From Ancylobacter rudongensis (GTDB taxonomy: Bacteria > Pseudomonadota > Alphaproteobacteria > Rhizobiales > Xanthobacteraceae): a stretch of DNA of 64,000 nt. Made by a program: the position numbers and the translations under genes. A model generated the notes under the pieces. It searched no databases. It was not told where the DNA came from and saw nothing but the letters and a program-made list of their open reading frames with translations. Where the stretch lies: NCBI RefSeq assembly GCF_900100155.1, contig NZ_FMTP01000001.1, positions 868,001-932,000 of the forward strand, written 5' to 3'. Positions 1 to 64,000 of the stretch are shown one piece after another. Every line of letters begins with the position of its first letter. The stretch's first letter is position 1.

Positions 1-2
1 AG

Positions 3-1253
3 CTGCCGGTCGCGTACCAGAAAAACTCCACCCGCCATTTCATGCGCGAGGTGAACCGGCTCGGCGTCACCGGCGTCATCGACGCCGGCGGCGGCTTCCA
101 GAACTACCCGGACGACTACGCGATCATCGAGGAACTGCATCGCGACGGCGAACTCACCATCCGCATCGCCTACAACCTCTTCACCCAGAAGCCGAAGGAG
201 GAGCTTGCCGACTTCACCGGCTGGGCGAAGCAGGTGAAGCCCGGCCAGGGCGACGACCTCTACCGCACCAATGGCGCCGGCGAGATGCTGGTCTATTCCG
301 CCGCCGATTTCGAGGATTTCAGGGTCGAGCGTCCCGATATGCCCGCGAGCATGGAAGGCGACCTCGAACCCGTCATCCGCCTGCTGGCGCAGAACCGCTG
401 GCCGTGGCGGATGCACGCGACCTATGACCAGACCATCTCCCGCGCGCTCGACGTGTTCGAGACGGTCAATCGCGACGTGCCGCTCGAAGGGCTCAACTGG
501 TTCTTCGACCATGCCGAGACCGTCACCGACCGCAACATCGCGCGTATCGCCCGGCTCGGCGGCGGCATCGCGGTGCAGCACCGGATGGCCTTTCAGGGCG
601 AGTATTTCACCGAGCGCTACGGCGCCCGCGCCGCCGAGCGCACACCGCCGGTGCGGCGCATGCTGGAGATGGGTGTGAAGGTGGGCGCGGGCACCGATGC
701 CACCCGTGTCGCGTCCTACAATCCCTGGATCTCGCTGGCCTGGCTGGTCACCGGCCGCACGGTGGGCGGGCTCGCCCTCTACCCCGCCGCGAACCGGCTC
801 GACCGCGAGACGGCGCTGCGCCTGTGGACGCAAGCGAACACGTGGTTCTCCAGTGAAGAGGGCAAGAAGGGGCAGATCGCCCCCGGGCAGCTGGCCGACA
901 TCGCCGTGCTCTCGGATGACTACTTCGCCGTACCGGAGGACGCCATCGCCGACATCACCGCAGTGCTGACGCTGCTCGGCGGCACGCCGGTGCATGGGGC
1001 CGGCGACTTCAAGGACCTCGCGCCCGAACTGCCGCCGGCGATGCCGGACTGGTCGCCGGTACGGACCTTCGGCGGCTACCAGCAACGCGCACAAGCGGGC
1101 GCACCCCGGCACGCCTTCGCCCGGCTGTGCGGCTGCGCCCGGGAATGCAACGTCCACGGCCATGCGCATGCCGGCGCCTTGCAAGCGCAGGTGCCGGCCT
1201 CGGACGCGCGAAGCTTCTGGGGCGCGCTCGGCTGCGCCTGCTGGGCGGTGTGA
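3..1253 (+). CDS. YtcJ-type amidohydrolase, 5' end outside window
   Basis: The reading frame is open from base 3 and the first ATG (42) lies inside a conserved region, so the gene begins upstream and this is its C-terminal part. It resembles amidohydrolase superfamily proteins of the YtcJ type, metal-dependent hydrolases acting on amide or related bonds of an unknown substrate. Visible family features are a His in MHAT, a His in FDHAET, and the Asp of GTDATR near the end of the barrel, which are metal or catalytic positions in the family; the N-terminal HxH pair is outside the window. The last 40 residues form an odd Cys/His-rich tail (CGCAREC, HGHAHA, CAC). An MFS exporter follows 31 bp later on the same strand. 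Confidence 0.85.
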   Translation: MPVAYQKNSTRHFMREVNRLGVTGVIDAGGGFQNYPDDYAIIEELHRDGELTIRIAYNLFTQKPKEELADFTGWAKQVKPGQGDDLYRTNGAGEMLVYSAADFEDFRVERPDMPASMEGDLEPVIRLLAQNRWPWRMHATYDQTISRALDVFETVNRDVPLEGLNWFFDHAETVTDRNIARIARLGGGIAVQHRMAFQGEYFTERYGARAAERTPPVRRMLEMGVKVGAGTDATRVASYNPWISLAWLVTGRTVGGLALYPAANRLDRETALRLWTQANTWFSSEEGKKGQIAPGQLADIAVLSDDYFAVPEDAIADITAVLTLLGGTPVHGAGDFKDLAPELPPAMPDWSPVRTFGGYQQRAQAGAPRHAFARLCGCARECNVHGHAHAGALQAQVPASDARSFWGALGCACWAV

Positions 1254-1284
1254 CAGGCGCCCTGCGGGCGAGAAGGAGACAGAG

Positions 1285-2895
1285 ATGACCGAGGCCACCC
1301 CATCGCCCGCGTCGCCCGCCGGCAGCTTCGCGCCGCTGCGGCGCCCGGTCTTCGCCGTCCTCTGGGCCGCCACCGTGCTGGGCAATACCGGCAGCTTCAT
1401 GCGCGATGTCGCCAGCGCCTGGCTGGTGACGGACCTTTCCGCCTCGCCCGCCGCCGTCGCCGCGGTCCAGGCCGCCGGCATGCTGCCGATCTTCCTGCTC
1501 GCCATACCGGCCGGCGTACTGTCCGATATTCTCGACCGGCGCAAATTCCTGATCTTCATCCAGATCATGCTGGGCTGCGTCAGCGCCACGCTGATGCTGT
1601 TGTCGGCGAGCGGCCTCGTCACCGTGTCGGGGCTCATCATGCTCACCTTCGTCGGCGGCATCGGCGCGGCGCTGATGGGGCCGACCTGGCAGTCCATCGT
1701 GCCCGAGCTGGTGCCGCGCGGCGAACTGAAGAGCGCGGTCGCGCTCAATTCGCTGGGCATCAACATCGCCCGTTCCATCGGGCCGGCCGTCGGCGGCATG
1801 CTGCTCGCCGCCTTCGGCGCGGCCGTGACCTATGGGGCGGATGTCGCCAGCTACCTCATCGTGATCGCCGCCCTGCTGTGGTGGAAGCGGCCGGCGAACA
1901 CGCAGGACGAACTGAGCGAGCATTTCGGCGGCGCCTTCCGGGCCGGGCTGCGCTATGCCCGCTCCAGCCGCGAGCTGCATGTGGTGCTGCTGCGCGCCGC
2001 GGTGTTCTTCGCCTTCGCCAGCGCCGTCTGGGCGCTGCTGCCGCTGGTGACGCGGCAATTGCTGGCGGGCGATGCCGCGTTCTACGGCCTCCTGCTCGGT
2101 TCGGTCGGCGTCGGCGCCATTGCCGGCGCGCTGGCCCTGCCGATGGCGCGGGACAGGCTGAGCCCGGACGGGCTGATGCTCGCCGCCGCGCTCGCCACCG
2201 GCGCCGCCTCGACCGCGCTCGCCCTCGGTCCGCCGAAATGGGCGGCGGTGCTGGTGCTGCTGGTGATGGGCGCGGCCTGGATCGTCGCGCTGACCACGCT
2301 CAACGCCACGGCGCAGGCGATCCTGCCGAACTGGGTGCGCGGGCGCGCGCTCGCCGTCTATCTTACCGTGTTCAACGGCGCGATGGCCGGGGGCAGTCTC
2401 GGCTGGGGCTTCATCGCCCAGGAGATCGGCCTCGCCGCGACACTATGGACCGCCGCCGCCGGCCTCGTGCTGTCGGGGCTCATCGTCCACCGCGTTGCGC
2501 TGCCGAGGGGCGAGAGCGACCTTGCGCCCTCCAACCACTGGCCCGAACCGCTGCTCGCCCAGCCGGTGCCGGGGGATCGCGGGCCGGTGCTGGTGCTGAT
2601 CGAGTACCAGATCGCGAGGGAAGACCGGCCGGCCTTCCTGAAGGTGCTGGAGCGGCTGTCCCATGCCCGCCGGCGTGACGGCGCCACCTCCTGGGGGGTG
2701 ATGGAGGATGCGGCCGAGCCGACCTTGCTGACGGAGTGGTTCATGGTCGACTCCTGGGCCGAGCATCTGCGCCAGCATCATCGCGTCTCGCACGCCGACG
2801 CCGACGTGCAGGCGCAGCTGCGCGCCTTTCACCGGGTCGAGCGCCCTCCCGTGGTGCGGCACCTGCTCGCCCTCGATCCGGGGCGGGCAGGATAA
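1285..2895 (+). CDS. MFS exporter (EntS-like) with C-terminal ABM-like domain
   Basis: A 536-residue inner-membrane transporter. Residues about 20-420 form the twelve-helix MFS_3 fold (EntS-like drug or siderophore exporters), with the loop motif GVLSDILDRR between helices 2 and 3. Residues about 430-530 are soluble and resemble an antibiotic-biosynthesis-monooxygenase (ABM) ferredoxin-like domain, containing EYQIAREDRPAF and TEWFMVDSWAEH. The frame is open far upstream, but the ATG at 1285 is chosen because AGAAGGAGA lies just before it and because homology starts there. It probably shares a transcript with the amidohydrolase. The substrate is unknown. Confidence 0.88.
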   Translation: MTEATPSPASPAGSFAPLRRPVFAVLWAATVLGNTGSFMRDVASAWLVTDLSASPAAVAAVQAAGMLPIFLLAIPAGVLSDILDRRKFLIFIQIMLGCVSATLMLLSASGLVTVSGLIMLTFVGGIGAALMGPTWQSIVPELVPRGELKSAVALNSLGINIARSIGPAVGGMLLAAFGAAVTYGADVASYLIVIAALLWWKRPANTQDELSEHFGGAFRAGLRYARSSRELHVVLLRAAVFFAFASAVWALLPLVTRQLLAGDAAFYGLLLGSVGVGAIAGALALPMARDRLSPDGLMLAAALATGAASTALALGPPKWAAVLVLLVMGAAWIVALTTLNATAQAILPNWVRGRALAVYLTVFNGAMAGGSLGWGFIAQEIGLAATLWTAAAGLVLSGLIVHRVALPRGESDLAPSNHWPEPLLAQPVPGDRGPVLVLIEYQIAREDRPAFLKVLERLSHARRRDGATSWGVMEDAAEPTLLTEWFMVDSWAEHLRQHHRVSHADADVQAQLRAFHRVERPPVVRHLLALDPGRAG

Positions 2896-2938
2896 GCGCG
2901 CAGGGTTCTCGGGCTCGCGACAGCGACGCCGGATCGCG

Positions 2939-4396
2939 TCAGAGCGCCGCGAGTTCGGTGACGAACTTGGTGCGCAAAAAGGCGTCCAGCCCCTCAATGC
3001 CACTCTCGGAGCCGTAACCCGACTCGTTCACCCCGCCGAACGGCGTTTCCGGCGTGGAGACGGCCATGTGGTTGACGCCGACGAGGCCGGCGTCGAGCGC
3101 CTCCTCGGTGCGGGCCGCCAGCGCGCCGGAACGGGTGAAGACGAAGGAGGCGAGGCCATAGGGCAGCGCATTAGCGCGCTCGATTACCTCGTCAAAGCCC
3201 GAGAACGAGGTGAGCGGGGCGATCGGGCCGAAGGGCTCGTTTGACATGATCGCCGCATCGGCCGGCACGTCGGCGAGCACCGTCGGGGCGAAAAAGTGGC
3301 CCTGATTGCCGATGCGCGTGCCGCCCAGCTTCAGGCTCGCGCCCTTGGCGACGGCGTCGTTCACCAGTTCCTCCATCGCCGCGAGGCGGCGGCGACCGAT
3401 CATCGGCCCCATATTGGTGCCGGCGTCGAGACCGTTGCCAACCTTCAGCGTGGAGGCCAGCTCGACGAAGCGGGCGACGAAGGGCTGGTAGATCTGCTCC
3501 TGGATGAAGAAGCGCGTCGGCGAGGTGCAGACCTGGCCGGCATTGCGGAACTTGAACGCCACCAGCGTGCGCGCGGCCAGCTCCAGATCGGCATCGCCAT
3601 GGACGATGACCGGCGCATGGCCGCCCAGCTCCATGGTGCAGCGCTTGAGCGTATCGGCCGAAAGCCGGGCGAGTTCCTTGCCCACGGCGGTGGAGCCGGT
3701 GAGCGTCACCGCCTTCGGGATGGGCGAGGCCAGCAGCACGCGGCTGACATGGGCCGGCGCGCCGAACACCACATTCAGCACGCCCGCCGGCAGGCCCGCC
3801 TCCTGGAAGCAGCGGGCGATGGCGACCGCCGTGCCGGGGGTCTCTTCCGCCGGCTTGATGATGATCGAGCAGCCCGCGCCGAGCGCGCCAGTGATCTTGC
3901 GGATGACGTTGGAAGACGGGAAGTTCCAGGCGGCGAAGGCCACCACCGGGCCGACCGGCTCCTTCAGCACCATCTGGCGGACATTGGCCATGCGGGCCGG
4001 CACGATCCGTCCATAGGCGCGCTTGCCCTCCTCGGCATACCAGCGGGTGGCGTCGGCGGCGAACTGCACCTCCGGCACCGCTTCGCCGAGCGGCTTGCCG
4101 TTCTCCAGCGTCAGGATGCGCCCGATGCGCTCCTTGCGCGCCTCGATGAGATCGGCCGCCTTCATCATCAGCGTGTAGCGGGCCTGCGCGGTCATCGCCT
4201 TCCACACTTTGAAACCGCGCTGCGCGGCGTCGAGCGCGCGGGCGAGATCGGCGTCGGAAGCGTGCGGCACGGTGGCGAGCACCTCGCCCGTCGCCGGGTT
4301 TTCCAGCGCCTCGCTCTTGCCCTCGGAGCCCTGGCACCAGGTGCCGTCGATCAGCAGCTCGATGGTTTCATCATAGGTGGAAAGGTCGGTCATCAT
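2939..4396 (-). CDS. NAD(P)-dependent aldehyde dehydrogenase (semialdehyde dehydrogenase type)
   Basis: A 485-residue aldehyde dehydrogenase closest in character to the succinate-semialdehyde/alpha-ketoglutarate-semialdehyde group. Catalytic residues are visible: Asn158 in AAWNFPSS, Glu256 in MELGG and nucleophile Cys290 in GQVCT. It is the last gene of the minus-strand amino-acid island, next to a hydroxyproline epimerase gene. From that context I infer oxidation of 2-oxoglutarate semialdehyde to 2-oxoglutarate, the final step of D-hydroxyproline breakdown. Two ATG codons are adjacent (4396 and 4393); GGAG lies 3 or 6 nt before them, so the second may be the real start. A second aldehyde dehydrogenase lies three genes upstream, so the division of labour is unclear. 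Confidence 0.92.
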   Translation of the reverse strand: MMTDLSTYDETIELLIDGTWCQGSEGKSEALENPATGEVLATVPHASDADLARALDAAQRGFKVWKAMTAQARYTLMMKAADLIEARKERIGRILTLENGKPLGEAVPEVQFAADATRWYAEEGKRAYGRIVPARMANVRQMVLKEPVGPVVAFAAWNFPSSNVIRKITGALGAGCSIIIKPAEETPGTAVAIARCFQEAGLPAGVLNVVFGAPAHVSRVLLASPIPKAVTLTGSTAVGKELARLSADTLKRCTMELGGHAPVIVHGDADLELAARTLVAFKFRNAGQVCTSPTRFFIQEQIYQPFVARFVELASTLKVGNGLDAGTNMGPMIGRRRLAAMEELVNDAVAKGASLKLGGTRIGNQGHFFAPTVLADVPADAAIMSNEPFGPIAPLTSFSGFDEVIERANALPYGLASFVFTRSGALAARTEEALDAGLVGVNHMAVSTPETPFGGVNESGYGSESGIEGLDAFLRTKFVTELAAL

Positions 4397-4438
4397 CGTC
4401 TCCAGGGGCCCGGGGAAGAGGCGGGCCGATTGTTGGCC

Positions 4439-5434
4439 TCAACGGCAGAGGAAGCCGTCAGGCAGGGGGTCGCCGTGGGCGAGCACGAAACGATGCTCGC
4501 CGGTGATATGGGCAAGGCCGATGATGTGCGGCCGGATGGCACCGGTCCGCCCGTCGACCGCGCGCGCGGTGGCGGTGAAATCGACGCCGAGAATGTTGCG
4601 GGTGCGGATCGGCTGGTCGAGGCGCAATTCGCCGCGCGCTACCATCTGCGCCAGCCTGGCGGAAGAGCCGGTGCCGCAGGGCGAGCGGTCGAACTTGTTG
4701 GATTCCAGCACCACCAGCTGGCGGCTCACCAGCCCCTCCTCGTCCGCCTCGGTCTCGTAGAACAGGATGGAATCGACCGGGCGCGCGGCGCCGGGCACAC
4801 GGCCCTCATTGATGCCGGCGTTGAGCGCCGCCTTCAGCGCGGCGCCGACGGCCATGGCATGGGACACGCCGGACGGCGCCAGCTCGACGCCTGCGGCGCG
4901 GGCGGCGATGAGGCCGTACCAGTTGCCGCCCCAGACCACGTCGGCGCTGACATTCAAACCGGCGGCGCTGACGGGCACATTGCAGGCGGCGACATGGGCC
5001 GGGACATTCTCGAAGGTGACGGCCGCGACCATCCCCTGTTCGCGGCGCACATGCACGGTGATGATGCCCGCCGGCACTTCCAGCGTGAAGGAGGAGTGCG
5101 GCGCGTCGGCCGGGCCGATCAGGCCCATATGATCGAGCGTGACCGCGAGCCCGATCGTCGCGTGGCCGCACATCTCAAGATATTTGTAGCTGCCGAGGAA
5201 GAAGGCGCCGAAATCCGCGCGCGTGCTCTCGGTCATGACAACGCCGACCATCGCCGCATGGCCGCGCGGCTCATGCAGCAGGAAGGTGCGCAGCGGATCG
5301 AAGCGGGCGCGGAAATCTTCTGCCCGCGCCTCCACCGTGTCGCCCTTGAGCGGCGGCACGCCGCCGGTGACGACGCGGGTGGGGTGGCCCGCCGTGTGGC
5401 TGTCGATGGTCGAGATCCAGCGCCTTATCGTCAT
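4439..5434 (-). CDS. 4-hydroxyproline 2-epimerase / proline racemase family
   Basis: A 331-residue cofactor-independent epimerase of the proline racemase family. Both catalytic cysteines are present: Cys89 in MCGHA and Cys253 in DRSPCGTG. The Cys/Cys pair indicates epimerase or racemase activity; the related trans-3-hydroxyproline dehydratases carry Thr at the second position. The N-terminal DSHTAGHPT motif is also present. The expected reaction is interconversion of trans-4-hydroxy-L-proline and cis-4-hydroxy-D-proline in the cytoplasm. It sits between a GMC oxidoreductase (14 bp upstream) and the terminal aldehyde dehydrogenase. It is the first of two active-looking family members in this island and differs clearly from the 8650-9657 copy, so it is not a recent duplicate. 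Confidence 0.92.
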   Translation of the reverse strand: MTIRRWISTIDSHTAGHPTRVVTGGVPPLKGDTVEARAEDFRARFDPLRTFLLHEPRGHAAMVGVVMTESTRADFGAFFLGSYKYLEMCGHATIGLAVTLDHMGLIGPADAPHSSFTLEVPAGIITVHVRREQGMVAAVTFENVPAHVAACNVPVSAAGLNVSADVVWGGNWYGLIAARAAGVELAPSGVSHAMAVGAALKAALNAGINEGRVPGAARPVDSILFYETEADEEGLVSRQLVVLESNKFDRSPCGTGSSARLAQMVARGELRLDQPIRTRNILGVDFTATARAVDGRTGAIRPHIIGLAHITGEHRFVLAHGDPLPDGFLCR

Positions 5435-5448
5435 GGCGGGCCCCTCTC

Positions 5449-7146
5449 CTAGCGGCCGGACTTGATGGTGTCGGCGATCTTCTCGCCGGCCATGATCGTC
5501 GTCAGCATGGTGTTGGCGCTGATGACAGCCGGCATGATCGAGGCATCGACCACCCGCAGCCCCTCGACGCCGATCAGGCGGGCGGCGCTGTCGACCACGG
5601 CGCGCGGATCGTCCGGGCGGCCGATGCGGCAGGTGCCGGAGGCGTGCCAGCTGCCGCAGGCATTCTCGCGGATCCAGGCGCGCAGCCCCTCGCGGTCGGC
5701 CATCATCTGCTTCGCCTTGAGGCCGGGGGTGATGACATTCTCGATCATCAGTTTGCGCGCCAGCGGCCCGGTGCCCATGATGCCGGCGGCCATCAGCGTC
5801 ATGAACCAGTTGGTGCGGCTCACCGCGCCGAGCTTGCGTACCCGCTCGGAGAAGGTGGCGGGGAAGATGCTCTCGATCACCCCGTCCATCGCCGGATCGG
5901 TGACGATGCCCCAGAGCCGGTGCATGCCGTCCTCCAGCCGCGCGAGGTCGCGCTCGTCGGAGAGCTGGCGGAAATTGACGAAGGGCGCGGTCGCGGCGTC
6001 GCGGCCCTGCAGCCGTACCTCACCGGTGGAATAGGGCCGGTTGACGCAGACCAGGATCGAGGCCAGCCGCCGGCCGAGCGGGTGCCAGGCCGCACGGTTG
6101 GAGGGCAGCACGAACATGTCGCCCGGCGTGGTCTCCGGCAGGCCGGACGAGTAGCGATAGCCGAGCTGGATGTGGCGGCGCTGGCTGGCCGGCAGGCGCG
6201 CGGCTTTCGGCAGATAGGCGGCGAAGGCCACCATCGGGTGGTCCTGCAGGTTCTGACCGACGCCGGGCCGGTCCGCCCGCACAGCGATGCCGAACTCCTT
6301 CAGATGCGCCGCCGGGCCGATGCCGGCGCGCAGCAGATGGGCGGGGGTCTGCAGCGCGCCGGTGGAGAGGATCACCTCCCGCGCCTTGAGCGTCACCGGC
6401 CCCTGCGGCCCCTGCGCCTTCAGCCCGGTGACGCGGCGGCCCTCGAACAGCAGCTCGGTCATCTCGGTTTCGGCGAGAATGGTGAGGTTCGGCCGGGCGC
6501 GCACCTCGCGGGTGAGATAGGCGCGGGCGGTGGAGACGCGCTGGCCGTCCACATTGTTGATGGTCATCGGGAAATAGCCGTCGTCGAAGACGCCGTTATG
6601 GTCCCGGATATTGGCCACGCCCTTCTTGTCGAGCACCTTCGCCACGGTCTTCGCGAAGGGCGACCAGTCCTTTTCCGGGATGCGGCGCAGCGGCAGCGGG
6701 CCGTAGCTGCCATGCAGCTGGCTGTCGCCATAATCGAGGTCGGTTTCCAGCTTGCGGAAATAGGGCAGCACATCGTCCCAGCCCCAGCCCTCGGCGCCGT
6801 CCTCGCGCCAGTGCTCATAGTCCCAGGGCACGCCGCGAAAGGCGAACTGGCCGTTGATCGAGGTGCCCCCGCCCATCACCCGCGCCTGCTCGTAGCGCCG
6901 CCCCGCCGCGCCGGGCTTGGGGTCGTTGAGGTGGATGGACAGGTTCTGCCAGTGATAGAGCCGGTTGAAATAGGCGACGATCGGATAGGCATCGAGCGTG
7001 TCGGCCGGCTCCGCGCCGGGCGGCGTGTCGCGCCCGGCCTCGATCAGCGCGACCTGGAGGTTCGAGGCTTCCGACAGCCGGCTCGCCAGCACGGCACCGG
7101 CCGCGCCGCCGCCGACGACGATGTAGTCATATGCGTGTTCGGACAT
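5449..7146 (-). CDS. GMC-family FAD-dependent oxidoreductase
   Basis: A 565-residue glucose-methanol-choline oxidoreductase, similar to choline or alcohol dehydrogenases. The N-terminus has the Rossmann FAD motif VGGGAAG (11-17) and an acidic end to the second strand (LIEAGRD). Near the C-terminus the catalytic pair His501 (GSWHASGT) and Asn545 (SANTM) is intact. The start at 7146 is chosen because the FAD fold begins there; the frame stays open further upstream inside the aldehyde dehydrogenase gene, whose stop lies 4 bp away. In a classic hydroxyproline cluster this slot would hold a DadA/DAAO-type D-hydroxyproline dehydrogenase; none is present. GMC enzymes usually oxidise alcohols, so the substrate may be a hydroxyl group. 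That is inference. Confidence 0.92.
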   Translation of the reverse strand: MSEHAYDYIVVGGGAAGAVLASRLSEASNLQVALIEAGRDTPPGAEPADTLDAYPIVAYFNRLYHWQNLSIHLNDPKPGAAGRRYEQARVMGGGTSINGQFAFRGVPWDYEHWREDGAEGWGWDDVLPYFRKLETDLDYGDSQLHGSYGPLPLRRIPEKDWSPFAKTVAKVLDKKGVANIRDHNGVFDDGYFPMTINNVDGQRVSTARAYLTREVRARPNLTILAETEMTELLFEGRRVTGLKAQGPQGPVTLKAREVILSTGALQTPAHLLRAGIGPAAHLKEFGIAVRADRPGVGQNLQDHPMVAFAAYLPKAARLPASQRRHIQLGYRYSSGLPETTPGDMFVLPSNRAAWHPLGRRLASILVCVNRPYSTGEVRLQGRDAATAPFVNFRQLSDERDLARLEDGMHRLWGIVTDPAMDGVIESIFPATFSERVRKLGAVSRTNWFMTLMAAGIMGTGPLARKLMIENVITPGLKAKQMMADREGLRAWIRENACGSWHASGTCRIGRPDDPRAVVDSAARLIGVEGLRVVDASIMPAVISANTMLTTIMAGEKIADTIKSGR

Positions 7147-7150
7147 GTTC

Positions 7151-8626
7151 TCAGCCGTGATTGAGCCAGACGGTCTTGAAGCGCAGGAAGCCCTCAAGCC
7201 CCGCGCGCCCCATTTCCTTGCCGAAGCCGGAGCCGGCGAAGCCGCCCTGCGGGGTGGCGAAATCGGGCTGGCGGCCATGGCCGTTGACCCAGACCGTGCC
7301 GGCGTTGAGGCGGGCGGGCAGCGCCAAGGCCTTGGCGGCGCTGGTTGTGTAGAGGCTGGCGGCGAGCGCGTAGCTGGGATGGTTGGCCATCGCCAGCGCC
7401 TCGTCCTCGTCGTCATAGGCGTAGACGGAGAGCACCGGGCCGAAGAATTCCTCGCGGAAGCCGACCGAGCTGTCGGGCACGCCGGCGAGCACGGTCGGCT
7501 CGACATAGGCGCCCGAATTCATATTGGCGCAGCGCCGGCCGCCGGTAAGCACGGTGGCGCCATCGGCCACCGTTTCGGCCAGCATGCGGTCGATGCGCGC
7601 CGCCTGCTTTTCGCTGATGATCGGCGGCAGGGTCGCGCGCGTGTCCCAGGTGGGGCCGGCGACGCGCGCCTGCGCGATGCCGATGATCTTGTCGGTGAGT
7701 TCGTCCAGCAGCCGGCGCGGCGCGATCAGCCGCGTGCCGGCGGTGCAGACCTGGCCGGCATTGGCGAGGAACCCGCCGGCGATGGTGGCGGCGAGCGCGT
7801 CGAGATCGTGCGCGTCGTCCATGACAAGCTGGGGCGTCTTGCCCCCGAGTTCCAGCGTGAGCGGCTTGGTGCCGGTCATCGCCGCATCCGCCATCACCCG
7901 CGCGCCGGTGGCGGAGGAGCCGGTGAAGGTGATCTTGCCCGTGAGCGGGTGGCGCACCAGCGCCGAGCCGGTGGCGCCCGCGCCCTGCACCACATTGAAC
8001 AGGCCGGCGGGGAGCCCCGCCTCGATCGCGAGCTCGGCGATCATGACCGCCGAGGAGGGCGTCAGCTCGGAGGGCTTCAGCACCACCGCATTGCCGGTCG
8101 CCAGCGCCGGCGCCGACTTCCAGATCGCGTTGATCGCGGGGAAGTTGAACGGGGCGATGGAGGCGATGACGCCATAGGGTTCGGGCTTGAGGAAGGTGGT
8201 GCCACTGTTCGCCCCGGCGATCAGCGAGCCCTCGATCTTGTCGGCCCATTCGGCGAAATAGCGCACGGCGCCGGCCGCGCGGACGAGGTCGCGGGTGATG
8301 ACATCGGCCACCGGCCGGGTCGTCGTCGCCGCTTCCAGCCGCCCGAGCTCGGTGCGCCGCGCGTCGATGAGGTCGGCCCATGCCTTCAGCACCCGCGCCC
8401 GCTCCAGCGCCGTAGCGGTGGCCCAGCCGGAGGCGGTGCGGGTCTTGGCGGCGCTGCGCATCGCCGCGTCCACCAGTGCCTCGTCCGCCGCGCGGATGGT
8501 GCCGATCGCCGCGCCGTCGGACGGGCGGATGAGCGCGATTTCCGCGCCGTCGCCGGCGACGCGTCGCCCGTCGATCAGGTGATCGGTGATCGCGGCGACG
8601 CCATTCGGGTCGAAATCGTGGGACAT
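7151..8626 (-). CDS. NAD(P)-dependent aldehyde dehydrogenase (second copy in island)
   Basis: A 491-residue aldehyde dehydrogenase with Asn161 (APFNFPA), Glu259 (LELGGK) and nucleophile Cys294 (GQVCT). It is clearly different from the dehydrogenase at 2939-4396. It lies between the second epimerase and the GMC oxidoreductase with only 4 bp to the next gene, so translation may be coupled. The pairing with a GMC enzyme is typical of alcohol to aldehyde to acid sequences, but it could also be the second alpha-ketoglutarate semialdehyde dehydrogenase. The substrate cannot be fixed from sequence alone. Confidence 0.92.
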   Translation of the reverse strand: MSHDFDPNGVAAITDHLIDGRRVAGDGAEIALIRPSDGAAIGTIRAADEALVDAAMRSAAKTRTASGWATATALERARVLKAWADLIDARRTELGRLEAATTTRPVADVITRDLVRAAGAVRYFAEWADKIEGSLIAGANSGTTFLKPEPYGVIASIAPFNFPAINAIWKSAPALATGNAVVLKPSELTPSSAVMIAELAIEAGLPAGLFNVVQGAGATGSALVRHPLTGKITFTGSSATGARVMADAAMTGTKPLTLELGGKTPQLVMDDAHDLDALAATIAGGFLANAGQVCTAGTRLIAPRRLLDELTDKIIGIAQARVAGPTWDTRATLPPIISEKQAARIDRMLAETVADGATVLTGGRRCANMNSGAYVEPTVLAGVPDSSVGFREEFFGPVLSVYAYDDEDEALAMANHPSYALAASLYTTSAAKALALPARLNAGTVWVNGHGRQPDFATPQGGFAGSGFGKEMGRAGLEGFLRFKTVWLNHG

Positions 8627-8649
8627 GTGCCTCTCCTGAACCCGTTTCC

Positions 8650-9657
8650 TCAGACGCCCGTCAGGCGGAAGCCCTGCTGGAACGGGTCATGGGGGTCGAG
8701 GAAGAAGTTGAAGCTGCCGGTGAGATAGGCCGAGCCGGTGACGGTGCAGCGGATCGCCGGCAGGTCGCCGACGGTGGCCTCGCCATGGATCTCGCCGGTG
8801 AAGACGGTGTCGAGGATGCCGGCATGGCGGAAGGTGTCGCCGACCTTCAGCTCGCCCTTGCCGTGCAGCATCGCCATGCGCGAGGCGGTGCCGGTGCCGC
8901 AGGGCGAGCGGTCGATCACGGTGGGCGGGCAGACCACGACGTTCTTGCCGTCGAAGCGCACGCCATCGCCGTCGCCGACGATCTCGATCTGGTAGATCTC
9001 GTTGACATGGGCGAGCGTGGGGTGCTGGACCGGAATGTCCTTCAGCCCGGCGCGCAGTTCCGCCGCCGCGCTCACCAGCGCCCAGGCATTGTCGGTGGTC
9101 AGCTCAAGGCCGAGGTCGGAGCCCTTGACGATGAGATAGAAATCGCCGCCGAAGGCGATGTCGGCGCGCACCTTGCCGAAGCTCTTGGTCTCGACGACCA
9201 CGTCGCGCTGGTAGAGGAAGCTCAGCGGCATCTCCAGCGTGACGGAGACGGCGCGGCCGTTCTCCACCTTCACCCGCGCCGGAACGACGCCCGCCGGGGT
9301 GTCGAGCCGCACCAGCGTCTCGCCTTCCTGCGCAGTGATGTAGCCCGCTTCCACCGCGATGGTGGCGACCGCCATGGCGCAGTGGCCGCACATAGGCGGA
9401 TAGGTATCGGGCTCAAGGATGAGCATGCCGATATCGGCGTCGGGCGAGCAGGCTTCGGTGAGCACGGCGGCCGGCATGTTGAACGAGCCGCGCGGCTCGA
9501 ACAGCACGAGCTGGCGCAGCCAGTCGCGGCTCATCAGGTCGGCGCGCTTTTCCACCATGGTGGCGCCGCGGATCGGCCCGAAGCCAGACGTGATGAGGCG
9601 CAGCGGGCAGCCGGCGGTGTGGGAATCGATGCCCTGGATGATGCGGGTCGAGCGCAT
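8650..9657 (-). CDS. 4-hydroxyproline epimerase / proline racemase family (second copy)
   Basis: A 335-residue proline racemase family enzyme. Catalytic Cys90 (MCGHC) and Cys253 (DRSPCGTG) are both present, with DSHTAG at the N-terminus and the family aspartate in GGDFY. This is the Cys/Cys form expected of epimerases rather than the Cys/Thr dehydratases. It lies 12 bp downstream of the DapA-type gene in the same direction. It is distant from the 4439-5434 copy, which suggests two different imino-acid substrates (for example 4-hydroxyproline and proline or 3-hydroxyproline); that split is inference. Confidence 0.92.
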   Translation of the reverse strand: MRSTRIIQGIDSHTAGCPLRLITSGFGPIRGATMVEKRADLMSRDWLRQLVLFEPRGSFNMPAAVLTEACSPDADIGMLILEPDTYPPMCGHCAMAVATIAVEAGYITAQEGETLVRLDTPAGVVPARVKVENGRAVSVTLEMPLSFLYQRDVVVETKSFGKVRADIAFGGDFYLIVKGSDLGLELTTDNAWALVSAAAELRAGLKDIPVQHPTLAHVNEIYQIEIVGDGDGVRFDGKNVVVCPPTVIDRSPCGTGTASRMAMLHGKGELKVGDTFRHAGILDTVFTGEIHGEATVGDLPAIRCTVTGSAYLTGSFNFFLDPHDPFQQGFRLTGV

Positions 9658-9669
9658 GATGATGTCCGT

Positions 9670-10578
9670 TCAGGCGAGCGTGGTGATGAGGGAGGAGACA
9701 TCGGCCTCGGCGAGGATCTTCGCCACGCTGGCCTGCTGCGCGTCGGTGAAGGGCAGCAGCGGCTCGCGCGGAATGCCGACCGGCTGGCCGAGCGCGTTCA
9801 TCGCCGCCTTGATGCCGGCATAGAAGCTGCCGCTCTTGAAGCAGCGATAGATGGCGAACAGCGCCGGCTCCAGACGGTCCGCCGTGGCGGCATCGCCCGA
9901 GGCGCAGGCGTCGAAATAGGCGCGCACGAGGCGGCCAGAGAGCTGGTGCGCCATGGCGACGACGCCGACCACGCCGAGCGGCAGGGAGGAGCGGATCATC
10001 GTCTCATAACCGACAAACACCGCCAGCTCGCCCTTCACCTTCTGGCACAACTCGGCAACCTGCTGGATGTCGCCGGAGGAATCCTTGATGGCAACGACGT
10101 TCGGAATCTCGGCCAGCCGGGCGACGAGATCGGGCGTGATGTTGACGCCGATGCGCACCGGGCTGTTGTAGAGCATGACCGGCAGGCCGGAGGCGGCGCA
10201 GATGCGGCGGTAGAAATGCTCGGCCTCGCGCAGGTCCGGCTTGGCGTAGATCGGCGGCAAAGCGAGGATGCCGTCGCAGCCCGTCGTCTCGGCGGCCTTG
10301 GTCAGTTCCAGCACCACGTCGGTGTGCAGGTCCGAGACGCCCGCCAGCACCGGCACGCGGCCGGCGGCGACCTTCACCGTCGCCTCGAACAGCTTCACCC
10401 GCTCGGCGACGCTCATGGCGTAGAACTCGCCGGTCGAGCCGCAGACGATGAGGCCATCGGCGCCATTGGCGATGTTCGCCTCGGCCAGTTCCTCGAAGCG
10501 CGGGAAGTCGATGGGGCCTTCGGCCAGGAAGGGGGTGACGAGGACACTGTGGATGCCCTGCCAGTTGGTCTTGGTCAT
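9670..10578 (-). CDS. DapA-family lyase, likely 1-pyrroline-4-hydroxy-2-carboxylate deaminase
   Basis: A 302-residue class I aldolase-fold protein of the dihydrodipicolinate synthase/N-acetylneuraminate lyase family. The Schiff-base lysine is Lys165 in VVAIKDSSGD, the catalytic Tyr137 lies in LYNSP, and the GSTGE substrate-carboxylate loop is at 47-51. The start at 10578 is chosen because the family fold begins at WQGIHSVLVTPF; the open frame extends 23 codons upstream without conservation. Between an epimerase gene and an amino-acid importer, the best guess is deamination of 1-pyrroline-4-hydroxy-2-carboxylate to 2-oxoglutarate semialdehyde rather than lysine biosynthesis. Confidence 0.88.
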   Translation of the reverse strand: MTKTNWQGIHSVLVTPFLAEGPIDFPRFEELAEANIANGADGLIVCGSTGEFYAMSVAERVKLFEATVKVAAGRVPVLAGVSDLHTDVVLELTKAAETTGCDGILALPPIYAKPDLREAEHFYRRICAASGLPVMLYNSPVRIGVNITPDLVARLAEIPNVVAIKDSSGDIQQVAELCQKVKGELAVFVGYETMIRSSLPLGVVGVVAMAHQLSGRLVRAYFDACASGDAATADRLEPALFAIYRCFKSGSFYAGIKAAMNALGQPVGIPREPLLPFTDAQQASVAKILAEADVSSLITTLA

Positions 10579-10685
10579 GTGCGGTCTCGGCGTTTGAACG
10601 GGGGTGTCGGGACAGAGCGGGGGCGTGGCACGCGCGGGGGCATGCATCGCCGGTCAGGTGGTTCGGGGAAGCGCCGGCCGGCGCG

Positions 10686-11507
10686 TCAGGTCTGCAGCAG
10701 CGGACGCATCAGTTCGGCGGTGGCATGGAAGCGGTTGACGAAGGTGCGCACGCGCTCATTGGTGGGGTGGAGCAGCACTTCCTGTGGGGTGCCCTGCGCG
10801 CAGATGGCGCCTTGATCCAGGAACACCACGCGGGTGGCGACCTCCAGCGCGAAGCCCAGCTCATGGGTGACGACCAGCATGGTCATCCCCTCGCGGGCCA
10901 GCGTGATCATTGTGTTGAGCACCTCGCCGACCAGTTCCGGGTCGAGCGCGGAGGTCGGCTCGTCGAACAGCATCAGCGAGGGGCGCATATTGAGGGCGCG
11001 GGCGATGGACACACGCTGCTTCTGCCCGCCCGAGAGCCGGCCGGGCATGCGGTCGGCAAATTCCGCCATGCCGACCTTGGCCAGAAGGTCGAGGGCGCGG
11101 GCGCGGTTGCTGGCGTCGTCCTCGCCCAGCACGGTGCGCGGGCCTTCCATCACATTGGCCAGCACGTTCATGTGCGGAAAGAGATTGAACTGCTGGAACA
11201 CCATGCCGACGCGGCTGCGCATGGCGGCCACCTCGCGGCCGCCGATGCGGGCATTGTCGTGCCCGTCCGCCGCCCGGTCGAAGATCGGCGAACCGTCGAT
11301 GGCGATCCGGCCGGAGCTGGGATGTTCTAGCAGGTTGACGCAGCGCAGCAGCGTCGTCTTGCCGGAGCCGGACGAGCCGAGCAACGCCACCACTTCGCCG
11401 GGATAGACGGTGAGGTCGATGCCCTTGAGCACTTCGTGCGAGCCATAGGACTTGCGCACCTGGCTCACCTCGACCAGCGGCGTGGCATCGGCGGGGGAAC
11501 GGGTCAT
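10686..11507 (-). CDS. Polar amino-acid ABC transporter ATPase
   Basis: A 273-residue ATPase of the GlnQ/HisP type. Walker A GSSGSGKT is at 44-51, the Q-loop at FQQFNLFPH, the signature LSGGQ at 158-162, Walker B LMLFDEP at 178-184 and the switch His in VVTHE. It drives uptake of a polar amino acid with the neighbouring permease and binding-protein genes. Within the hydroxyproline-type island the likely ligand is a proline derivative (inference). Confidence 0.95.
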   Translation of the reverse strand: MTRSPADATPLVEVSQVRKSYGSHEVLKGIDLTVYPGEVVALLGSSGSGKTTLLRCVNLLEHPSSGRIAIDGSPIFDRAADGHDNARIGGREVAAMRSRVGMVFQQFNLFPHMNVLANVMEGPRTVLGEDDASNRARALDLLAKVGMAEFADRMPGRLSGGQKQRVSIARALNMRPSLMLFDEPTSALDPELVGEVLNTMITLAREGMTMLVVTHELGFALEVATRVVFLDQGAICAQGTPQEVLLHPTNERVRTFVNRFHATAELMRPLLQT

Positions 11508-11520
11508 GGTTCGCGCCCTC

Positions 11521-12168
11521 TCACTGGGAGTTCATCTCGAGCCGGCGCGCGAGATAGTTGGAGGGAATGAGGATGACGAGGAAGATGATGCCGACCACCG
11601 TGTAGACTTCCATCGGCCGGTAGGTGAACGACGACACGTAGCTCGCCTGGTAGAGCAGGTCCGGCACCGTCAGCACCGAGAGCAGCGTGGTGTTCTTCAT
11701 CTGGATGATGGTCTGCCCCGCCAGCGGCGGGATCATCTGGCGGAAGGCCTGCGGCAGGATGATGCGGCGCATCGCCTGCCAGGAGCGCATGCCAAGCGCT
11801 TTGGCGGCATCGGCCTGTCCATGGTCGAGCGACTGGATGCCGGCGCGCAGGATTTCGGCATAGTAGGCGCCGCCATAGAGGCTGAGGGCGAGAATGCCGG
11901 CCGCCTGCTTGCTGATGTTGATGCCGGCGAAGATCGGCAGCGCGTAATAGCTCCACAGCAGCCAGACCAGCAGCGGCACGTTGCGGAAGAACTCGACGAA
12001 CAGCCGCCCGACGACGCGCAGCGCCTTGATCGGCGACAGCTGCACCAGCGCGATCATCAGCCCGATGATCAGGCCGAGAACGCAGGTGATCACCGTGTAT
12101 TCGAGGGTGACGACCAGTCCCCAGGCGAACAGATGGGCGTTTTGGGTGATGACGGACCAGTCGAACAC
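11521..12168 (-). CDS. Polar amino-acid ABC transporter permease
   Basis: A 215-residue inner-membrane permease of the HisM/GlnP type. Hydrophobic segments are visible at about 13-40, 58-82, 86-106, 150-170 and 187-205. The EAA coupling loop appears as DAAKALGMRSWQAMRRIILPQA. Only one permease gene is present, so the transporter presumably uses a homodimeric membrane core. It lies between the binding-protein gene and the ATPase gene on the same strand. Confidence 0.94.
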   Translation of the reverse strand: MFDWSVITQNAHLFAWGLVVTLEYTVITCVLGLIIGLMIALVQLSPIKALRVVGRLFVEFFRNVPLLVWLLWSYYALPIFAGINISKQAAGILALSLYGGAYYAEILRAGIQSLDHGQADAAKALGMRSWQAMRRIILPQAFRQMIPPLAGQTIIQMKNTTLLSVLTVPDLLYQASYVSSFTYRPMEVYTVVGIIFLVILIPSNYLARRLEMNSQ

Positions 12169-12252
12169 GGCGCAGCGACCTTGCGGGGAGGGAAAGGCCG
12201 GTGCCGGCGGCGGGCGCCGGCACCGTAGGTGACGTCGACGAGGGGGACGACG

Positions 12253-13128
12253 TCAGAAGTTGAATTCGGCCGGCAGCACGGAGAGGTCGATGCCGCGCGC
12301 CTCGAAGGCCTTGCGCAGCTTGCCCTGGGCGAGACCGAGGGCGCGCTGCTGGTTCACCCAGTTGGTGAGCCAGTTCTCGTAGCCCTCATTGCCTTCCTCG
12401 CGGCGCATGCCGATGGTCGCCGGGTTGAGCAGCATCGGGCTCGGCAGAATGATCTGGCCGCTGATCGCCTTGGAGACGTCGATGGCGTCGAACACGGCGA
12501 GGATCATCGCGTCGGCGCGGTTGGCCTGCAGCTCCATGATGCCGAGCGGGCGGTCTTCCACCACGATGATGTTGGCCTTGGGGGTCAGCGCCTCGGCGAC
12601 GACCTGCATCGTGCCGCCCTTCTGCACCACGATACGCACCGACGGATCGTTCAGCTCGGCCCAGGTCTTCTTGGCGAAGCCCGGCTTGGTGACGATGGCC
12701 CAGGCATCGGTGAACAGCGGCACGCTGAGATAATCCACCACGAGGCCGCGCTTCGGGTTCGGGTTGAGGCCGAAGGCGATGTCGATCTTGTTGGCCTGGA
12801 AGTCGGCGGCGAGGTTGCCCCAGGTGGTCTCGACCGGCACGACCTTGACGTTCAGCAGCGTGGCGATGTCGTTGGCCCATTCGACGTAGAAGCCGCTCCA
12901 TTCGCCGGTGTTGCGGTCGCGGATATAGCCGGGCTCCTCGCCGATCATGACCGGCACGCGCAGCTCGCCGCTCTTGCGGATGCGGTCGAGCACGAGGTTG
13001 GGATCGGCGGCATAGGCGGACTGGAAGGTCGAGAGCGCCAGCACGACGGCGCCCACGAACATCAGGACGAAAGAGCGGAAAAGCGAGCCGGCGGCCGGGG
13101 ACGGCCGGATGGACGAGGCGGTGATCAT
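12253..13128 (-). CDS. Amino-acid ABC transporter periplasmic binding protein
   Basis: A 291-residue extracellular solute-binding protein of family 3. A long N-terminal signal segment (hydrophobic 19-36) ends at SAYA, with probable cleavage near residue 41. The mature part has the two-lobe type II fold, with features such as GEWSGFYVEWANDIA and DIAFGLNPNPKR. It supplies substrate to the permease and ATPase encoded just downstream, and it is the first structural gene after the regulator. The ligand is unknown; the context suggests hydroxyproline or a related imino acid. Confidence 0.92.
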   Translation of the reverse strand: MITASSIRPSPAAGSLFRSFVLMFVGAVVLALSTFQSAYAADPNLVLDRIRKSGELRVPVMIGEEPGYIRDRNTGEWSGFYVEWANDIATLLNVKVVPVETTWGNLAADFQANKIDIAFGLNPNPKRGLVVDYLSVPLFTDAWAIVTKPGFAKKTWAELNDPSVRIVVQKGGTMQVVAEALTPKANIIVVEDRPLGIMELQANRADAMILAVFDAIDVSKAISGQIILPSPMLLNPATIGMRREEGNEGYENWLTNWVNQQRALGLAQGKLRKAFEARGIDLSVLPAEFNF

Positions 13129-13170
13129 CGTCGGTTCCCTGTGTCTCTGGTTTGGTCTTGAGGCGGAGGC

Positions 13171-15066
13171 CTATCGCAGGAAGCCGCTGCCGAGGGGATC
13201 GCCCACTTCCTGGATGAGCGTCGCCACGGCCTTGAGATGCGCGCGTCCCGTGATCCGGGTCGTGACCGCGACGGCGCCACCGGCACCATGGGTCGTCGTG
13301 ATGAGTTCGCCCGCGAGGTGCCCCCCGAACAGGCTGACGGCTTCCAGCCGCGCGCCTGGCGCCGCCGCGCCCTGGGCACCACGCAGCGCCAGCAGGCAGG
13401 CGAGGCCCGCCACGCCGGGAGAGCGGTCGAATTTCTGGCGATCAATCGCGAGGAACTGACGCACGGCGCCGCCCTCGCCCGCGCCATGGAACAGCACCGC
13501 ATCGACCGCCGGCTGCGCGCCGCGCCGGCGCGGCAGCGCCTCATTGAGATGGCGGCGCAGCGCGTCGCCGACGGCGAGCAGATGATCGATGCCGCTGACG
13601 TCCAGCCTCAGCCCGGCCGCGTCGGCATCGACCAGCGCGTAGCAGTCGCCGCACATGGCGATGGCGACGTCGAGGTCGTGCCCGCCGACGCGGGCATGCC
13701 GGCCGGTTTCCGCGACGATGGCGGGCGGCATTTCCAGCGCGATGGCGTCCGCGTCGCCCTCGACCCCGACATGCACGGTGAGGATGCCGTCCGGCACCTC
13801 GATTGTGAAGCGCGGGTGACGCGACAGACGGCCAAGCGCGCGCAGCGCCGCCGTGTAGCCCATGATCGCGTGGCCGCACAGGCCGGGATAGCCATAGGAC
13901 GAGATGAAGAAAGCGCCGAAATCGGCGGCGCTGGACGCCACCGGCACGAGGCCGAAGGCGCCGGAATGCCCGCGCGGCTCATGCAGCAGCATCGGCCGCA
14001 AACTGTCATAGCGCTCGGCGAACTGGCGGGACTTACCGGCGACGCTGTCGGCGTCGAGGCCTTGCAGCGGCTCGATGAGAATATGGGTGGGATGGCCCTC
14101 GGTGTGGGTTTCGATGACGCGGTAGGTGCGCGCGCCCTGCGGCAGCTCCAGGCTCAGCGCCCCCTCGCCGATGCCGCCGCCGAGGCCGGCGCCCAGCCCG
14201 AGCCGCCGGTCGGTCTTCTCGAAACTCATGGTCGACAGGCGGTCGCTGTCGGTGTTGATCCACAGCACCTTGGCCGGCACGTTGCCGGTGTTGCGCCAGC
14301 GATGGGCGATGCGGCTGTTGAAATAGGCGCCGTCGCCGGGGTTCAGCACCTCGGCATCGCGGTCGGCCAGAGCCAGCTCCAGCGAGCCTTCGAGCACATA
14401 GATCAGCTCCTCGCCCTCATGCGCGTAGAAGCCGTCGCTCTCGCGTTCGGGGTCGATGGTCCAGACCTCAGCGTCCATCAGGCGCTGCGAAACGGTGAGC
14501 TGCTCGATGGTGACGCCGGGCCCGAAGGACCCGACGATGCGCCCCTGCCCGTGCCGCACCACCGGAAAGTCGCGCCCCTTGGTGCCGCCCAGCAGTTCCG
14601 CCAGCGTGCGGCCGAACACTTCGGCGATGGCATTGAGCCGAGCGGGCGAGAGGAAGGCCACGCCGCGCTCGAACATGCTCAGATGCGAGGAGGCGATGTC
14701 CGTGCGCTCCGAAAGCTCGCGCAGCGACATGCCGGCCTCCTGCCGCAGGCTGCGGACGCGCGCGCCGAGATGATTGAAGGCGGCAACCGGCGCCGTCTCG
14801 CTCTCGGGGGCCGCGCTCGCCTCTTCCTCGCTTTCGAGGAAGCGGCGGATGCCCGACAGGCTCTGCCCCTCGACCCGGCGCATGCGGTCGATGCGGCGGA
14901 TGCGCTCGATATCCGCCTCGCCATAGGAACGGTGGCCGCCGGAAGACTTGGTGGATGTGAGAAGCCCCTGGTTCTCCCAGGAGCGGATGGTCGAGACGGC
15001 GACACCCGTGACCTTGGCCACGTGACCAATCGAAAAGGGGAAGCGGGTGGCGGCCGTCTTGGACAT
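13171..15066 (-). CDS. MerR-XRE-cupin-proline racemase fusion regulator
   Basis: A 631-residue four-part protein. Residues about 10-77 are a MerR-type winged HTH (VAVSTIRSWENQGLL, GGHRSY). Residues 100-157 are an XRE HTH (LRELSERTDIASSHLSMFE). Residues 185-275 are a cupin (HEGEELIYVLEG, LNPGDGAYF). Residues 313-631 span the entire proline racemase fold. The first catalytic Cys is kept (Cys397, LCGHA), but the second site reads DRSPGVAG (547-554) where active enzymes have DRSPCGTG, so the second catalytic Cys is Gly551. I infer a dead enzyme used as a ligand sensor for the imino acid handled by the downstream genes. It heads the minus-strand island and is preceded by a strong inverted repeat. 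The frame is uninterrupted across all four domains. Confidence 0.93.
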   Translation of the reverse strand: MSKTAATRFPFSIGHVAKVTGVAVSTIRSWENQGLLTSTKSSGGHRSYGEADIERIRRIDRMRRVEGQSLSGIRRFLESEEEASAAPESETAPVAAFNHLGARVRSLRQEAGMSLRELSERTDIASSHLSMFERGVAFLSPARLNAIAEVFGRTLAELLGGTKGRDFPVVRHGQGRIVGSFGPGVTIEQLTVSQRLMDAEVWTIDPERESDGFYAHEGEELIYVLEGSLELALADRDAEVLNPGDGAYFNSRIAHRWRNTGNVPAKVLWINTDSDRLSTMSFEKTDRRLGLGAGLGGGIGEGALSLELPQGARTYRVIETHTEGHPTHILIEPLQGLDADSVAGKSRQFAERYDSLRPMLLHEPRGHSGAFGLVPVASSAADFGAFFISSYGYPGLCGHAIMGYTAALRALGRLSRHPRFTIEVPDGILTVHVGVEGDADAIALEMPPAIVAETGRHARVGGHDLDVAIAMCGDCYALVDADAAGLRLDVSGIDHLLAVGDALRRHLNEALPRRRGAQPAVDAVLFHGAGEGGAVRQFLAIDRQKFDRSPGVAGLACLLALRGAQGAAAPGARLEAVSLFGGHLAGELITTTHGAGGAVAVTTRITGRAHLKAVATLIQEVGDPLGSGFLR

Positions 15067-15074
15067 CTCGATCT

Positions 15075-15117
15075 ACATACCATCTATAGAAATAGCGAAC
15101 ATGTGCAGACGGTATGT
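15075..15117. promoter_or_regulatory. Inverted repeat upstream of the fusion regulator, likely operator
   Basis: Arms ACATACCATCT (15075-15085) and AGACGGTATGT (15107-15117) are inverted copies with one mismatch, separated by 21 bp (centre-to-centre about 32 bp, three helical turns). The repeat begins 9 bp upstream of the regulator start at 15066. I infer autoregulation and/or control of the island; no second copy was seen upstream of the binding-protein gene. Confidence 0.6.
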
Positions 15118-15269
15118 GGATTTATTGAACGAGTCAATCGGGTCCTATGGATCGTGGACCCCGCTGGGTTGGTGAGCCCAACGGGGCCTCCGAAGCCGCT
15201 GACGTCGCTCGATTGTTCTTGATTTGTTCGGCGCCTTGGCGCCAGAGTGCGGCAACTCGGGAGTCGCGC

Positions 15270-15518
15270 ATGACGAAGAAGACCTTTTATGTCGTCCAGC
15301 CCTTCGTGGCCGGCAAGCGCGGGGCGATCAAGGCCGGCATCCCGATGGAGGTCCGCAACGCCGCCGATGCCGAACGCATCGCCGAGCGAATGAGCCTGGT
15401 GCAGATCGGCGCCATCGCCTTCTCGACCGATGTCGAGCCCGAGAGCGGCGACGCCGATCCACCTGTTCTCATCGCCCGCTTCGGCCAGGTGCCGGACGGG
15501 GTGCTGGATCCCAGCTAG
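15270..15518 (+). CDS. Conserved small protein, function unknown
   Basis: An 82-residue soluble protein beginning MTKKTFYVVQPF, with GGGAG-like spacing (GGGAG at 15259-15263) before the ATG at 15270. The frame is open 41 codons further upstream, but that stretch is not protein-like. No signal peptide, membrane segment or known motif is visible. It is transcribed away from the fusion regulator and faces the methyltransferase gene. Small proteins of this kind occur widely in Hyphomicrobiales as hypothetical genes. I assign no function. Confidence 0.7.
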   Translation: MTKKTFYVVQPFVAGKRGAIKAGIPMEVRNAADAERIAERMSLVQIGAIAFSTDVEPESGDADPPVLIARFGQVPDGVLDPS

Positions 15519-15534
15519 AGGTCACTCGCGCGTC

Positions 15535-16164
15535 TCAGGGGGCAAGCGCCGGCGCAAGTGCCGGTGCGGAGGCCGGCGGCGCCGCCTGCGAAACGCGGCG
15601 CAGGCGGTAGACGGCGGCGGGCGGCAGATTGGCCAGCGTTCCACCGAGACGTTCGGCTTCCAGCCCGAGCGAGCCCAGAAGGTGCGACGGCACCGGGCAG
15701 CGGGGACCGTAGGTGAACTGGTAGAAGGCGCCGTCCGGCCGCATCTTGTCGAAGGCGCCCATCAGGATCGCCCTCACCTTGCGCGGGGCGATGGACAGCA
15801 GCGGCAGGCCGCTGACCACGGCGCCGGCCGGCGCGCCGTCGAACAGTTCGACGGTGTCGAGCCGCGCGGCATCCATCCACAACGTGCGGGCGGCGGGGTA
15901 GCGGGCCTGCAGCGCGACGGCGAATTCCGAGCCGAACTCGATCAAGGCGAGGTCCTCCGGCGGCACCCCGCGCGCGATCAGCGCCCGGGTGAACGCCCCG
16001 GTGCCCGGCCCGAGCTCGATCACCGGCCCGGTCTCGCGCGTGATCTCGCAGGTGATCAGCCGGGCGAGCGCGCGGCCCGAGGGGGCGATGGCGGCAACGC
16101 GCAGTGGGCTGCGCAGCCATGCCTGGAAGAAGCCGAGCGTCTCGGCCATGCGCTGTGGGTGCAT
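15535..16164 (-). CDS. Class I SAM-dependent methyltransferase, PmtA-like
   Basis: A 209-residue methyltransferase with the SAM-binding motif I VIELGPGTGAFT near residue 50 and the acidic motif LIEFGSEF that follows. Overall form resembles alphaproteobacterial phospholipid N-methyltransferases (PmtA) and rRNA adenine dimethylase-like proteins; the AIAPSGRALARL segment before motif I is typical of the PmtA group. The C-terminus is a low-complexity Ala/Pro repeat (APALAPALAP). If it is PmtA-like it would methylate phosphatidylethanolamine at the inner membrane. The start could be residue 6 (16149). Confidence 0.8.
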   Translation of the reverse strand: MHPQRMAETLGFFQAWLRSPLRVAAIAPSGRALARLITCEITRETGPVIELGPGTGAFTRALIARGVPPEDLALIEFGSEFAVALQARYPAARTLWMDAARLDTVELFDGAPAGAVVSGLPLLSIAPRKVRAILMGAFDKMRPDGAFYQFTYGPRCPVPSHLLGSLGLEAERLGGTLANLPPAAVYRLRRVSQAAPPASAPALAPALAP

Positions 16165-16332
16165 TGCAGTGTTCCAAACCTGGTTCTGTGGCAGGCGGCG
16201 CCGTCGAGGGTGCCGCGTCGCGAGGGGGGCTTCGCCGCCAGTTCCGGCAGCGCAACGGGCTATCGGTGCGGGCGCGCGGGTTCATCGCCCGCGCCGAAGG
16301 CACGGACCCGAAATCGGCTCGGATTGCGTCGT

Positions 16333-17649
16333 TCAGCGGCGCGCGAAAGTGGCAGCGATGCGCCGGTTGGCGACCAGCATGGCCAGTGCGGTGGCCACGC
16401 TCGCCAGCGGGACGATGAGCAGGCCGAACGCAAGGCCATCGGGAATCTGCGCCGCGCTGGCGGCATCGCTGACGAGGCCGACGATCAGCGGACCCAGCGC
16501 CGGCCCCATCAGGCCGGAGCCGACCATGACGATGCTGGTCGCCTGCGCCTCCCGGCCCTTGCCGGCGACCAGATGGGCGGCGCCGAAGGCGAAGGGCAGC
16601 ATGAAGGCGAAGGACAGCATCCCCGGCACCAGCAGGGCGACGGAAAGCCAGCCGATCGGCGCGAACAGCGCGGCGGTGGTGGTCACGCTGGCGATCAGGA
16701 ACAGATAGGCCGGCGGGCCCAGCACCCGGCCTGTGCCGGACTGCACCGCGCGGTCGAACATGCGCCCGCCGGTCACGGCGCCGACAATGCCCATCAGCCC
16801 CTGCAGCAGCCCGAAGGCGAGCCCCGCCTGGCCGGCGGTGAAGCCGTGAATGCGGATCAGGAACGGCCCGGCGAAGGCGTAGAACGGCGCCGAGGCGAAG
16901 CCGACCGCGATTGCGCCGACGAACAGCCAGCGGAAGGCGGGGGCCGCCAGCCGCCGCGCACTGGAGCGCAGGAACGAGTCGCCGGTCGCTGTGCTCTGGC
17001 GCAGCGGCGGGGTCGGGCCGATGACCAGCAGCACCAGCAGGGCGATCACCCCGCCAATCGCGCCCGCCCCGATCAGCACCGCGCGCCAGCCCAGCTGGTC
17101 GGCGATGGCGCCGCCGGCGGCGAAACCCACCATGGCGCCGAGCGGCAGGCCCATGGCGAAAAGCCCGATCGCGAGCCCGCGCCGCTCCGGCCTGATCGTG
17201 CGGGCGATGATGGCATGGCCGGCCGGGAAGGCGCCGGCCTCGCCGGAGGCGACGCCGAAGCGGGTGAGGGCCAGGATGAGGAAACTCGCTGCCACGCCGC
17301 CCAGTGCCGTCATCGCGCTCCAGGCGAGGATGCAGGCCACAAGAACGAAGCGCGGCGAGCCGCGATCGGCGGCCCGGCCCAGCGGCAGGGACAGCAGGGT
17401 GTAGCAGATGGCGAAGGGAATGCCGGTGAGCAGGCCTACCTGCGTGTCACTCAGGGAAAGCTCCGTCTTGATCGCCTCCGCCATAATGAAGGGCAGGATG
17501 CGATCGGCCTGTGAGATCGCGCTCACGAGGAAAAGTGTCAAAAATGTAGCATAGACCTGCCACCCGCTCACGTATTCGCTACCGGATTCGGCGGATGGAC
17601 AAGGGATATCCTTTAATCCATCTATTGATCTCACGGCACTTTCCGTCAT
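16333..17649 (-). CDS. MFS transporter
   Basis: A 438-residue major facilitator protein with about twelve membrane helices from residue 32 on. The helix 2-3 loop shows GRAADRGSPR and the central loop after helix 6 is short. It resembles Spinster-like/MFS_1 members with unknown substrates. The start at 17649 is supported by GAGGAG about 12 nt upstream on the coding strand. It is divergent from an AraC-family regulator gene 54 bp away, which suggests the regulator controls it. Confidence 0.9.
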   Translation of the reverse strand: MTESAVRSIDGLKDIPCPSAESGSEYVSGWQVYATFLTLFLVSAISQADRILPFIMAEAIKTELSLSDTQVGLLTGIPFAICYTLLSLPLGRAADRGSPRFVLVACILAWSAMTALGGVAASFLILALTRFGVASGEAGAFPAGHAIIARTIRPERRGLAIGLFAMGLPLGAMVGFAAGGAIADQLGWRAVLIGAGAIGGVIALLVLLVIGPTPPLRQSTATGDSFLRSSARRLAAPAFRWLFVGAIAVGFASAPFYAFAGPFLIRIHGFTAGQAGLAFGLLQGLMGIVGAVTGGRMFDRAVQSGTGRVLGPPAYLFLIASVTTTAALFAPIGWLSVALLVPGMLSFAFMLPFAFGAAHLVAGKGREAQATSIVMVGSGLMGPALGPLIVGLVSDAASAAQIPDGLAFGLLIVPLASVATALAMLVANRRIAATFARR

Positions 17650-17665
17650 CCTAGGCAGGCTCCTC

Positions 17666-17689
17666 AGCTTATGTTCGCAGCAATAAGCT
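17666..17689. promoter_or_regulatory. Perfect inverted repeat between divergent MFS and AraC genes
   Basis: AGCTTAT (17666-17672) and ATAAGCT (17683-17689) are perfect 7-bp inverted arms separated by 10 bp, inside the 54-bp gap between the two divergent genes. The right arm is immediately followed by the ribosome site AAAGGAG of the AraC gene. It may be an operator or an mRNA hairpin that masks that site. Confidence 0.4.
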
Positions 17690-17703
17690 AAAAGGAGTGC
17701 CCC

Positions 17704-18774
17704 ATGATCAGAATGCCCGAAATCTCAATAAACTTGCCTATTCCTGCAGGCCCCCCTGCCCGTTCGGGGCAAAGGGGCGGACCGGGCAGGTCGCGCAACG
17801 AACCGGAGGCGTGTGTGCCGTCAGCTCTTCTTGAGGCCGTCACGGCGTATATCGACCGCAGGGGCGGCGGGCAGGGCCTGTTCCCCACGCCCATGCCGGG
17901 GGTCAACATCATCCGTTCCTTCCAGGAAGTGATGCCCCACCGGAAGATCTATCAGCCCTCGCTCTGCATCGTGCTGCAAGGGGCCAAGCAGATCCTCTTC
18001 GGCACCGAGACGCTGGACTATGGCGTGATGGAATGCCTGGTCGTGAGCATCGCGCTCCCGGGCACGGGCCGGATCGTCAAGGCCAGCGAGACCGAGCCCT
18101 TTGTCGGCCTCACCGTCGATCTCGACGTCGCGGTCGTTCGCGACATGGTCGAGCGGCTGGAATCGCTTCCGCACGCCCCCGCCAGCGGCGGCCCCTGCGC
18201 CTTCGTGGCGCAGATCGACGGACCTTTCGCCGAGTGCATCCAGCGTCTGGTGCGGATGGCCGACAACCCGAAGGCCGTTCCCATCCTGTACCCAACGGTC
18301 ATGCACGACATCTGCTACTGGCTGCTGAGCGGTCCGCATGGGGCGGAGATCTGCAAGCTGTCGCTGCCCGCCTCGAACACCGAGCGTGTGGCCAAGGCCA
18401 TCCATCTGCTGCGGGAAAACATCGCCCAGCCCATGCGGGTGGAGCAGCTGGCCGAGGCGGCGGGGATGAGCCCTTCCTCCTTCCACCAGCATTTCAAGGC
18501 GCTGACCTCGATGACGCCGCTGCAATACCAGAAGCAGCTGCGCCTGCTGGAGGCGCGGCGACTGATGGTGGCGAATGCCGCCAGCGTCGCGGATGCCTCC
18601 TACAAGGTCGGCTATGAGAGCGCCTCGCAGTTCAGCCGGGAGTATTCCCGCATGTTCGGCATCGCCCCCAAGCGGGATGTGCTGAACCAGCATCGCCTGT
18701 ATCGCTCGCTCACCGGCCGCGACATGCCGACCTCCCCTGTCTCGCCGATGGGCCCGGCCGCCGCGCCCGCCTGA
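17704..18774 (+). CDS. AraC-family transcriptional regulator
   Basis: A 356-residue regulator. Residues about 60-215 match the AraC-type N-terminal sensing domain (SLCIVLQGAKQI, GLTVDLD), and residues about 230-335 hold the two-HTH AraC DNA-binding domain (MRVEQLAEAAGMSPSSFHQHFKALTS and VGYESASQFSREYSRMFG). The start at 17704 has a good site, AAAGGAG, 6-8 nt upstream; the first 37 residues look poorly ordered. It is divergent from the MFS gene and followed by a terminator. Two copies of a 38-bp element upstream of downstream genes (18949, 20598) may be its binding sites (inference). Confidence 0.92.
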   Translation: MIRMPEISINLPIPAGPPARSGQRGGPGRSRNEPEACVPSALLEAVTAYIDRRGGGQGLFPTPMPGVNIIRSFQEVMPHRKIYQPSLCIVLQGAKQILFGTETLDYGVMECLVVSIALPGTGRIVKASETEPFVGLTVDLDVAVVRDMVERLESLPHAPASGGPCAFVAQIDGPFAECIQRLVRMADNPKAVPILYPTVMHDICYWLLSGPHGAEICKLSLPASNTERVAKAIHLLRENIAQPMRVEQLAEAAGMSPSSFHQHFKALTSMTPLQYQKQLRLLEARRLMVANAASVADASYKVGYESASQFSREYSRMFGIAPKRDVLNQHRLYRSLTGRDMPTSPVSPMGPAAAPA

Positions 18775-18806
18775 CAAGCCCGCCCGCCTTCCCCGCGCCG
18801 ACCGCG

Positions 18807-18848
18807 CCCCGTCGTCAGCCCGCCCGGCCTGACGGCGGGGCGTTTTTT
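18807..18848 (+). terminator. Rho-independent terminator after AraC gene
   Basis: A 12-bp stem, CCCCGTCGTCAG (18807-18818) with CTGACGGCGGGG (18829-18840) including one G-T pair, is followed by CGTTTTTT. It ends the AraC transcript and separates it from the genes downstream. Confidence 0.85.
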
Positions 18849-18948
18849 GGATCGGGCTGCCGCCCATCGGCGAGCCGGCCTGGCTCTCCCACCGGGCGCG
18901 GCATCCCGCCCGTGCGTTCGACATCGGCACCCCTGGCCCTCCGCGCCA

Positions 18949-18986
18949 ATTGGAGGATCAGGCAGATTTTCTGCGCGTTCCGGCAT
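18949..18986 (+). promoter_or_regulatory. 38-bp conserved element, copy 1 (upstream of DUF2147 gene)
   Basis: This element begins ATTGGAGGA and ends TTTTCTGCGCGTTCCGGCAT. It matches the element at 20598-20635 at 34 of 38 positions with no gap, while flanking bases differ. It lies 193 bp upstream of the 19180 start within the 405-bp non-coding stretch 18775-19179, which otherwise holds only the AraC terminator. Likely a regulator binding site plus promoter; the adjacent AraC protein is the obvious candidate. Confidence 0.65.
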
Positions 18987-19179
18987 TCGTCCCGACCCCA
19001 TTGGCGGGTAACGTCCCGACTCGATGGTCGGGCGCCGGCCGCTCCCGCGCTGACGGGAGACCGCCGGCGCGCATCCCGGGTGCACAGCCGCGTATCGGCC
19101 CCGGGCCCGGCCGTCCCCCTGCGAGGCGACAGCACGTCGACGTTTCCTCGCCCGCCCCCTCTTTCCAAAGGAAACAGCC

Positions 19180-19647
19180 ATGTCCAACGCCCTCAAGGGA
19201 CGCCTTCTGGCTGCCGCCGCGGCGGCCGCGCTCGCTTTCTCCTCGGTTGGAGCCGCCGCGCAGGCGGCTTCGCCGGATCAGATCGTCGGTGTCTGGGAGG
19301 CCGAGAACGGCGCCATCAAGCTGGAAATGTTCGATGCCGGCGGCAGCTATGCCGCCCGCATGCTCTATGGCCGGCAGCTGATGGAGGCCGACGGCACCAC
19401 CTTCAAGAAGGACACGCTGAACCCCGATCCGGCGCTGCGCGAGCGTTCGCTGGAGGGCATCGTCTTCGTCACCAATCTCGCCTGGGATGCGCGCGACCGC
19501 CGCTGGGAAGACGGCACTTTCTACAGCGGCCTCACCGGGCGCACCATGTCGGTGCAGGCCGAGCTGGTGGGTGAGAAAATGCAGGTGCGGGCCTATATGG
19601 GCGCGCCGCTGCTCGGCCAGACCATCGTCTTCCGCCGCGTGCCGTGA
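19180..19647 (+). CDS. DUF2147 family secreted protein
   Basis: A 155-residue protein with an N-terminal signal peptide (hydrophobic Ala-rich 8-24, cleavage near AQAAS). The mature part fits the DUF2147 family, small periplasmic beta-rich proteins: IVGVWEAENGAIKLEMFDAGGSY opens the domain and the C-terminus carries GQTIVFRRV. AAAGGAAA at 19161-19168 precedes the ATG. The biochemical role of the family is not established. It is the first gene after the 38-bp element. Confidence 0.85.
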   Translation: MSNALKGRLLAAAAAAALAFSSVGAAAQAASPDQIVGVWEAENGAIKLEMFDAGGSYAARMLYGRQLMEADGTTFKKDTLNPDPALRERSLEGIVFVTNLAWDARDRRWEDGTFYSGLTGRTMSVQAELVGEKMQVRAYMGAPLLGQTIVFRRVP

Positions 19648-19720
19648 CGCCCGGCCCGAGACCCTTCGCCAAGGCCACGGTCTCGCCTCTCCCCGGCCCT
19701 CTTTGCAAGCGGCAGCGCCC

Positions 19721-20551
19721 ATGACTCGAGCCAATCAGAACCTGTCGCCCGACCGTCTCGGCACGGCGCGGCGCTGGAGCGCCGGCGCGCTGATCGCGGT
19801 GAGCTGGATCAGCGGCGCGATCTTCGCCACCTACATCGTCGTCTTCTTCGGTGGCGCGCTCGCCGCCGGCATGGGCGAGCGCTGGAACCGGGCGCTGCCG
19901 GGGCTCTACGACGCCGGCACGCCGCTGGCGACCCTTGCCATCGGAGCGCATTTCCTCACCGGCGGCGTGCTGCTGCTGCTGCTGGGGCCGATCCAGCTGA
20001 TCGGCCCGGTGCGGCGGGCCGCGCCCGCCCTCCACCGCTGGCTCGGCCGTATCTATGTCGTCTCGGCCGGCGCGGCGGGGCTGGGCGGACTCGGCTTCAT
20101 CCTCGCCAGCGGCACGATCGGCGGGCCGCTGATGGATGTCGGCTTCGGCCTCTATGGCGCGCTGATGGTACTGTGCGCCGCCCTCACCTACGCCCATGCC
20201 CGCGCCCGGCGCCTGGCGCAGCACCGGGCCTGGGCGATCCGCCTGTTCGCGCTGACCATCGGCTCGTGGCTGTACCGGATGGAATACGGCCTCTGGTTCC
20301 TGCTGTTCGGCAGCCTCGGCCGTGGGGCGGATTTCTCCGGCTGGTTCGACGCGGTCATGGTGTTCTTCTTCTACCTGCCCAACCTTGCCGTTGCCGAGAT
20401 TGTCCTCCGCATGGGCACGGCCCCACGGAGCGCGCTGGCCAATGGGGCAGCCATCGCGCTGCTGCTGCTCGCGACCGTGCTGATCGAGGTGATGACGGCC
20501 ACCTTCACCGCCCGCGCCTGGGCGCCACGAATCCTCGACGCGCTCGCCTGA
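19721..20551 (+). CDS. DUF2306-type multi-pass membrane protein
   Basis: A 276-residue integral membrane protein with about seven or eight hydrophobic segments, containing LHRWLGRIYVVSA and QHRAWAIRLFAL, which are typical of DUF2306 proteins; their function is unknown. Conserved His residues in those motifs are reminiscent of heme or metal ligands, but this is not shown. The start at 19721 is chosen because the protein-like sequence begins there; the frame is open upstream inside the DUF2147 gene. It lies 73 bp after that gene and is probably co-transcribed. Confidence 0.82.
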   Translation: MTRANQNLSPDRLGTARRWSAGALIAVSWISGAIFATYIVVFFGGALAAGMGERWNRALPGLYDAGTPLATLAIGAHFLTGGVLLLLLGPIQLIGPVRRAAPALHRWLGRIYVVSAGAAGLGGLGFILASGTIGGPLMDVGFGLYGALMVLCAALTYAHARARRLAQHRAWAIRLFALTIGSWLYRMEYGLWFLLFGSLGRGADFSGWFDAVMVFFFYLPNLAVAEIVLRMGTAPRSALANGAAIALLLLATVLIEVMTATFTARAWAPRILDALA

Positions 20552-20597
20552 GACCGTCCGGACGCCGGTTTGAGCCGCCCTTCCCGCCCCCTGCCGG

Positions 20598-20635
20598 ATT
20601 GGAGGAATAGGCATGTTTTCTGCGCGTTCCGGCAT
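20598..20635 (+). promoter_or_regulatory. 38-bp conserved element, copy 2 (upstream of SDR gene)
   Basis: A second copy of the element at 18949-18986, differing only at positions 10, 11, 17 and 18 of the 38. It lies 95 bp upstream of the SDR start at 20730, in the same orientation as copy 1. This spacing suits an activator site with an adjacent promoter. Confidence 0.65.
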
Positions 20636-20729
20636 GGCGATTTCCAGCGCGGCCGTCACTCTCGGGCCTAGGTGAACCCGGTCAGACACGGCCGCTCACC
20701 GGGCTTTTCCGAACAGCTTGGGAACGACA

Positions 20730-21695
20730 ATGACACGATGGACGACGCGGGACATTCCCGCGCAGCAGGGCCGTTCGGCCCTGATCACCGGCACGGGCGG
20801 CCTCGGCTATGAGGACGCGCTGGCCCTCGCTCGCGCCGGCGCCAGCGTAGTGATCGCCGGGCGCAACCCGGCAAAGGGCGCGGCCGCCGTGGCGGCGATC
20901 CGGCAGGCGGTTCCGGGCGCGCAGGTGCGGTTCGGCGAGGTCGACCTCGCCAGCCTCGCCTCGGTCGCCAGCTTCGCCGCCCGGCTCGCGGGCGAGCAGG
21001 ACGGCCTCGACCTCTTGATCAACAATGCCGGCGTGATGACCCCGCCGCAGCGGCGCGAGACTCGCGATGGCTTCGAGCTGCAGTTCGGCACCAATTATCT
21101 CAGCCATTTCGCGCTCACCGCGCAGCTGATGCCGCTGCTAAGGAAGGGGCGCGATCCCCGCGTCGTGACCGTGGGCAGCATCGCGGCGCGCCGGGGGGCG
21201 ATCGCTTTCGACGACCTGCAGGCCGAGCGCAGCTATCGCGCCTTTCCCGTCTACGCCCAGTCGAAGCTGGCCTGCCTGCTGTTCGCCTTCGAGCTCAGCC
21301 GGCGCAGCAGGGCGGCGGGATGGGGCGTGCAGAGTCTGGCGGCGCATCCCGGCCTTTCCCGCACCGATCTCCTGTACAACACGCCGGGCGGTCCCACCCC
21401 GACCATCTATTTTCTGCGCCGCGTCTTTCGGCTGATGTTCCAGCCTGCGGCGCAGGGGGCGCTACCCACCCTCTTCGCCGCCACCGATCCGAACGCGCGC
21501 GACGGCGCCCATTATGGGCCGGACCGGCTGTCGGGGACACGCGGACACCCTGTCGAGGAGCCAGCGCCGCCGCAGGCGCTGGACCGGGCCGTGGCGGCGC
21601 GGCTTTGGGAGGTGTCGGAGGCGCTCGCCAAGGTGAGCTTCGACCAGGCCGCGCAGCCAGCCTTTCATCGAGGGGGAATGGACCGCACGCGCTGA
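20730..21695 (+). CDS. Short-chain dehydrogenase/reductase
   Basis: A 321-residue SDR. NNAGVM, the serine of VTVGSIAARRG and the YAQSK catalytic motif are present. The cofactor loop reads TGTGGLG, one residue shorter than the usual TGxxxGxG. The chain resembles the WWOX/retinol-dehydrogenase-like group of about 300 residues. A TTG at 20718 extends the frame by four codons; the ATG at 20730 is preferred. Substrate unknown. With a 38-bp element upstream, it is probably in the regulon of the local AraC protein. Confidence 0.88.
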   Translation: MTRWTTRDIPAQQGRSALITGTGGLGYEDALALARAGASVVIAGRNPAKGAAAVAAIRQAVPGAQVRFGEVDLASLASVASFAARLAGEQDGLDLLINNAGVMTPPQRRETRDGFELQFGTNYLSHFALTAQLMPLLRKGRDPRVVTVGSIAARRGAIAFDDLQAERSYRAFPVYAQSKLACLLFAFELSRRSRAAGWGVQSLAAHPGLSRTDLLYNTPGGPTPTIYFLRRVFRLMFQPAAQGALPTLFAATDPNARDGAHYGPDRLSGTRGHPVEEPAPPQALDRAVAARLWEVSEALAKVSFDQAAQPAFHRGGMDRTR

Positions 21696-21995
21696 TGCGC
21701 ACGGCATTGGTTAGCTGTCTTTGACAGGCTGGTGATGAATCCCTGAATTGTCGCTGCTGCCGTATGGACTTATCGTCTGGGCAGATGGCGCCGGGTCTTG
21801 GCGATGCCCGGGAAACAGGGTGCTTCAGCAGCGCCCGGCCGCTCGCTCCGCCCCGCGCATCCCGCCGGCTGGAAGATCGTTCGCGCGCACAATTCACCGC
21901 GTTTACTCACCCGTGCCGCGAGCGACGCGCCGTGCCGCGTGCGGGCAGAAAGCCCGGCGCCAGCCCCATCTCCCTTTCTTCGAAGGAACTGAGCG
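21696..21995. other. Non-coding stretch between SDR and SnoaL-like genes
   Basis: No gene or RNA is recognised here. A small hairpin, CTGTC-TTT-GACAG, lies about 21715-21729, near the end of the SDR gene, without a T-run. The ribosome site GAAGGAA of the next gene is at the far end. Confidence 0.4.
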
Positions 21996-22514
21996 ATGAC
22001 ATCCTCTCGCACCTCCCCTCTCCCTGCCGCCCTGCTGGCCCTTGCCCTCGTCGCCGGCGCCGTCACCCCTGCTGCCTTCGCCTCGTCCGAGCCGGCGGCC
22101 GAGGCCCGCAACCGGCAGATCGTCACCGAGGCGTTCGAGCGCTGGCAGGCAGGCGGCACGACCTTCTTCACCGACCTCCTGTCCCCGGAAGTCATCTGGA
22201 CAATCGAGGGTTCCGGGCCGAGCGCCGGCCGTTTCGAGGGCCGCGAGCGCTTCGTCGAACGGGCCGTCCGCCCGTTTGTCTCCCGCCTGTCCAGCCCGAT
22301 CCGGCCGGTCAGCAAGACGGTCTGGGCCGATGGCGACCATGTGATCGTCAACTGGGAGGGCGTCGGCACCGCGCAGGACGGCCAGCCCTATGCCAACTCC
22401 TATGCCTGGATCCTGCGCATGCGGGACGGGCAGGCGGTCGAGGTGACGGCGTTTCTCGACCTGGTTCCCTATGACGACGTGCTGCGGCGCATTCCCGCCC
22501 CGCGCCCGGAGTGA
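21996..22514 (+). CDS. Secreted SnoaL/NTF2-like protein
   Basis: A 172-residue protein with a signal peptide (hydrophobic 9-27, cleavage near AFAS). The mature part has the NTF2-like/SnoaL pattern: a helix ending in RWQAGGTTFFTDLLSPEVIW, then FEGRERFVE and a C-terminal strand ending VTAFLD. Family members bind or isomerise small ligands, but secreted versions are mostly uncharacterised. GAAGGAA precedes the ATG. It follows the SDR gene after 300 bp. Confidence 0.82.
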   Translation: MTSSRTSPLPAALLALALVAGAVTPAAFASSEPAAEARNRQIVTEAFERWQAGGTTFFTDLLSPEVIWTIEGSGPSAGRFEGRERFVERAVRPFVSRLSSPIRPVSKTVWADGDHVIVNWEGVGTAQDGQPYANSYAWILRMRDGQAVEVTAFLDLVPYDDVLRRIPAPRPE

Positions 22515-22788
22515 CGCCGGTAGTGTTTCCAGCGTCCAGTGCAGAAGAACCTCCGCACGATCGCGCAGGAATGACGGACGTTGCAGCATAGGCAGCCGTC
22601 GGCGTGGACCCTATCGTAATTATCGATGATGCCTCACGCCGGCGTTACCTGCCGGATCGAAGCCGTACACAGTCCGTCGCAGCCTCCATCGCCGGAACGA
22701 CTGTGGTCACGCTGCCCGCGCTCCCATGAGCGGGTGCGGCAGGCATCATCCTTTTGAGAAGCTTTTGCCGGGAGAGGGAGATGCCGTC

Positions 22789-23241
22789 ATGACCGCCTTC
22801 ACCATCAATGGGCGCGCCGTCCAGGTCGCCGCCGAACCCGACACGCCGCTTCTGTGGGTCATCCGTGACCAGCTCAAGCTCACCGGCACCAAATATGGCT
22901 GCGGCGTCGCCCTGTGCGGCGCCTGCACGGTGCATGTCGACGGTGAACCCACGCGCGCCTGCCAGACCCAGCTGCAGGACGTGACCGGGCGGCAGGTGAC
23001 AACGATCGAGGGGCTCTCCCCTGAGTCCAGCCATCCGCTGCAGAAGGCGTGGATCGCCGAGCAGGTCCCGCAATGCGGCTACTGCCAGTCCGGCCAGATC
23101 ATGCAGGCGGCCGGGCTGCTCGCCAGCATGCCGCGCCCCAGCCGCGAGGAGATCGTCGCGCATATGGACGGCAATCTGTGCCGCTGCGGCACCTATGACC
23201 GCATCGTCCGCGCTATCGAGCGCGCGGCGCAGGAGGGCTGA
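22789..23241 (+). CDS. (2Fe-2S) subunit of molybdenum hydroxylase, IorA-like (module 1)
   Basis: A 150-residue small subunit of a xanthine-oxidase-family enzyme. The N-terminal plant-type [2Fe-2S] site is seen in [13 protein letters not shown] with a distal Cys (TRAC), and the C-terminal [2Fe-2S] site in QCGYCQSGQ and NLCRCGTY. The start at 22789 follows GGAGAGGGAG; the longer frame from 22726 is not conserved. It passes electrons from the Mo subunit encoded 3 bp downstream. It lacks a signal peptide and would be co-exported with its Tat-bearing partner (known for IorAB-type enzymes). Confidence 0.93.
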
Positions 23242-23244
23242 AGC

Positions 23245-25461
23245 ATGACGACCACGCTCCAGCCCCACACCACCGCCCTGTCCCGGCGCAGCTTTCTGGT
23301 CACGCTCGGCGGGGCCGGCATCGCCGTAGCCTTTGGCGGCCTCGTGCCCATCGCCCACGCCGACACCGAGACCGTTGCCGCCGAAGGCCTCGCGCTCAAT
23401 GCCTGGGTGACGATCGCCCCGGATGGCAGCGTCACCCTCGTCTCGCCCGCCGCCGAAATGGGACAGGGGGTGAAGACCGCCCTGCCCCTGCTGATCGCCG
23501 AGGACATGGATGCGGACTGGGACAAGGTACGCGTCGTGCAGGCGCCCTCCGACGCCGAAACCTACGGCAATCCCGGGTTCTACGGCATCCAGCTGACCGG
23601 CGGCAGCGAGACGGTGCGCGGCTATTACCAGCTGCTGCGCCTTGCCGGCGCACATACGCGCAAGGTTCTCCTCGCCGTCGCTGCCACGCATCTCAACGTG
23701 CCGGTGGGCGAACTCGCCACCGAGCCCGGCCGTGTCGTGCATGCCGGCAGCGGGCGCACGCTCTCCTATGGCGAGATCGCCGCTCTCGGTGTGCTTCCCG
23801 ATCCGCTGCCGCAGGCGAGCGAGGCCGACCTGAAGCCGGCCGACCAATGGCGCTATATCGGCCGCCGCGAGGTCGACCGCGTCGACGTGCCCGCCAAGGT
23901 CAACGGCACCGCACAGTTCGGCATCGATATCGATCTGCCCGACATGCTGCATGGCGCGGTGCTGCGCCCACCCGTGCCGGGCGAGCGGCCGGAACGCATC
24001 GACGATGCGGCGGCGAGGGCGGTGAAGGGCCTCACCCGCATCGTGCCGCTCTCCTATGGCGTCGGCATCATCGGCGAGAGCACCGATGCGGTGCGGCGCG
24101 CCAAGGAGGCGCTGGTCGTCACCTGGAGCACGGACTCCCGGGCGCGCGGCTATGACAGCGCGGCGCTGGCGCAGGCCTATCGCGACATCGGCCGCGATCT
24201 TACCCAGCATGGCGTGCCGGCGCGCACCGAGGGTGACGCCCCCGCCGCCATTGCCGGTTCGGCGCGGGTGGTCGTCGCCGATTATCTCACTGACCTTGTC
24301 TATCACGCGCCGATGGAGCCGATGAACGCGACGGCGCGGGTGATCGGCGACCGGGTCGAGGTGTGGGCGCCGACGCAGGGACCGACGGGGACGCAGGGCT
24401 TCGCCGCCGATGCGGCAGGCACGACCCCGGACAAGGTGACGGTGCACACGACCCTCATCGGCGGCGCCTTCGGCCGCAAGGCCGAGGCCGATTTCATCAC
24501 TGACGCTGTGTTGCTCGCCAAGGAAGTCGAGGGCCGTCCGGTCAAGATGATCTGGAGCCGCGAGGACGATGTGCGGCACGGCAAATATCGGCCGCTCGCC
24601 GCCCAGCATGTCGAGGTCGGACTCGATCGCGCCAGCGCCATCACCGGCTGGCGCCACCGCGTCGTTGCCGATTCCATCTTCGCCCGCACCCTGCCGGAGA
24701 TGTTCAAGAGCGATGGCGGGCTCGACACCGTCGTCACCGACGGCACGATCTTCAACTATCGCGTCCCTGCCCATCTGGTGGAATTCCTCCGGCAGGACAG
24801 CGGGCGCGATGTCGGTTTCTGGCGCGCCGTCGGCTACGGCCAGAACGTTTTTGGCGTCGAGTGCATGATCGATGAGGTGGCGGCTGCCAGCGGCGTCGAT
24901 CCGGTCGCGCTGCGACTGCAGCTGCTGAGCGACCAGCCACGGGCGCGCAAGGTGATCGAGGCGGTCGCGCAGATGGCGGACTGGCCGCGCCCGCGCGAGG
25001 GCCGGGCGCTGGGGCTCGCCTATACCGACGCCTTTGGCGGGCATTGCGCCGAAGTGGCCGAGGTCTCGCTCGATCGCGACAGCGGCGAGATCCGCCTGCA
25101 CGAGGTCTGGTGCGCGGTCGATCCCGGCGTCGCGGTGCAGCCGCGCAATATCGAGGCGCAGATCACGGGCGCCATCGTCTTCGGCGTGAGCCATGCGCTG
25201 TATGAGCAGATCAACATCGTCGCTGGCGAGGTGCAGGAGAGCAATTTCGACAGCTACCGCATCCTGCGCCTGTCGGAGATGCCGCGCATTCATGTCGAGG
25301 TGACGCCGACGCCGGAGAACAAGCCGGCCGGCATTGGCGAGATCGGTCTGCCGCCCATCGGCCCGGCCATCGCCAATGCCGTGGCCCGCCTCACCGGCGG
25401 GGTGCGCCTGCGCCATTACCCCTTCCTGCCGGATCGGGTGAAGGCGGCGCTCGCCGGCTGA
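23245..25461 (+). CDS. Molybdopterin-binding subunit, IorB-like, Tat-exported (module 1)
   Basis: A 738-residue xanthine-dehydrogenase-family Mo subunit of the isoquinoline 1-oxidoreductase/aldehyde dehydrogenase (IorB) type. A twin-arginine signal (LSRRSFLVTLGG) indicates periplasmic location. Cofactor-binding motifs include GGAFGRKAE and, at the C-terminus, the conserved glutamate in GIGEIGLPP. The substrate is probably an aldehyde or N-heterocycle, undetermined. An XdhC gene follows, consistent with cofactor sulfuration and insertion. No cytochrome gene accompanies this module, unlike module 2. Confidence 0.93.
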   Translation: MTTTLQPHTTALSRRSFLVTLGGAGIAVAFGGLVPIAHADTETVAAEGLALNAWVTIAPDGSVTLVSPAAEMGQGVKTALPLLIAEDMDADWDKVRVVQAPSDAETYGNPGFYGIQLTGGSETVRGYYQLLRLAGAHTRKVLLAVAATHLNVPVGELATEPGRVVHAGSGRTLSYGEIAALGVLPDPLPQASEADLKPADQWRYIGRREVDRVDVPAKVNGTAQFGIDIDLPDMLHGAVLRPPVPGERPERIDDAAARAVKGLTRIVPLSYGVGIIGESTDAVRRAKEALVVTWSTDSRARGYDSAALAQAYRDIGRDLTQHGVPARTEGDAPAAIAGSARVVVADYLTDLVYHAPMEPMNATARVIGDRVEVWAPTQGPTGTQGFAADAAGTTPDKVTVHTTLIGGAFGRKAEADFITDAVLLAKEVEGRPVKMIWSREDDVRHGKYRPLAAQHVEVGLDRASAITGWRHRVVADSIFARTLPEMFKSDGGLDTVVTDGTIFNYRVPAHLVEFLRQDSGRDVGFWRAVGYGQNVFGVECMIDEVAAASGVDPVALRLQLLSDQPRARKVIEAVAQMADWPRPREGRALGLAYTDAFGGHCAEVAEVSLDRDSGEIRLHEVWCAVDPGVAVQPRNIEAQITGAIVFGVSHALYEQINIVAGEVQESNFDSYRILRLSEMPRIHVEVTPTPENKPAGIGEIGLPPIGPAIANAVARLTGGVRLRHYPFLPDRVKAALAG

Positions 25462-25507
25462 CGATGTGGGGGCTGGGGGCCTTCGCTCACACCCAAGGAA
25501 CAACCGC

Positions 25508-26506
25508 ATGCAAAGACCCGACGGCAGCTGGGACCCGTTCGACGATCATGTCATCGACTTCGCCCTTGCCCGACTGCGGCAGGGCGAGCGGGTCGCGCTG
25601 GTCACGCTGTTTTCCATCGACGGCGCCTCCCCGCGCCCGCTCGGCGCCCAGATGGCGGTCACGGCCGGCGGCGAGAGCGTCGGCTATCTCTCCGGCGGCT
25701 GCCTGGAGCGGGCGGTGATCGCCGAGGCGCAGGAGGCGATGGAACAGGGCGCCAACCGTCTTGTCCGCTACGGCAAGGGCTCGCCCTATCTCGATATCCA
25801 GCTGCCCTGCGGCAGCGCGATCGAGCTTCATTTCGATGTGACGCTGACCGTGGCCGCGCTCGCGAAGCTGGATCGGGCGTATCGCGCCCGCACGACGGGC
25901 ACGCTCGACATCGGCCCGCCGCCGGGGACGAAGGGCCCTGTGCTCACCCGCCATTACCGTCCGGCGCCCCGGCTCCTCGTCGCCGGCACCGGCGCGGCGG
26001 CGGTTCAACTGCTGCTGCTGGGCCGGGTCAGCGGCTTCGAGACTGAACTGCTGTCGCAGGACGCGCCGACGCGCGCGGCCTGCGCTCGCGAGGGCTTGAC
26101 CGCCCGGCCCATTCTCGGCACCGGCCACGCCCGCGACGTCGCCGCCGACTTCCGCACCGCCTTCGTGCTGATGTTCCACGATCACGACTGGGAGCAGGAC
26201 TTCCTCGCGGCCGCGTTGGCGAGCGAGGCGTTCTACATCGGCGCGCAGGGCAGCCGGAGCGTGCATGCGGCCCGTCGGCAACGCCTGCTCGCCGCGGGAT
26301 TTGACGCCTCGGAGGTGGCCCGCATACGCGGGCCGGCAGGGCTGTTCCACGGCACCAAGAGCGCCTATGCCCTCGCCGCCTCGGTCCTTGCGGAGATCAT
26401 CGACGCCGAGCAGAGGCAGTTTCCCTCCCTCGTCTCGCTCGATCATTCGCCGGTGGCGCGGCGCTATTCCGCCGCTCGGGCGGCCGCCGGCGCCGTTCGC
26501 CCGTAA
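25508..26506 (+). CDS. XdhC/CoxI family Mo-cofactor maturation protein
   Basis: A 332-residue cytoplasmic protein with the XdhC N-terminal domain (VALVTLFSIDGASPRPLGAQM, SGGCLE) and the C-terminal Rossmann-like domain (FYIGAQGSR). XdhC proteins bind molybdenum cofactor and help its sulfuration and insertion into xanthine-oxidase-family enzymes. The ATG at 25508 with AAGGAA upstream is preferred over an earlier ATG at 25466. It could serve both Mo modules in this window. Its last 43 bases overlap the 3' end of the convergent AraC gene. Confidence 0.9.
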   Translation: MQRPDGSWDPFDDHVIDFALARLRQGERVALVTLFSIDGASPRPLGAQMAVTAGGESVGYLSGGCLERAVIAEAQEAMEQGANRLVRYGKGSPYLDIQLPCGSAIELHFDVTLTVAALAKLDRAYRARTTGTLDIGPPPGTKGPVLTRHYRPAPRLLVAGTGAAAVQLLLLGRVSGFETELLSQDAPTRAACAREGLTARPILGTGHARDVAADFRTAFVLMFHDHDWEQDFLAAALASEAFYIGAQGSRSVHAARRQRLLAAGFDASEVARIRGPAGLFHGTKSAYALAASVLAEIIDAEQRQFPSLVSLDHSPVARRYSAARAAAGAVRP

Positions 26507-27390
26507 TGGCGGGGCGAGCAGCCCATCATCCGCTTGAAGGCGGTGCTGAACGCGCTCTCGGATTCATACCCCACCGCGAGGGCGACCACCCCGACCGGAT
26601 CGCCGCTATTCTCCAGCCGGTCGCAGGCCAGCAGCATGCGCCAGCGGGCGACATACTGCATCGGCGGTTCGCCGACGCTTTCCCGGAACCGCAGCGCGAA
26701 GGTCGAGCGCGACATGCCGGCCCGCTCCGCGAGGTCCTGCAGCGTCCAGCCCTGGGCGGGATCGGCATGGATCGCCCGGATCGCCGCCCCCAGCTGCTTG
26801 TCCGCCAGCGCGAACAGCCAGCCGACGCCGGCGCCGGCCTCCAGATGCACACGCAGCGCCTGCACCAGCATCAGATGGGCGAGATGCTGGAGCACCAGCG
26901 CATTGCCGGCCTGGCGCTCGCGCAGCTCCTTCATCATCTCCTCGACTGACCAGCGCAGCGCCGCCTGCCCCGCCTGGCCGGTGATATGGACAACCGGCGG
27001 CAGCAGCCCCAGCAGCATGTCGGCATGGTGGCCACGGACGCCGAAGCGGCTGCCGACAAGGGCAAACCCGCCGCCGCCATTCAGCCGCACCACGCCGCCC
27101 CGCTGGGCCGGCGGAAAGATCTGGCCGGAGGGCGTGGCAGGTAGGTCGAGCGCGCTGCCCATGCGAAAGGGCCGCCCCCTCGGCAGCACGAAACACTCGC
27201 CGGCCTCCAGCCGCACCGGCGCGTCCACCCCCTCGACGGCAAGCCAGCCCCCGCCGGAGACGACGGCGTAGCACTTGATCAGCGTGCCCTGGTCGCCGAA
27301 CTGCACCGCCCAGTCGCCCCCGGCCTCGAAGCCGGAGGAGACATAGGCATGCGGCTTCAGCAGCGAGAGCACGTCGGAGAGCGGGTCCAT
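26464..27390 (-). CDS. AraC-family regulator with cupin_6-type N-terminus
   Basis: A 308-residue regulator. Residues about 1-170 form the Cupin_6-like sensing domain (MDPLSDVLSLLKPHAYVS, FVLPRGRPFRM) and residues about 205-300 the AraC HTH pair (WTLQDLAERAGMSRSTFALRF, VGYESESAFSTAFKRMMG). The start at 27390 matches the family N-terminus; the open frame extends 16 codons upstream. It is convergent with xdhC, overlapping it by 43 bp, and downstream of the XRE gene in the same direction. Its ligand and targets are unknown. Confidence 0.9.
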   Translation of the reverse strand: MDPLSDVLSLLKPHAYVSSGFEAGGDWAVQFGDQGTLIKCYAVVSGGGWLAVEGVDAPVRLEAGECFVLPRGRPFRMGSALDLPATPSGQIFPPAQRGGVVRLNGGGGFALVGSRFGVRGHHADMLLGLLPPVVHITGQAGQAALRWSVEEMMKELRERQAGNALVLQHLAHLMLVQALRVHLEAGAGVGWLFALADKQLGAAIRAIHADPAQGWTLQDLAERAGMSRSTFALRFRESVGEPPMQYVARWRMLLACDRLENSGDPVGVVALAVGYESESAFSTAFKRMMGCSPRHYGRTAPAAARAAE

Positions 27391-27483
27391 GAAGTCTCTG
27401 GGGTCAGAGCGGTTAAATGAAAGCCGGCAAAGCACCATTTCATTCCGGCCATTGTTGGCACTTTTGGGAGTGTGGCGGCGCGC

Positions 27484-28320
27484 CTAGGCGCCATTACACA
27501 GCCGGCTGATCTTTTCGCTGTCGGCAGCGGTCGCCGGCACATAGGCCATCAGCCGCAGGTCCGGCCGTCCGTCGATGGCGAAGGAGGAAAACTCGAAGCT
27601 GATCTCGCCCACCACGGCGTGGCGGATGGTCTTGGCGCCTTCGCCGGTCATCTGCACGTCGTTCTCGTTCCACAGCCGCGCGAAGTCGGCGCTGCGGGCG
27701 GACAGCTCGGCGACAAGTTCGCCGGCCCGCTCGTCCTCGCCCACCCGGGCGGTCTCGGCGCGGAAGGTCGCCACCAGGAAGCGCGCCACCGCCTCCCAGT
27801 CGCTCTGGGCCGCGCGCGTCGCCGGATCGAGAAAGATCCGCCGCAGGATGTTGCGCTCATCGGGCGCCATCGCTTCATAATCGGCGAGAGCGAGCCGCGC
27901 TGCCCGGTTCCAGCCGATGATGTCCCAGGTCGCGGTAGCGACGGTGGCGGGAATCGTCGGCATGGCGTCGAGAAAGCGCTGCAGCCGGGCGGAAATGCCC
28001 TGCTGCGACGGAGCGCTTGCCTTGGGGCGATGGCCGATGCCGACCAGAAACAGGTGCTCGCGCTCCGCTTCCGTCATCATCAGCGCCCGGGCGAGGCTGT
28101 CGAGCACGCGCGGCGAAGGCGCCCCGCCCCGCCCCTGCTCCAGCCAGGTGTACCAGGTGGTGCTGATATGGGCCCGCTGCGCCACCTCCTCGCGGCGCAG
28201 CCCCGGCGTGCGGCGACGGCCGCCAAAGCCGAGCGCGGCGGCGTCGAGCCGCTGCCGGCGATCCCTCAGAAACGCGCCGAGCCGGTGCGTGTCGCCCTCA
28301 TCGTGCAGCATGTTAGTCAT
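27484..28320 (-). CDS. XRE-family regulator with MmyB-like ligand domain
   Basis: A 278-residue regulator. The N-terminal HTH lies within residues 10-85 (TPGLRREEVAQRAHISTTWYTWLEQGR). The rest matches the MmyB-like ligand-binding domain (WDIIGWNRAARLAL). This architecture is common in repressors paired with a divergent NAD(P)-dependent reductase gene, as here (28400). The start lies directly next to the palindrome at 28321-28332. Confidence 0.92.
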   Translation of the reverse strand: MTNMLHDEGDTHRLGAFLRDRRQRLDAAALGFGGRRRTPGLRREEVAQRAHISTTWYTWLEQGRGGAPSPRVLDSLARALMMTEAEREHLFLVGIGHRPKASAPSQQGISARLQRFLDAMPTIPATVATATWDIIGWNRAARLALADYEAMAPDERNILRRIFLDPATRAAQSDWEAVARFLVATFRAETARVGEDERAGELVAELSARSADFARLWNENDVQMTGEGAKTIRHAVVGEISFEFSSFAIDGRPDLRLMAYVPATAADSEKISRLCNGA

Positions 28321-28356
28321 TATACCCGTATAAAGTCACGTCTTTAACTGGGTATA
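28321..28356. promoter_or_regulatory. Palindromic sites between XRE and SDR genes, likely operator
   Basis: TATACCCGTATA (28321-28332) is a near-palindrome, and TATACCC (28321-28327) is repeated inverted as GGGTATA (28350-28356). Both lie in the 79-bp divergent gap, the first touching the XRE start codon. They fit binding of the XRE protein to both promoters. Confidence 0.6.
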
Positions 28357-28399
28357 GTTTGGCCGGCATTCTCCTTCCCGACAAGAAGGAGACGTTCTC

Positions 28400-29305
28400 A
28401 TGCAAGTATTTGTGACCGGCGCGAGCGGCTTTGTCGGCTCGGCCGTGACGGCTGAACTTCTGGCCCATGGGCACCGGGTGCTGGGTCTGGCGCGCTCGGA
28501 CAGAAGCGCGGACGCGCTGGCGCGGACCGGCGCGCAGGTGCTGCGCGGTGATCTCGAAGCGCCGGAAACGCTGCGCGAGGGGGCGCGGCTGTGCGACGCG
28601 ATCATCCATACCGGCTTCATCCACGACTTCGCCCACTATGCCCGGTGCTGCGCCATCGACCGCGCCGCCATCGAAACGCTGGGCGCCGCCATCGCCGGCA
28701 CCAACAAGCCGTTCATCGTCACCGCCGGCCTCGCCGGGCTGGGCGTTCCCGGCGAGGTGGTGAGCGAAGACGATATCGCCCCGCCGCCCACCGATCTGTA
28801 TCCGCGCGCCTCCGACATGGCGGCGCGGGCGCTCACTGCGCGCGGCATCCCCACCATGATCATGCGTCTTCCGCCCTCCGTGCATGGCCGCGGCGACCAC
28901 GGCTTTGTGCCGATGCTGATCGCGCTGGCACGCGAGAAGGGGCGCTCGGCCTATGTCGGCGGTGGGTCCAATGCCTGGCCGGCGGCGCATGTGACCGATG
29001 CCGCCCGCGCCTATCGCCTCGCCGTGGAGCGCGGCCCAAGTGCCGAGACCTTCCACGCGGCGGCCGAAAGGGGCGTCCCCTTCCGGGATATCGCGCAGGC
29101 CATTGCCGGCGGCCTCGACCTGCCCTGCGTGTCGCTGAGCGCCGGGGAGGCGCGGACGCATTTCGGCTGGATGGCGCACTTCACCGCGCTGGACCAGCCC
29201 ACCGCCAGCGAACGGACCCGGCACCTTCTGGACTGGCACCCGAGGGGACCGGACCTTCTGACTGACATGGCCCAGGCGGGCTATTTCCCGGTCAGCGCCG
29301 GCTGA
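28400..29305 (+). CDS. NAD(P)-dependent epimerase/reductase, extended SDR
   Basis: A 301-residue extended/atypical SDR. The nucleotide-binding motif TGASGFVGS is at the N-terminus (6-14) and the NmrA/epimerase-like fold continues with [11 protein letters not shown]. The usual YxxxK site appears as YPRASDMAA, so Tyr is kept but Lys is not obvious. Ribosome site GAAGGAGA is strong. It is the presumed target of the divergent XRE regulator; similar pairs occur in many soil bacteria, often in stress or xenobiotic responses. Confidence 0.9.
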
Positions 29306-29311
29306 GGCGGC

Positions 29312-29340
29312 GGGGCGTCCGAAAAGGGGCGCCCCACTTT
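29312..29340 (+). terminator. Terminator-like hairpin after the epimerase/reductase gene
   Basis: GGGGCGTCC (29312-29320) pairs with GGGCGCCCC (29327-29335) with one G-T pair around a six-base loop, followed by ACTTT. The T-run is weak. It separates this gene from the Mo/Sox operon. Confidence 0.55.
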
Positions 29341-29526
29341 GTATCAATTCTTATCAAGTCCTTCCCCTGCGACATCTGGCGACAATCGGGCACGCGGGCG
29401 GCACGCTTCTGCGACACCGCATGCCTAGCGTTCCCCGGTCGACCCATGCCAGCCGCCCTGCCGCCGGAAGCCCCCTCGCCTTCCGGCCGGCGCGGCATGC
29501 ACCGTTTCTCCAGCCGGGAGGCCACC

Positions 29527-29985
29527 ATGGTCCAGCTCACCGTCAACGGACAGACGCACGACATCGAGGCCGAGCCCGATACGCCGCTTCTCTGGGTGCT
29601 GCGCGAGCAAATCGGCCTGACCGGCACCAAGTTCGGCTGCGGCATCGCCATGTGCGGCGCCTGCACGGTCCATATTGACGGGGTGGCGACGCGCTCCTGC
29701 GTGATGCCGCTCTCCGCCATCGGGGCGGAGCAGAAGATCGTCACCATTGAAGGCCTCTCGCCGGATGGTTCGCACCCGGTGCAGAAGGCCTGGCTGGCGC
29801 TCGACGTTCCCCAGTGCGGCTACTGCCAGACCGGCATGATCATGGCGGTGGCGAGCCTGCTGGTGACCAATCCGACACCGAGCGACGACGACATCAACGC
29901 CGAGATCACCAATATCTGCCGCTGCGGCACCTATAACCGCGTCCGCGCCGCCATCCACATGGCGGCCGACGGCAAGGCCGGCTGA
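29527..29985 (+). CDS. (2Fe-2S) subunit of molybdenum hydroxylase, IorA-like (module 2)
   Basis: A 152-residue small subunit with both [2Fe-2S] sites: [13 protein letters not shown] plus Cys in TRSC, and QCGYCQTG plus NICRCGTY. The ATG at 29527 follows GGGAGG; the frame is open 27 codons upstream but not family-like. It is the first gene of an eight-gene operon that continues through soxA. Sequence pattern is close to the module 1 small subunit, yet the two operons carry different partner genes. Confidence 0.93.
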
Positions 29986-29996
29986 GGGAGCGCGCC

Positions 29997-32189
29997 ATGA
30001 GCATTGTCCAATCGGTCTCGCGCCGCAATTTCATCGTCGGCTCCGGTGCCACCGTGGCCGGCCTGTCGCTCGGCTTCCATGTGCCCTTCCTGGCCTCTGC
30101 CTCGGCGCAGGAGGCGGGAGCTAACCTGCCGCCTGAAATCAATGCCTGGGTGGTGGTGAAGCCGGACGACACCATCGTCATCCGCATCGCTCGCTCGGAG
30201 ATGGGCCAGGGCACGCTCACCGGCCTCGCCCAGCTTGTCGTCGAGGAACTGGAAGGCGACTGGTCCAAGGTCACGACCGAATATCCCCCGCCGGGCGAAA
30301 ACCTGAAGCGCGATCGCGTCTGGGGCAGCTACTCCACCGGCGGTTCACGCGGCATCCGCGACTCGCATGACTATGTCCGCAAGGGCGGCGCCGCCGCGCG
30401 CCACATGTTGATCGCGGCGGCGGCGGAACAGTGGGGCGTGCCGGCGGGCGAATGCGCGGCGGCCAGCAGCGTCATCACCCACGGCCCGAGCGGGCGCACT
30501 TTGCGCTTCGGCGAAGTGGCGGAGGCCGCCGGCCGGCAGGCGCCGCCGGCCGAAGTCGCCCTGAAGGACCCGAAGGACTGGAAAATCGCCGGCAAGCCAT
30601 TGGCGCGCCTCGACACGGTGGAGAAGCTCACCGGCAAGCAGGTCTATGGCGCCGATCTCAAGCTGCCCGGCATGCTCAACGCCGCGATCAAGGCCTGCCC
30701 GGTCTTCGGCGGCACGCTGGTGAGCTTCGACGCGGCGGCGATCGAGACGATGCCGGGCGTCAAGAAGGTGGTGAAGGTGGACGACCGCTCCGTCGCCGTC
30801 GTCGCCGACACCTGGTGGCGGGCGAAGACGGCGCTGGATGCGCTTCCCATCACCTGGGACGAAGGCCCGAACAAGGACCTTTCCAGCGACGCCATCCGCG
30901 CCATGCTGGCGGAAGGGCTGGAGGCGCAGGAGGCCTTCATCGGCAACAGCCAGGGCGACGCCAAGGCCGAACTCGCCCGCGTCGCGGCGGCCGGCGGCAC
31001 GGTCATCACCGCGACCTATGCCTTTCCCTATCAGAACCACGCCACCATGGAGCCGATGAACGCTACCGCGCTCTGGACGGCGGACAGATGCGAGGTGTGG
31101 GTGCCGACGCAGAATGGCGAGGCCAGCCTTGCCGCCGCGGCCGAGGCGGCGGGCCTGCCGGTCGGCCAGTGCGAGGTCTACAAGATCCATCTCGGTGGCG
31201 GCTTCGGCCGGCGCGGCAATTTCCAGGACTATGTCCGCCAGTCGGTCAGCATCGCCCGGCAGATGCCGGGCATCCCGGTGAAGCTGCTCTGGACCCGCGA
31301 GGAGGACATGCTGCACGGCGCCTATCACCCCACCACCCAGGCCAAGCTCACCGGGGCGCTGGACGCGGACGGCAACCTGACCGCGCTGCACCTGCGCATT
31401 TCCGGCCAGTCGATCCTCGCCGCCGTGCGGCCGCAGGGCATGCAGGGGGGCATGGACCCGGTGGTGTTCCAGGGGCTGACGGCGAGCCTGCCGGAGGGCC
31501 ATCTCGCCTATACCGTGCCCAACCTGCTGATCGACCACGCCATGCGCAACCCGCCGGTGCCGCCCGGCTTCTGGCGCGGGGTGAATCTCAACCAGAACGC
31601 GATCTATGTCGAATGCTTCATCGACGAGCTCGCCCATGCCGCCGGCACGGAGCCGCTCGCCTTCCGCCGCAAGCTGATGGCGAACCACCCCAAGCACCTT
31701 GCCGTGCTGGAGGCGGCGGCCAATGGCATTGGCTGGGACACGCCGCCGGCGCCGGGGCGCCATCGCGGCCTCGGCCAGATCATGGGCTTCGGCTCCTATG
31801 TCGCCGCCGCCGCCGAAGTCTCGGTGGAGAAGGGCGAACTGAAGATCCACCGCATCGTCGCCGCCACCGATCCCGGCCACGTCGTCAACCCGGCGCAGGT
31901 GGAGCGGCAGGTCGAGGGCTCCTTCGTCTATGGCCTCTCCGCCTGCCTCTATGGCGAATGCACGGTCGCCGGCGGGCGGATGCAGGAGGAGAATTTCGAC
32001 ACCTATGAGGTGCTGCGCATGGCCGAGATGCCAGCGGTGGAAACCATCATGCTGCCCTCCGGCGGCTTCTGGGGCGGGGTGGGCGAGCCGACCATTGCGG
32101 TCGCCGCGCCGGCGGTGCTGAATGCGCTGTTCGCCGCCACCGGCAAGCGCTACCGCACCCTGCCCTTGAAGAACCACGAGCTTGCCTGA
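29997..32189 (+). CDS. Molybdopterin-binding subunit, IorB-like, Tat-exported (module 2)
   Basis: A 730-residue Mo subunit of the xanthine-oxidase family with a twin-arginine signal (SRRNFIVGSG) and cleavage near ASAQE, so it works in the periplasm. Mo-cofactor motifs GGGFGRRGN and the C-terminal glutamate in GVGEPTIA are present. Its stop codon shares a base with the next start (TGATG), tying it to a c-type cytochrome, an Fcc-like flavoprotein and SoxXYZA. This context suggests a role in oxidising a sulfur compound or carrier-bound substrate, with cytochrome c as acceptor; the family itself usually oxidises aldehydes or heterocycles. Confidence 0.92.
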   Translation: MSIVQSVSRRNFIVGSGATVAGLSLGFHVPFLASASAQEAGANLPPEINAWVVVKPDDTIVIRIARSEMGQGTLTGLAQLVVEELEGDWSKVTTEYPPPGENLKRDRVWGSYSTGGSRGIRDSHDYVRKGGAAARHMLIAAAAEQWGVPAGECAAASSVITHGPSGRTLRFGEVAEAAGRQAPPAEVALKDPKDWKIAGKPLARLDTVEKLTGKQVYGADLKLPGMLNAAIKACPVFGGTLVSFDAAAIETMPGVKKVVKVDDRSVAVVADTWWRAKTALDALPITWDEGPNKDLSSDAIRAMLAEGLEAQEAFIGNSQGDAKAELARVAAAGGTVITATYAFPYQNHATMEPMNATALWTADRCEVWVPTQNGEASLAAAAEAAGLPVGQCEVYKIHLGGGFGRRGNFQDYVRQSVSIARQMPGIPVKLLWTREEDMLHGAYHPTTQAKLTGALDADGNLTALHLRISGQSILAAVRPQGMQGGMDPVVFQGLTASLPEGHLAYTVPNLLIDHAMRNPPVPPGFWRGVNLNQNAIYVECFIDELAHAAGTEPLAFRRKLMANHPKHLAVLEAAANGIGWDTPPAPGRHRGLGQIMGFGSYVAAAAEVSVEKGELKIHRIVAATDPGHVVNPAQVERQVEGSFVYGLSACLYGECTVAGGRMQEENFDTYEVLRMAEMPAVETIMLPSGGFWGGVGEPTIAVAAPAVLNALFAATGKRYRTLPLKNHELA

Positions 32190-32494
32190 TGCGCCTGTTC
32201 CACCTCATGCTGCCGGCGCTGGCACTGTTGATCTCCGTCGCGCCGGCAGACGCCGCGCCACCGCGTGGGGCGGCCTCCTGCACCGGCTGCCATCCGCGCA
32301 CCGCCACCAGCGGGCCGGTGCCGAGCCTGAACGGCCAACCGGCCGAGCAGATCGTGGCGGCCATGGACGCCTTCCGCTCGGGCGAGCGTCGCTCGACCGT
32401 GATGGCGCGCATTGCCAAGGGTTTCACCGATGAGGAAACACGGGCCATCGCCGCGTATTTCGCCAATGGGGGCAACGCGCCCGCTCAGCCGTAG
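32189..32494 (+). CDS. Small monoheme cytochrome c, FccA/SoxE-like
   Basis: A 101-residue protein with a signal peptide (cleavage near ADAA) and one heme site CTGCH; a Met in [10 protein letters not shown] is the likely second ligand. It has the form of a cytochrome c553 or a half-size flavocytochrome-c cytochrome subunit. The classic FccA and SoxE subunits are diheme, so this one is about half length. It overlaps the stop of the Mo subunit by one base, and the flavoprotein gene overlaps its 3' end by 29 bp. It probably accepts electrons from the flavoprotein, the Mo enzyme or both. Confidence 0.88.
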
Positions 32495-33743
32495 GCGCCT
32501 TCTGGGCTTGGCCGCCGGTGCCGGCGTGGCGCTGGCGAGCCCTGCCGTGCGGGCGCAGGCGGCGCCGCGCGTGGTGGTGATCGGCGGCGGCTTCGGCGGT
32601 GCCAGCCTCGCCCGCGCGCTGAAGCGCGAAGACCCCGGTATCGCGGTGGCGCTGATCGAGCCCAGCGGGCATTACACCGCCTGCCCGCTCAGCAATGCGG
32701 TCATCGCCGGCATGCGCGAGATGAAGGCGCAGCATTTCGGCTATGCCGGGATTGAGGACGACGGCATCGTCCATATCCAGCAGAAGGCGGTGCGGGTGGA
32801 GCCGGACCAGCGCCGCGTCGTGCTCGCCGACGAGGTGCGCCTCAGCTATGACCGGCTCGTCGTCGCCCCCGGCATCGACCTCAACTTCGAGGCGATCCCC
32901 GGCTATGACGAAGCCGCGACCCAGCTGATGCCGCACGCCTGGAAGGCCGGCGAGCAGACGCTGCTGCTGCGCCGCCAGCTGGAGGCGATGGAGGATGGCG
33001 GGCTGGTCGTCATTTCAGCGCCGGCCAATCCGTTCCGCTGCCCGCCCGGCCCCTATGAGCGGGCAAGCCTGATCGCCCACTATCTCAAGACCCACAAGCC
33101 GCGCTCGAAGATCCTCATCCTCGACGCCAAGGACGCCTTCTCCAAGCAGCGCCTGTTCGAGGCCGGCTGGGGTGCGCTCTATCCCGGCATGATCGAATGG
33201 GTCGGGCTCTCCTTTGGCGGCGCCGTCACCGGGGTGGATGCCGGCACCCGGACGCTGCGCACCGAGTTTGGCGAACACCGCGCGGCGGTGGCGAACATCA
33301 TCCCGCCGCAGCGCGCCGGCGCCATCGCTGCGCTGGCCGGCGTCGCCGACCGCACCGGCTGGTGCCCGATCGATCCCGTCACCTTCGAATCCCGGCTGGT
33401 GCCTGATATCCATGTCATCGGCGACGCCGCCATTGGCGGGGCGATGCCGAAATCCGCCTTCACCGCCAATGCCCAGGCCAAGGCCTGCGCCAGCGCCGTC
33501 ATCGCGCTGCTGCGCGGGCGGGACCCAGGCGAGCCGAAACTCATCAACACCTGCTATAGCCTGCTGGCGCCGGATTACGGCATCTCCATCGCCGGCGTCT
33601 ACACCCCGCAGAACGGCCTGCTGGCGGAGGTCGACGGCGCCGGCGGGACCTCGCCGCTCGACGCGCCGGCTGCCGTCCGGGCCGAGGAAGCCGCCTATGG
33701 CGAGGCCTGGTTCGAGACCATCACCACCGAGGCTTTCGGGTGA
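32466..33743 (+). CDS. Flavocytochrome c sulfide dehydrogenase-like flavoprotein (FccB/SoxF type)
   Basis: A 425-residue Tat-exported flavoprotein ([10 protein letters not shown] signal). The FAD motif [10 protein letters not shown] is at 36-45. Cys73 (TACPLS) fits the covalent FAD attachment Cys of flavocytochrome c. Cys192 (FRCPPGP) and Cys300 (GWCPID) fit its redox-active disulfide pair. It should oxidise sulfide or a persulfide-type substrate and pass electrons to the small cytochrome. The start at 32466, inside the cytochrome gene, is chosen because it gives the Tat signal; the frame is open further upstream. Confidence 0.92.
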
Positions 33744-34225
33744 GGCGGGCGCTGGTCGGCGCCACCCTCGCCCTGGCCTGCGGCTCGTCCGGGACCGCTG
33801 CGCAGGAGACGGCCGAGCCGGAACTGGCGCCCTATGTCGTCACCGGCGACGCCATCACCGAACCTCTCGCCGGCCGGCGCGGCGATGCGGCTCTCGGGCA
33901 GCAACTGATCGGCGAGCGGCACCGCAGCCTGTGCATCCTGTGCCACGCCCTCCCCTCCGGCGCGGCGCCGCTTCAGGGCACGCTGGCGCCGAGCCTTGCC
34001 GGCATCGGCTCCCGGCTCACCGAGGGGCAGATCCGGCTGCGCATCGTCGACATGAAGCGCCTGAACCCGGAGAGCCTCATGCCCAGCTATCATGCGCGGC
34101 CGGACGCGGTACGGATCGCGCCGGCCTGGCAGGGCAAGCCGGTGCTGGATGCCGCCGAGATCGAGCATCTGGTCGCCTATCTCGTGACGTTGAAGAGTGA
34201 GCCCGTGGAAGGAGTGAGCCGATGA
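33740..34225 (+). CDS. soxX: Sulfur oxidation c-type cytochrome SoxX
   Basis: A 161-residue monoheme cytochrome with heme site CILCH (65-69) and axial Met114 in LMPSYH, as in SoxX. It should form the SoxXA complex, which attaches sulfur substrates to the SoxY carrier. It starts with GTG, in a GTGA overlap with the upstream stop, and ends in an ATGA overlap with soxY. The N-terminus has a short export-like segment with a Cys at 14. Confidence 0.92.
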
Positions 34226-34737
34226 CAGAGCGCACGATCCGGGAGCCCACAATCCGGGAGCCCATCGCCCTTGAACCCGCCGGCGGCCCCTCGCTCGGCC
34301 GGCGCGCGGTGCTGGCCGGCGGCGTCGGCATTCTCGTCATGGCGCTGCCGCTGCGCGCGCTGGCGCGGCCCTCGCTGGAGCAGGCGGTCGCCGGCTTCAC
34401 CGGCGGCGCGCCGGTCAATGCCGGGCGGGTAAGGCTCACCGTGCCGCCGCTGGTGGAAAACGGCAATGCGGTCGGCGTCACGGTCGAGGTCGAGAGCCCG
34501 ATGAGCGAGGCCGCTTTTGTCCGCCGCATCGGCCTGTTCAACGAGAAGAACCCGCAGGCGGATGTCGCGATCTTCCGCCTCGGCCCCCGCAATGGCCGTG
34601 CGCGGATTTCCACCCGCATCCGGCTCGCGACCTCGCAGACCGTGCTCGCGGTCGCCGAGCTCAGCGACGGCACCTATTGGTCGAGCGAGGCGAATGTCAT
34701 CGTCACGCTGGCCGCCTGCATCGAGGACCTGTCATGA
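34222..34737 (+). CDS. soxY: Sulfur carrier protein SoxY with altered C-terminal arm
   Basis: A 171-residue SoxY-type protein with a twin-arginine signal (GRRAVLAGG). The immunoglobulin-like domain is recognisable (VRLTVPPLVENGNAVGVTVEVESPM is its core; key residues are the PP and the VEN-G pattern). Canonical SoxY ends in GGCGG, where Cys binds the sulfur substrate. Here the end reads AACIEDLS, with Cys166 kept, the glycines lost and five residues added. It overlaps soxX by 4 bp and soxZ by 4 bp. The N-terminus also has a short imperfect repeat of TIREP. Confidence 0.92.
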   Translation: MTERTIREPTIREPIALEPAGGPSLGRRAVLAGGVGILVMALPLRALARPSLEQAVAGFTGGAPVNAGRVRLTVPPLVENGNAVGVTVEVESPMSEAAFVRRIGLFNEKNPQADVAIFRLGPRNGRARISTRIRLATSQTVLAVAELSDGTYWSSEANVIVTLAACIEDLS

Positions 34738-35054
34738 CCCGATCCCTTGTCAGCGTGCCGCCCACCGCCAGGCGCGGCGAGATCGTCGATATCCGCGCGA
34801 TGATCGCCCACCCGATGGAGACCGGCTACCGCATGGGGCCAAACGGGGCCGAAATCCCCCGGCACATCATCACCCGACTTGTCTGCACCTATGGCGGCGC
34901 CGAAGTGTTCTCGGCCGAGTTCTTTCCGGCCGTCTCCGCCAATCCCTTCGTGGCATTCAGCCTGATCGCGGCGGAGAGCGGCACGGTGGCGTTTGAATGG
35001 ACCGACGACGAGGGGCAGACCGAGACCGCCAGCGCCGAGATCGTGGTGAGCTGA
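34734..35054 (+). CDS. soxZ: Sulfur carrier partner SoxZ
   Basis: A 106-residue protein matching SoxZ, the beta-sandwich partner of SoxY (ARRGEIVDIRAMIAHPMETGYR is the typical N-terminal strand region). It has no signal peptide of its own and would be exported with SoxY, which carries a Tat signal. The ATG at 34734 overlaps the soxY stop; an upstream start is not family-like. The next gene starts on its stop codon (TGATG). Confidence 0.94.
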   Translation: MTRSLVSVPPTARRGEIVDIRAMIAHPMETGYRMGPNGAEIPRHIITRLVCTYGGAEVFSAEFFPAVSANPFVAFSLIAAESGTVAFEWTDDEGQTETASAEIVVS

Positions 35055-35842
35055 TGCGCCGGCCGGCCGCGCGCCTGCTCGTCCTTGCCCCTCTGGCGCT
35101 GGCGCTGCTGGCCGGCGCCGCGCAGGCGGGCGACATCGCCCCACATGAGCGGCGCTCGGGCAGCACCTTCATGGCGCCGGAGACGCAGGCGATGCAGGCG
35201 GACGACACCGGCAATCCCGGCATGCTCTGGGTGCTGCAAGGGGCGGGCCTGTGGGAGCAGAAAGCCGGCGCGTCCGGCCGCTCCTGCGCCGATTGCCACG
35301 GTTCGGCGGCGAGCCTGCGCGGCGTCGCCGCCCGCTACCCCGCCTTTGACGCCGCCAGCGGAAAACCCATCGACCTCTCGGGACGCATCCGCCAGTGCCG
35401 CAGCGAGCGGCAGGGCGCGACGCCTTGGCCACGCGAAAGCGACGAGCAACTGGCGCTCACAACGTTCGTCGCCCACCAGTCGCGCGGCCTGCCGATAACC
35501 CCGCCGGCCGAGCCGCGCCTCGATCCCTACCGCGAGACGGGGCGACAACTCTTCACCAGCCGCATGGGGCAGCTCGACCTCTCCTGCGCCAATTGCCATG
35601 ACGACAATTGGAACCAGCGCCTCGCCGGCAGCGCCGTCACCCAGGCGCACCCCACCGGCTATCCCCTGTACCGGCTGGAATGGCAGGGCATCGGCTCGCT
35701 GCAGCGCCGCCTGCGCAACTGCATGATCGGCGTGCGCGCCGAACCTTTTGCGGCGGGCTCCGAGGAATTCATCGCGCTGGAACTCTACCTCATGCAGCGC
35801 GCCGCCGGCATGTCGATGGAGACGCCGGGCGTACGCCCCTGA
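35054..35842 (+). CDS. soxA: Diheme sulfur oxidation cytochrome SoxA
   Basis: A 262-residue SoxA with signal peptide (cleavage near AQAG). Heme sites are CADCH (78-82) and CANCH (178-182). Cys115 (RIRQC) and Cys223 (LRNCMIGVRAEPF) are the expected Cys axial ligands, the latter being the cysteine persulfide ligand of the active-site heme. With SoxX it should join a sulfur compound to SoxY. It is the last gene of the operon; no soxB, soxC or soxD follows, and the next gene is convergent. Confidence 0.94.
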   Translation: MRRPAARLLVLAPLALALLAGAAQAGDIAPHERRSGSTFMAPETQAMQADDTGNPGMLWVLQGAGLWEQKAGASGRSCADCHGSAASLRGVAARYPAFDAASGKPIDLSGRIRQCRSERQGATPWPRESDEQLALTTFVAHQSRGLPITPPAEPRLDPYRETGRQLFTSRMGQLDLSCANCHDDNWNQRLAGSAVTQAHPTGYPLYRLEWQGIGSLQRRLRNCMIGVRAEPFAAGSEEFIALELYLMQRAAGMSMETPGVRP

Positions 35843-35863
35843 CGGGTTTGCGCGCGGAGAAAG

Positions 35864-37408
35864 TCACTCCGCCGGTGTGCGGGCGCCGATGGGCAGGCCG
35901 CCCCGGCGCGAGGCACGCACCGGCCCCTTGGCGTCCGGCTCGGAGAGGGCGGCGTGCGGCAGGCTGATCGTGGCGCGCAGCCCCTGCCCGGTATTGGTCA
36001 GCGTGATGTCGCCGCCATGATGGCGCACCATGTTGCGCGAGATCGACAGGCCCAGGCCGATTCCGCCCGTCTCCCGGTTGCGCGAGCGTTCCATGCGGAA
36101 GAACGGCTCGAACACCTTCTCGGCGATGTCGGCGGGAATGCCCGGCCCGTCATCCTCGATCTCGATCTCGATCGCCTGCGGCGTCGTCCGCAAGGTGACG
36201 CGGGCGCGCTCGCCATAGCGCACCGCGTTCTCCACCAGGTTGCGCACCGCCCGTTTCAGCGCGTCCGGCCGGCAGCGATAACTGATCTTCGGCCCCTCGA
36301 CGCAGGTGATCTCATAGCCCAGCTCGACCAGGTCGTCGCACAGGCTGCCCACCAGCGCGGTGAGGTCGACATTGCGCGTGACCTCCTCGGTCGCCTGTTC
36401 GCGCGAGAAGGCCAGCGTCGCCTCGGTCATGGCCCGCAGCTCGTCCAGCGTGTCGAGCATCTTCTCGCGGGTCTCGTCATCGGAAACGAACTCGGCCCGC
36501 AGCCGCAGCGAGGTGATTGGCGTGCGCAGATCATGCCCGATCGCCGCCAGCATGCGGGTGCGATCCTCGACGAAGCGCTGCAGCCGCGACTGCATCAGGT
36601 TGAACGCCACTGCCGTGTGGCGCAGATCGTCCGGCCCCTTTTCCTGCAAAGGCGCCACGCTCTCGCCCCGGCCGAGCGCTTCCGCCGCCGCCGCCAGCCG
36701 CCGCATCGGCTTGGTCATGGTGCGGGCGATGAAGGCCGCGCACAGCGACAGGATCAACGCCGTCACCCCGAGCGAGATCAGCGAGCGGGCGGACAGCATG
36801 CTGTTCGCCATCTTCTTGGAGAAGGCGCTGTTGAGCCAGGACCCGTCCTTCAGCTGCACGGCCAGGCCCATGCCGGTGGCATCGCCCCAATACATGAACT
36901 TGGCCGCGCGCGAGAGCGGCCAGGCATGCGCCGGCAGGTCGAGCCAGGTCGAATAGGGCGCGCCGCTGGCGGGGGCCGGCGAGGCGACGGTGACGTTCAC
37001 CGGCTGCGGCGCCAACGCCGGGGCCGCCGCCCTCTCCACCGCCGGTTCCGGCACCCCCTGCTCGGTGCCCGCCAGATTGGCCAGCGTCGGCAAGGGTTCG
37101 GCGAGCTTGCTCTTGGCCTCCAGCCTCCAGCCCTCGACATCGCCGGGGAAGGTCGGCGTCACCCAGAAGCGGGTGTAGCTGGTGCCGCTGGCCTGCAGAA
37201 TGTCGTGCTGCACGGCGGGCGGGGTGGTTTCCAGCACCTGCGCCACTGAGGCGCTGCGGCTGAGGAATTCGGCCTTGGCCGCGCGCAGCAGCACGCCGCC
37301 CATCTCGTCGGTGAACAGCAGGAAGCTGATGCCCTGCGACACCGCAAGCGCCAGCAGCATCACGGCGACGAAGCGGGCGGTCAGGCTGCGATTCCATATA
37401 CCGGTCAT
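35864..37408 (-). CDS. Sensor histidine kinase, EnvZ-like
   Basis: A 514-residue membrane sensor kinase. Helix 1 is about 11-32 and helix 2 about 208-228, enclosing a periplasmic region of about 170 residues with an Ala/Pro-rich linker (125-150). A HAMP domain follows (230-283), then the H-box with His292 (IGHDLRTP), the N-box NLVENAVRYG and G-boxes DDGPGIP and GIGLGLSI. The start at 37408 overlaps the response-regulator stop (ATGA). Signal unknown. It is convergent with the sox operon 21 bp away. Confidence 0.93.
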   Translation of the reverse strand: MTGIWNRSLTARFVAVMLLALAVSQGISFLLFTDEMGGVLLRAAKAEFLSRSASVAQVLETTPPAVQHDILQASGTSYTRFWVTPTFPGDVEGWRLEAKSKLAEPLPTLANLAGTEQGVPEPAVERAAAPALAPQPVNVTVASPAPASGAPYSTWLDLPAHAWPLSRAAKFMYWGDATGMGLAVQLKDGSWLNSAFSKKMANSMLSARSLISLGVTALILSLCAAFIARTMTKPMRRLAAAAEALGRGESVAPLQEKGPDDLRHTAVAFNLMQSRLQRFVEDRTRMLAAIGHDLRTPITSLRLRAEFVSDDETREKMLDTLDELRAMTEATLAFSREQATEEVTRNVDLTALVGSLCDDLVELGYEITCVEGPKISYRCRPDALKRAVRNLVENAVRYGERARVTLRTTPQAIEIEIEDDGPGIPADIAEKVFEPFFRMERSRNRETGGIGLGLSISRNMVRHHGGDITLTNTGQGLRATISLPHAALSEPDAKGPVRASRRGGLPIGARTPAE

Positions 37409-38124
37409 TGGCCCACCACCTCGGCCGAGAAACTGTAGCCGCCGCCCCAATGGGTCTTGATCAGCACCGGCGATTTCGGGTCGGTCTCGATCTTTTTTCG
37501 TAGCCGGCTCACCTGATTGTCGATCGCCCGGTCGAATGGCTCGGCGCTGCGCCCGACCGTGAGGTCGAGCAGCTGGTCGCGGCTCAGCACCAGCCCGGCA
37601 TGGTCGAGGAACACGCTCAGCAGCCGGAATTCCGCCGTGCTCAGCGGCACGGTCAGCCCGTCCGGGTCGATCAGCTCGCGCCGCCCGACATTGAGCGCCC
37701 AGCGGTCGAAGCGCAGTTCCTTGGCCTTGAGCTGGCCGCGCTGCGGCGGCAGGCTCTGCACCCGGCGCAGCACCGCCTTGATGCGGGCGAGCAGTTCGCG
37801 CGGGTTGAACGGCTTGGAGAGATAGTCGTCGGCGCCCAGCTCCAGCCCGACGATGCGATCGGTCTCTTCCGCCATGGCGGTGAGCATGATGACCGGCACG
37901 CTGGTCGATTCCCGGAGATAGCGGCAGAGCGAGAGCCCGTCCTCACCGGGCATCATCACGTCGAGCACCACGAGATCGAAGGCATTGCGCTCCATCAGCC
38001 GGCGGAACGCGCTCGCGTTCTCGGCCAGCGAGGTGCGATAGCCGTGCCGGTGCAGATATTTGCCGACCAGATCGCGGATGTCGCGATGGTCGTCGACGAT
38101 GGCGATGTGCGGTACGGCGTCCAT
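37405..38124 (-). CDS. OmpR-family response regulator
   Basis: A 239-residue two-domain regulator. The receiver domain has the acidic pair DD (11-12), the phospho-acceptor Asp55 (VVLDVMMPGEDG) and Lys in LSKPF. The C-terminal OmpR/PhoB winged helix spans about 135-235 (LSTAEFRLLSVFL, DNQVSRLRKKIE, GGGYSF). It is co-transcribed with the kinase and divergent from a small secreted protein gene 281 bp away, a plausible target. Confidence 0.95.
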   Translation of the reverse strand: MDAVPHIAIVDDHRDIRDLVGKYLHRHGYRTSLAENASAFRRLMERNAFDLVVLDVMMPGEDGLSLCRYLRESTSVPVIMLTAMAEETDRIVGLELGADDYLSKPFNPRELLARIKAVLRRVQSLPPQRGQLKAKELRFDRWALNVGRRELIDPDGLTVPLSTAEFRLLSVFLDHAGLVLSRDQLLDLTVGRSAEPFDRAIDNQVSRLRKKIETDPKSPVLIKTHWGGGYSFSAEVVGQ

Positions 38125-38405
38125 GCGAAAACTCCACGCCTTTTACATACTGCCATCGCCCTTTGCCCGCTGGGAAAAATTGTAACAAAGCGTATAGCGC
38201 CGATCGCCTGCGACAGGCGGAGACAATTGGCCGGCTTTTCGCAAGAAGTTTTGCGACATCCCCCCCCTATCTTGGCTTCATCGGACGACGGCAAACCGAT
38301 GCCGCGTCGGAAGCCCGAGTAAACGCAATTACTCGCTTCAACTATACGCAATCTCCTGCGCGCCGAAAGATCGGAACAGGAGCTAACACAACTGGAGAGA
38401 CCACT

Positions 38406-38681
38406 ATGACCACGTTCAACTGGAAGATGATCCTTACCGCCACCGTTCTTTCCCTTTCTGCCGCCGGCCTGGTCAACACCGCGCTCGCCGAAGGACGGGA
38501 CCCGGCGGAGAAGGCCGGCTATGAATCCGCCCTCCGCAGCGCCAGCGAGGCGCGCGCCAATGGCGGTGCCGGCGCCCCTGTCATCGAGGGCCGCAACGCC
38601 TATGTGCAGCAGCCCTCGACCCAGAATGTCGAGCCCTACATCCAGCGCTCGATCGAGCAGAATGCGCGCTCAACCCGTTGA
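38406..38681 (+). CDS. Small secreted protein, function unknown
   Basis: A 91-residue protein with a clear signal peptide (hydrophobic 8-28, cleavage near TALAE). The mature 62 residues are polar, with no recognised domain and no cysteines. Start at 38406 is supported by GGAGAG about 8 nt upstream and by the signal sequence; the frame is open far upstream without conservation. The 281-bp gap to the divergent response-regulator gene probably contains both promoters. A strong hairpin follows. Confidence 0.72.
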   Translation: MTTFNWKMILTATVLSLSAAGLVNTALAEGRDPAEKAGYESALRSASEARANGGAGAPVIEGRNAYVQQPSTQNVEPYIQRSIEQNARSTR

Positions 38682-38703
38682 GCGCTTCCTCTTCGCTAAA
38701 CGC

Positions 38704-38733
38704 AAGGGCGCGGTCCGCAAGGTCCGCGCCCTT
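38704..38733 (+). terminator. Strong hairpin after small secreted protein gene
   Basis: Perfect 10-bp arms AAGGGCGCGG (38704-38713) and CCGCGCCCTT (38724-38733) around a 10-base loop, 23 bp after the stop codon. No T-run follows, so it may protect the 3' end rather than terminate alone. Confidence 0.5.
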
Positions 38734-38838
38734 CGCGCGTCCGGCACGTTGCGGCTTGTCCCCGTCGGCCCCTTGCCGGGGAGTCGCGGCTTCCTACATC
38801 ACCCGCGCAGGCCGCGAATGGCCGCATGGGGAATGAGT

Positions 38839-39144
38839 ATGTCGCCGCGTTACGTTCGCCTTGATCCGGAAACTGTCCGCCTTCTCGATCGATGCATCGC
38901 CCAGGCCGAGGGCGCCGCCACAAGGCTCAACCGCGACGGGGTGGACGAGGTCATGCGGATGCGACTGGCCTCGGCCCTGATGGAGGCCATCAGCCTTGGC
39001 GAGCGGGACGAGGAGCGGCTGGTCGCCTTCGCCCTGCAGGTGCTGCCCGCCTATCGCGAGCGGCTGGCCAAGTCCTCGACGCCGCCGCTTCCCGACCCGC
39101 CGCCGCGCGTCCGGGGCGATCGTCGCGCGCCGCTACTGCGGTAA
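38839..39144 (+). CDS. Conserved hypothetical protein
   Basis: A 101-residue soluble, mainly helical protein (MSPRYVRLDPETVRLLDRCIAQ is the opening helix; only general pattern is informative) with a basic, Pro-rich tail. Two in-frame ATGs occur; 38839 is preferred because GGGGA lies 6 nt before it, while it touches the ATG at 38833. No known domain is recognised. It sits between two secreted-protein genes on the same strand. Confidence 0.6.
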   Translation: MSPRYVRLDPETVRLLDRCIAQAEGAATRLNRDGVDEVMRMRLASALMEAISLGERDEERLVAFALQVLPAYRERLAKSSTPPLPDPPPRVRGDRRAPLLR

Positions 39145-39251
39145 TAAAATGCCATTTATTCAAAGAGTTGGCGGCATGAGCTGGCACGGAAAGGCAATGT
39201 AACACGGCACGAAATAGTCTAGGCTCGCCGGGTGACGCAAAGGAGCCCCCG

Positions 39252-39704
39252 ATGTTTCGTACCGTTCTCCCGGCCATGACCTTCTCCCTTGCCCTGTTCT
39301 GTGCCCATGGCGCCATGGCGCAGACATCAGGCACGGCGGAGGAAGCGCGGGCGATGCTGGAGCGTGCCGTGGCGGCGGTGAAGGCCGACCAGGCCCGCGC
39401 GCTGGCGGCGTTCAATGCCGGGGCGGAGGGATTTCGCGATCGCGACCTCTACGTCTTCTGCAACAAGCTCGACGGCACCACACTGGCCCATGTCCGCCCG
39501 GAGATGCTCGGCGTCAATCTGAAGGACGAGAAGGACCCGACCGGCAAGGCGTTCGGCAGCGAGATGCTGAACCACGCCCGCGAGGGCGAGATCCACGCCG
39601 TCTCCTATGCCGTCCCCCGCCCCGGTGACAGCCAGCCGGTGGCGAAGGAGAGCTTCGTGACCCGGATCGGTGCCCTGGTCTGCGGCGTCGGCTACTACAA
39701 ATAG
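39252..39704 (+). CDS. Secreted single-Cache-domain protein
   Basis: A 150-residue protein with signal peptide (cleavage near AMAQ) and a single Cache-type sensing domain, shown by the KADQARALAAFN helix, RDLYVFCNKLDGTTLAHV and GKAFGSEML. Free-standing secreted Cache proteins are usually ligand-binding or chemoreceptor-related, but here no membrane or signalling domain is attached. Ribosome site AAAGGAG precedes the ATG. Its partner is unknown. Confidence 0.8.
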   Translation: MFRTVLPAMTFSLALFCAHGAMAQTSGTAEEARAMLERAVAAVKADQARALAAFNAGAEGFRDRDLYVFCNKLDGTTLAHVRPEMLGVNLKDEKDPTGKAFGSEMLNHAREGEIHAVSYAVPRPGDSQPVAKESFVTRIGALVCGVGYYK

Positions 39705-39797
39705 CGGGGCGCCGTTCCCCCCACCCACGGGGCCCTTGCGCCCGATGCGGCCGGGAGGCGATACATCGCTACTCCCTGTGGTAGCGGACCCCGCCTC

Positions 39798-41264
39798 ATG
39801 AACATCGCCGAGCTTTACGATCAGAGCGACGCCGTCGCCCTTGCCGAGCATGTCGCCAAGGGCGACGTCACCCCCGGGGAACTGCTGGACGAGGCGCTGG
39901 CCCGCGTCGCGGCGCTCAACCCGCAGCTCAATGCGGTGACGCTGCTGCGCGAGGACGTGGCGCGCCGGCTGATCGAGGAAGGTCTGCCCGAGGGGCCGCT
40001 GCGGGGCGTGCCGTTCCTGCTCAAGGACCTTGGCGCCGAGGCAATCGACTTCCCCAGCAATAACGGCTCTCGCCTGTTCGCCAACACGCGCTATGCGCAG
40101 GATTCGGCGATCTATGCCCGGCTCCGGGCGGCCGGCCTCGTCACCTTCGGCCGCACCACCTCGCCCGAAGGCGGCGTCGGGCCCACCACCGAGTCGGCGG
40201 TCTATGGCGGGCCGACCCGCAACCCGTGGAACCTCGACCACACGCCCGGCGGCTCGTCCGGTGGCGCCGCCGCCGCCGTCGCGGCCGGCATCCTCCCCGC
40301 CGCACATGGCTCGGATGGCGGCGGCTCGGTGCGGATCCCCGCCTCCTCCTGTGGCCTGTTCGGCTTCAAGGCTACCCGCGCACGCACCCCGGATGGGCCC
40401 TATGTCGGCGAGGGCTGGGCCGGCATGGCGATTGACGGCTTTCTCACCCGTTCTGTGCGCGACAGTGCGGTGCTGCTCGACGCGACGCAGGGCCCCGACC
40501 TCGGCGCCCCCTATGTCGCGCCACCGCTGAAGGCCTCGTTCAGTGCGGCGCTGGCGCGGCGCGACGGGCCGTTCACCATCGCCTTCACCACCACGACGCT
40601 GACCGGCGACCCCATTGCGCCGGAATGCCGGGCGGCGGTGGAAGCGGCCGTGAAGCTGCTGGAGAGCCTCGGCCACCGGCTGGTTGAAGCCCGGCCGGAG
40701 GCCGACACGGCGGGGATGATGGCGGCCTGGACCAAGATCGTCGGCTGCGGCACCGCGCTGACGGTGGAGAGCGCGGTGCGCCGGCGCGGCCGGCCGCTGG
40801 AAGACGGCGAGATCGAGAGCGTCGCCCGCTCGGCGGTGGAGTATGCGCGCGGCATCAGCGGCGCCGACTATCTCGAAGCCGTCAACAAGGTACACGCCTA
40901 TGGGCGGGAGATGGCGGCATTCTTCCAGCGCGCCGATTTCTTCCTGACCGCCACCCTGGCCGAGCCGCCGGCGAAGCTCGGGCGCTTCGACCATGTCGGC
41001 CGCGACTACCTCGATTACCGGATGGGGCCGGACGGTGTGTTCGCCTATTCGCCCTTCACCGCCGCCTTCAACGCTTCTGGCCAGCCCGCCGCCTCGCTGC
41101 CGCTGCACTGGACGGCGGAAGGCCTGCCCGTTGGCATCCACCTCGCCGCCCCTTTCGGGCATGACGAGGCGCTGCTGGGGCTGTGCGCCCGCATCGAGGA
41201 GGCCGCGCCCTGGGCCGGACGTCGCCCGCCGATTGCCCGTAAACAGGTCGAGCCGAAAATATGA
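39798..41264 (+). CDS. Amidase signature family hydrolase
   Basis: A 488-residue amidase with the Ser-cisSer-Lys triad: Lys76 in FLLKD, the GGSSGG motif at 150-155, and nucleophile Ser176 in [13 protein letters not shown]. It hydrolyses an amide bond, substrate unknown. The family includes aryl-acylamidases and 6-aminohexanoate or carbamoyl-type hydrolases. It lies 120 bp upstream of a polyamine-type ABC importer on the same strand, so an amide of a diamine or amino acid could be the imported substrate (inference). Confidence 0.92.
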
Positions 41265-41384
41265 TCACATTCGGCACCACCCGGCTTGCCGGATGCCGAG
41301 GGCTCACATACGCTGCCTGCAGATAGCGTCGTGAGCGGCGTGTTCGCCTCCCCGGAGAGGCTCGTGTCTAGCAACGGGTGAATA

Positions 41385-42491
41385 ATGCCGGAGCCTGCCG
41401 CTGTACCGGACGCCCGCATCGCCGTCGAATGCAGGGGCATCGTCAAGCAATTTGGCGAAGGCCCCCGCGCCTTGCGTGCGCTCGACAATGTTTCCGTGTC
41501 CATTCGCGAGAACGAATTCTTCACGTTGCTGGGGCCATCCGGCTGCGGAAAGACCACGCTGCTGCGGATGATCGCGGGATTTGAATATCCCACCGAAGGC
41601 TCCATTCGCCTGCATGGCGAGGACATTGCCGGCCTGCCGCCCTTCAAGCGGCCGATCAACACCGTGTTCCAGAGCTACGCGCTGTTCCCGCACCTCACCG
41701 TCTGGGAGAATGTGGCGTTCGGCCTGCAGATGCTCGGCCGGCCGAAGGGCGAGATCGCCGCCCGCGTCGCCGAGATGCTGAAGCTCGTCCACATGGAGGA
41801 GCTGGCGCAGCGCCGCACCGACCAGATTTCCGGCGGCCAGGGCCAGCGCGTCGCCCTCGCCCGGGCGCTGGCCCCGGCGCCGAAGGTGCTGCTGCTCGAC
41901 GAGCCGCTCTCCGCGCTCGACTACAAGCTGCGCAAGGAGATGCAGATCGAGCTCAAGCGCATGCAGAGCGAGACCGGCATCACCTTCATCTTCGTCACCC
42001 ACGACCAGGAAGAAGCCCTCACCATGTCCGACCGCATCGCGGTCATGTCGAAGGGCAAGGTGCTGCAGATCGGCACGCCTTGGGACATTTACGACAAGCC
42101 GGCCGAGCGCTTCGTCGCCGACTTCATAGGCGAGACCAATTTTCTCCCCGCCGCGATGGTCGGCATCGAGGCTGGCATGGCGCGGGTGCGGCTGCCGTCC
42201 GGCATCGAGATGTCCGCCACCCTCGCCGATGGCTATGTGCCCTCCGGCGAGGCGACGCTGGTGGTGCGGCCCGAACATGCCCGCGTGGTCGCCTCCGGCG
42301 GGCAGCTGTCGGGACGAGTGGAGAACGTCGTCTATTTCGGCACCGACACCCACATCCATGTGAAGCTGGATGAAGGCCTCACCTTCATGGTGCGCCAGCA
42401 GAATTCGCGCAGCCAGTCCTGCGGCGCCGAAATCGGCACGCGCGTCGGCATCGAGATCGCGCCCGATGCGGCGCAAGTGCTGCGGGACTGA
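41385..42491 (+). CDS. potA: Polyamine-type ABC transporter ATPase
   Basis: A 368-residue PotA/PotG-type ATPase. Walker A GPSGCGKT is at 50-57, signature ISGGQ at 148-152, Walker B LLLDEP at 168-173 and switch His in VTHDQEE. A C-terminal TOBE domain is present ([19 protein letters not shown]). It energises uptake through the two permeases encoded just downstream and starts the four-gene cluster. Confidence 0.94.
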
Positions 42492-42494
42492 GCC

Positions 42495-43418
42495 ATGGCC
42501 AGCGCCGCCGAGATCGCCCGCCGGGACGAACAGGGGAAGATCCGCTCGCGCTGGCTTCTCTCGGCGCCGGCACTGGTCATCGTCTTCATCGCCTCCATCG
42601 GCCCGCTCTTCGTCATGCTGGCCTATTCCTTCATGGCCAAGGGCGATTATGGCGACGTGAAGCCGGGCGAGTTCTCGCTCGACGGCTGGTTCTCGGTCTT
42701 CCTGCAGCGCGACATCTTCGACGACACCCTGTCCCTCGCCGACGCGCATCTGTCGATCCTCTGGCGCTCGGTGCGGCTGTCGGTCATCACCACGGTGCTG
42801 ACTCTGGCGCTGGGATTCCCCACCGCCTATTTCATCGCCACCCGGCTGCGCCACACCCGCGAGATCTGGGTGTTCCTGGTGACGATCCCGTTCTGGACCA
42901 ACCTGCTGATCCGCACTTTCGCGATGCAGCAGGTGATCCGCAATGAGGGCGTGCTCAACACGCTGCTGATGTGGCTCGGCGTCATCAACGAGCCGATCCC
43001 GATCATGTACACCGACTGGGCGATCCTGTTTGGCATGGTCTATGTCTATCTGCCGCTGATGGTGCTGCCGCTCTATGCCAGCCTGGAGAAGCTTGATTTC
43101 CGGCTGGTCGAGGCGGGGTACGATCTCTATGCCGGCCGGCTCGCCGTGCTGCGGCGCATCATCCTGCCGCTGGTGAAGCCGGGCATCGTCGCCGGATCGA
43201 TCCTCGTCTTCATCCCCTCGCTCGGCGCCTATGTCATCCCGCGCGTGCTCGGCGGCGGCAAGAACCTGATGCTCGGCAATCTGATCGAGCTGCAGTTCGG
43301 CGCCGGCCGCAACTGGCCGCTCGGCGCGGCGCTGTCGATCACGCTGATGGTGCTGGTGATGGTGGCGATGCTGTTCTATGTGCGCAACGCCGCGCGGTCG
43401 GGAGGCGGGCATGGCTAG
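42495..43418 (+). CDS. potB: Polyamine-type ABC transporter permease 1
   Basis: A 307-residue inner-membrane permease of the PotB/PotH type with about six membrane helices (first at 23-46) and the coupling loop EAGYDLYAGRLAVLRRIILPL. It begins 3 bp after the ATPase gene and overlaps the second permease by 8 bp, indicating a translationally coupled operon. Confidence 0.93.
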   Translation: MASAAEIARRDEQGKIRSRWLLSAPALVIVFIASIGPLFVMLAYSFMAKGDYGDVKPGEFSLDGWFSVFLQRDIFDDTLSLADAHLSILWRSVRLSVITTVLTLALGFPTAYFIATRLRHTREIWVFLVTIPFWTNLLIRTFAMQQVIRNEGVLNTLLMWLGVINEPIPIMYTDWAILFGMVYVYLPLMVLPLYASLEKLDFRLVEAGYDLYAGRLAVLRRIILPLVKPGIVAGSILVFIPSLGAYVIPRVLGGGKNLMLGNLIELQFGAGRNWPLGAALSITLMVLVMVAMLFYVRNAARSGGGHG

Positions 43419-44238
43419 GGCGCTCTTTGATTTCCGCGCCCGGCCGCGGTTCGACATCCGCGCGCAACCCGGCTTCGGCGTCCTCGCGCTGTTCACCTTC
43501 GCGCTGCTGTATCTGCCGATCATCACCCTCGTCGTCTACGCCTTCAACGCCAGCGACTCGCTGTCCTCCTGGGGCGGGTTCTCGCTGCACTGGTTCGCCG
43601 CCGCGGCGCAGAACCAGGCGGTGCAGGACGCGGCCTGGCGCTCGCTGATCATCGCGGTGAGCGCCGCCACCATGGCGACCATCGCCGCCACCATGGCCGC
43701 CATCGCCACCACCCGCACCCCGCCCTATCCCGGCCTGTCGGTCAAATACGCCTTCATCAACCTGCCGCTGATGGTGCCGGAGATCGTCACCGCCGTGGCG
43801 CTGCTGATCGTGTTCGCCAAGGTGAAGGTGTGGACCGGCTATACGGGCCTGGGCTACCTCATCCTGGCGCACACCGCCTTCTGCATCCCCTTCGCCTATC
43901 TGCCGATCCGTGCCCGGCTGGAGGGGATGGACCAGTCGCTGGAGCGCGCGGCGGCGGACCTTTACGCCCCGCCCTGGCAGGTGTTTCGCCGGGTGACGCT
44001 GCCGCTGCTGCGGCCCGGCATCATCGCCGGCTTCATGCTGGCCTTCGTCATCTCGCTGGACGACGTGGTGATCTCCGAATTCGTCAAGTCCGGCGGGCAG
44101 GACACGCTGCCCACCTATATGCTCGGCCAGCTGCGCCGGGCGGTGACGCCCGAGATCAACGCCATCGCCGCCGCCTTCCTGGTGCTGTCGGTGGCGCTGG
44201 TGACGGTGTTCTTCTTCATCAACCGCAAAAAAGCCTGA
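43411..44238 (+). CDS. potC: Polyamine-type ABC transporter permease 2
   Basis: A 275-residue permease of the PotC/PotI type with about six helices and the coupling loop ERAAADLYAPPWQVFRRVTLPL. The start at 43411 has GGGAGGC upstream; an earlier ATG at 43378 is inside the previous gene and not family-like. It should pair with the 42495 permease to form the membrane channel. Confidence 0.93.
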   Translation: MARALFDFRARPRFDIRAQPGFGVLALFTFALLYLPIITLVVYAFNASDSLSSWGGFSLHWFAAAAQNQAVQDAAWRSLIIAVSAATMATIAATMAAIATTRTPPYPGLSVKYAFINLPLMVPEIVTAVALLIVFAKVKVWTGYTGLGYLILAHTAFCIPFAYLPIRARLEGMDQSLERAAADLYAPPWQVFRRVTLPLLRPGIIAGFMLAFVISLDDVVISEFVKSGGQDTLPTYMLGQLRRAVTPEINAIAAAFLVLSVALVTVFFFINRKKA

Positions 44239-44262
44239 ACCAACACAGGACGGAGTGGGACC

Positions 44263-45297
44263 ATGACCTTGAAATCGACGACGCTGGCGGCGGCGCTCGC
44301 CCTTCTCGTCAGCGCCGGCGCGGCCAGCGCCGAGGGGCAGCTCAACATCTACAACTGGGGCGACTACACCAGCCCCGAGCTGATCAAGAAGTTCGAGGAG
44401 ACGCACAAGGTCAAGGTGACCGTCACCGACTACGATTCCAACGACACGGCGCTGGCCAAGATCCGCGCCGGCGGCCACGGCTTCGACATCGTGGTGCCCT
44501 CGGCCAACTATCTGCCGATCTGGATCAAGGAAGGCCTGCTGCTGGAGGCCCGGCCCGACCAGATGCCGAACTTCAAGAATGTGGACGAGCGCTGGGTGAA
44601 TGTCGCCTGGGATCCGGGCCGGCACTATTCGGTGCCGTGGCAGTGGGGCCTCAGCGGCATCGGCGTCAACACCAAGGTCTATGGCGGCGACATCAACACC
44701 TCGGCGATCTTCCTCGACCCGCCGAAGGAACTGGTCGGCAAGATCAATGTCGAACCGGAAATGAACGACGTGCTGTTCGCCACCATCCGCTATCTCGGCG
44801 GCGAGTGGTGCACCACCGACAAGGCGCTGCTGAAGCAGGTGCGCGACAAGCTGCTGGAAGCCAAGCCGAAATGGCTGGCCATGGACTATTCCGTCACCGA
44901 GAAGCTGCCCTCGGGCGACTATGCCGGGGTGTATTACTGGAACGGCGCCATCCTGCGCGCGCGCCTGAAGAACCCGGACGTCGCCTTCGGCTACCCAAAG
45001 GAAGGCTACCCGCTGTTCATGGACAGCGTGACCATCCTCAAGGACGCCAAGAATGTCGAGAACGCCAAGGCGTTCATGAACTTCATCATGGAGCCGGAAA
45101 ACGCGGCGATGATCTCGGCCTTCGCCAAATATGCCAACGGCATCAAGGGCTCGGAAGCCTTCTTCCCCGCCGACATGAAGGGCGCGCCGGAGCTGAACGT
45201 TCCGGCCGAGTTCGAGAAGGCCGGCCAGTTCCTGGAAACCTGCTCGCCGGAAGTCTCCCAGCTCTATGCCCGCATCTGGACCGACATCAACAAGTGA
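44263..45297 (+). CDS. potD: Polyamine-type ABC transporter periplasmic binding protein
   Basis: A 344-residue PotD/PotF-type binding protein with signal peptide (cleavage near ASAEG). The mature N-terminus NIYNWGDYTSPELIKKFEE and FDIVVPSANY are typical of spermidine/putrescine-binding proteins. It is the last gene of the cluster, followed by a strong terminator. The ligand may be a polyamine or another amino compound. Confidence 0.93.
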   Translation: MTLKSTTLAAALALLVSAGAASAEGQLNIYNWGDYTSPELIKKFEETHKVKVTVTDYDSNDTALAKIRAGGHGFDIVVPSANYLPIWIKEGLLLEARPDQMPNFKNVDERWVNVAWDPGRHYSVPWQWGLSGIGVNTKVYGGDINTSAIFLDPPKELVGKINVEPEMNDVLFATIRYLGGEWCTTDKALLKQVRDKLLEAKPKWLAMDYSVTEKLPSGDYAGVYYWNGAILRARLKNPDVAFGYPKEGYPLFMDSVTILKDAKNVENAKAFMNFIMEPENAAMISAFAKYANGIKGSEAFFPADMKGAPELNVPAEFEKAGQFLETCSPEVSQLYARIWTDINK

Positions 45298-45321
45298 CGG
45301 CAGCGGCTTGACCGAGGACAG

Positions 45322-45352
45322 GGGGAGGGCCGAACGGCCCTCCCCTTTTTTT
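45322..45352 (+). terminator. Strong Rho-independent terminator after potD
   Basis: Perfect 11-bp stem GGGGAGGGCCG/CGGCCCTCCCC with AA loop followed by seven T. It ends the polyamine transporter transcript. Confidence 0.95.
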
Positions 45353-45402
45353 GCCCGGCGACGCGCCACTCAGAAACGGTGTGGGAGACCCTCCGGGAGA
45401 CC

Positions 45403-45496
45403 GTCACCCCGGCCGAAGCCGAAGGCTTCGAGCCGGGATCGTCCGCCAAGGTCCCGAAGCGATCCCGGATAGGACCTGCGGTCCTTCCGGGATGAC
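45403..45496. repeat. Palindromic intergenic repeat element
   Basis: A 94-bp element between two convergent operons. Outer arms GTCACCCCGG (45403-45412) and CCGGGATGAC (45487-45496) are imperfect inverted copies. Inside are two hairpins: GAAGCC-GAA-GGCTTC (45415-45429) and ATCCCGGATAGGACC paired with GGTCCTTCCGGGAT (about 45462-45493). The GTCATCCCGG/CCGGGATGAC ends resemble palindromic repeats scattered through alphaproteobacterial genomes. Only one copy is seen in this window. Confidence 0.7.
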
Positions 45497-45524
45497 GCCG
45501 GCGGAAGCGTTCTCAAACAGGCAC

Positions 45525-47039
45525 TCAGTTCTTCACCGTCTCCTCAAGGAAGAAGCGGCCGAGCGGGTTCTGGTGGAAGTTGTCGATGTTCTTGCGGGTG
45601 ACGTTGATATAGGGGCTGTAATAGAGGTCGATCCAGTTGACGTCGCCCTTGGCCAGCTTCTGCAGCGTCACATACATGGCTTCGCGCTTGGTCGGGTCGG
45701 TCTCAAGCCGGGCGGCTTCCACCAGCGCCTTGACCTCGTCATTCTTGTAGCGGGTCATGTAGTTCATGTTGGTGTCGTGGCCGAGCACGAAGGTGGTCTT
45801 CTGGTCGACATCGAGAATGTCGTTGGTCCAGTACATCACCGAGATGTCGTAATCGCCGTTCACCAGCATGTCCCAGCTCTGGCTGGGGTCGACCTTCTGC
45901 AGCGTCACGCCGACGCCGGCCTTGGCCAGCTGCTGCTGCACGAGAACGGCGATCTGCTCGTCCGTCTCCTTGCCGGCATTGACGATGTAGTTGAGCGTGA
46001 GGTCCGAGGCGCCGGCGTCGGCCAGCATCTTCTTGGCCTTCTCCGGGTCATAGGGGCGCTGGAGATTGTCGGCATAGTGGTAGAGCGCGCCCTTGGGCAC
46101 ATAGGAATAGGCGACCTCGCCCAGCCCGAAGGTGGCGGCCTCGACGATCGCCTTCTTGTCGATCGCCATATCGAGCGCCTCGCGCACTTCCTTCTTCGCC
46201 AGCGCGCCATGCTCATGGTTGATCAGCATGTGGTCCTCGCGGGTCGAGGGATCGCTGATGACCTTGAGATCGGGATTGGTCTTCAGCTCGGCCACGCGCG
46301 AGAACGGCACGGTGATGGCGGCATCGACCTCGCCGGCCTGGATCTTCAGCATGCGGGTATTGTCGTCGGGAATGACCAGCCATTCCACGCCGTCGAGGCT
46401 GACCTTGTCGGCGTCCCAGTAATTGGGGTTCTTCTTCAGGATGATGCGGTCGCCGCGGCGCCATTCCACCAGGCTGAAGGCGCCCGAGCCGACCGGCTTC
46501 TCGGCGAAGGCGTCGGCGGCCGCGCCTTCCACCAGCTTCTTCGGCAGCACCGAGGCATTGGGCAGCGCCATCATCGACAGGAACGGCACCGACTTGCCCT
46601 TCAGCGTCACCACCAGCGTCTTCGGGTCGGTGGCGGTGGCGGTGTCGATCACCTTGAAGCTGTCGGACCAGAGCGAGCCGGCGTCGTCGCGGATGCGGAT
46701 CAGCGAGAAGGCGGCGTCCTCGGCGGTGACAGGGGCGCCGTCGGAGAACTTCGCGTCGCGCAGCTTGAAGGTGTAGGTCAGCCCGTCATCGGAAATGGTC
46801 CAGCTCTCGGCAAGGCCCGGCACCAGCTTGGTGCCGCTGGCGTCGACGCGGACCAGCACGTCGAACACGTTGGAGAACACCCAGTTGTCGACATTCTGCG
46901 CCGACTTGATCGGGTCGAAGGTGGTGGAATCCTCGTTGCGGGCGATGGTGAGCACGCCGGCGGCGTGGGCGTAGCTCGTCGAGAGCGAAAGAAGCGCGGC
47001 AAAAGCCGCGAGGCGGGATTTGCGGAAAGCGGTTTTCAC
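45525..47039 (-). CDS. Peptide ABC transporter periplasmic binding protein
   Basis: A 504-residue family 5 solute-binding protein (DppA/OppA type) with a signal peptide (cleavage near AHAAG). Typical features are TFDPIKSAQ near the N-terminus, LVPGLAESW, and SGAFSLVEW. The GTG at 47039 is chosen because GAGGAAG lies just upstream and gives a normal signal peptide; a start at 47069 would lie inside the ATPase gene. It is the last gene of the minus-strand operon that begins with a proline-iminopeptidase-like gene. Confidence 0.9.
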   Translation of the reverse strand: MKTAFRKSRLAAFAALLSLSTSYAHAAGVLTIARNEDSTTFDPIKSAQNVDNWVFSNVFDVLVRVDASGTKLVPGLAESWTISDDGLTYTFKLRDAKFSDGAPVTAEDAAFSLIRIRDDAGSLWSDSFKVIDTATATDPKTLVVTLKGKSVPFLSMMALPNASVLPKKLVEGAAADAFAEKPVGSGAFSLVEWRRGDRIILKKNPNYWDADKVSLDGVEWLVIPDDNTRMLKIQAGEVDAAITVPFSRVAELKTNPDLKVISDPSTREDHMLINHEHGALAKKEVREALDMAIDKKAIVEAATFGLGEVAYSYVPKGALYHYADNLQRPYDPEKAKKMLADAGASDLTLNYIVNAGKETDEQIAVLVQQQLAKAGVGVTLQKVDPSQSWDMLVNGDYDISVMYWTNDILDVDQKTTFVLGHDTNMNYMTRYKNDEVKALVEAARLETDPTKREAMYVTLQKLAKGDVNWIDLYYSPYINVTRKNIDNFHQNPLGRFFLEETVKN

Positions 47040-47058
47040 AGGTTTCTTCCTCTGGTGG

Positions 47059-48762
47059 TTAGCAGGCAATCAGCTCCGGCGGCGGCGCCAGCAGGCGCCG
47101 GTCCGGGTCGATGTCGGGAATGGCGGCGATGAGGGCGGCGGTGTAGGCCTCGCGCGGCCGCGCGAAGACCTCGGCGCAGGGCCCCTCCTCCACGATGCGC
47201 CCGTGATGCATCACCACCACCCGCTCGCAGAGATGGCGCACGATGGCGAGGTCATGGGCGATGAAGACCAGCGTCAGGTCCATCGTCTTCACCAGCCGCT
47301 GGAACAGCGCCACGATCTGCGCCTGGATGGTGACGTCGAGCGCGGCGACGCATTCATCGGCGACGATCAGCCGGGGGTCGACCGCCAGCGCCCGGGCGAT
47401 GCCGGCGCGCTGGCACTGGCCGCCGCTGAGCTGGCGCGGGCGACGCCCGGCAAGGGCGGGGTCGAGCTCGACCAGTTCCAGCAGTTCCGTCACCCGCGCC
47501 GGAATGGCGGCGGGCGCCACCTTGCCCTGGACATGCAGCACCTCGGCGAGCGTCTGGCCGATGGTGAGGCGCGGGTTGAGCGAGTTGAACGGGTCCTGGA
47601 ACACCATGGCGGCCTGGCGGCGGATCTTCGCCAGCGCCACCGCCGGTTGTCCCCGCAGGGTGGCGCCATCGAAGCTCACATGCCCGTCGGAAATCGGGGT
47701 GAGGCCGAGCATCGCCCGCGCCAGCGTCGACTTGCCCGAGCCGCTCTCGCCGACAATGCCGACCGTCTCGCCCGGCCTGATCTGCAGCGACACACCATCC
47801 ACGGCGCTGAAGCTGCGGCGCCGGCCGAACAGGCCGCCGGGGAGCGGGTAGCGGATGTGCAGATCGTCGATTTCCACCAGCGGGCGCGCCGGCACGGCGG
47901 AGGGGCGCGGCAAGCTGGCCTCATCGGTCCGATCGGCCTGATCGTCCACCTGATCGTACTCGCCATCCGCCGGCATGGAGGGGTGGCTGGCGATGAGCGC
48001 CCGCGTATAGGGATGGGCCGGCCCGGCGAGCAGCGCGCGCTTGTCGCCCACCTCGACCACCCGCCCCTGCCGCATCACCGCGATGCGGTCGCAGGTCTGC
48101 GCGACCACGCCGAGATCATGGGTGATGAGGATGATGGAGAGGCCGCGCTTCTCGCGCAACTCCATGAGAAGACGCAGGATTTGCGCCTGGATCGTGACAT
48201 CGAGCGCGGTGGTGGGCTCGTCGGCGATGAGGATTTTCGGGTCACAGGCGAGCGCCACCGCGATCATCGCCCGCTGGCGCATGCCGCCGGAAAATTCGTG
48301 CGGATAGCTCGCGAACTGGCGCGCCGGGTCGGTGAATCCCACCTGCCCCATGATCGCCAGCGCCTCCGCCTTCGCCGCCGCCCGATCGAGCCGCCGGTGA
48401 AAGCACAACCCCTCGACAATCTGATCGCCGACCCGCATCACCGGATCGAGATGGCTGCTAGGGTTCTGAAATATCATGCCTATTTCGGCGCCGCGCACCT
48501 GCTGCATCTGCGCTTCACCCAGCGCCAGCAGGTCGCGCCCGCCCATCCAGACCTCGCCCCGGGCGACCGAGATGGCGCGCGAGGGCAGCAATTGCACCAG
48601 CGAGCGGCACAGCAGGCTCTTGCCCGACCCGCTCTCCCCGACCAGCCCAAGAATTTCGCCCGGCGCAAGGTCGAGCGAGACGCGTTCGAGCAAGGTGCGC
48701 TCGCCCTCATCACCCCGCACCACGACGGAGAGATCACGTACCGACAGCAACGGGGCGCTCAT
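47059..48762 (-). CDS. Peptide ABC transporter, fused double ATPase (DppD-DppF type)
   Basis: A 567-residue fusion of two ABC ATPases that in E. coli are separate DppD and DppF proteins. Domain 1 has Walker A GESGSGKS (42-49), signature FSGGM (157-161) and ADEPTTALD. Domain 2 has Walker A GESGSGKS (338-345), signature LSGGQ (445-449) and a Walker B reading [10 protein letters not shown] charged linker lies about 262-295. The start at 48762 overlaps the upstream permease stop (ATGA); the frame extends upstream without homology. Confidence 0.93.
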
Positions 48763-49583
48763 TCGTGAACTCCCATCGCTTCGCCGAGCGCGTCGCCGAT
48801 CATTGAAAAACCGAATGCCAGCAAGACGATAGACAGGCCGGGGAACAGGGTGATCCACCAGGCCTGCGAGAGAAACGCCTGGCCCTCCGCCACCATGATG
48901 CCCCACTCCGCCGTGGGCGGTTGGACGCCGAGGCCGAGATAGGAGATCGCTGCGCCGGAGAGCAGCACCAGCACCGCGTCGGACATGCAGAACACCAGCG
49001 AACCCGCGACGGAATTCGGCAGCAGGTGCCGGAACAGCACCCGCGTGCGCGAAAAGCCGAGGCTCACCGCCGCCACAGCGTAATCGGCATTCTTCAGCAC
49101 GAGAATCTGCGCCCGTATCAGCCGCGCATAGGAGACCCAGCCGACCAGCGCCATGGCGATGTAGAAGCTGGACAGCCCCGGCCCGAGAATGGCGATGATG
49201 GAGAGCATCAGCACCAGGAAGGGGAAGGCGAGGATGATGTCGATCAGCCGCATCAGCACCGCATCGACGATGCCGCCCACGAAACCGGCGATCGCACCGA
49301 TGACGGTGCCGATGACGAGCGGAAAGAACACCCCGATCGCCGCCATTTGCAGGTCGACCCGGGCGCCAAAAATGATGCGCGAGAGGATGTCTCGGCCGAA
49401 ATTGTCGGTCCCGAACGGGTGCGCCAGCGAGGGCGGCTGGATGCGCGCCGCCCCGTCCTGAAAAATCGGATCATAGGGGGCGATTACCGGCGCGGCGAGT
49501 GCGGCCAGCGCGAAGCCGCCGACCAGCACCAGCCCGGCAATGAGCGTGCGGCTCATGCGTTTGCGTGACGCGGGCGCGCTCAC
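48759..49583 (-). CDS. Peptide ABC transporter permease, DppC-like
   Basis: A 274-residue DppC-type permease with an N-terminal helix (14-34), the HPFGTDNFGRDILSR motif characteristic of this family, and the coupling loop AVSLGFSRTRVLFRHLLPN. It starts with GTG in a GTGA overlap with the DppB-like gene and ends in an ATGA overlap with the ATPase gene. Confidence 0.93.
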   Translation of the reverse strand: MSAPASRKRMSRTLIAGLVLVGGFALAALAAPVIAPYDPIFQDGAARIQPPSLAHPFGTDNFGRDILSRIIFGARVDLQMAAIGVFFPLVIGTVIGAIAGFVGGIVDAVLMRLIDIILAFPFLVLMLSIIAILGPGLSSFYIAMALVGWVSYARLIRAQILVLKNADYAVAAVSLGFSRTRVLFRHLLPNSVAGSLVFCMSDAVLVLLSGAAISYLGLGVQPPTAEWGIMVAEGQAFLSQAWWITLFPGLSIVLLAFGFSMIGDALGEAMGVHE

Positions 49584-50518
49584 AGCTTCACCCGCGGGTC
49601 GGCGGCGACGGTGGCGATGTCGGCGAGAAAGTTCACCAGCACGGTGGCGCAGGCGAACACCATGGCGACGCCCTGCACCACCATGTAGTCGCGCGAGAAG
49701 ATCGCCCGCACCAGCAGCTGCCCCATGCCCGGCAGGGCGAAGATGCTCTCGATCACCACCGTGCCGCCGATCAGCCAGCCGATGTTCACCGCCAGCAGGT
49801 TGATGGTGGGCACGATGGAATTCGGCAGCACATGGCGCCAGAACACGATGGATTCAGGCATGCCGCGTGCCCGGGCGGCGGTGGCAACGTCGGATTTCAG
49901 CCAGTCCACCATCGCCGCCCGCAGCGAGCGCAGCAGCACGGTGGACAGCGACAGCGCGATGGTGAGCGCGGGCAGCGCCAGATGCGCCAGCTTGTCACCC
50001 AGCGTCTCGCCATAGCCGGAGACGGGGAAAATGGGGAACTTCACCGCCAGCAACATGATCAGCATCAGCCCGAGCCAGAAAGGGGGAAAGCCGATGCCGA
50101 AGGTGGAGACGAAGCGGATCGCGTGGTCGACCGGCCGGCCCTGGTTGCGGGCGGCAATCGCGGCGAGTGGCACGGCGATGAGGATGGAAAGCACCACGCT
50201 GCAAAGGATGAGCGCGAAGGTCGGCTCGATCCGGGTGCCGATCAGCCGCAGCACGTCGATCCGGTAGACGATCGACATGCCCATCTCACCATTGGCGAGG
50301 TTTCGCAGGAAATACAGATATTGCAGCCACAAAGGCTCATCGAGCCCGAACTGGGCCCGGATATTGGCGATAGCGGTCGGCGTGGCGCGGGCGCCCAGCA
50401 GCACCCGCGCCGGATCACCCGGAATCATCCGCACCAGGATGAAGGTGATGAGGCTGACGCCGAAGACAACCGGCACGAATTGCAGCGGCCGCAGCAGGAT
50501 GAAGGAATAGCGGTGCAT
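49580..50518 (-). CDS. Peptide ABC transporter permease, DppB-like
   Basis: A 312-residue DppB-type permease with about six helices. VRMIPGDPARVLLG after helix 1 and the coupling loop ATAARARGMPESIVFWRHVLPN are family features. The start at 50518 is 2 bp from the stop of the upstream iminopeptidase-like gene, so both are surely co-transcribed. The longer open frame upstream is antisense-like noise inside that gene. Confidence 0.93.
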   Translation of the reverse strand: MHRYSFILLRPLQFVPVVFGVSLITFILVRMIPGDPARVLLGARATPTAIANIRAQFGLDEPLWLQYLYFLRNLANGEMGMSIVYRIDVLRLIGTRIEPTFALILCSVVLSILIAVPLAAIAARNQGRPVDHAIRFVSTFGIGFPPFWLGLMLIMLLAVKFPIFPVSGYGETLGDKLAHLALPALTIALSLSTVLLRSLRAAMVDWLKSDVATAARARGMPESIVFWRHVLPNSIVPTINLLAVNIGWLIGGTVVIESIFALPGMGQLLVRAIFSRDYMVVQGVAMVFACATVLVNFLADIATVAADPRVKL

Positions 50519-50520
50519 CT

Positions 50521-51408
50521 CTATCGCGTTACGCTGGCGAGGAAGTCGAGCAGAGGCGGGTAGTAGCCGGCCGGGTTCTCGTAGAACGGCATGTGGCTGG
50601 CATTGGCGACGACATTGATCCGCGCCTGCGGCAGCGCGCTCTTCATCCGCATCGCACAGGCGGGAGTCAGCTCGTCGCGCTCGCCCACCACGATCAGCGT
50701 CGGTACGGTAATCTTCGGCAGGTCGGGAATGCGGTTCCAGTCCTTCAGATTGCCGGTGTAGAGAAACTCGTTCGGCCCCTGCATGGTGCCATAGGGACCC
50801 ATGTTCCAGTCTGCGAGCGAGCGCTGCACCGGCGCCGGCCATTCCGGCAGCCGGCAGACATGGCGGTAGTTCAACAGCGTGATGGCGGCCTGATATTCGG
50901 GATGGTCGAAAGTGCCGGCCGCCTCGTGCTTCTGCATCATCGCCACCGTTTCCGGCCCGAGCGCGGCGCGCAGCTTCTCCAGTTCGCTCACCAGATGCGG
51001 CATGTCCGCCACCGTGTCGGCGAGGATCAGGCTCTTCAGCGTCTGCGGATAGGCCAGCGCATAGTCGATGGCGAGCCAGCCACCCCAGCTATGGCCAAGC
51101 AGATGCACCTTGCCGAGGCCCAGCGCGGCCCGCACGGTCTCGGTTTCTTCGACATAGCGTTCGATCGTCCACAGCGCGGTATCGGTCGGCCGGTCGGCGG
51201 CGCCGGTGCCGAGCTGGTCGAAGGCCACGACCCGGTAGCCCTGATCGATCAGGCAGGAATGTGCCTCCCGCAGATAGTCACAGGCCAGCCCAGGCCCGCC
51301 ATTGAGGAGAAAGACGGTTTCCTCGCCCGCCCCGAAGGAATAGGCCACCACGCGGTGTCCGCCGACACTCACTTCATGCCGCTCATGCGGCTCGATCTCC
51401 CGCCACAT
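50521..51408 (-). CDS. Proline iminopeptidase-like alpha/beta hydrolase (S33), operon head
   Basis: A 295-residue alpha/beta hydrolase of the proline iminopeptidase family. Nucleophile Ser107 lies in GHSWGG and the acid/His candidates in VVGERDEL and NASHMPF. The oxyanion motif reads NGGPG (36-40) instead of the usual HGGPG. It probably cleaves N-terminal residues from small peptides or related amides. It heads the peptide-transporter operon, and a CTATCA-type box lies 65 bp upstream of its start, next to a divergent LuxR solo. Confidence 0.9.
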   Translation of the reverse strand: MWREIEPHERHEVSVGGHRVVAYSFGAGEETVFLLNGGPGLACDYLREAHSCLIDQGYRVVAFDQLGTGAADRPTDTALWTIERYVEETETVRAALGLGKVHLLGHSWGGWLAIDYALAYPQTLKSLILADTVADMPHLVSELEKLRAALGPETVAMMQKHEAAGTFDHPEYQAAITLLNYRHVCRLPEWPAPVQRSLADWNMGPYGTMQGPNEFLYTGNLKDWNRIPDLPKITVPTLIVVGERDELTPACAMRMKSALPQARINVVANASHMPFYENPAGYYPPLLDFLASVTR

Positions 51409-51473
51409 CGTCCGGCCCGTCCCTGCTCAACAAAAAGGCATGCTCAATTCCTAGAGAAATCGGGAGTCCAAAC

Positions 51474-51493
51474 CAGCTATCAGAAGTGATAGG
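51474..51493. promoter_or_regulatory. lux-box-like element 1 between peptidase operon and luxR
   Basis: The 16-bp palindrome CTATCAGAAGTGATAG (51477-51492) with matching flanks forms a 20-bp block identical, in opposite orientation, to 52338-52357. It lies 65 bp upstream of the minus-strand peptidase/transporter operon and 30 bp upstream of luxR. The size and symmetry suit a LuxR-family dimer. Confidence 0.8.
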
Positions 51494-51523
51494 TTCATCG
51501 CTCAGGCGGGAGGACGCTCGGCG

Positions 51524-52285
51524 ATGGGGGCCGACATCGGACTGATCGAACAGCAGCTGAACGCGGCCACCACGCTGGGCGCGCAGGTCGACCTTTTGTT
51601 TGAAGCCATGCACGATTTCGGCTTCGACGCGCTGATCTACGATTACACCCCGGCGCGCTTCGACCTTGACGGCACGCAGATGATGCCGTCCGTCCTGGAG
51701 CTGCGCAATGTCGACGAAACCATGCGTGACTACTGGTTCGGCCAGGGCTATTTCCGCCTCGACCCTGTGCAGAAGGTAGCACTGGGCACGACGAGGCCCT
51801 TCGTCTGGAACTATGACGCGCGGGCCGAGACGCTGATCCGCGCCTTCATGAACGAGGACAGCGCCCCGGTGGCCGACTTCCTCGCCGAGCGCGGTATGAG
51901 CGCCGGTGTCACCGTGCCGGTGCATATGCCGGGCGGCGACTACGCGACCGTGACCGGGATACGCTGCGGCGACGGGCGTTTCGCCGAGCGCGAGGCCAAG
52001 CACTGCCTGGGTGAATTCGGCCTGCTGGCGCATCTCTTCCAGCACGCCGCCGCCTGCGGGCTGCGCGAGGACCGCCGGCTCGATGGCCTGCCGCGCCTGA
52101 CCGCCCGCGAGCGCGAATGCCTGCGCCACGCCGCCGAAGGGCTTTCCGCCAAGGAGATCTCGCGCGCGCTTGGGCGCTCCGTGCCCACTGTGGTGATGCA
52201 CCTGAACGCCGCCATGCGGAAACTGCAGGCGAAGAACCGCACCCAGGCGGCGGTGCGGGCGGCGCGGCTGCGCCTGCTCGATTGA
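51524..52285 (+). CDS. LuxR solo of the plant-associated (OryR/PipR) type
   Basis: A 253-residue LuxR-family regulator. Residues about 15-170 form the autoinducer-binding domain, and 188-253 the GerE HTH (LTARERECLRHAAEGLSAKEIS). Aligning the conserved Asp70-Pro71 of TraR to Asp80-Pro81 here puts Met67 at TraR position 57 and Trp71 at position 61, where acyl-homoserine-lactone receptors have Trp and Tyr. Trp95 matches position 85. Met/Trp is the signature of plant-associated LuxR solos (OryR, XccR, PsoR, PipR). No luxI gene is in the window. Flanking iminopeptidase and peptide-transporter genes fit that class. Confidence 0.92.
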   Translation: MGADIGLIEQQLNAATTLGAQVDLLFEAMHDFGFDALIYDYTPARFDLDGTQMMPSVLELRNVDETMRDYWFGQGYFRLDPVQKVALGTTRPFVWNYDARAETLIRAFMNEDSAPVADFLAERGMSAGVTVPVHMPGGDYATVTGIRCGDGRFAEREAKHCLGEFGLLAHLFQHAAACGLREDRRLDGLPRLTARERECLRHAAEGLSAKEISRALGRSVPTVVMHLNAAMRKLQAKNRTQAAVRAARLRLLD

Positions 52286-52307
52286 CCCGAGCTGCGCATG
52301 GCTCGGG
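52286..52307 (+). terminator. Hairpin right after luxR stop codon
   Basis: CCCGAGC (52286-52292) pairs with GCTCGGG (52301-52307) directly after the stop. No T-run follows, so termination here is uncertain; it would insulate luxR from the second iminopeptidase gene. Confidence 0.35.
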
Positions 52308-52337
52308 CACCTGGCGGGGTGATACATCCCCCCCCCG

Positions 52338-52357
52338 CCTATCACTTCTGATAGCTG
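52338..52357. promoter_or_regulatory. lux-box-like element 2 upstream of second iminopeptidase gene
   Basis: A 20-bp block that is the exact reverse complement of 51474-51493 (core CTATCACTTCTGATAG, 52339-52354). It lies 61 bp upstream of the gene at 52419, a usual position for LuxR activation next to a promoter. Confidence 0.8.
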
Positions 52358-52418
52358 CCGCCTCCTTCGCCGACTGCCTATTTTCCTGCCCATCGATACC
52401 GGCGGCAGGAGATCAGGC

Positions 52419-53348
52419 ATGGGCGCAGTGGGCAGCGTGGAGGGGTGTGTGCCCTTCCGGGGACATCAGACCTGGTACCGGGTGACAGGCGACCTCAAAG
52501 GCCCGCGCCTGCCGCTGGTGGTGGCCCATGGCGGCCCCGGCTGCACCCACGACTATGTCGATTCCTTCAAGGACATCGCCGCGCTCGATGGCCGCGCCGT
52601 CATCCATTACGACCAACTCGGCAACGGCAAGTCGACGCATCTGCCGGAGAAGGGGCCTGAGTTCTGGACCGTCGACCTCTTCCTCGCCGAACTCGACGCG
52701 CTGCTGGCGCATCTGGGCATCGCCGAGCGCTACGCCTTTCTCGGCCAGTCCTGGGGCGGGATGCTCGGGGCCGAGCACGCTGTGCGCCGGCCGCAGGGGC
52801 TGAAGGCGCTGGTGATCGCCAATTCCCCGGCCAACATGCACACATGGGTTGCCGAGGCGAACCGCCTGCGCCGCGAACTGCCGATCGAGGTGCAGGAGAC
52901 GCTCAATCGTCACGAGGCCGCCGGCACGTTGACGGATCCGGACTACATCAGGGCCTCGATGGCCTTCTACGACCGCCATGTCTGCCGGGTGACGCCCTGG
53001 CCGGCGGAGGTCGCCCGCACCTTCGCGGCGATGGATGCGGACAACACGGTCTATCGCCACATGAATGGGCCGACGGAATTCCACGTCATCGGCACGATGA
53101 GGGACTGGACCATCGAGGACCGGCTGGCGCGGATCGCCGCGCCGACGCTGCTGATCTCCGGCGCGCATGACGAGGCCACGCCCGAGGTCGTGCGACCCTA
53201 TCGCGAGAAGGTGCCTGACATACGCTGGGTGCTGTTTCCCGATTCCAGCCACATGCCGCATGTCGAGGAGAAGGAGGCCTGCCTGAAGGTGGTCTCCGAT
53301 TTTCTCCAACAGCACGACAGCAACGAGCCGGCCAGCCCCGCACCGTGA
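52419..53348 (+). CDS. pip: Proline iminopeptidase (S33), PipA-like
   Basis: A 309-residue proline iminopeptidase. The oxyanion motif HGGPG is at 37-41, nucleophile Ser111 is in GQSWGG, and the His candidate is in SSHMPH near the C-terminus. It removes N-terminal proline or similar residues from small peptides in the cytoplasm. In plant-associated bacteria such a gene is the usual neighbour and target of an OryR/PipR-type LuxR solo. The start has no strong ribosome site but fits the family N-terminus. Confidence 0.93.
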
Positions 53349-53448
53349 GGGCATAGCCGCAACCGCGCGGGTTTCGTCGACTCCTGGTCGCTGCGTCGGA
53401 ACCTCGGGTCGCTGCCGCTACTTGTCCCCGGCCAAAGGGGACTCGCCT

Positions 53449-54579
53449 ATGCTCGACATCGCGGCCAACCGCACCAGGGGACATGAATCGCTGCTCGGCG
53501 ATCTCCGCCGCCTCGCCCGCCACACAACAGCGCTGGACGAGGACGGCAGTTTTCCCACGCAGGATATTGCCCGCCTTGCCGCCATCGGCGCCCTCACCGC
53601 GCCTTTCGGTGGCGGCGAGGTGGCCGGCATCGCCATAGGCGCGCCGGACGAGCTGATGGAGGTGCTGCGGCTCATCGGTCACGGAGGCCTGCCGCTCGGC
53701 CGACTTTATGAAGGGCACGTCAACGCGGCGGCGCTGATTATCCGCTACGGCACCCGGGAGCAAATTCGGCGTGCGCGAAGGCGCGCGGCCGAGGGGGCGC
53801 TGTTTGGCGTTTGGAACACCGAGGGCGCGGATGGGGTGCGGCTGGTGCGCGAGGCCGGTGCACTGCGTCTTGCCGGCACCAAGACCTTTGCCTCCGGTGC
53901 TGGCCATGTCGCCTGCCCGCTGATTACCGCCCGTGACGCGGACGGTGCGTGGCAAATGGTGCTGCCGCAGCTGGACGACGCCGCGCGTGCCGACCTTTCC
54001 GACTGGCGGGCGCATGGCATGCGCGCCTCGGCCACCGGCAGTTTCCGCTTCTCGGGCCTTGCCGTGGCGCCGGAGGATCTTCTCGGCGGGCCCGGCGACT
54101 ATCACCGGCCACCGCATTTCTCCGCCGGCGCCTGGCGCTTCTGTGCCGTGCAGCTTGGCGGTATCGAGCGTCTGGTCGACGAGGCGAAGGACTTCCTGCA
54201 GGCCAACGGCCGGCATGAGGATCCCCATCAGCTCGCGCGCATGGGCGAGACGCTGATCGCCGCCGAGACCGCGCGGCTCTGGGTCCGGCGGGCCGCCCAT
54301 TTGGCCGAGGCGGCGGGGGTGGCCGACACGCCCGAAGCGGCGGAGCGCGCCGTTGCCTATGTGAACCTGGCCCGTTCGGCGGTGGAACGCTGCGGGCTGG
54401 AGACTCTGGAGCGGGTGCAGCGTTCGGTCGGTCTCGCCGGCTTTCTGCGCACCCACCCGCTGGAGCGCCTGTGCCGGGATCTCGCCACCTATCTGCGCCA
54501 GCCGGCGCCGGACCGCGCCCTGTGCGCCGGTGCCGCCCATGCTTTCCGCGACGAGGCGGCGGGAGACCTCTGGCGATGA
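53449..54579 (+). CDS. Acyl-CoA dehydrogenase-like protein
   Basis: A 376-residue protein with the acyl-CoA dehydrogenase fold: an N-terminal helical part (to about 110), the beta domain with FGVWNTEGAD and LAGTKTFASGAG, and a C-terminal helical domain containing RSVGLAGFLRTHPLERLCRDL. The catalytic glutamate cannot be fixed by eye. AAAGGGGA precedes the ATG at 53449. It overlaps the PIG-L gene by 4 bp and is the first of four genes that appear to belong together; the pathway is unknown. Confidence 0.85.
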   Translation: MLDIAANRTRGHESLLGDLRRLARHTTALDEDGSFPTQDIARLAAIGALTAPFGGGEVAGIAIGAPDELMEVLRLIGHGGLPLGRLYEGHVNAAALIIRYGTREQIRRARRRAAEGALFGVWNTEGADGVRLVREAGALRLAGTKTFASGAGHVACPLITARDADGAWQMVLPQLDDAARADLSDWRAHGMRASATGSFRFSGLAVAPEDLLGGPGDYHRPPHFSAGAWRFCAVQLGGIERLVDEAKDFLQANGRHEDPHQLARMGETLIAAETARLWVRRAAHLAEAAGVADTPEAAERAVAYVNLARSAVERCGLETLERVQRSVGLAGFLRTHPLERLCRDLATYLRQPAPDRALCAGAAHAFRDEAAGDLWR

Positions 54580-55313
54580 GCCTTGCTCTCGGCGAAGCGC
54601 TGGAGGCCATGGCCGGCTTCCCCGAAATCGCGCCGACCGATTTCGTCCGGCGCGGATTGCTGGTCATCGCGCCCCATCCCGACGATGAAAGTCTGGGCTG
54701 CGGCGGCCTCATCGCCGCCTGCCGCGCAGCCGGTCTGCCGGTGTCCATCCTCATCGTCAGCGATGGCGCCGGCTCGCATCCGGGTTCGGCGCTGTTTCCT
54801 CCTGCGATTTTGGCGGCGTTGCGCCAGGAAGAAGCGATCATGGCAGCGGCGGTCCTCGGCGTCGGAGCCTCGCATGTGCATTTCGCCGGCCTGCCGGACC
54901 GATCCGTGCCGATGTCGGGATACGAGGCGGAACGGGCCTGCGAGCGCATCGCCGCTCTCGCCGCCGCAGCTGATGTGGTGGCCGTCACCTGGCGGCACGA
55001 CCCGCATGGCGACCACAAGGCCAGCTTCGCGCTGGCGCGGGCGGCGGTCGGGCGCGTCCCCGGCGCTGGCTTGTGGGAGTACCCGATCTGGGGCCTGACT
55101 TTGCCGCCGAAGATGGCGCTACCGGGGGAGCGCCCGCGTGGCGTGAGGGTCCATGTCGCCGACCACTTGCCGGCGAAGCGGCGTGCCATCGCTGCCCATG
55201 CCTCGCAGACCACGGCGCTTATCGTCGACGATCCGAAGGGGTTCCGGCTCACGCCGGAGATGCTGGCGCGTTTCGACACGGAGTGGGAGACCTTCATCGA
55301 GTGCCCGCTATGA
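54576..55313 (+). CDS. PIG-L family deacetylase
   Basis: A 245-residue zinc-dependent deacetylase of the PIG-L/MshB/LmbE family. The metal motif PHPDDESLGCGG begins near residue 33 and a downstream HGDH supplies further ligands. The family removes N-acetyl groups from glucosamine-type or similar amino sugars. It overlaps both neighbours by ATGA junctions. Confidence 0.92.
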   Translation: MSLALGEALEAMAGFPEIAPTDFVRRGLLVIAPHPDDESLGCGGLIAACRAAGLPVSILIVSDGAGSHPGSALFPPAILAALRQEEAIMAAAVLGVGASHVHFAGLPDRSVPMSGYEAERACERIAALAAAADVVAVTWRHDPHGDHKASFALARAAVGRVPGAGLWEYPIWGLTLPPKMALPGERPRGVRVHVADHLPAKRRAIAAHASQTTALIVDDPKGFRLTPEMLARFDTEWETFIECPL

Positions 55314-55885
55314 ACACCTCCCTGCCGGTCGCCTATTTCGACACGCTTTATGCAGGCTCGCCCGATCCCTGGTCGTTCGAGACCAGCCCCTATGAGCAGG
55401 CGAAATACGCGGCGACGCTCGCCGCCCTGCCCCATCCGCGCTATGGGCGGGCGCTCGAAATCGGTTGCTCCATCGGCGTGCTGACCGAACGACTGGCGGC
55501 GCGCTGCGATGCCCTCGTCGCGATGGAGCCGGCCGCGGCGGCATTGGACCGGGCGCGCCAGCGCTGCAGGCTTCTGCCGCAGATCGACTTTCTGCTGGCC
55601 AGCGCTCCCGACGACTGGCCCCCCGGCACATTCGACCTCATCCTGCTGTCCGAAGTCGTCTATTACCTCGCCGCATCCGACGTTTCCCGGCTTGCCGCGT
55701 GCGTGACGCAATCCCTGCGGCCCGGCGCGCATGTCGAGCTGGTCCATTGGGTGCGGGAGACGGATTATCCGCTCTCAGGCGATGAGGCGGCCGAGCTCTT
55801 CATCGTGGCCACTGCCGGCACCTTGACGCTCATGGCCCAGCAGCGCACCGAGGATTATCGTCTGGACCTGCTCGTGGCCGCATGA
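55310..55885 (+). CDS. SAM-dependent methyltransferase, NodS-like
   Basis: A 191-residue methyltransferase of the nodulation protein S family. The opening FDTLYAGSPDPWSFETSPYEQAKY pattern (key residues DPW-F-S-YE--K) and SAM motif EIGCSIGVLTERLA are typical. NodS itself N-methylates a deacetylated amino sugar. It overlaps the PIG-L stop. The final 111 bp overlap, on the opposite strand, the 3' end of the glycosyltransferase gene. Confidence 0.9.
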   Translation: MNTSLPVAYFDTLYAGSPDPWSFETSPYEQAKYAATLAALPHPRYGRALEIGCSIGVLTERLAARCDALVAMEPAAAALDRARQRCRLLPQIDFLLASAPDDWPPGTFDLILLSEVVYYLAASDVSRLAACVTQSLRPGAHVELVHWVRETDYPLSGDEAAELFIVATAGTLTLMAQQRTEDYRLDLLVAA

Positions 55886-57040
55886 GGCTTGGTCGAGCGC
55901 CCGCAACAGCTGGCGGGCGGCGACGAGATGATGTTCCATCTGCGACGGCCGCAGCGGGCGCGGCGCGAGCAGCGGACTGAGTGCCTCCGCTCTGGCCCAG
56001 ACCGCGCCGAAGGTCCCGCGTGCGACCTCCTCCAGTGCGCCGGGTTGCACCTCCAGCCGGCGCTCCCACTCCCGCGCTTCGATACCGCCGGCGACGGCCC
56101 GCCGGAGCCGTAGGCGCAGCACCATGCGCCGCAGGGCGACCGGCAGCGCCTCCAGCTTGTCATCGCCGGGCAGGTCGTGGTGGTCGAGCCGCTGGCGCAG
56201 CGTCGCGGCGCATCCTCCGCTTGCTCGCCCTTCCAGCCGGGCCGAGGTGGTGACCACGATGTCGGGATCGTGCCGGATTGGAATATCGTGGCACGCGAGC
56301 GCGGCCGCCAGTGCCCGGTCTTCGCCGACCTCCACTTCCGGCTGGCCACCGATCTGGCGATAGGCGGCAAGGCTCACGGCGAAGCTGGCGCCGGAGGCGG
56401 TCCAATGGTTCGGCCAGGGATCATGCGGCACCGGGTCGAGCCGGCCGGCCAGGGCCAGCAGCGCGGCTTCATACGCCGATTCGGTTCGGCGACGCCGCCT
56501 GAGCGGCAACGGCAGCGCCGCTGCCTCGACGGGATCGAGCTCGAAGCGGCCGGCAACCGCCCCGCATCCGGCGGAAAGACCGGCGAGATTACGCGCCAGC
56601 CAATCCGGCGCCACCACCGTATCGGCATCCGTGGTCAGCAGTGCGCCCTTCGCGCCACCATGTTCGATCCAAGTGCCGGCAAGGTCGAGCGCCAGCCCAC
56701 GCGCAAAACCGGCATTGGCATGGGCCGGCGGAACATCGACGCTCAGCACCCGATGGGGTAGGCTGGCGGCGGTCAGGATGCGGCGCGCCCGGCACACCGT
56801 CTGGTCACTGCAGTTATTCGCCAGCACCAGCACCCCGAAAGCGCTGGCATCGCGTCCCGCCCGGCGCTGTCCGGCAAGCGCCGCGAGACAGCGCTCGATC
56901 CGCGCCTCCTCGTCGCGGGCCGGCACGGCGACCACCACACGCGGCGCGAGGCGTGAGAAACCGGCCCGCTGTTCAAGCAGGCGGGCGAGACCGAGGCGAA
57001 GCGGGGAGATGGATGCGGACACGGAAGACCTCTGGAGCAC
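55775..57040 (-). CDS. Family 2 glycosyltransferase
   Basis: A 421-residue GT2-type enzyme. VVVAVPARDEEARIERCL opens the nucleotide-sugar domain (key residues PARDE), the DxD motif is LLTTDADTVV, and the catalytic-loop acidic residues appear in EVGEDRALA. No membrane anchor is obvious. It is convergent with the methyltransferase gene and overlaps it by 111 bp; the GT C-terminal 37 residues come from that overlap. Together with the preceding three genes it suggests a glycolipid or sugar-modification pathway (inference). Confidence 0.85.
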   Translation of the reverse strand: MLQRSSVSASISPLRLGLARLLEQRAGFSRLAPRVVVAVPARDEEARIERCLAALAGQRRAGRDASAFGVLVLANNCSDQTVCRARRILTAASLPHRVLSVDVPPAHANAGFARGLALDLAGTWIEHGGAKGALLTTDADTVVAPDWLARNLAGLSAGCGAVAGRFELDPVEAAALPLPLRRRRRTESAYEAALLALAGRLDPVPHDPWPNHWTASGASFAVSLAAYRQIGGQPEVEVGEDRALAAALACHDIPIRHDPDIVVTTSARLEGRASGGCAATLRQRLDHHDLPGDDKLEALPVALRRMVLRLRLRRAVAGGIEAREWERRLEVQPGALEEVARGTFGAVWARAEALSPLLAPRPLRPSQMEHHLVAARQLLRALDQASCGHEQVQTIILGALLGHERQGAGSGHDEELGRLIA

Positions 57041-57111
57041 AGCGCGAACGCTCGTGCGGGTCTTCCGGTTCCGTCAGCCGCCCCTTCTGAATCATCCGGG
57101 CGCCGTGGCGC

Positions 57112-57930
57112 TCAGGGGCGCTCGCCCCGGGCGAGGCGGCCATTGATAGCGGCGAGCACCGGCAGCAGGTCGGCGACGCCGTCAATGACATAATGCGCCC
57201 CGGCGGAGGCCAGCTTGCCCACCGCCTGCGCCCGGCGCGCGGCGAAGTCGTGCGCCGAGAGGGCATCGGTGTCGGCCCGCGACAGTCCGAACACATTGCC
57301 GGTGACGGCGACGCCCACGGTCCAGGCGCCGCAATTGAGGCCCTCGCTGATGCCCACTTCGGTATCGTCGATCTTGACCACCGCCCAGGGCGGGTAAATC
57401 TCCAGTTCAGTCAGCACCTTCCACATCAGGAACGGCGTCGGGCGCCCATCCGGCACGTCGCCGGTGCAGGCCATTGCGTCGGCGACAAAGCCCTGCGCGG
57501 CGGCGATCGGGGTAATCCGCTCCATGATCTCGCGGGTATAGCCGGTGGTGCTGCCGATCTTCAGCCCCTGCGCCCGCACCGCCGCCGCCGTCTCCGCCGC
57601 GCCGGGAATGAGGTCGGCATAGCTTGCCGCCACGGCGATGTTCTTTGGCACGAACACCGCATAGACCGCGTCGATATCCGCCTCGGTCGGGGCATGGCCG
57701 TGCACGCGCTGCCATTCGCCGGCGATGCGCGGCATGGCGAGCAGCGCCGCCACATGTGGGCGCTTGGCCATGCCCATCGGCACACGCGCCTCATCGATGC
57801 TGATCGCGACATTGAACTCGGCGAAAGCGTCGACGAAGGCGCCCATCGGGGCAAGCGAGCCGAAATCGACGACGGTGCCGGCCCAGTCGAAGACGACGGC
57901 CTTGAGGCGAGACAGTGACATGGCGTTCAT
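57112..57930 (-). CDS. phnX: Phosphonoacetaldehyde hydrolase
   Basis: A 272-residue HAD-superfamily enzyme matching PhnX, which cleaves phosphonoacetaldehyde to acetaldehyde and phosphate in 2-aminoethylphosphonate breakdown. Nucleophile Asp15 lies in AVVFDWAGT, the Schiff-base Lys56 in GMAKRPHV, and the C-terminal acidic motif in VKIDDTEVG. No phnW or phosphonate transporter is nearby, so the partner genes must be elsewhere. Start may instead be the ATG at 57921; 57930 is kept although its ribosome site is weak. The open frame upstream is not conserved. Confidence 0.92.
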   Translation of the reverse strand: MNAMSLSRLKAVVFDWAGTVVDFGSLAPMGAFVDAFAEFNVAISIDEARVPMGMAKRPHVAALLAMPRIAGEWQRVHGHAPTEADIDAVYAVFVPKNIAVAASYADLIPGAAETAAAVRAQGLKIGSTTGYTREIMERITPIAAAQGFVADAMACTGDVPDGRPTPFLMWKVLTELEIYPPWAVVKIDDTEVGISEGLNCGAWTVGVAVTGNVFGLSRADTDALSAHDFAARRAQAVGKLASAGAHYVIDGVADLLPVLAAINGRLARGERP

Positions 57931-58208
57931 CCGGTTGAAGGCATCCGCTTCGGCGCCCGACAACCCCGGCCGAGCGCGCGGCGCTACGCTATCCCGCCGT
58001 TTCATGTCACGTGCAAGGGGCTGACGGGCGGTGTCCGGCAACCCAGGGCTTCTGGCTGCGCCGCCGGTGCGGCAATTGCCGGCGGCGCAACGTGGCTAGC
58101 GCGGTTTGCGGAGCAGGGGGCAGCCATACTTCGCCCCGTCCCGGCCGCCCGTATCGCGGGAGCAGCGCATGGGATTGTGCGTCGCCTTCGGGCAGCTGCT
58201 GACCATGC

Positions 58209-58352
58209 CCGGCTGACATGGGTGAGTTCCAAGAATGGCTGGGGACGCTTGAACATCTCGATCTTCAGGCCGCCGGACCGAAGCAGCGCCGCGAGAGGAT
58301 CATTCAGGCCGGGATCGTCATGGACGATGTAGATCGCCGGCCAGCGCGTCAT
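58209..58352 (-). pseudogene. Decayed FixJ-like response-regulator receiver fragment
   Basis: About 48 codons from the ATG at 58352 read like the start of a FixJ/NodW-type receiver domain: AIYIVHDDPGLNDPLAALLRS resembles the usual IVDDDPAVRDSLAALL pattern, followed by MFKRPQPFLE. His replaces the first Asp of the acidic triad, and similarity stops after FLELTH, before the phosphorylated Asp; the frame runs on as low-complexity sequence to 58002. The rest of the 492-bp gap 57931-58422 shows nothing else apart from the DmeR operator. Probably a relic of a truncated regulator gene. Confidence 0.6.
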
Positions 58353-58402
58353 CGCCGGTTGGCCGGGCATTGCGCGACGCATCCCTTGCGGTGCCGGCCG
58401 AT

Positions 58403-58419
58403 ATAGGGTACCCCCCTAT
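58403..58419. promoter_or_regulatory. RcnR/DmeR-type operator
   Basis: ATAGGGTACCCCCCTAT has AT-rich ends flanking a G/C tract, as in operators of the RcnR/CsoR family. It ends 3 bp before the dmeR start codon, so bound repressor would cover the transcription start. Confidence 0.7.
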
Positions 58420-58422
58420 CCT

Positions 58423-58698
58423 ATGTCGCATCTCTCCACGCCCAATCCCGCCTTGCTTGCCCGTGTCCAGCGCATCGCCGGACAGGTGGCGGCGATCGAA
58501 CGCGGGCTCGCCGGTGGCGCGGACTGCACGGCCCTTCTCCACCTCGTCGCCGCCACCAAGGGCGCCATCAGCGGCCTGATGGAGAAAATCGTCGAGGAGC
58601 ATCTTCACTCCCATGTCGCCGATCCCGACCTCTCGCCCGCCGCGCGGGCAGAGGGCGCGCGCGAGCTGATGGACGCCATTCGCCGCTACTCCAAATAG
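58423..58698 (+). CDS. dmeR: Ni/Co-sensing repressor, RcnR/DmeR type
   Basis: A 91-residue all-helical repressor of the CsoR/RcnR family. His3, Cys35, His60 and His64 match the nickel/cobalt ligands of RcnR, not the Cys-His-Cys copper set of CsoR. This set confirms the ATG at 58423, since His3 must sit next to the N-terminus. No ribosome site is visible; the operator abuts the start, so the message may be nearly leaderless. It should repress itself and dmeF until Ni or Co binds. Confidence 0.92.
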   Translation: MSHLSTPNPALLARVQRIAGQVAAIERGLAGGADCTALLHLVAATKGAISGLMEKIVEEHLHSHVADPDLSPAARAEGARELMDAIRRYSK

Positions 58699-58707
58699 GT
58701 CACGCTC

Positions 58708-59730
58708 ATGAACACGCTGCCGGATACGCAGGCCTACACCCACCCGCACCAGTTCCTGAGCGCCAGCCATGACGAGAACTCGCGGCGCACGCGTATCGTG
58801 GTGCTGCTCACCGCGGTCATGATGGTCGGCGAGATCGCCGCCGGCTTCTACACCGGCTCCATGGCGCTGCTGGCCGATGGCTTCCACATGGCTACCCATG
58901 CCGGCGCGCTGGGCATCGCCGCCCTCGCCTATGGCTATGCCCGCCGGCACGCCGGGGATGCACGGTTCAGCTTCGGCACCGGCAAGGTCGGCGATCTCGC
59001 CGGCTTCGCCTCGGCCGCCCTCCTCGCCATCGTCGCCGCCGTCATGGCCTTCGAGTCAGTGCTGCGCCTGTATAACCCGGTGGAGGTGGCATTCGGTGAC
59101 GCCACGCTGGTGGCCGTGCTGGGTCTCGGGGTCAATCTGGTCAGCGCCTTCCTGCTCGGCGGCGGCCATTCGCATGGCCACGGGCATGGGCATTCCCATG
59201 GCCACAAGGCTCACGCGCACACGCCGCATGATCACGACCACCCGCATCACGATCATCCGCATCACGACCACCCCCACCATGGCGAGGCCCAGCCGGGCGC
59301 GGCGCGCGGGCAGGACAACAATCTGCGTGGCGCCTATCTGCATGTGCTGGCCGATGCACTCACCTCGGTGCTCGCCATTGTCGCGCTTCTGGCGGGCGGG
59401 GCGCTCGGCTGGGTGTGGCTCGACCCGGTCATGGGCGTAGTGGGCGGCCTCGTCATCGCCCGCTGGTCCTGGAGCCTGATGCGCGACACCGCCTCCGTCC
59501 TGCTCGACCAAACGGATACTCAGCTCGCCGGAGAGGTGACGGAGGTGGTGGAAGGCCCCGGCGATGTCCGCATCGCCGATCTTCACGTTTGGCGGATCGG
59601 GCCGGATTCGCACGCCGCCATCGTCAGCGTGGTCGCTCCGTTCGGCCTGACGTGCGACGCGATCCGCGCCCGGCTGGCGCCCGTCCACGAACTCAAGCAC
59701 GTCACCGTCGAGTGTCGCCACGCCGCCTGA
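58708..59730 (+). CDS. dmeF: Cation diffusion facilitator DmeF (Ni/Co efflux)
   Basis: A 340-residue CDF antiporter of the inner membrane with about six helices. The metal-site motifs are LLADGFHMATHAGAL in helix 2 and HVLADALTSVLAI in helix 5. A His-rich cytoplasmic loop of about 45 residues (GHSHGHGHGHSHGHK then HDHDHPHHDHPHH) separates helices 4 and 5, typical of DmeF. It exports cobalt and nickel. It follows dmeR by 9 bp. Confidence 0.94.
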   Translation: MNTLPDTQAYTHPHQFLSASHDENSRRTRIVVLLTAVMMVGEIAAGFYTGSMALLADGFHMATHAGALGIAALAYGYARRHAGDARFSFGTGKVGDLAGFASAALLAIVAAVMAFESVLRLYNPVEVAFGDATLVAVLGLGVNLVSAFLLGGGHSHGHGHGHSHGHKAHAHTPHDHDHPHHDHPHHDHPHHGEAQPGAARGQDNNLRGAYLHVLADALTSVLAIVALLAGGALGWVWLDPVMGVVGGLVIARWSWSLMRDTASVLLDQTDTQLAGEVTEVVEGPGDVRIADLHVWRIGPDSHAAIVSVVAPFGLTCDAIRARLAPVHELKHVTVECRHAA

Positions 59731-59907
59731 GGCGCGCGAGTTCAGCCTTGGGCGGTCCCAGCCTTGGCGATCACAGCCTCGCGAAGGCATCGCTTCCTAA
59801 CAGTCTGGAAACCATGACCGCATTAATCGGGGGTGTCCGGCGGGCCGGGCGCCCATCGTGGCGTGCCTGCCGTCGAACCGCCTTGTTGCGACGTTAGCCG
59901 AGCTGAC

Positions 59908-60936
59908 ATGAACCTGTTGCGCACCGCCTTGCTGTTCTGCCTCGCCGTCGTCCTCGCGGGTTGCGCGAGCATGGACGGCGACGATCGCGGCTCGATCCCG
60001 ATTCCGCAGAAGCTGCTGCAGGAGATGGCGGCCAAGGGCATGAGCCCTGATGACCCGATCATGGTGCGGATCTACAAGCAGGAGAGTGAGCTGGAGGTGT
60101 GGAAGCGCACAGCCTCCGGTCGCTATGCCCTGCTCAAGACCTATCCGCTCTGCCGCTGGTCCGGCAAGCTTGGCCCCAAGACCCGCGAGGGCGACCGCCA
60201 GGCGCCGGAAGGCTTCTACACCGTCACGCGCGGCCAGCTGAACCCGCGCTCGCAATATTATCTGTCCTTCAATCTCGGCTATCCCAACGCGCTGGAGCAG
60301 GCGCTGGGCTATACCGGCAGTGCGCTGATGGTGCATGGCGCCTGCACCTCCGCCGGCTGCTACGCCATGACCAATGACGGCGTCGGCGAGGTCTATGCGC
60401 TGGCGCGCGAGGCATTGGCCGCCGGCCAGCCGGGCTTCCAGGTGCAGTCCCTCCCCTTCCGCATGACCCCGGCCAACATGGCCGAGCACCGCGCCAACCC
60501 CAACATGCCCTATTGGCGCAATTTGAAGGAAGGCACCGACCTGTTCGCCGTCACCCGCGTGCCGCCCAATGTCTCGGCGTGCGGTGGGCGCTACAGATTC
60601 ACGTCAGGCACCCAGCCGGCACAGCCTCTTGCCGATCCGCTGGCGCCCTGCCCATTGCCCGCCGCAGACTCCGCGCTGATGGCGGCGGCCAGCAAACAGG
60701 TGCAGGACGAGCAGCACATCGCCGTCCTGTCCGCCACGCGCCCGCCCGCCAACGCCACCTACGTCGATGGCGGCATGCATCCGAGCTTCCGCGACATTTT
60801 GCGCCGTGTTGGCCCGCAGAAGCTGGCGGCCATGACCTCGGGCGGCAAGATCCCGGTCAGTGAGCCCACCGCAGCGCTGGCAGACCCTTACAAGGGCACG
60901 GCATCGGACGTGGAAGAGGGCGACACCGCCAATTAG
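59908..60936 (+). CDS. YafK-type L,D-transpeptidase lipoprotein
   Basis: A 342-residue envelope protein. The signal ends in lipobox VLAGC, with Cys19 the lipidation site. The YkuD-like domain has the catalytic motif HGACTSAGC with His143 and Cys151. YafK-type members are murein L,D-transpeptidase family proteins; E. coli DpaA, of this group, releases Braun lipoprotein from peptidoglycan. The C-terminal third has no clear domain. The start at 59908 is set by the signal peptide. It probably acts in the periplasm on cell-wall cross-links. Confidence 0.9.
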   Translation: MNLLRTALLFCLAVVLAGCASMDGDDRGSIPIPQKLLQEMAAKGMSPDDPIMVRIYKQESELEVWKRTASGRYALLKTYPLCRWSGKLGPKTREGDRQAPEGFYTVTRGQLNPRSQYYLSFNLGYPNALEQALGYTGSALMVHGACTSAGCYAMTNDGVGEVYALAREALAAGQPGFQVQSLPFRMTPANMAEHRANPNMPYWRNLKEGTDLFAVTRVPPNVSACGGRYRFTSGTQPAQPLADPLAPCPLPAADSALMAAASKQVQDEQHIAVLSATRPPANATYVDGGMHPSFRDILRRVGPQKLAAMTSGGKIPVSEPTAALADPYKGTASDVEEGDTAN

Positions 60937-61000
60937 CGCGGTCGCGAGGTCTTCCCCCTGCCGCCGCTTTGCGGCAGATAGGCGTCTCATCCCTTCGTAT

Positions 61001-61051
61001 GAGGCGAAGATGCACGAGGCGAAGATGCACGAGGCGAAGATACACGAGGCG
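61001..61051 (+). repeat. 15-bp tandem repeat upstream of small gene
   Basis: GAGGCGAAGATGCAC occurs at 61001-61015 and 61016-61030, then with one change at 61031-61045, followed by a partial GAGGCG (61046-61051). The last unit ends 2 bp before the ATG at 61054, so copy number would change the leader and the available GAGG ribosome-like sites. Confidence 0.85.
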
Positions 61052-61053
61052 AC

Positions 61054-61437
61054 ATGGCGACCCGAATGACCCCGAACGAGATGCTGGCCACCGCCCGCGA
61101 TCTCAAGCGCCTGCCCTTCACCGAAGCGGACCTCGCCCTCATTCGTTCCGGGACGCCGGCGGTGGCGCCGAAGCTGTCCGCGAAGTACGAGCCCTCGGAA
61201 GGCCTGTATTATCTCGCCGCGCCCACGCTCCACATGGAGTTCGTGGTGGTGAAGTCGGAGCGGATGCGCCTGCCCTTCCTCACGCTGCCGCGCTACACTA
61301 TCATGATGGGGTTCGAGCATGGCGACGTCTGGGAGAAGGGCCCCGTGGTCAATCGCCTGCGCGCCGTGCCCTTCATCTTCAAGCGCATGTCGCAGGCAGA
61401 CAACTGGCTCGACGACGAGTTCGGCCGTAAGAAGTAG
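61054..61437 (+). CDS. Conserved hypothetical protein
   Basis: A 127-residue soluble protein without signal peptide, membrane helix or cysteines. Order appears good (LYYLAAPTLHMEFVVVKSER pattern suggests beta strands), but no family is recognised. The initiation region is made of 15-bp tandem repeats whose GAGGCG may serve as ribosome site. It lies between a transpeptidase gene and the convergent eutC. Confidence 0.65.
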   Translation: MATRMTPNEMLATARDLKRLPFTEADLALIRSGTPAVAPKLSAKYEPSEGLYYLAAPTLHMEFVVVKSERMRLPFLTLPRYTIMMGFEHGDVWEKGPVVNRLRAVPFIFKRMSQADNWLDDEFGRKK

Positions 61438-61505
61438 CGTCGCAACGACAGCGCGGATGCACGCGACCGTTGAGGATCGGCTCATAACGGATTGATTTGT
61501 AAGGA

Positions 61506-62330
61506 CTAGCCGATCCGCGCCGGCGGGACGAGGCCGCCCACCAGCAGAAGATCGCTCTCGTCCTTCAGCGTCACCCCGGTAATCCGCCGCGCCAGCGCCT
61601 CCTTCAGCAGCCAGGCAAGCTTGAAGGCGGCGTGGTCGTGCGAGAGCCCCTCGCCGCGCACATTGGAAATGCAGTTGCGCTCGGCATCCGAGCGCCCGGC
61701 GCGGGGGGCGAAGGTGAGATAGAGGCCGAGACTGTCGGGCGAGGACAGGCCGGGCCGCTCGCCGATCAGCACGACGCAGGCACTCGCGTTCAGCAGCTCG
61801 CCCACTTCGTCCCCGAGCGCCACCCGGGCCTGGCTGGCGACACACACCGGCCCGACGCTCCACCCCGCCTCGGCGATCCGTGCCTTGAAGGCGGTGAGGA
61901 ACGGCACCGCCTGCGCATGGATGGCGGTGGAGGAGAGCCCGTCGGCGACGACGATGGCCAGATCGACAGGCGCGGCCGCCCGCGCGCTCAGCCGGGCCCG
62001 GCTTTCGTCCGAGAGACGTCGCCCGAGATCGGGCCGGCGCAGATAGGCATCGCGCGCCGGGGCGGCGGACGCCAGTTCCAGCGTCTCGAAGCTGAGTGCG
62101 GCAATGTCCGCCGCCACGCGCGCTGAATCGAACGGCAGATGAACGGCATCGCGGGCCTGTGCATGGGCGAGCGCGAAGCGCAGCACCTCGCGCGTCGGTA
62201 GGCCGGTGCCGGCGCGTCCCAGCGCGATCCGGGCGGGAGTGACGCCGGCGAGCCGGCGCCAGCTATCCTCGATCACCGCCTCCTCGATACCATAGTCGGC
62301 CGGGTGCTCGCCTTTTGCCGCCTCGCTCAT
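61506..62330 (-). CDS. eutC: Ethanolamine ammonia-lyase small subunit
   Basis: A 274-residue EutC, slightly shorter than the E. coli protein. Family features include [12 protein letters not shown] near the N-terminus and the B12-binding surface [14 protein letters not shown] plus [18 protein letters not shown]. With EutB it forms the adenosylcobalamin-dependent enzyme that converts ethanolamine to acetaldehyde and ammonia. The start at 62330 overlaps the eutB stop (ATGA); the open frame extends upstream without homology. No microcompartment or reactivase genes are present in the window. Confidence 0.95.
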
Positions 62331-63715
62331 GCCGCCAGCTCCGGTGCGGCGGCGAGCAGGGGGTGAATTCCGTGCTGCCGTCTCAAGCTGCCGTTCGGCT
62401 CGGTGATGCCCATGCGCTGCAGCCACGCCTCGAATTCCGGCGCCCGCTTCAAGCCCAGAACCTGCCGGAGATAGAGCTGGTCGTGGAACGAGGTGGACTG
62501 GTAGTTCAGCATCACGTCGTCCGAGCCGGGAATGCCCATGATGTAGGTCACGCCCGCCGCACCGAGCAGCGTCATCAGCGTGTCCATATCGTCCTGGTCG
62601 GCCTCGGCATGGTTGGTGTAGCAGACGTCGCAGCCGAGCGGGACGCCCATCAGCTTGCCGCAGAAATGGTCCTCCAGCCCGGCGCGGATGATCTGCTTGC
62701 CGTCATAGAGATATTCCGGCCCGATGAAGCCGACGACGGTATTCACCAGCAGCGGCTTGAACGGCCGGCACACGGCGTAGGCGCGGGCTTCCAGCGTCTG
62801 CTGGTCGACACCGTGATGGGCGTTGGCGGAGAGCGCCGAGCCCTGCCCGGTCTCGAAATACATCACATTGTCGCCGAGCGTGCCGCGATTGAGCGACAAC
62901 GCCGCCTCGCGCCCCTCCTTCAGCGTGGCGAGGTCGATGCCGAAGGAAGCGTTCGCCTTCTGCGTGCCCGCCACCGACTGGAAGACGAGATCGACAGGCA
63001 CGCCGCGATTAATCACCTCGGTAGAGGTGGTGACATGGGTCAGCACGCAGGCCTGCGTCGGGATCTCGAAGCGCTGGATGATGCCGTCGATCAGCTTGAG
63101 CAGTTCACTCAGCACCGGCACGCTGTCGGAGGCCGGGTTAATGCCGATCACCGCATCGCCGCAGCCATAGAGCAGCCCGTCGAGAATAGAGGCGGTGACG
63201 CCCGCCGGGTCGTCGGTGGGGTGGTTGGGCTGAAGGCGCACCGCCATCGTGCCGGGCAGGCCGATCGTGTTGCGGAACTTTGTCACCACGCGGCACTTCT
63301 TGGCGACCGCGATCAGGTCCTGGTTACGCATCAGCTTGGACACCGCCGCCGCCATCTCCGGCGTCACGCCGGGCGCGATGGCAGCAAGAACCTCGCTGGT
63401 GGCGACACCGGAGAGCAGGAAATCGCGGAAATCGCCGACCGTCATGTGGGAGATCGTGCGGAAGGCGGCGGCGTCGTGGCTGTCGATGATGAGCCGCGTG
63501 ACCTCGTCGTCCTCATAGGGCACCAGCGCCTCGTTGAGGAAGGCGCTCAGCGGCACGTCAGCGAGGCACATGCGCGCCGCGACATTCTCTTCCGCCGTGG
63601 CGGCGGCGATTCCGGCCAGCATGTCGCCGGAGCGGGGCGGCGTCGCCTTCGCCATGAGGTCCTTCAGATCGGCGAAGGCGTAAGTCTGCGATCCGGCGAC
63701 GGTGCGATAGGCCAT
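62327..63715 (-). CDS. eutB: Ethanolamine ammonia-lyase large subunit
   Basis: A 462-residue EutB, the catalytic TIM-barrel subunit. Typical conserved stretches are [26 protein letters not shown] and [19 protein letters not shown]. It binds ethanolamine and part of the adenosylcobalamin cofactor. The ATG at 63715 opens the recognised N-terminus. It is divergent from an alpha/beta hydrolase gene 178 bp away. Phylogenetically such stand-alone EutBC pairs without carboxysome-like shells are common in Proteobacteria. Confidence 0.96.
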
Positions 63716-63893
63716 GAGAGCGGTCCTTGCGGCGCCCTGTGCTCAACGCGGCGCCATGGGCAAAATGTATCCTGCCGCAGCGTGCCGGCAAAGCGCAACT
63801 TCGGTCGAGGTCGCCGGCAGCTTCTGGCATACCACGCTGGACGTGGCGTTTGCCGGCCGCTACCACGCGCCACGCATTTTCGGAGGAAACGCC

Positions 63894-64000
63894 ATGGCCA
63901 CCTTCATTCTCATTCACGGCTCCTGGCACTGGGGCGGCTGCTTTCAGAAGGTGGCGAACCTTCTCGGCGCCGCCGGCCATGCCGTGATCGCCCCTGACCT
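63894..64000 (+). CDS. Alpha/beta hydrolase, 3' end outside window
   Basis: The first 35 codons of a hydrolase beginning MATFILIHGSWHWGGCF, the oxyanion region pattern (HG-WH-G--W) of small esterase-like alpha/beta hydrolases, followed by GHAVIAPDL. GGAGGAAA precedes the ATG. The catalytic Ser, Asp and His lie beyond the window. Role unknown; it may share its promoter region with divergent eutB. Confidence 0.8.
   Translation, partial: MATFILIHGSWHWGGCFQKVANLLGAAGHAVIAPD

Follow-up and report, generated by a model that had tools for sequence, protein, structure and literature searches.

A single 631-codon gene of Ancylobacter rudongensis joins two DNA-binding domains and a cupin to a proline racemase domain that lacks its second catalytic cysteine, and it heads a ten-gene catabolic operon within the 64,000-nucleotide stretch of DNA analysed here (the window). 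We think it fairly likely, though well short of certain, that the protein is an autoregulatory one-component regulator of this operon in which a former enzyme serves as the sensor for a proline-like ligand. The MerR–XRE–cupin half would bind a composite operator (15071-15137) that lies partly inside the operon promoter and partly a short way downstream of it, most likely repressing the operon, and the former racemase/epimerase domain would bind a proline-like compound of the pathway in its former active site, changing the DNA-binding state and relieving repression. With the second proton donor/acceptor lost (Cys to Gly551), two-base racemisation should not occur.

Profile searches confirmed the predicted four-domain fusion in one frame, with all four Pfam matches above their curated cut-offs (Table 1). 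The racemase match spans positions 1-324 of the 325-position PF05544 profile at 155 bits, against a cut-off of 27. The protein carries the N-terminal helix-turn-helix of the MerR family (PF13411), and the succession of HTH_3 and Cupin_2 in one chain is that of XRE-cupin regulators. As originally proposed, the helix-turn-helix and racemase parts belong to one gene: an open frame of at least 629 codons runs through all 19 fusions that we detected, and agreement among 19 assemblies on the full-length fusion rules out assembly error, frameshift or chance. In 17 of the 19 a Met is found where the linker begins, close to residue 280, which would suit the idea that the two halves are separate proteins, produced through assembly error or an internal start, but one of the two other fusions (L049) lacks this Met and the second (L048) has a Met elsewhere, and the stretch between cupin and racemase measures 41 residues in 17 fusions and 37 in two. 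With the frames open throughout, we regard separate proteins as extremely improbable.

Table 1. Features of the fusion gene, its operon and its upstream region, in window coordinates.
Feature	Position	Strand	Remarks
Regulator-racemase fusion gene, 631 aa	13171..15066	(-)	uninterrupted ORF, ATG start, no internal stop
MerR_1 helix-turn-helix, residues 11-79	14830..15036	(-)	Pfam PF13411, E 3.3e-20
XRE-type helix-turn-helix (HTH_3), residues 104-158	14593..14757	(-)	Pfam PF01381, E 8.3e-13
Cupin (Cupin_2), residues 201-270	14257..14466	(-)	Pfam PF07883, E 6.9e-17
Proline racemase domain (Pro_racemase), residues 317-629	13180..14118	(-)	Pfam PF05544, E 3.2e-45
Cys397, first catalytic Cys, in LCGH	13876..13878	(-)	present in 19/19 fusions
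Gly551 replacing second catalytic Cys	13414..13416	(-)	Gly in 17/19 fusions, Cys in 2/19
ABC transporter substrate-binding protein (family 3), SBP	12253..13128	(-)	
ABC transporter permease, PERM	11521..12168	(-)	
ABC transporter ATP-binding protein, ATP	10686..11507	(-)	
DHDPS/DapA superfamily enzyme, DAPA	9670..10647	(-)	
RAC1, stand-alone proline racemase family enzyme	8650..9657	(-)	both Cys: MCGH and DRSPCGTG
ALDH1, aldehyde dehydrogenase	7151..8626	(-)	
GMC oxidoreductase, 565 aa	5449..7146	(-)	
RAC2, stand-alone proline racemase family enzyme	4439..5434	(-)	both Cys: MCGH and DRSPCGTG
ALDH2, aldehyde dehydrogenase	2939..4396	(-)	
Conserved promoter with embedded putative operator	15109..15137	(-)	TTGACT, 17 nt, TACCGT; spacer holds TTCAATAAATC
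TTGA-N5-TCAA palindrome across -35 box	15125..15137	(-)	in 19/19 upstream regions, read off alignment
Inverted repeat, upstream arm, ATCCACATACCGTCT	15107..15121	(-)	
Inverted repeat, downstream arm, AGATGGTATGTAGAT	15071..15085	(-)	between expected transcription start and ATG

The 19 full-length fusions, counting that of the window, are distinct proteins from 19 distinct genomes spread over several alphaproteobacterial families. The family sample yielded the fusion in 10 of 296 genomes, all ten among the 30 genomes of the window's genus (its own included), while the order sample contained it in 9 of 397 (two counted before) and the class sample in 2 of 385 (one counted before). A second class sample of 389 genomes, searched with a two-Cys fusion as query, returned two full-length fusions, both known already, and samples around single carriers (1/5, 2/3, 2/5, 1/20, 1/87 and 1/1) gave no new ones; E limits across these searches ranged from 1e-30 to 1e-80. 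Named carriers in the Ancylobacter group are A. vacuolatus, A. amanitiformis, A. tetraedralis, A. polymorphus and Xanthobacteraceae bacterium 501b, and the others are Hyphomicrobiales bacterium UR115, a genome of the class sample, and Hoeflea sp. YIM 152468; apart from UR115 and Hoeflea, the named carriers duplicate proteins of counted genomes. Plasmid-borne fusions were not found: none of 72,556 plasmid records covered at least 80% of the query in one place (tblastn). The patchy occurrence of the fusion points to horizontal transfer or to several losses of the entire operon.

Alignment with the operon's own racemases bore out the predicted change at the active site: Cys397 is kept, and the second motif reads DRSPGVAG instead of DRSPCGTG. 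Where two-base enzymes have two facing catalytic Cys (or Ser/Cys), the window fusion has Cys397 and Gly551. The description of the domain as dead holds for two-base racemisation and goes too far beyond it, since dehydratases of this family are described as working with a single catalytic residue, Cys or Ser, that faces a Thr (PMC4113996); at this pair the window fusion has Cys/Gly. The replacement by Gly does not extend to all homologues, as two fusions, L048 from genome G380 and L049 from genome G378, retain the second Cys. The original prediction had itself named a homologue with a retained second catalytic residue as an observation that would speak against it, and these two are such homologues. 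Their racemase domains score 251 and 254 bits against the Pro_racemase profile, and six Gly domains scored alongside give 162-204.

All 17 Gly fusions retain His399 and Asp547, and their second motif follows the pattern DRSPGV[A/G/T][G/A], with Gly552 replaced by Val in all 17 and Thr553 by Ala or Gly in 13. Both replaced residues are conserved in every aligned stand-alone racemase-type sequence, including two with DRSPGGTG. Because this loop has changed, the ligand may no longer be the ancestral substrate, or may bind in another pose. These two changes also count against the sensor reading, since in relatives the motif of this loop touches the ligand (PMC4364671). We rejected the Cys-to-Gly change as sole proof of a dead enzyme, given that stand-alone DRSPGGTG members exist (L003 and L075); L003, with MCGH and DRSPGGTG, is encoded in the window's own genome. 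Against NCBIfam racemase/epimerase equivalog models the window fusion scores 114.8 of 556, 106.7 of 450, 103 of 376 and 75.9 of 442 bits, though RAC1 and RAC2 likewise fall below the equivalog cut-offs, which therefore say little; with dehydratase models it reaches 106.4 of 540 and 80.7 of 550 bits, far below the cut-offs.

The fusion heads its operon, as had been claimed, being the first gene in all 17 loci examined. The order fusion–SBP–PERM–ATP–DAPA–RAC1–ALDH1–GMC–RAC2–ALDH2 was found in the fusion loci of 17 of the 19 genomes, with RAC2 missing in one of them and the Hoeflea locus (L039) ending within RAC2; in the remaining two genomes (G219 and G227) RAC2 is present about 8 kb from the fusion. 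Intergenic gaps in the window operon are 4 to 84 nt (taking the GMC start at 7146), and its genes are probably co-transcribed. The two relatives of the racemase domain predicted in the same operon are there, RAC1 and RAC2, each with both catalytic Cys; RAC2 is 39% identical to the fused domain. All 17 Gly genomes have RAC2, and its DRSPCGTG was seen in 16, the seventeenth (Hoeflea) covering its first half only. RAC2 is also present in G378, beside a two-Cys fusion. In the operon of G380 the RAC2 gene is absent from its usual place before the last gene, and this is the only fusion operon seen without it; of the five Pro_racemase matches in this genome, two are RAC1 and the fusion, and the remaining three, all high-scoring, lie on other contigs.

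The DHDPS-type enzyme and the aldehyde dehydrogenases would be compatible with a hydroxyproline pathway. We did not adopt this assignment for the operon, in which a GMC oxidoreductase replaces the D-amino-acid-oxidase type step of the published pathway (PMC4113996); the best solved relatives of the GMC protein are 5-hydroxymethylfurfural oxidase entries. A relative's operon (L084) does carry a gene of the DAO family.

These observations also bear on whether the protein might instead be a trigger enzyme, the two-Cys fusions being working racemases or epimerases and the Gly form performing single-base chemistry (e.g., dehydration), with regulation coupled to turnover. Such chemistry has its parallel in the single-residue dehydratases of the family, L003 shows that Cys has given way to Gly outside regulators too, and in G380, where RAC2 is absent, the fused two-Cys domain may be the pathway enzyme. 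However, the Gly clade has also replaced Gly552 and mostly Thr553, a separate DRSPCGTG RAC2 lies in the same cluster in 16 of 17 Gly genomes (with the Hoeflea copy seen in part), and the dehydratase scores fall far below their cut-offs, though the racemase and epimerase scores do so too. A trigger enzyme seems unlikely to us, and we retain the former enzyme as sensor as the preferred reading.

Trees of the racemase domains suggest how such a sensor could have arisen. A first tree of 61 racemase-family domains (one partial row removed from 62) united all of the fusions in a single clade (100/98), within which the two-Cys pair is sister to the Gly clade (100/100). The same topology was recovered in a second tree of 48 rows, from which four distant and ten RAC1 rows were also removed and to which the solo row L091 was added, and a single Cys-to-Gly change suffices in it. 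By parsimony on these trees, the fusion came first and the second Cys was lost later, once, because the two-Cys pair is sister to the Gly clade and the tree needs only one change. Since the two-Cys fusions form the sister branch, the ancestral fusion was probably a regulator with an active enzyme domain. A series from G380 (two Cys, no RAC2) through G378 (two Cys, RAC2) to the 17 Gly genomes is plausible on this basis; its first two stages are represented by one genome each. Two points here count against the sensor reading: the two-Cys fusions (2/19) imply that sensing need not require a dead site, and the stem of the Gly clade is longer than that of the two-Cys pair (1.14 vs 0.42 in the second tree), as relaxed constraint would also give.

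We rejected descent of the fused domain from its own operon's RAC2, as the second tree groups the fusions with solo racemases of other operons (100/99), a grouping that rests on a far-removed outgroup and on several long branches, in a tree where RAC2 does not form one clade; the first tree left the branching order among RAC2, the fusions and the solo group unresolved. L091 as sole sister of the fusions was not favoured (p-AU 0.056, log-likelihood 18.8 lower). The nearest kin in the second tree are five stand-alone racemases from other operons. In two of these neighbourhoods, those of L018 (locus L083) and L091, the racemase gene directly follows a gene for a GntR-type regulator (GntR and FCD domains by Pfam for L083, a GntR label read from the sequence for L091) and is itself followed by the same SBP, permease, ATPase, aldehyde dehydrogenase and GMC genes. 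The SBP gene is divergent in L084 and L085, and L063 has a different neighbourhood. Because a regulator and then a racemase precede the same operon genes in L018/L083 and L091, the fused gene occupies the place where some relatives have the two genes adjacent, which is a lead to its origin and not proof.

The fused racemase domain is under purifying selection and is not decaying, because its dN/dS was 0.09-0.24 in all six pairs computed (of 10 possible close-relative comparisons) and its pocket positions are largely invariant. In five of the six pairs the value fell between those of RAC1 and RAC2. Two entries of the comparison were set aside: the RAC2 value of G380, which measures the fused domain itself, and the ALDH2 value of Hoeflea, whose locus stops short of that gene. 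We took 15 pocket positions from a published alignment that places both binding motifs and the ligand-site positions (PMC4364671), namely MCGH, DRSPCGTG and TlProR 62, 221 and 241. Eleven of these do not vary among the 17 Gly fusions, compared with 73 of the 297 remaining columns (Fisher p 1.6e-4, which is indicative only, since the columns are related by phylogeny and the set of 15 includes the Gly site); for RAC2 the figures are 15 of 15 and 114 of 306. Seven fixed differences separate the Gly fusions from other RAC2-like domains, and five of these lie in or beside the pocket motifs (369, 394, 541, 551 and 552). From these alignments, the pocket of the Gly fusions looks re-specified rather than decaying.

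Structural modelling agrees with a retained racemase fold. An AF2 model built from 12 sequences reached an overall pLDDT of 67.7, a moderate confidence, with weak confidence in the N-terminal half, blocks mostly at 70-93 in the racemase part and values under 50 at residues 363-368 (a pocket loop) and the C-terminus. Residues 308-631 of the model superpose on proline racemase and hydroxyproline epimerase structures; the best 20 VIA rows (Z 30.9-35.5) are racemase, epimerase and dehydratase structures of the proline racemase family, headed by 6hjg_B (Z 35.5, rmsd 2.9, 323 aligned), which supports a predicted racemase fold. The VIA and Foldseek lists are filled by racemase matches, and the comparison covers that domain. 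By sequence, the nearest structure is the proline racemase 6j7c, 29% identical to the fused domain. The moderate overall confidence and the poorly modelled pocket loop count against the sensor.

The cupin could be the sensor instead, with the racemase domain as a ligand-free dimerisation or scaffold module. This idea, which is also a point against a racemase-fold sensor, draws on the cupin being the most conserved of the four domains (36 of 87 columns invariant in the 19 fusions vs 61 of 316 in the racemase domain) and on MerR-XRE-cupin proteins that occur without a racemase in rhizobia and others, where the cupin is presumably the sensor. A scaffold, however, need not keep Cys397, His399, Asp547 and Phe371 invariant in 17 sequences, nor the jointly replaced pocket residues, in a set where six members share no more than 44-51% identity with the window's protein over the racemase domain. 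We consider a cupin sensor improbable, and a sensory role for the former racemase domain remains our preferred reading.

Conserved DNA upstream of the fusion is consistent with autoregulation. A TTGAC -35 box, a 17-nt spacer and TAnnnT precede the start codon in all 19 fusions, the box having been located by a pattern that also demands TTCAA a few bases downstream. In 12 representatives of the 19, spacer positions TTCAA.A.ATC are invariant (8-12, 14 and 16-18, numbered from 0 at the first T of the -35 box), and no column exceeds 0.75 bits in the 40 nt preceding the -35 box. The promoter-operator pattern has one site in the window and none in 100 shuffles. A generic promoter scan omitted this promoter, as it demands four of six matches per hexamer and TACCGT has three. 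The repeat originally placed at 15075-15117 was right in marking conserved DNA, but this is not just a repeat: it begins with the promoter at 15109-15137, and the arms of the inverted repeat are at 15071-15085 and 15107-15121 (Table 1). These arms, of 15 nt each, are 87% complementary, 21 nt apart, and bracket the transcription start expected from the -10 box. The promoter itself makes up half of the TTGA-N5-TCAA palindrome. A shared operator was sought by pattern in 11 loci, including those of five stand-alone MerR-XRE-cupin genes, with no convincing result.

Spacers of 17 nt are usual in sigma-70 promoters. MerR activators typically, though not in every member, act at a long promoter spacer of 19-20 nt that the activator untwists; the aligned spacer measures 17 nt in all 19 fusions. 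Candidate sites within the spacer and after the transcription start would suit a repressor. The putative operator has two halves, one formed by TTGA-N5-TCAA and one by ATCNACATACC, which would match two helix-turn-helix domains; which domain reads which part is conjecture. Chances seem to us evenly balanced that this is the first regulator class with a proline-racemase-fold sensor at successive stages (active and the sole racemase of its type in the operon in G380, active beside a separate enzyme in G378, with a re-specified pocket and no second catalytic Cys in the 17), its two DNA-binding domains recognising two parts of a single operator embedded in the promoter. Four loci (L038, L039, L044 and L046) differ from the window in that, as read off the alignment, the second copy of the 15-nt repeat is direct (TTCAA..A..C.ACAT) and not inverted.

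Among the closest known parallels is the MocR/GabR family (a GntR wHTH with an aminotransferase-fold sensor, e.g., EnuR), which is one-component and uses a whole enzyme fold as sensor, as we propose for the fusion. Its enzyme domain is described as being without enzymatic activity and serving to affect DNA binding, and EnuR as binding a fragment with a sigma-70 type promoter (PMC8739950). By analogy, a whole enzyme domain without activity can serve as the sensor of a regulator. The fusion differs in having MerR and XRE domains, an extra cupin and an unrelated enzyme fold, and a Pfam scan of the protein found no GntR or aminotransferase domain. With the proline racemase superfamily (racemase, 4-hydroxyproline epimerase and trans-3-hydroxyproline dehydratase) it shares the fold, the MCGH/DRSP motifs and PF05544, whereas the fused domain is joined to a regulator and has Gly for the second Cys. 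PutA is a trigger enzyme of the proline pathway that also regulates its pathway; it is still an active enzyme, and both its DNA-binding domain and its enzyme folds are different ones. The architecture had been called undescribed, and we likewise found no MerR/XRE/cupin/racemase chain in the open-access literature searched (titles and abstract openings). The N-terminal module and enzyme-derived sensors are each known; the combination, and a racemase fold as sensor, are new to us. If the proposed role is correct, an unrelated fold would join the short list of enzymes turned transcriptional sensors, proline-like compounds would gain a genetically encoded sensor, and there would be a way into an operon of racemases, a GMC oxidoreductase, a DHDPS-type enzyme and aldehyde dehydrogenases. 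Living intermediates (two-Cys vs one-Cys fusions) make the enzyme-to-sensor step testable with a handful of proteins.

The original prediction also held that two DNA-binding domains plus a cupin in one chain are rare, which proved not to be so, as the MerR-XRE-cupin module recurs without the racemase. In the plasmid tblastn, 24 of the best 40 of 646 matching records align over about residues 1-272 to 1-288 only; two of these matches that we inspected are annotated as single 267-aa genes, and one such protein, scanned with Pfam, contains exactly MerR_1, an HTH_3-type domain and Cupin_2. Stand-alone regulators of rhizobia have the same three domains in the same order and lack the racemase, among them L064 (267 aa), which is 37% identical to the fusion over residues 11-272. 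The two inspected adjoin electron-transfer flavoprotein, purU and folD genes.

Glycine at the second catalytic site also occurs in stand-alone members of the proline racemase family. One of these (L003), on contig C17 of the window's own genome, carries MCGH and DRSPGGTG in the aligned racemase domains, which makes a Cys/Gly pair, and its second-site glycine is independent of any fusion. The portions of the literature consulted make no mention of such a pair. A further stand-alone member, L075, on contig C21 of G380 (a genome with a two-Cys fusion), also has DRSPGGTG, with MCGA replacing MCGH, and thus lacks both the second cysteine and the conserved histidine.

Locations of the genes and loci discussed
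Gene	Sequence	Positions
GMC oxidoreductase (GMC)	window	5449-7146
Operon proline racemase family gene (RAC1)	window	8650-9657
Stand-alone family gene (L003)	L086	8120-9127
Locus with the unfused racemase relative and the nearby MocR-type regulator	L084	9776-11245

RAC1 was the most conserved of the operon enzymes compared, at 82-89% identity in the eight distant fusion carriers. Its motifs, EPRGSFNMP and MCGHCAM, are unusual. The closest solved structures to GMC are 5-hydroxymethylfurfural oxidase entries; the gene occupies the slot where a hydroxyproline operon would be expected to have an enzyme of the D-amino-acid oxidase type. In both operons headed by two-Cys fusions (L056 and L057/L071), the final aldehyde dehydrogenase is 34-35% identical to the window's ALDH2 and is of a different type.

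In L084, an unfused relative of the fused racemase shares its operon with a gene of the DAO family, and a GntR-aminotransferase (MocR-type) regulator is encoded nearby; this is a similar operon with a different enzyme-derived regulator. The MerR-XRE-cupin portion was found without a racemase domain: on rhizobial plasmids, two such stand-alone regulators (L064 and L065) lie beside genes for an electron-transfer flavoprotein, purU, folD, and an FAD-dependent oxidoreductase, a set that may represent a demethylation operon.
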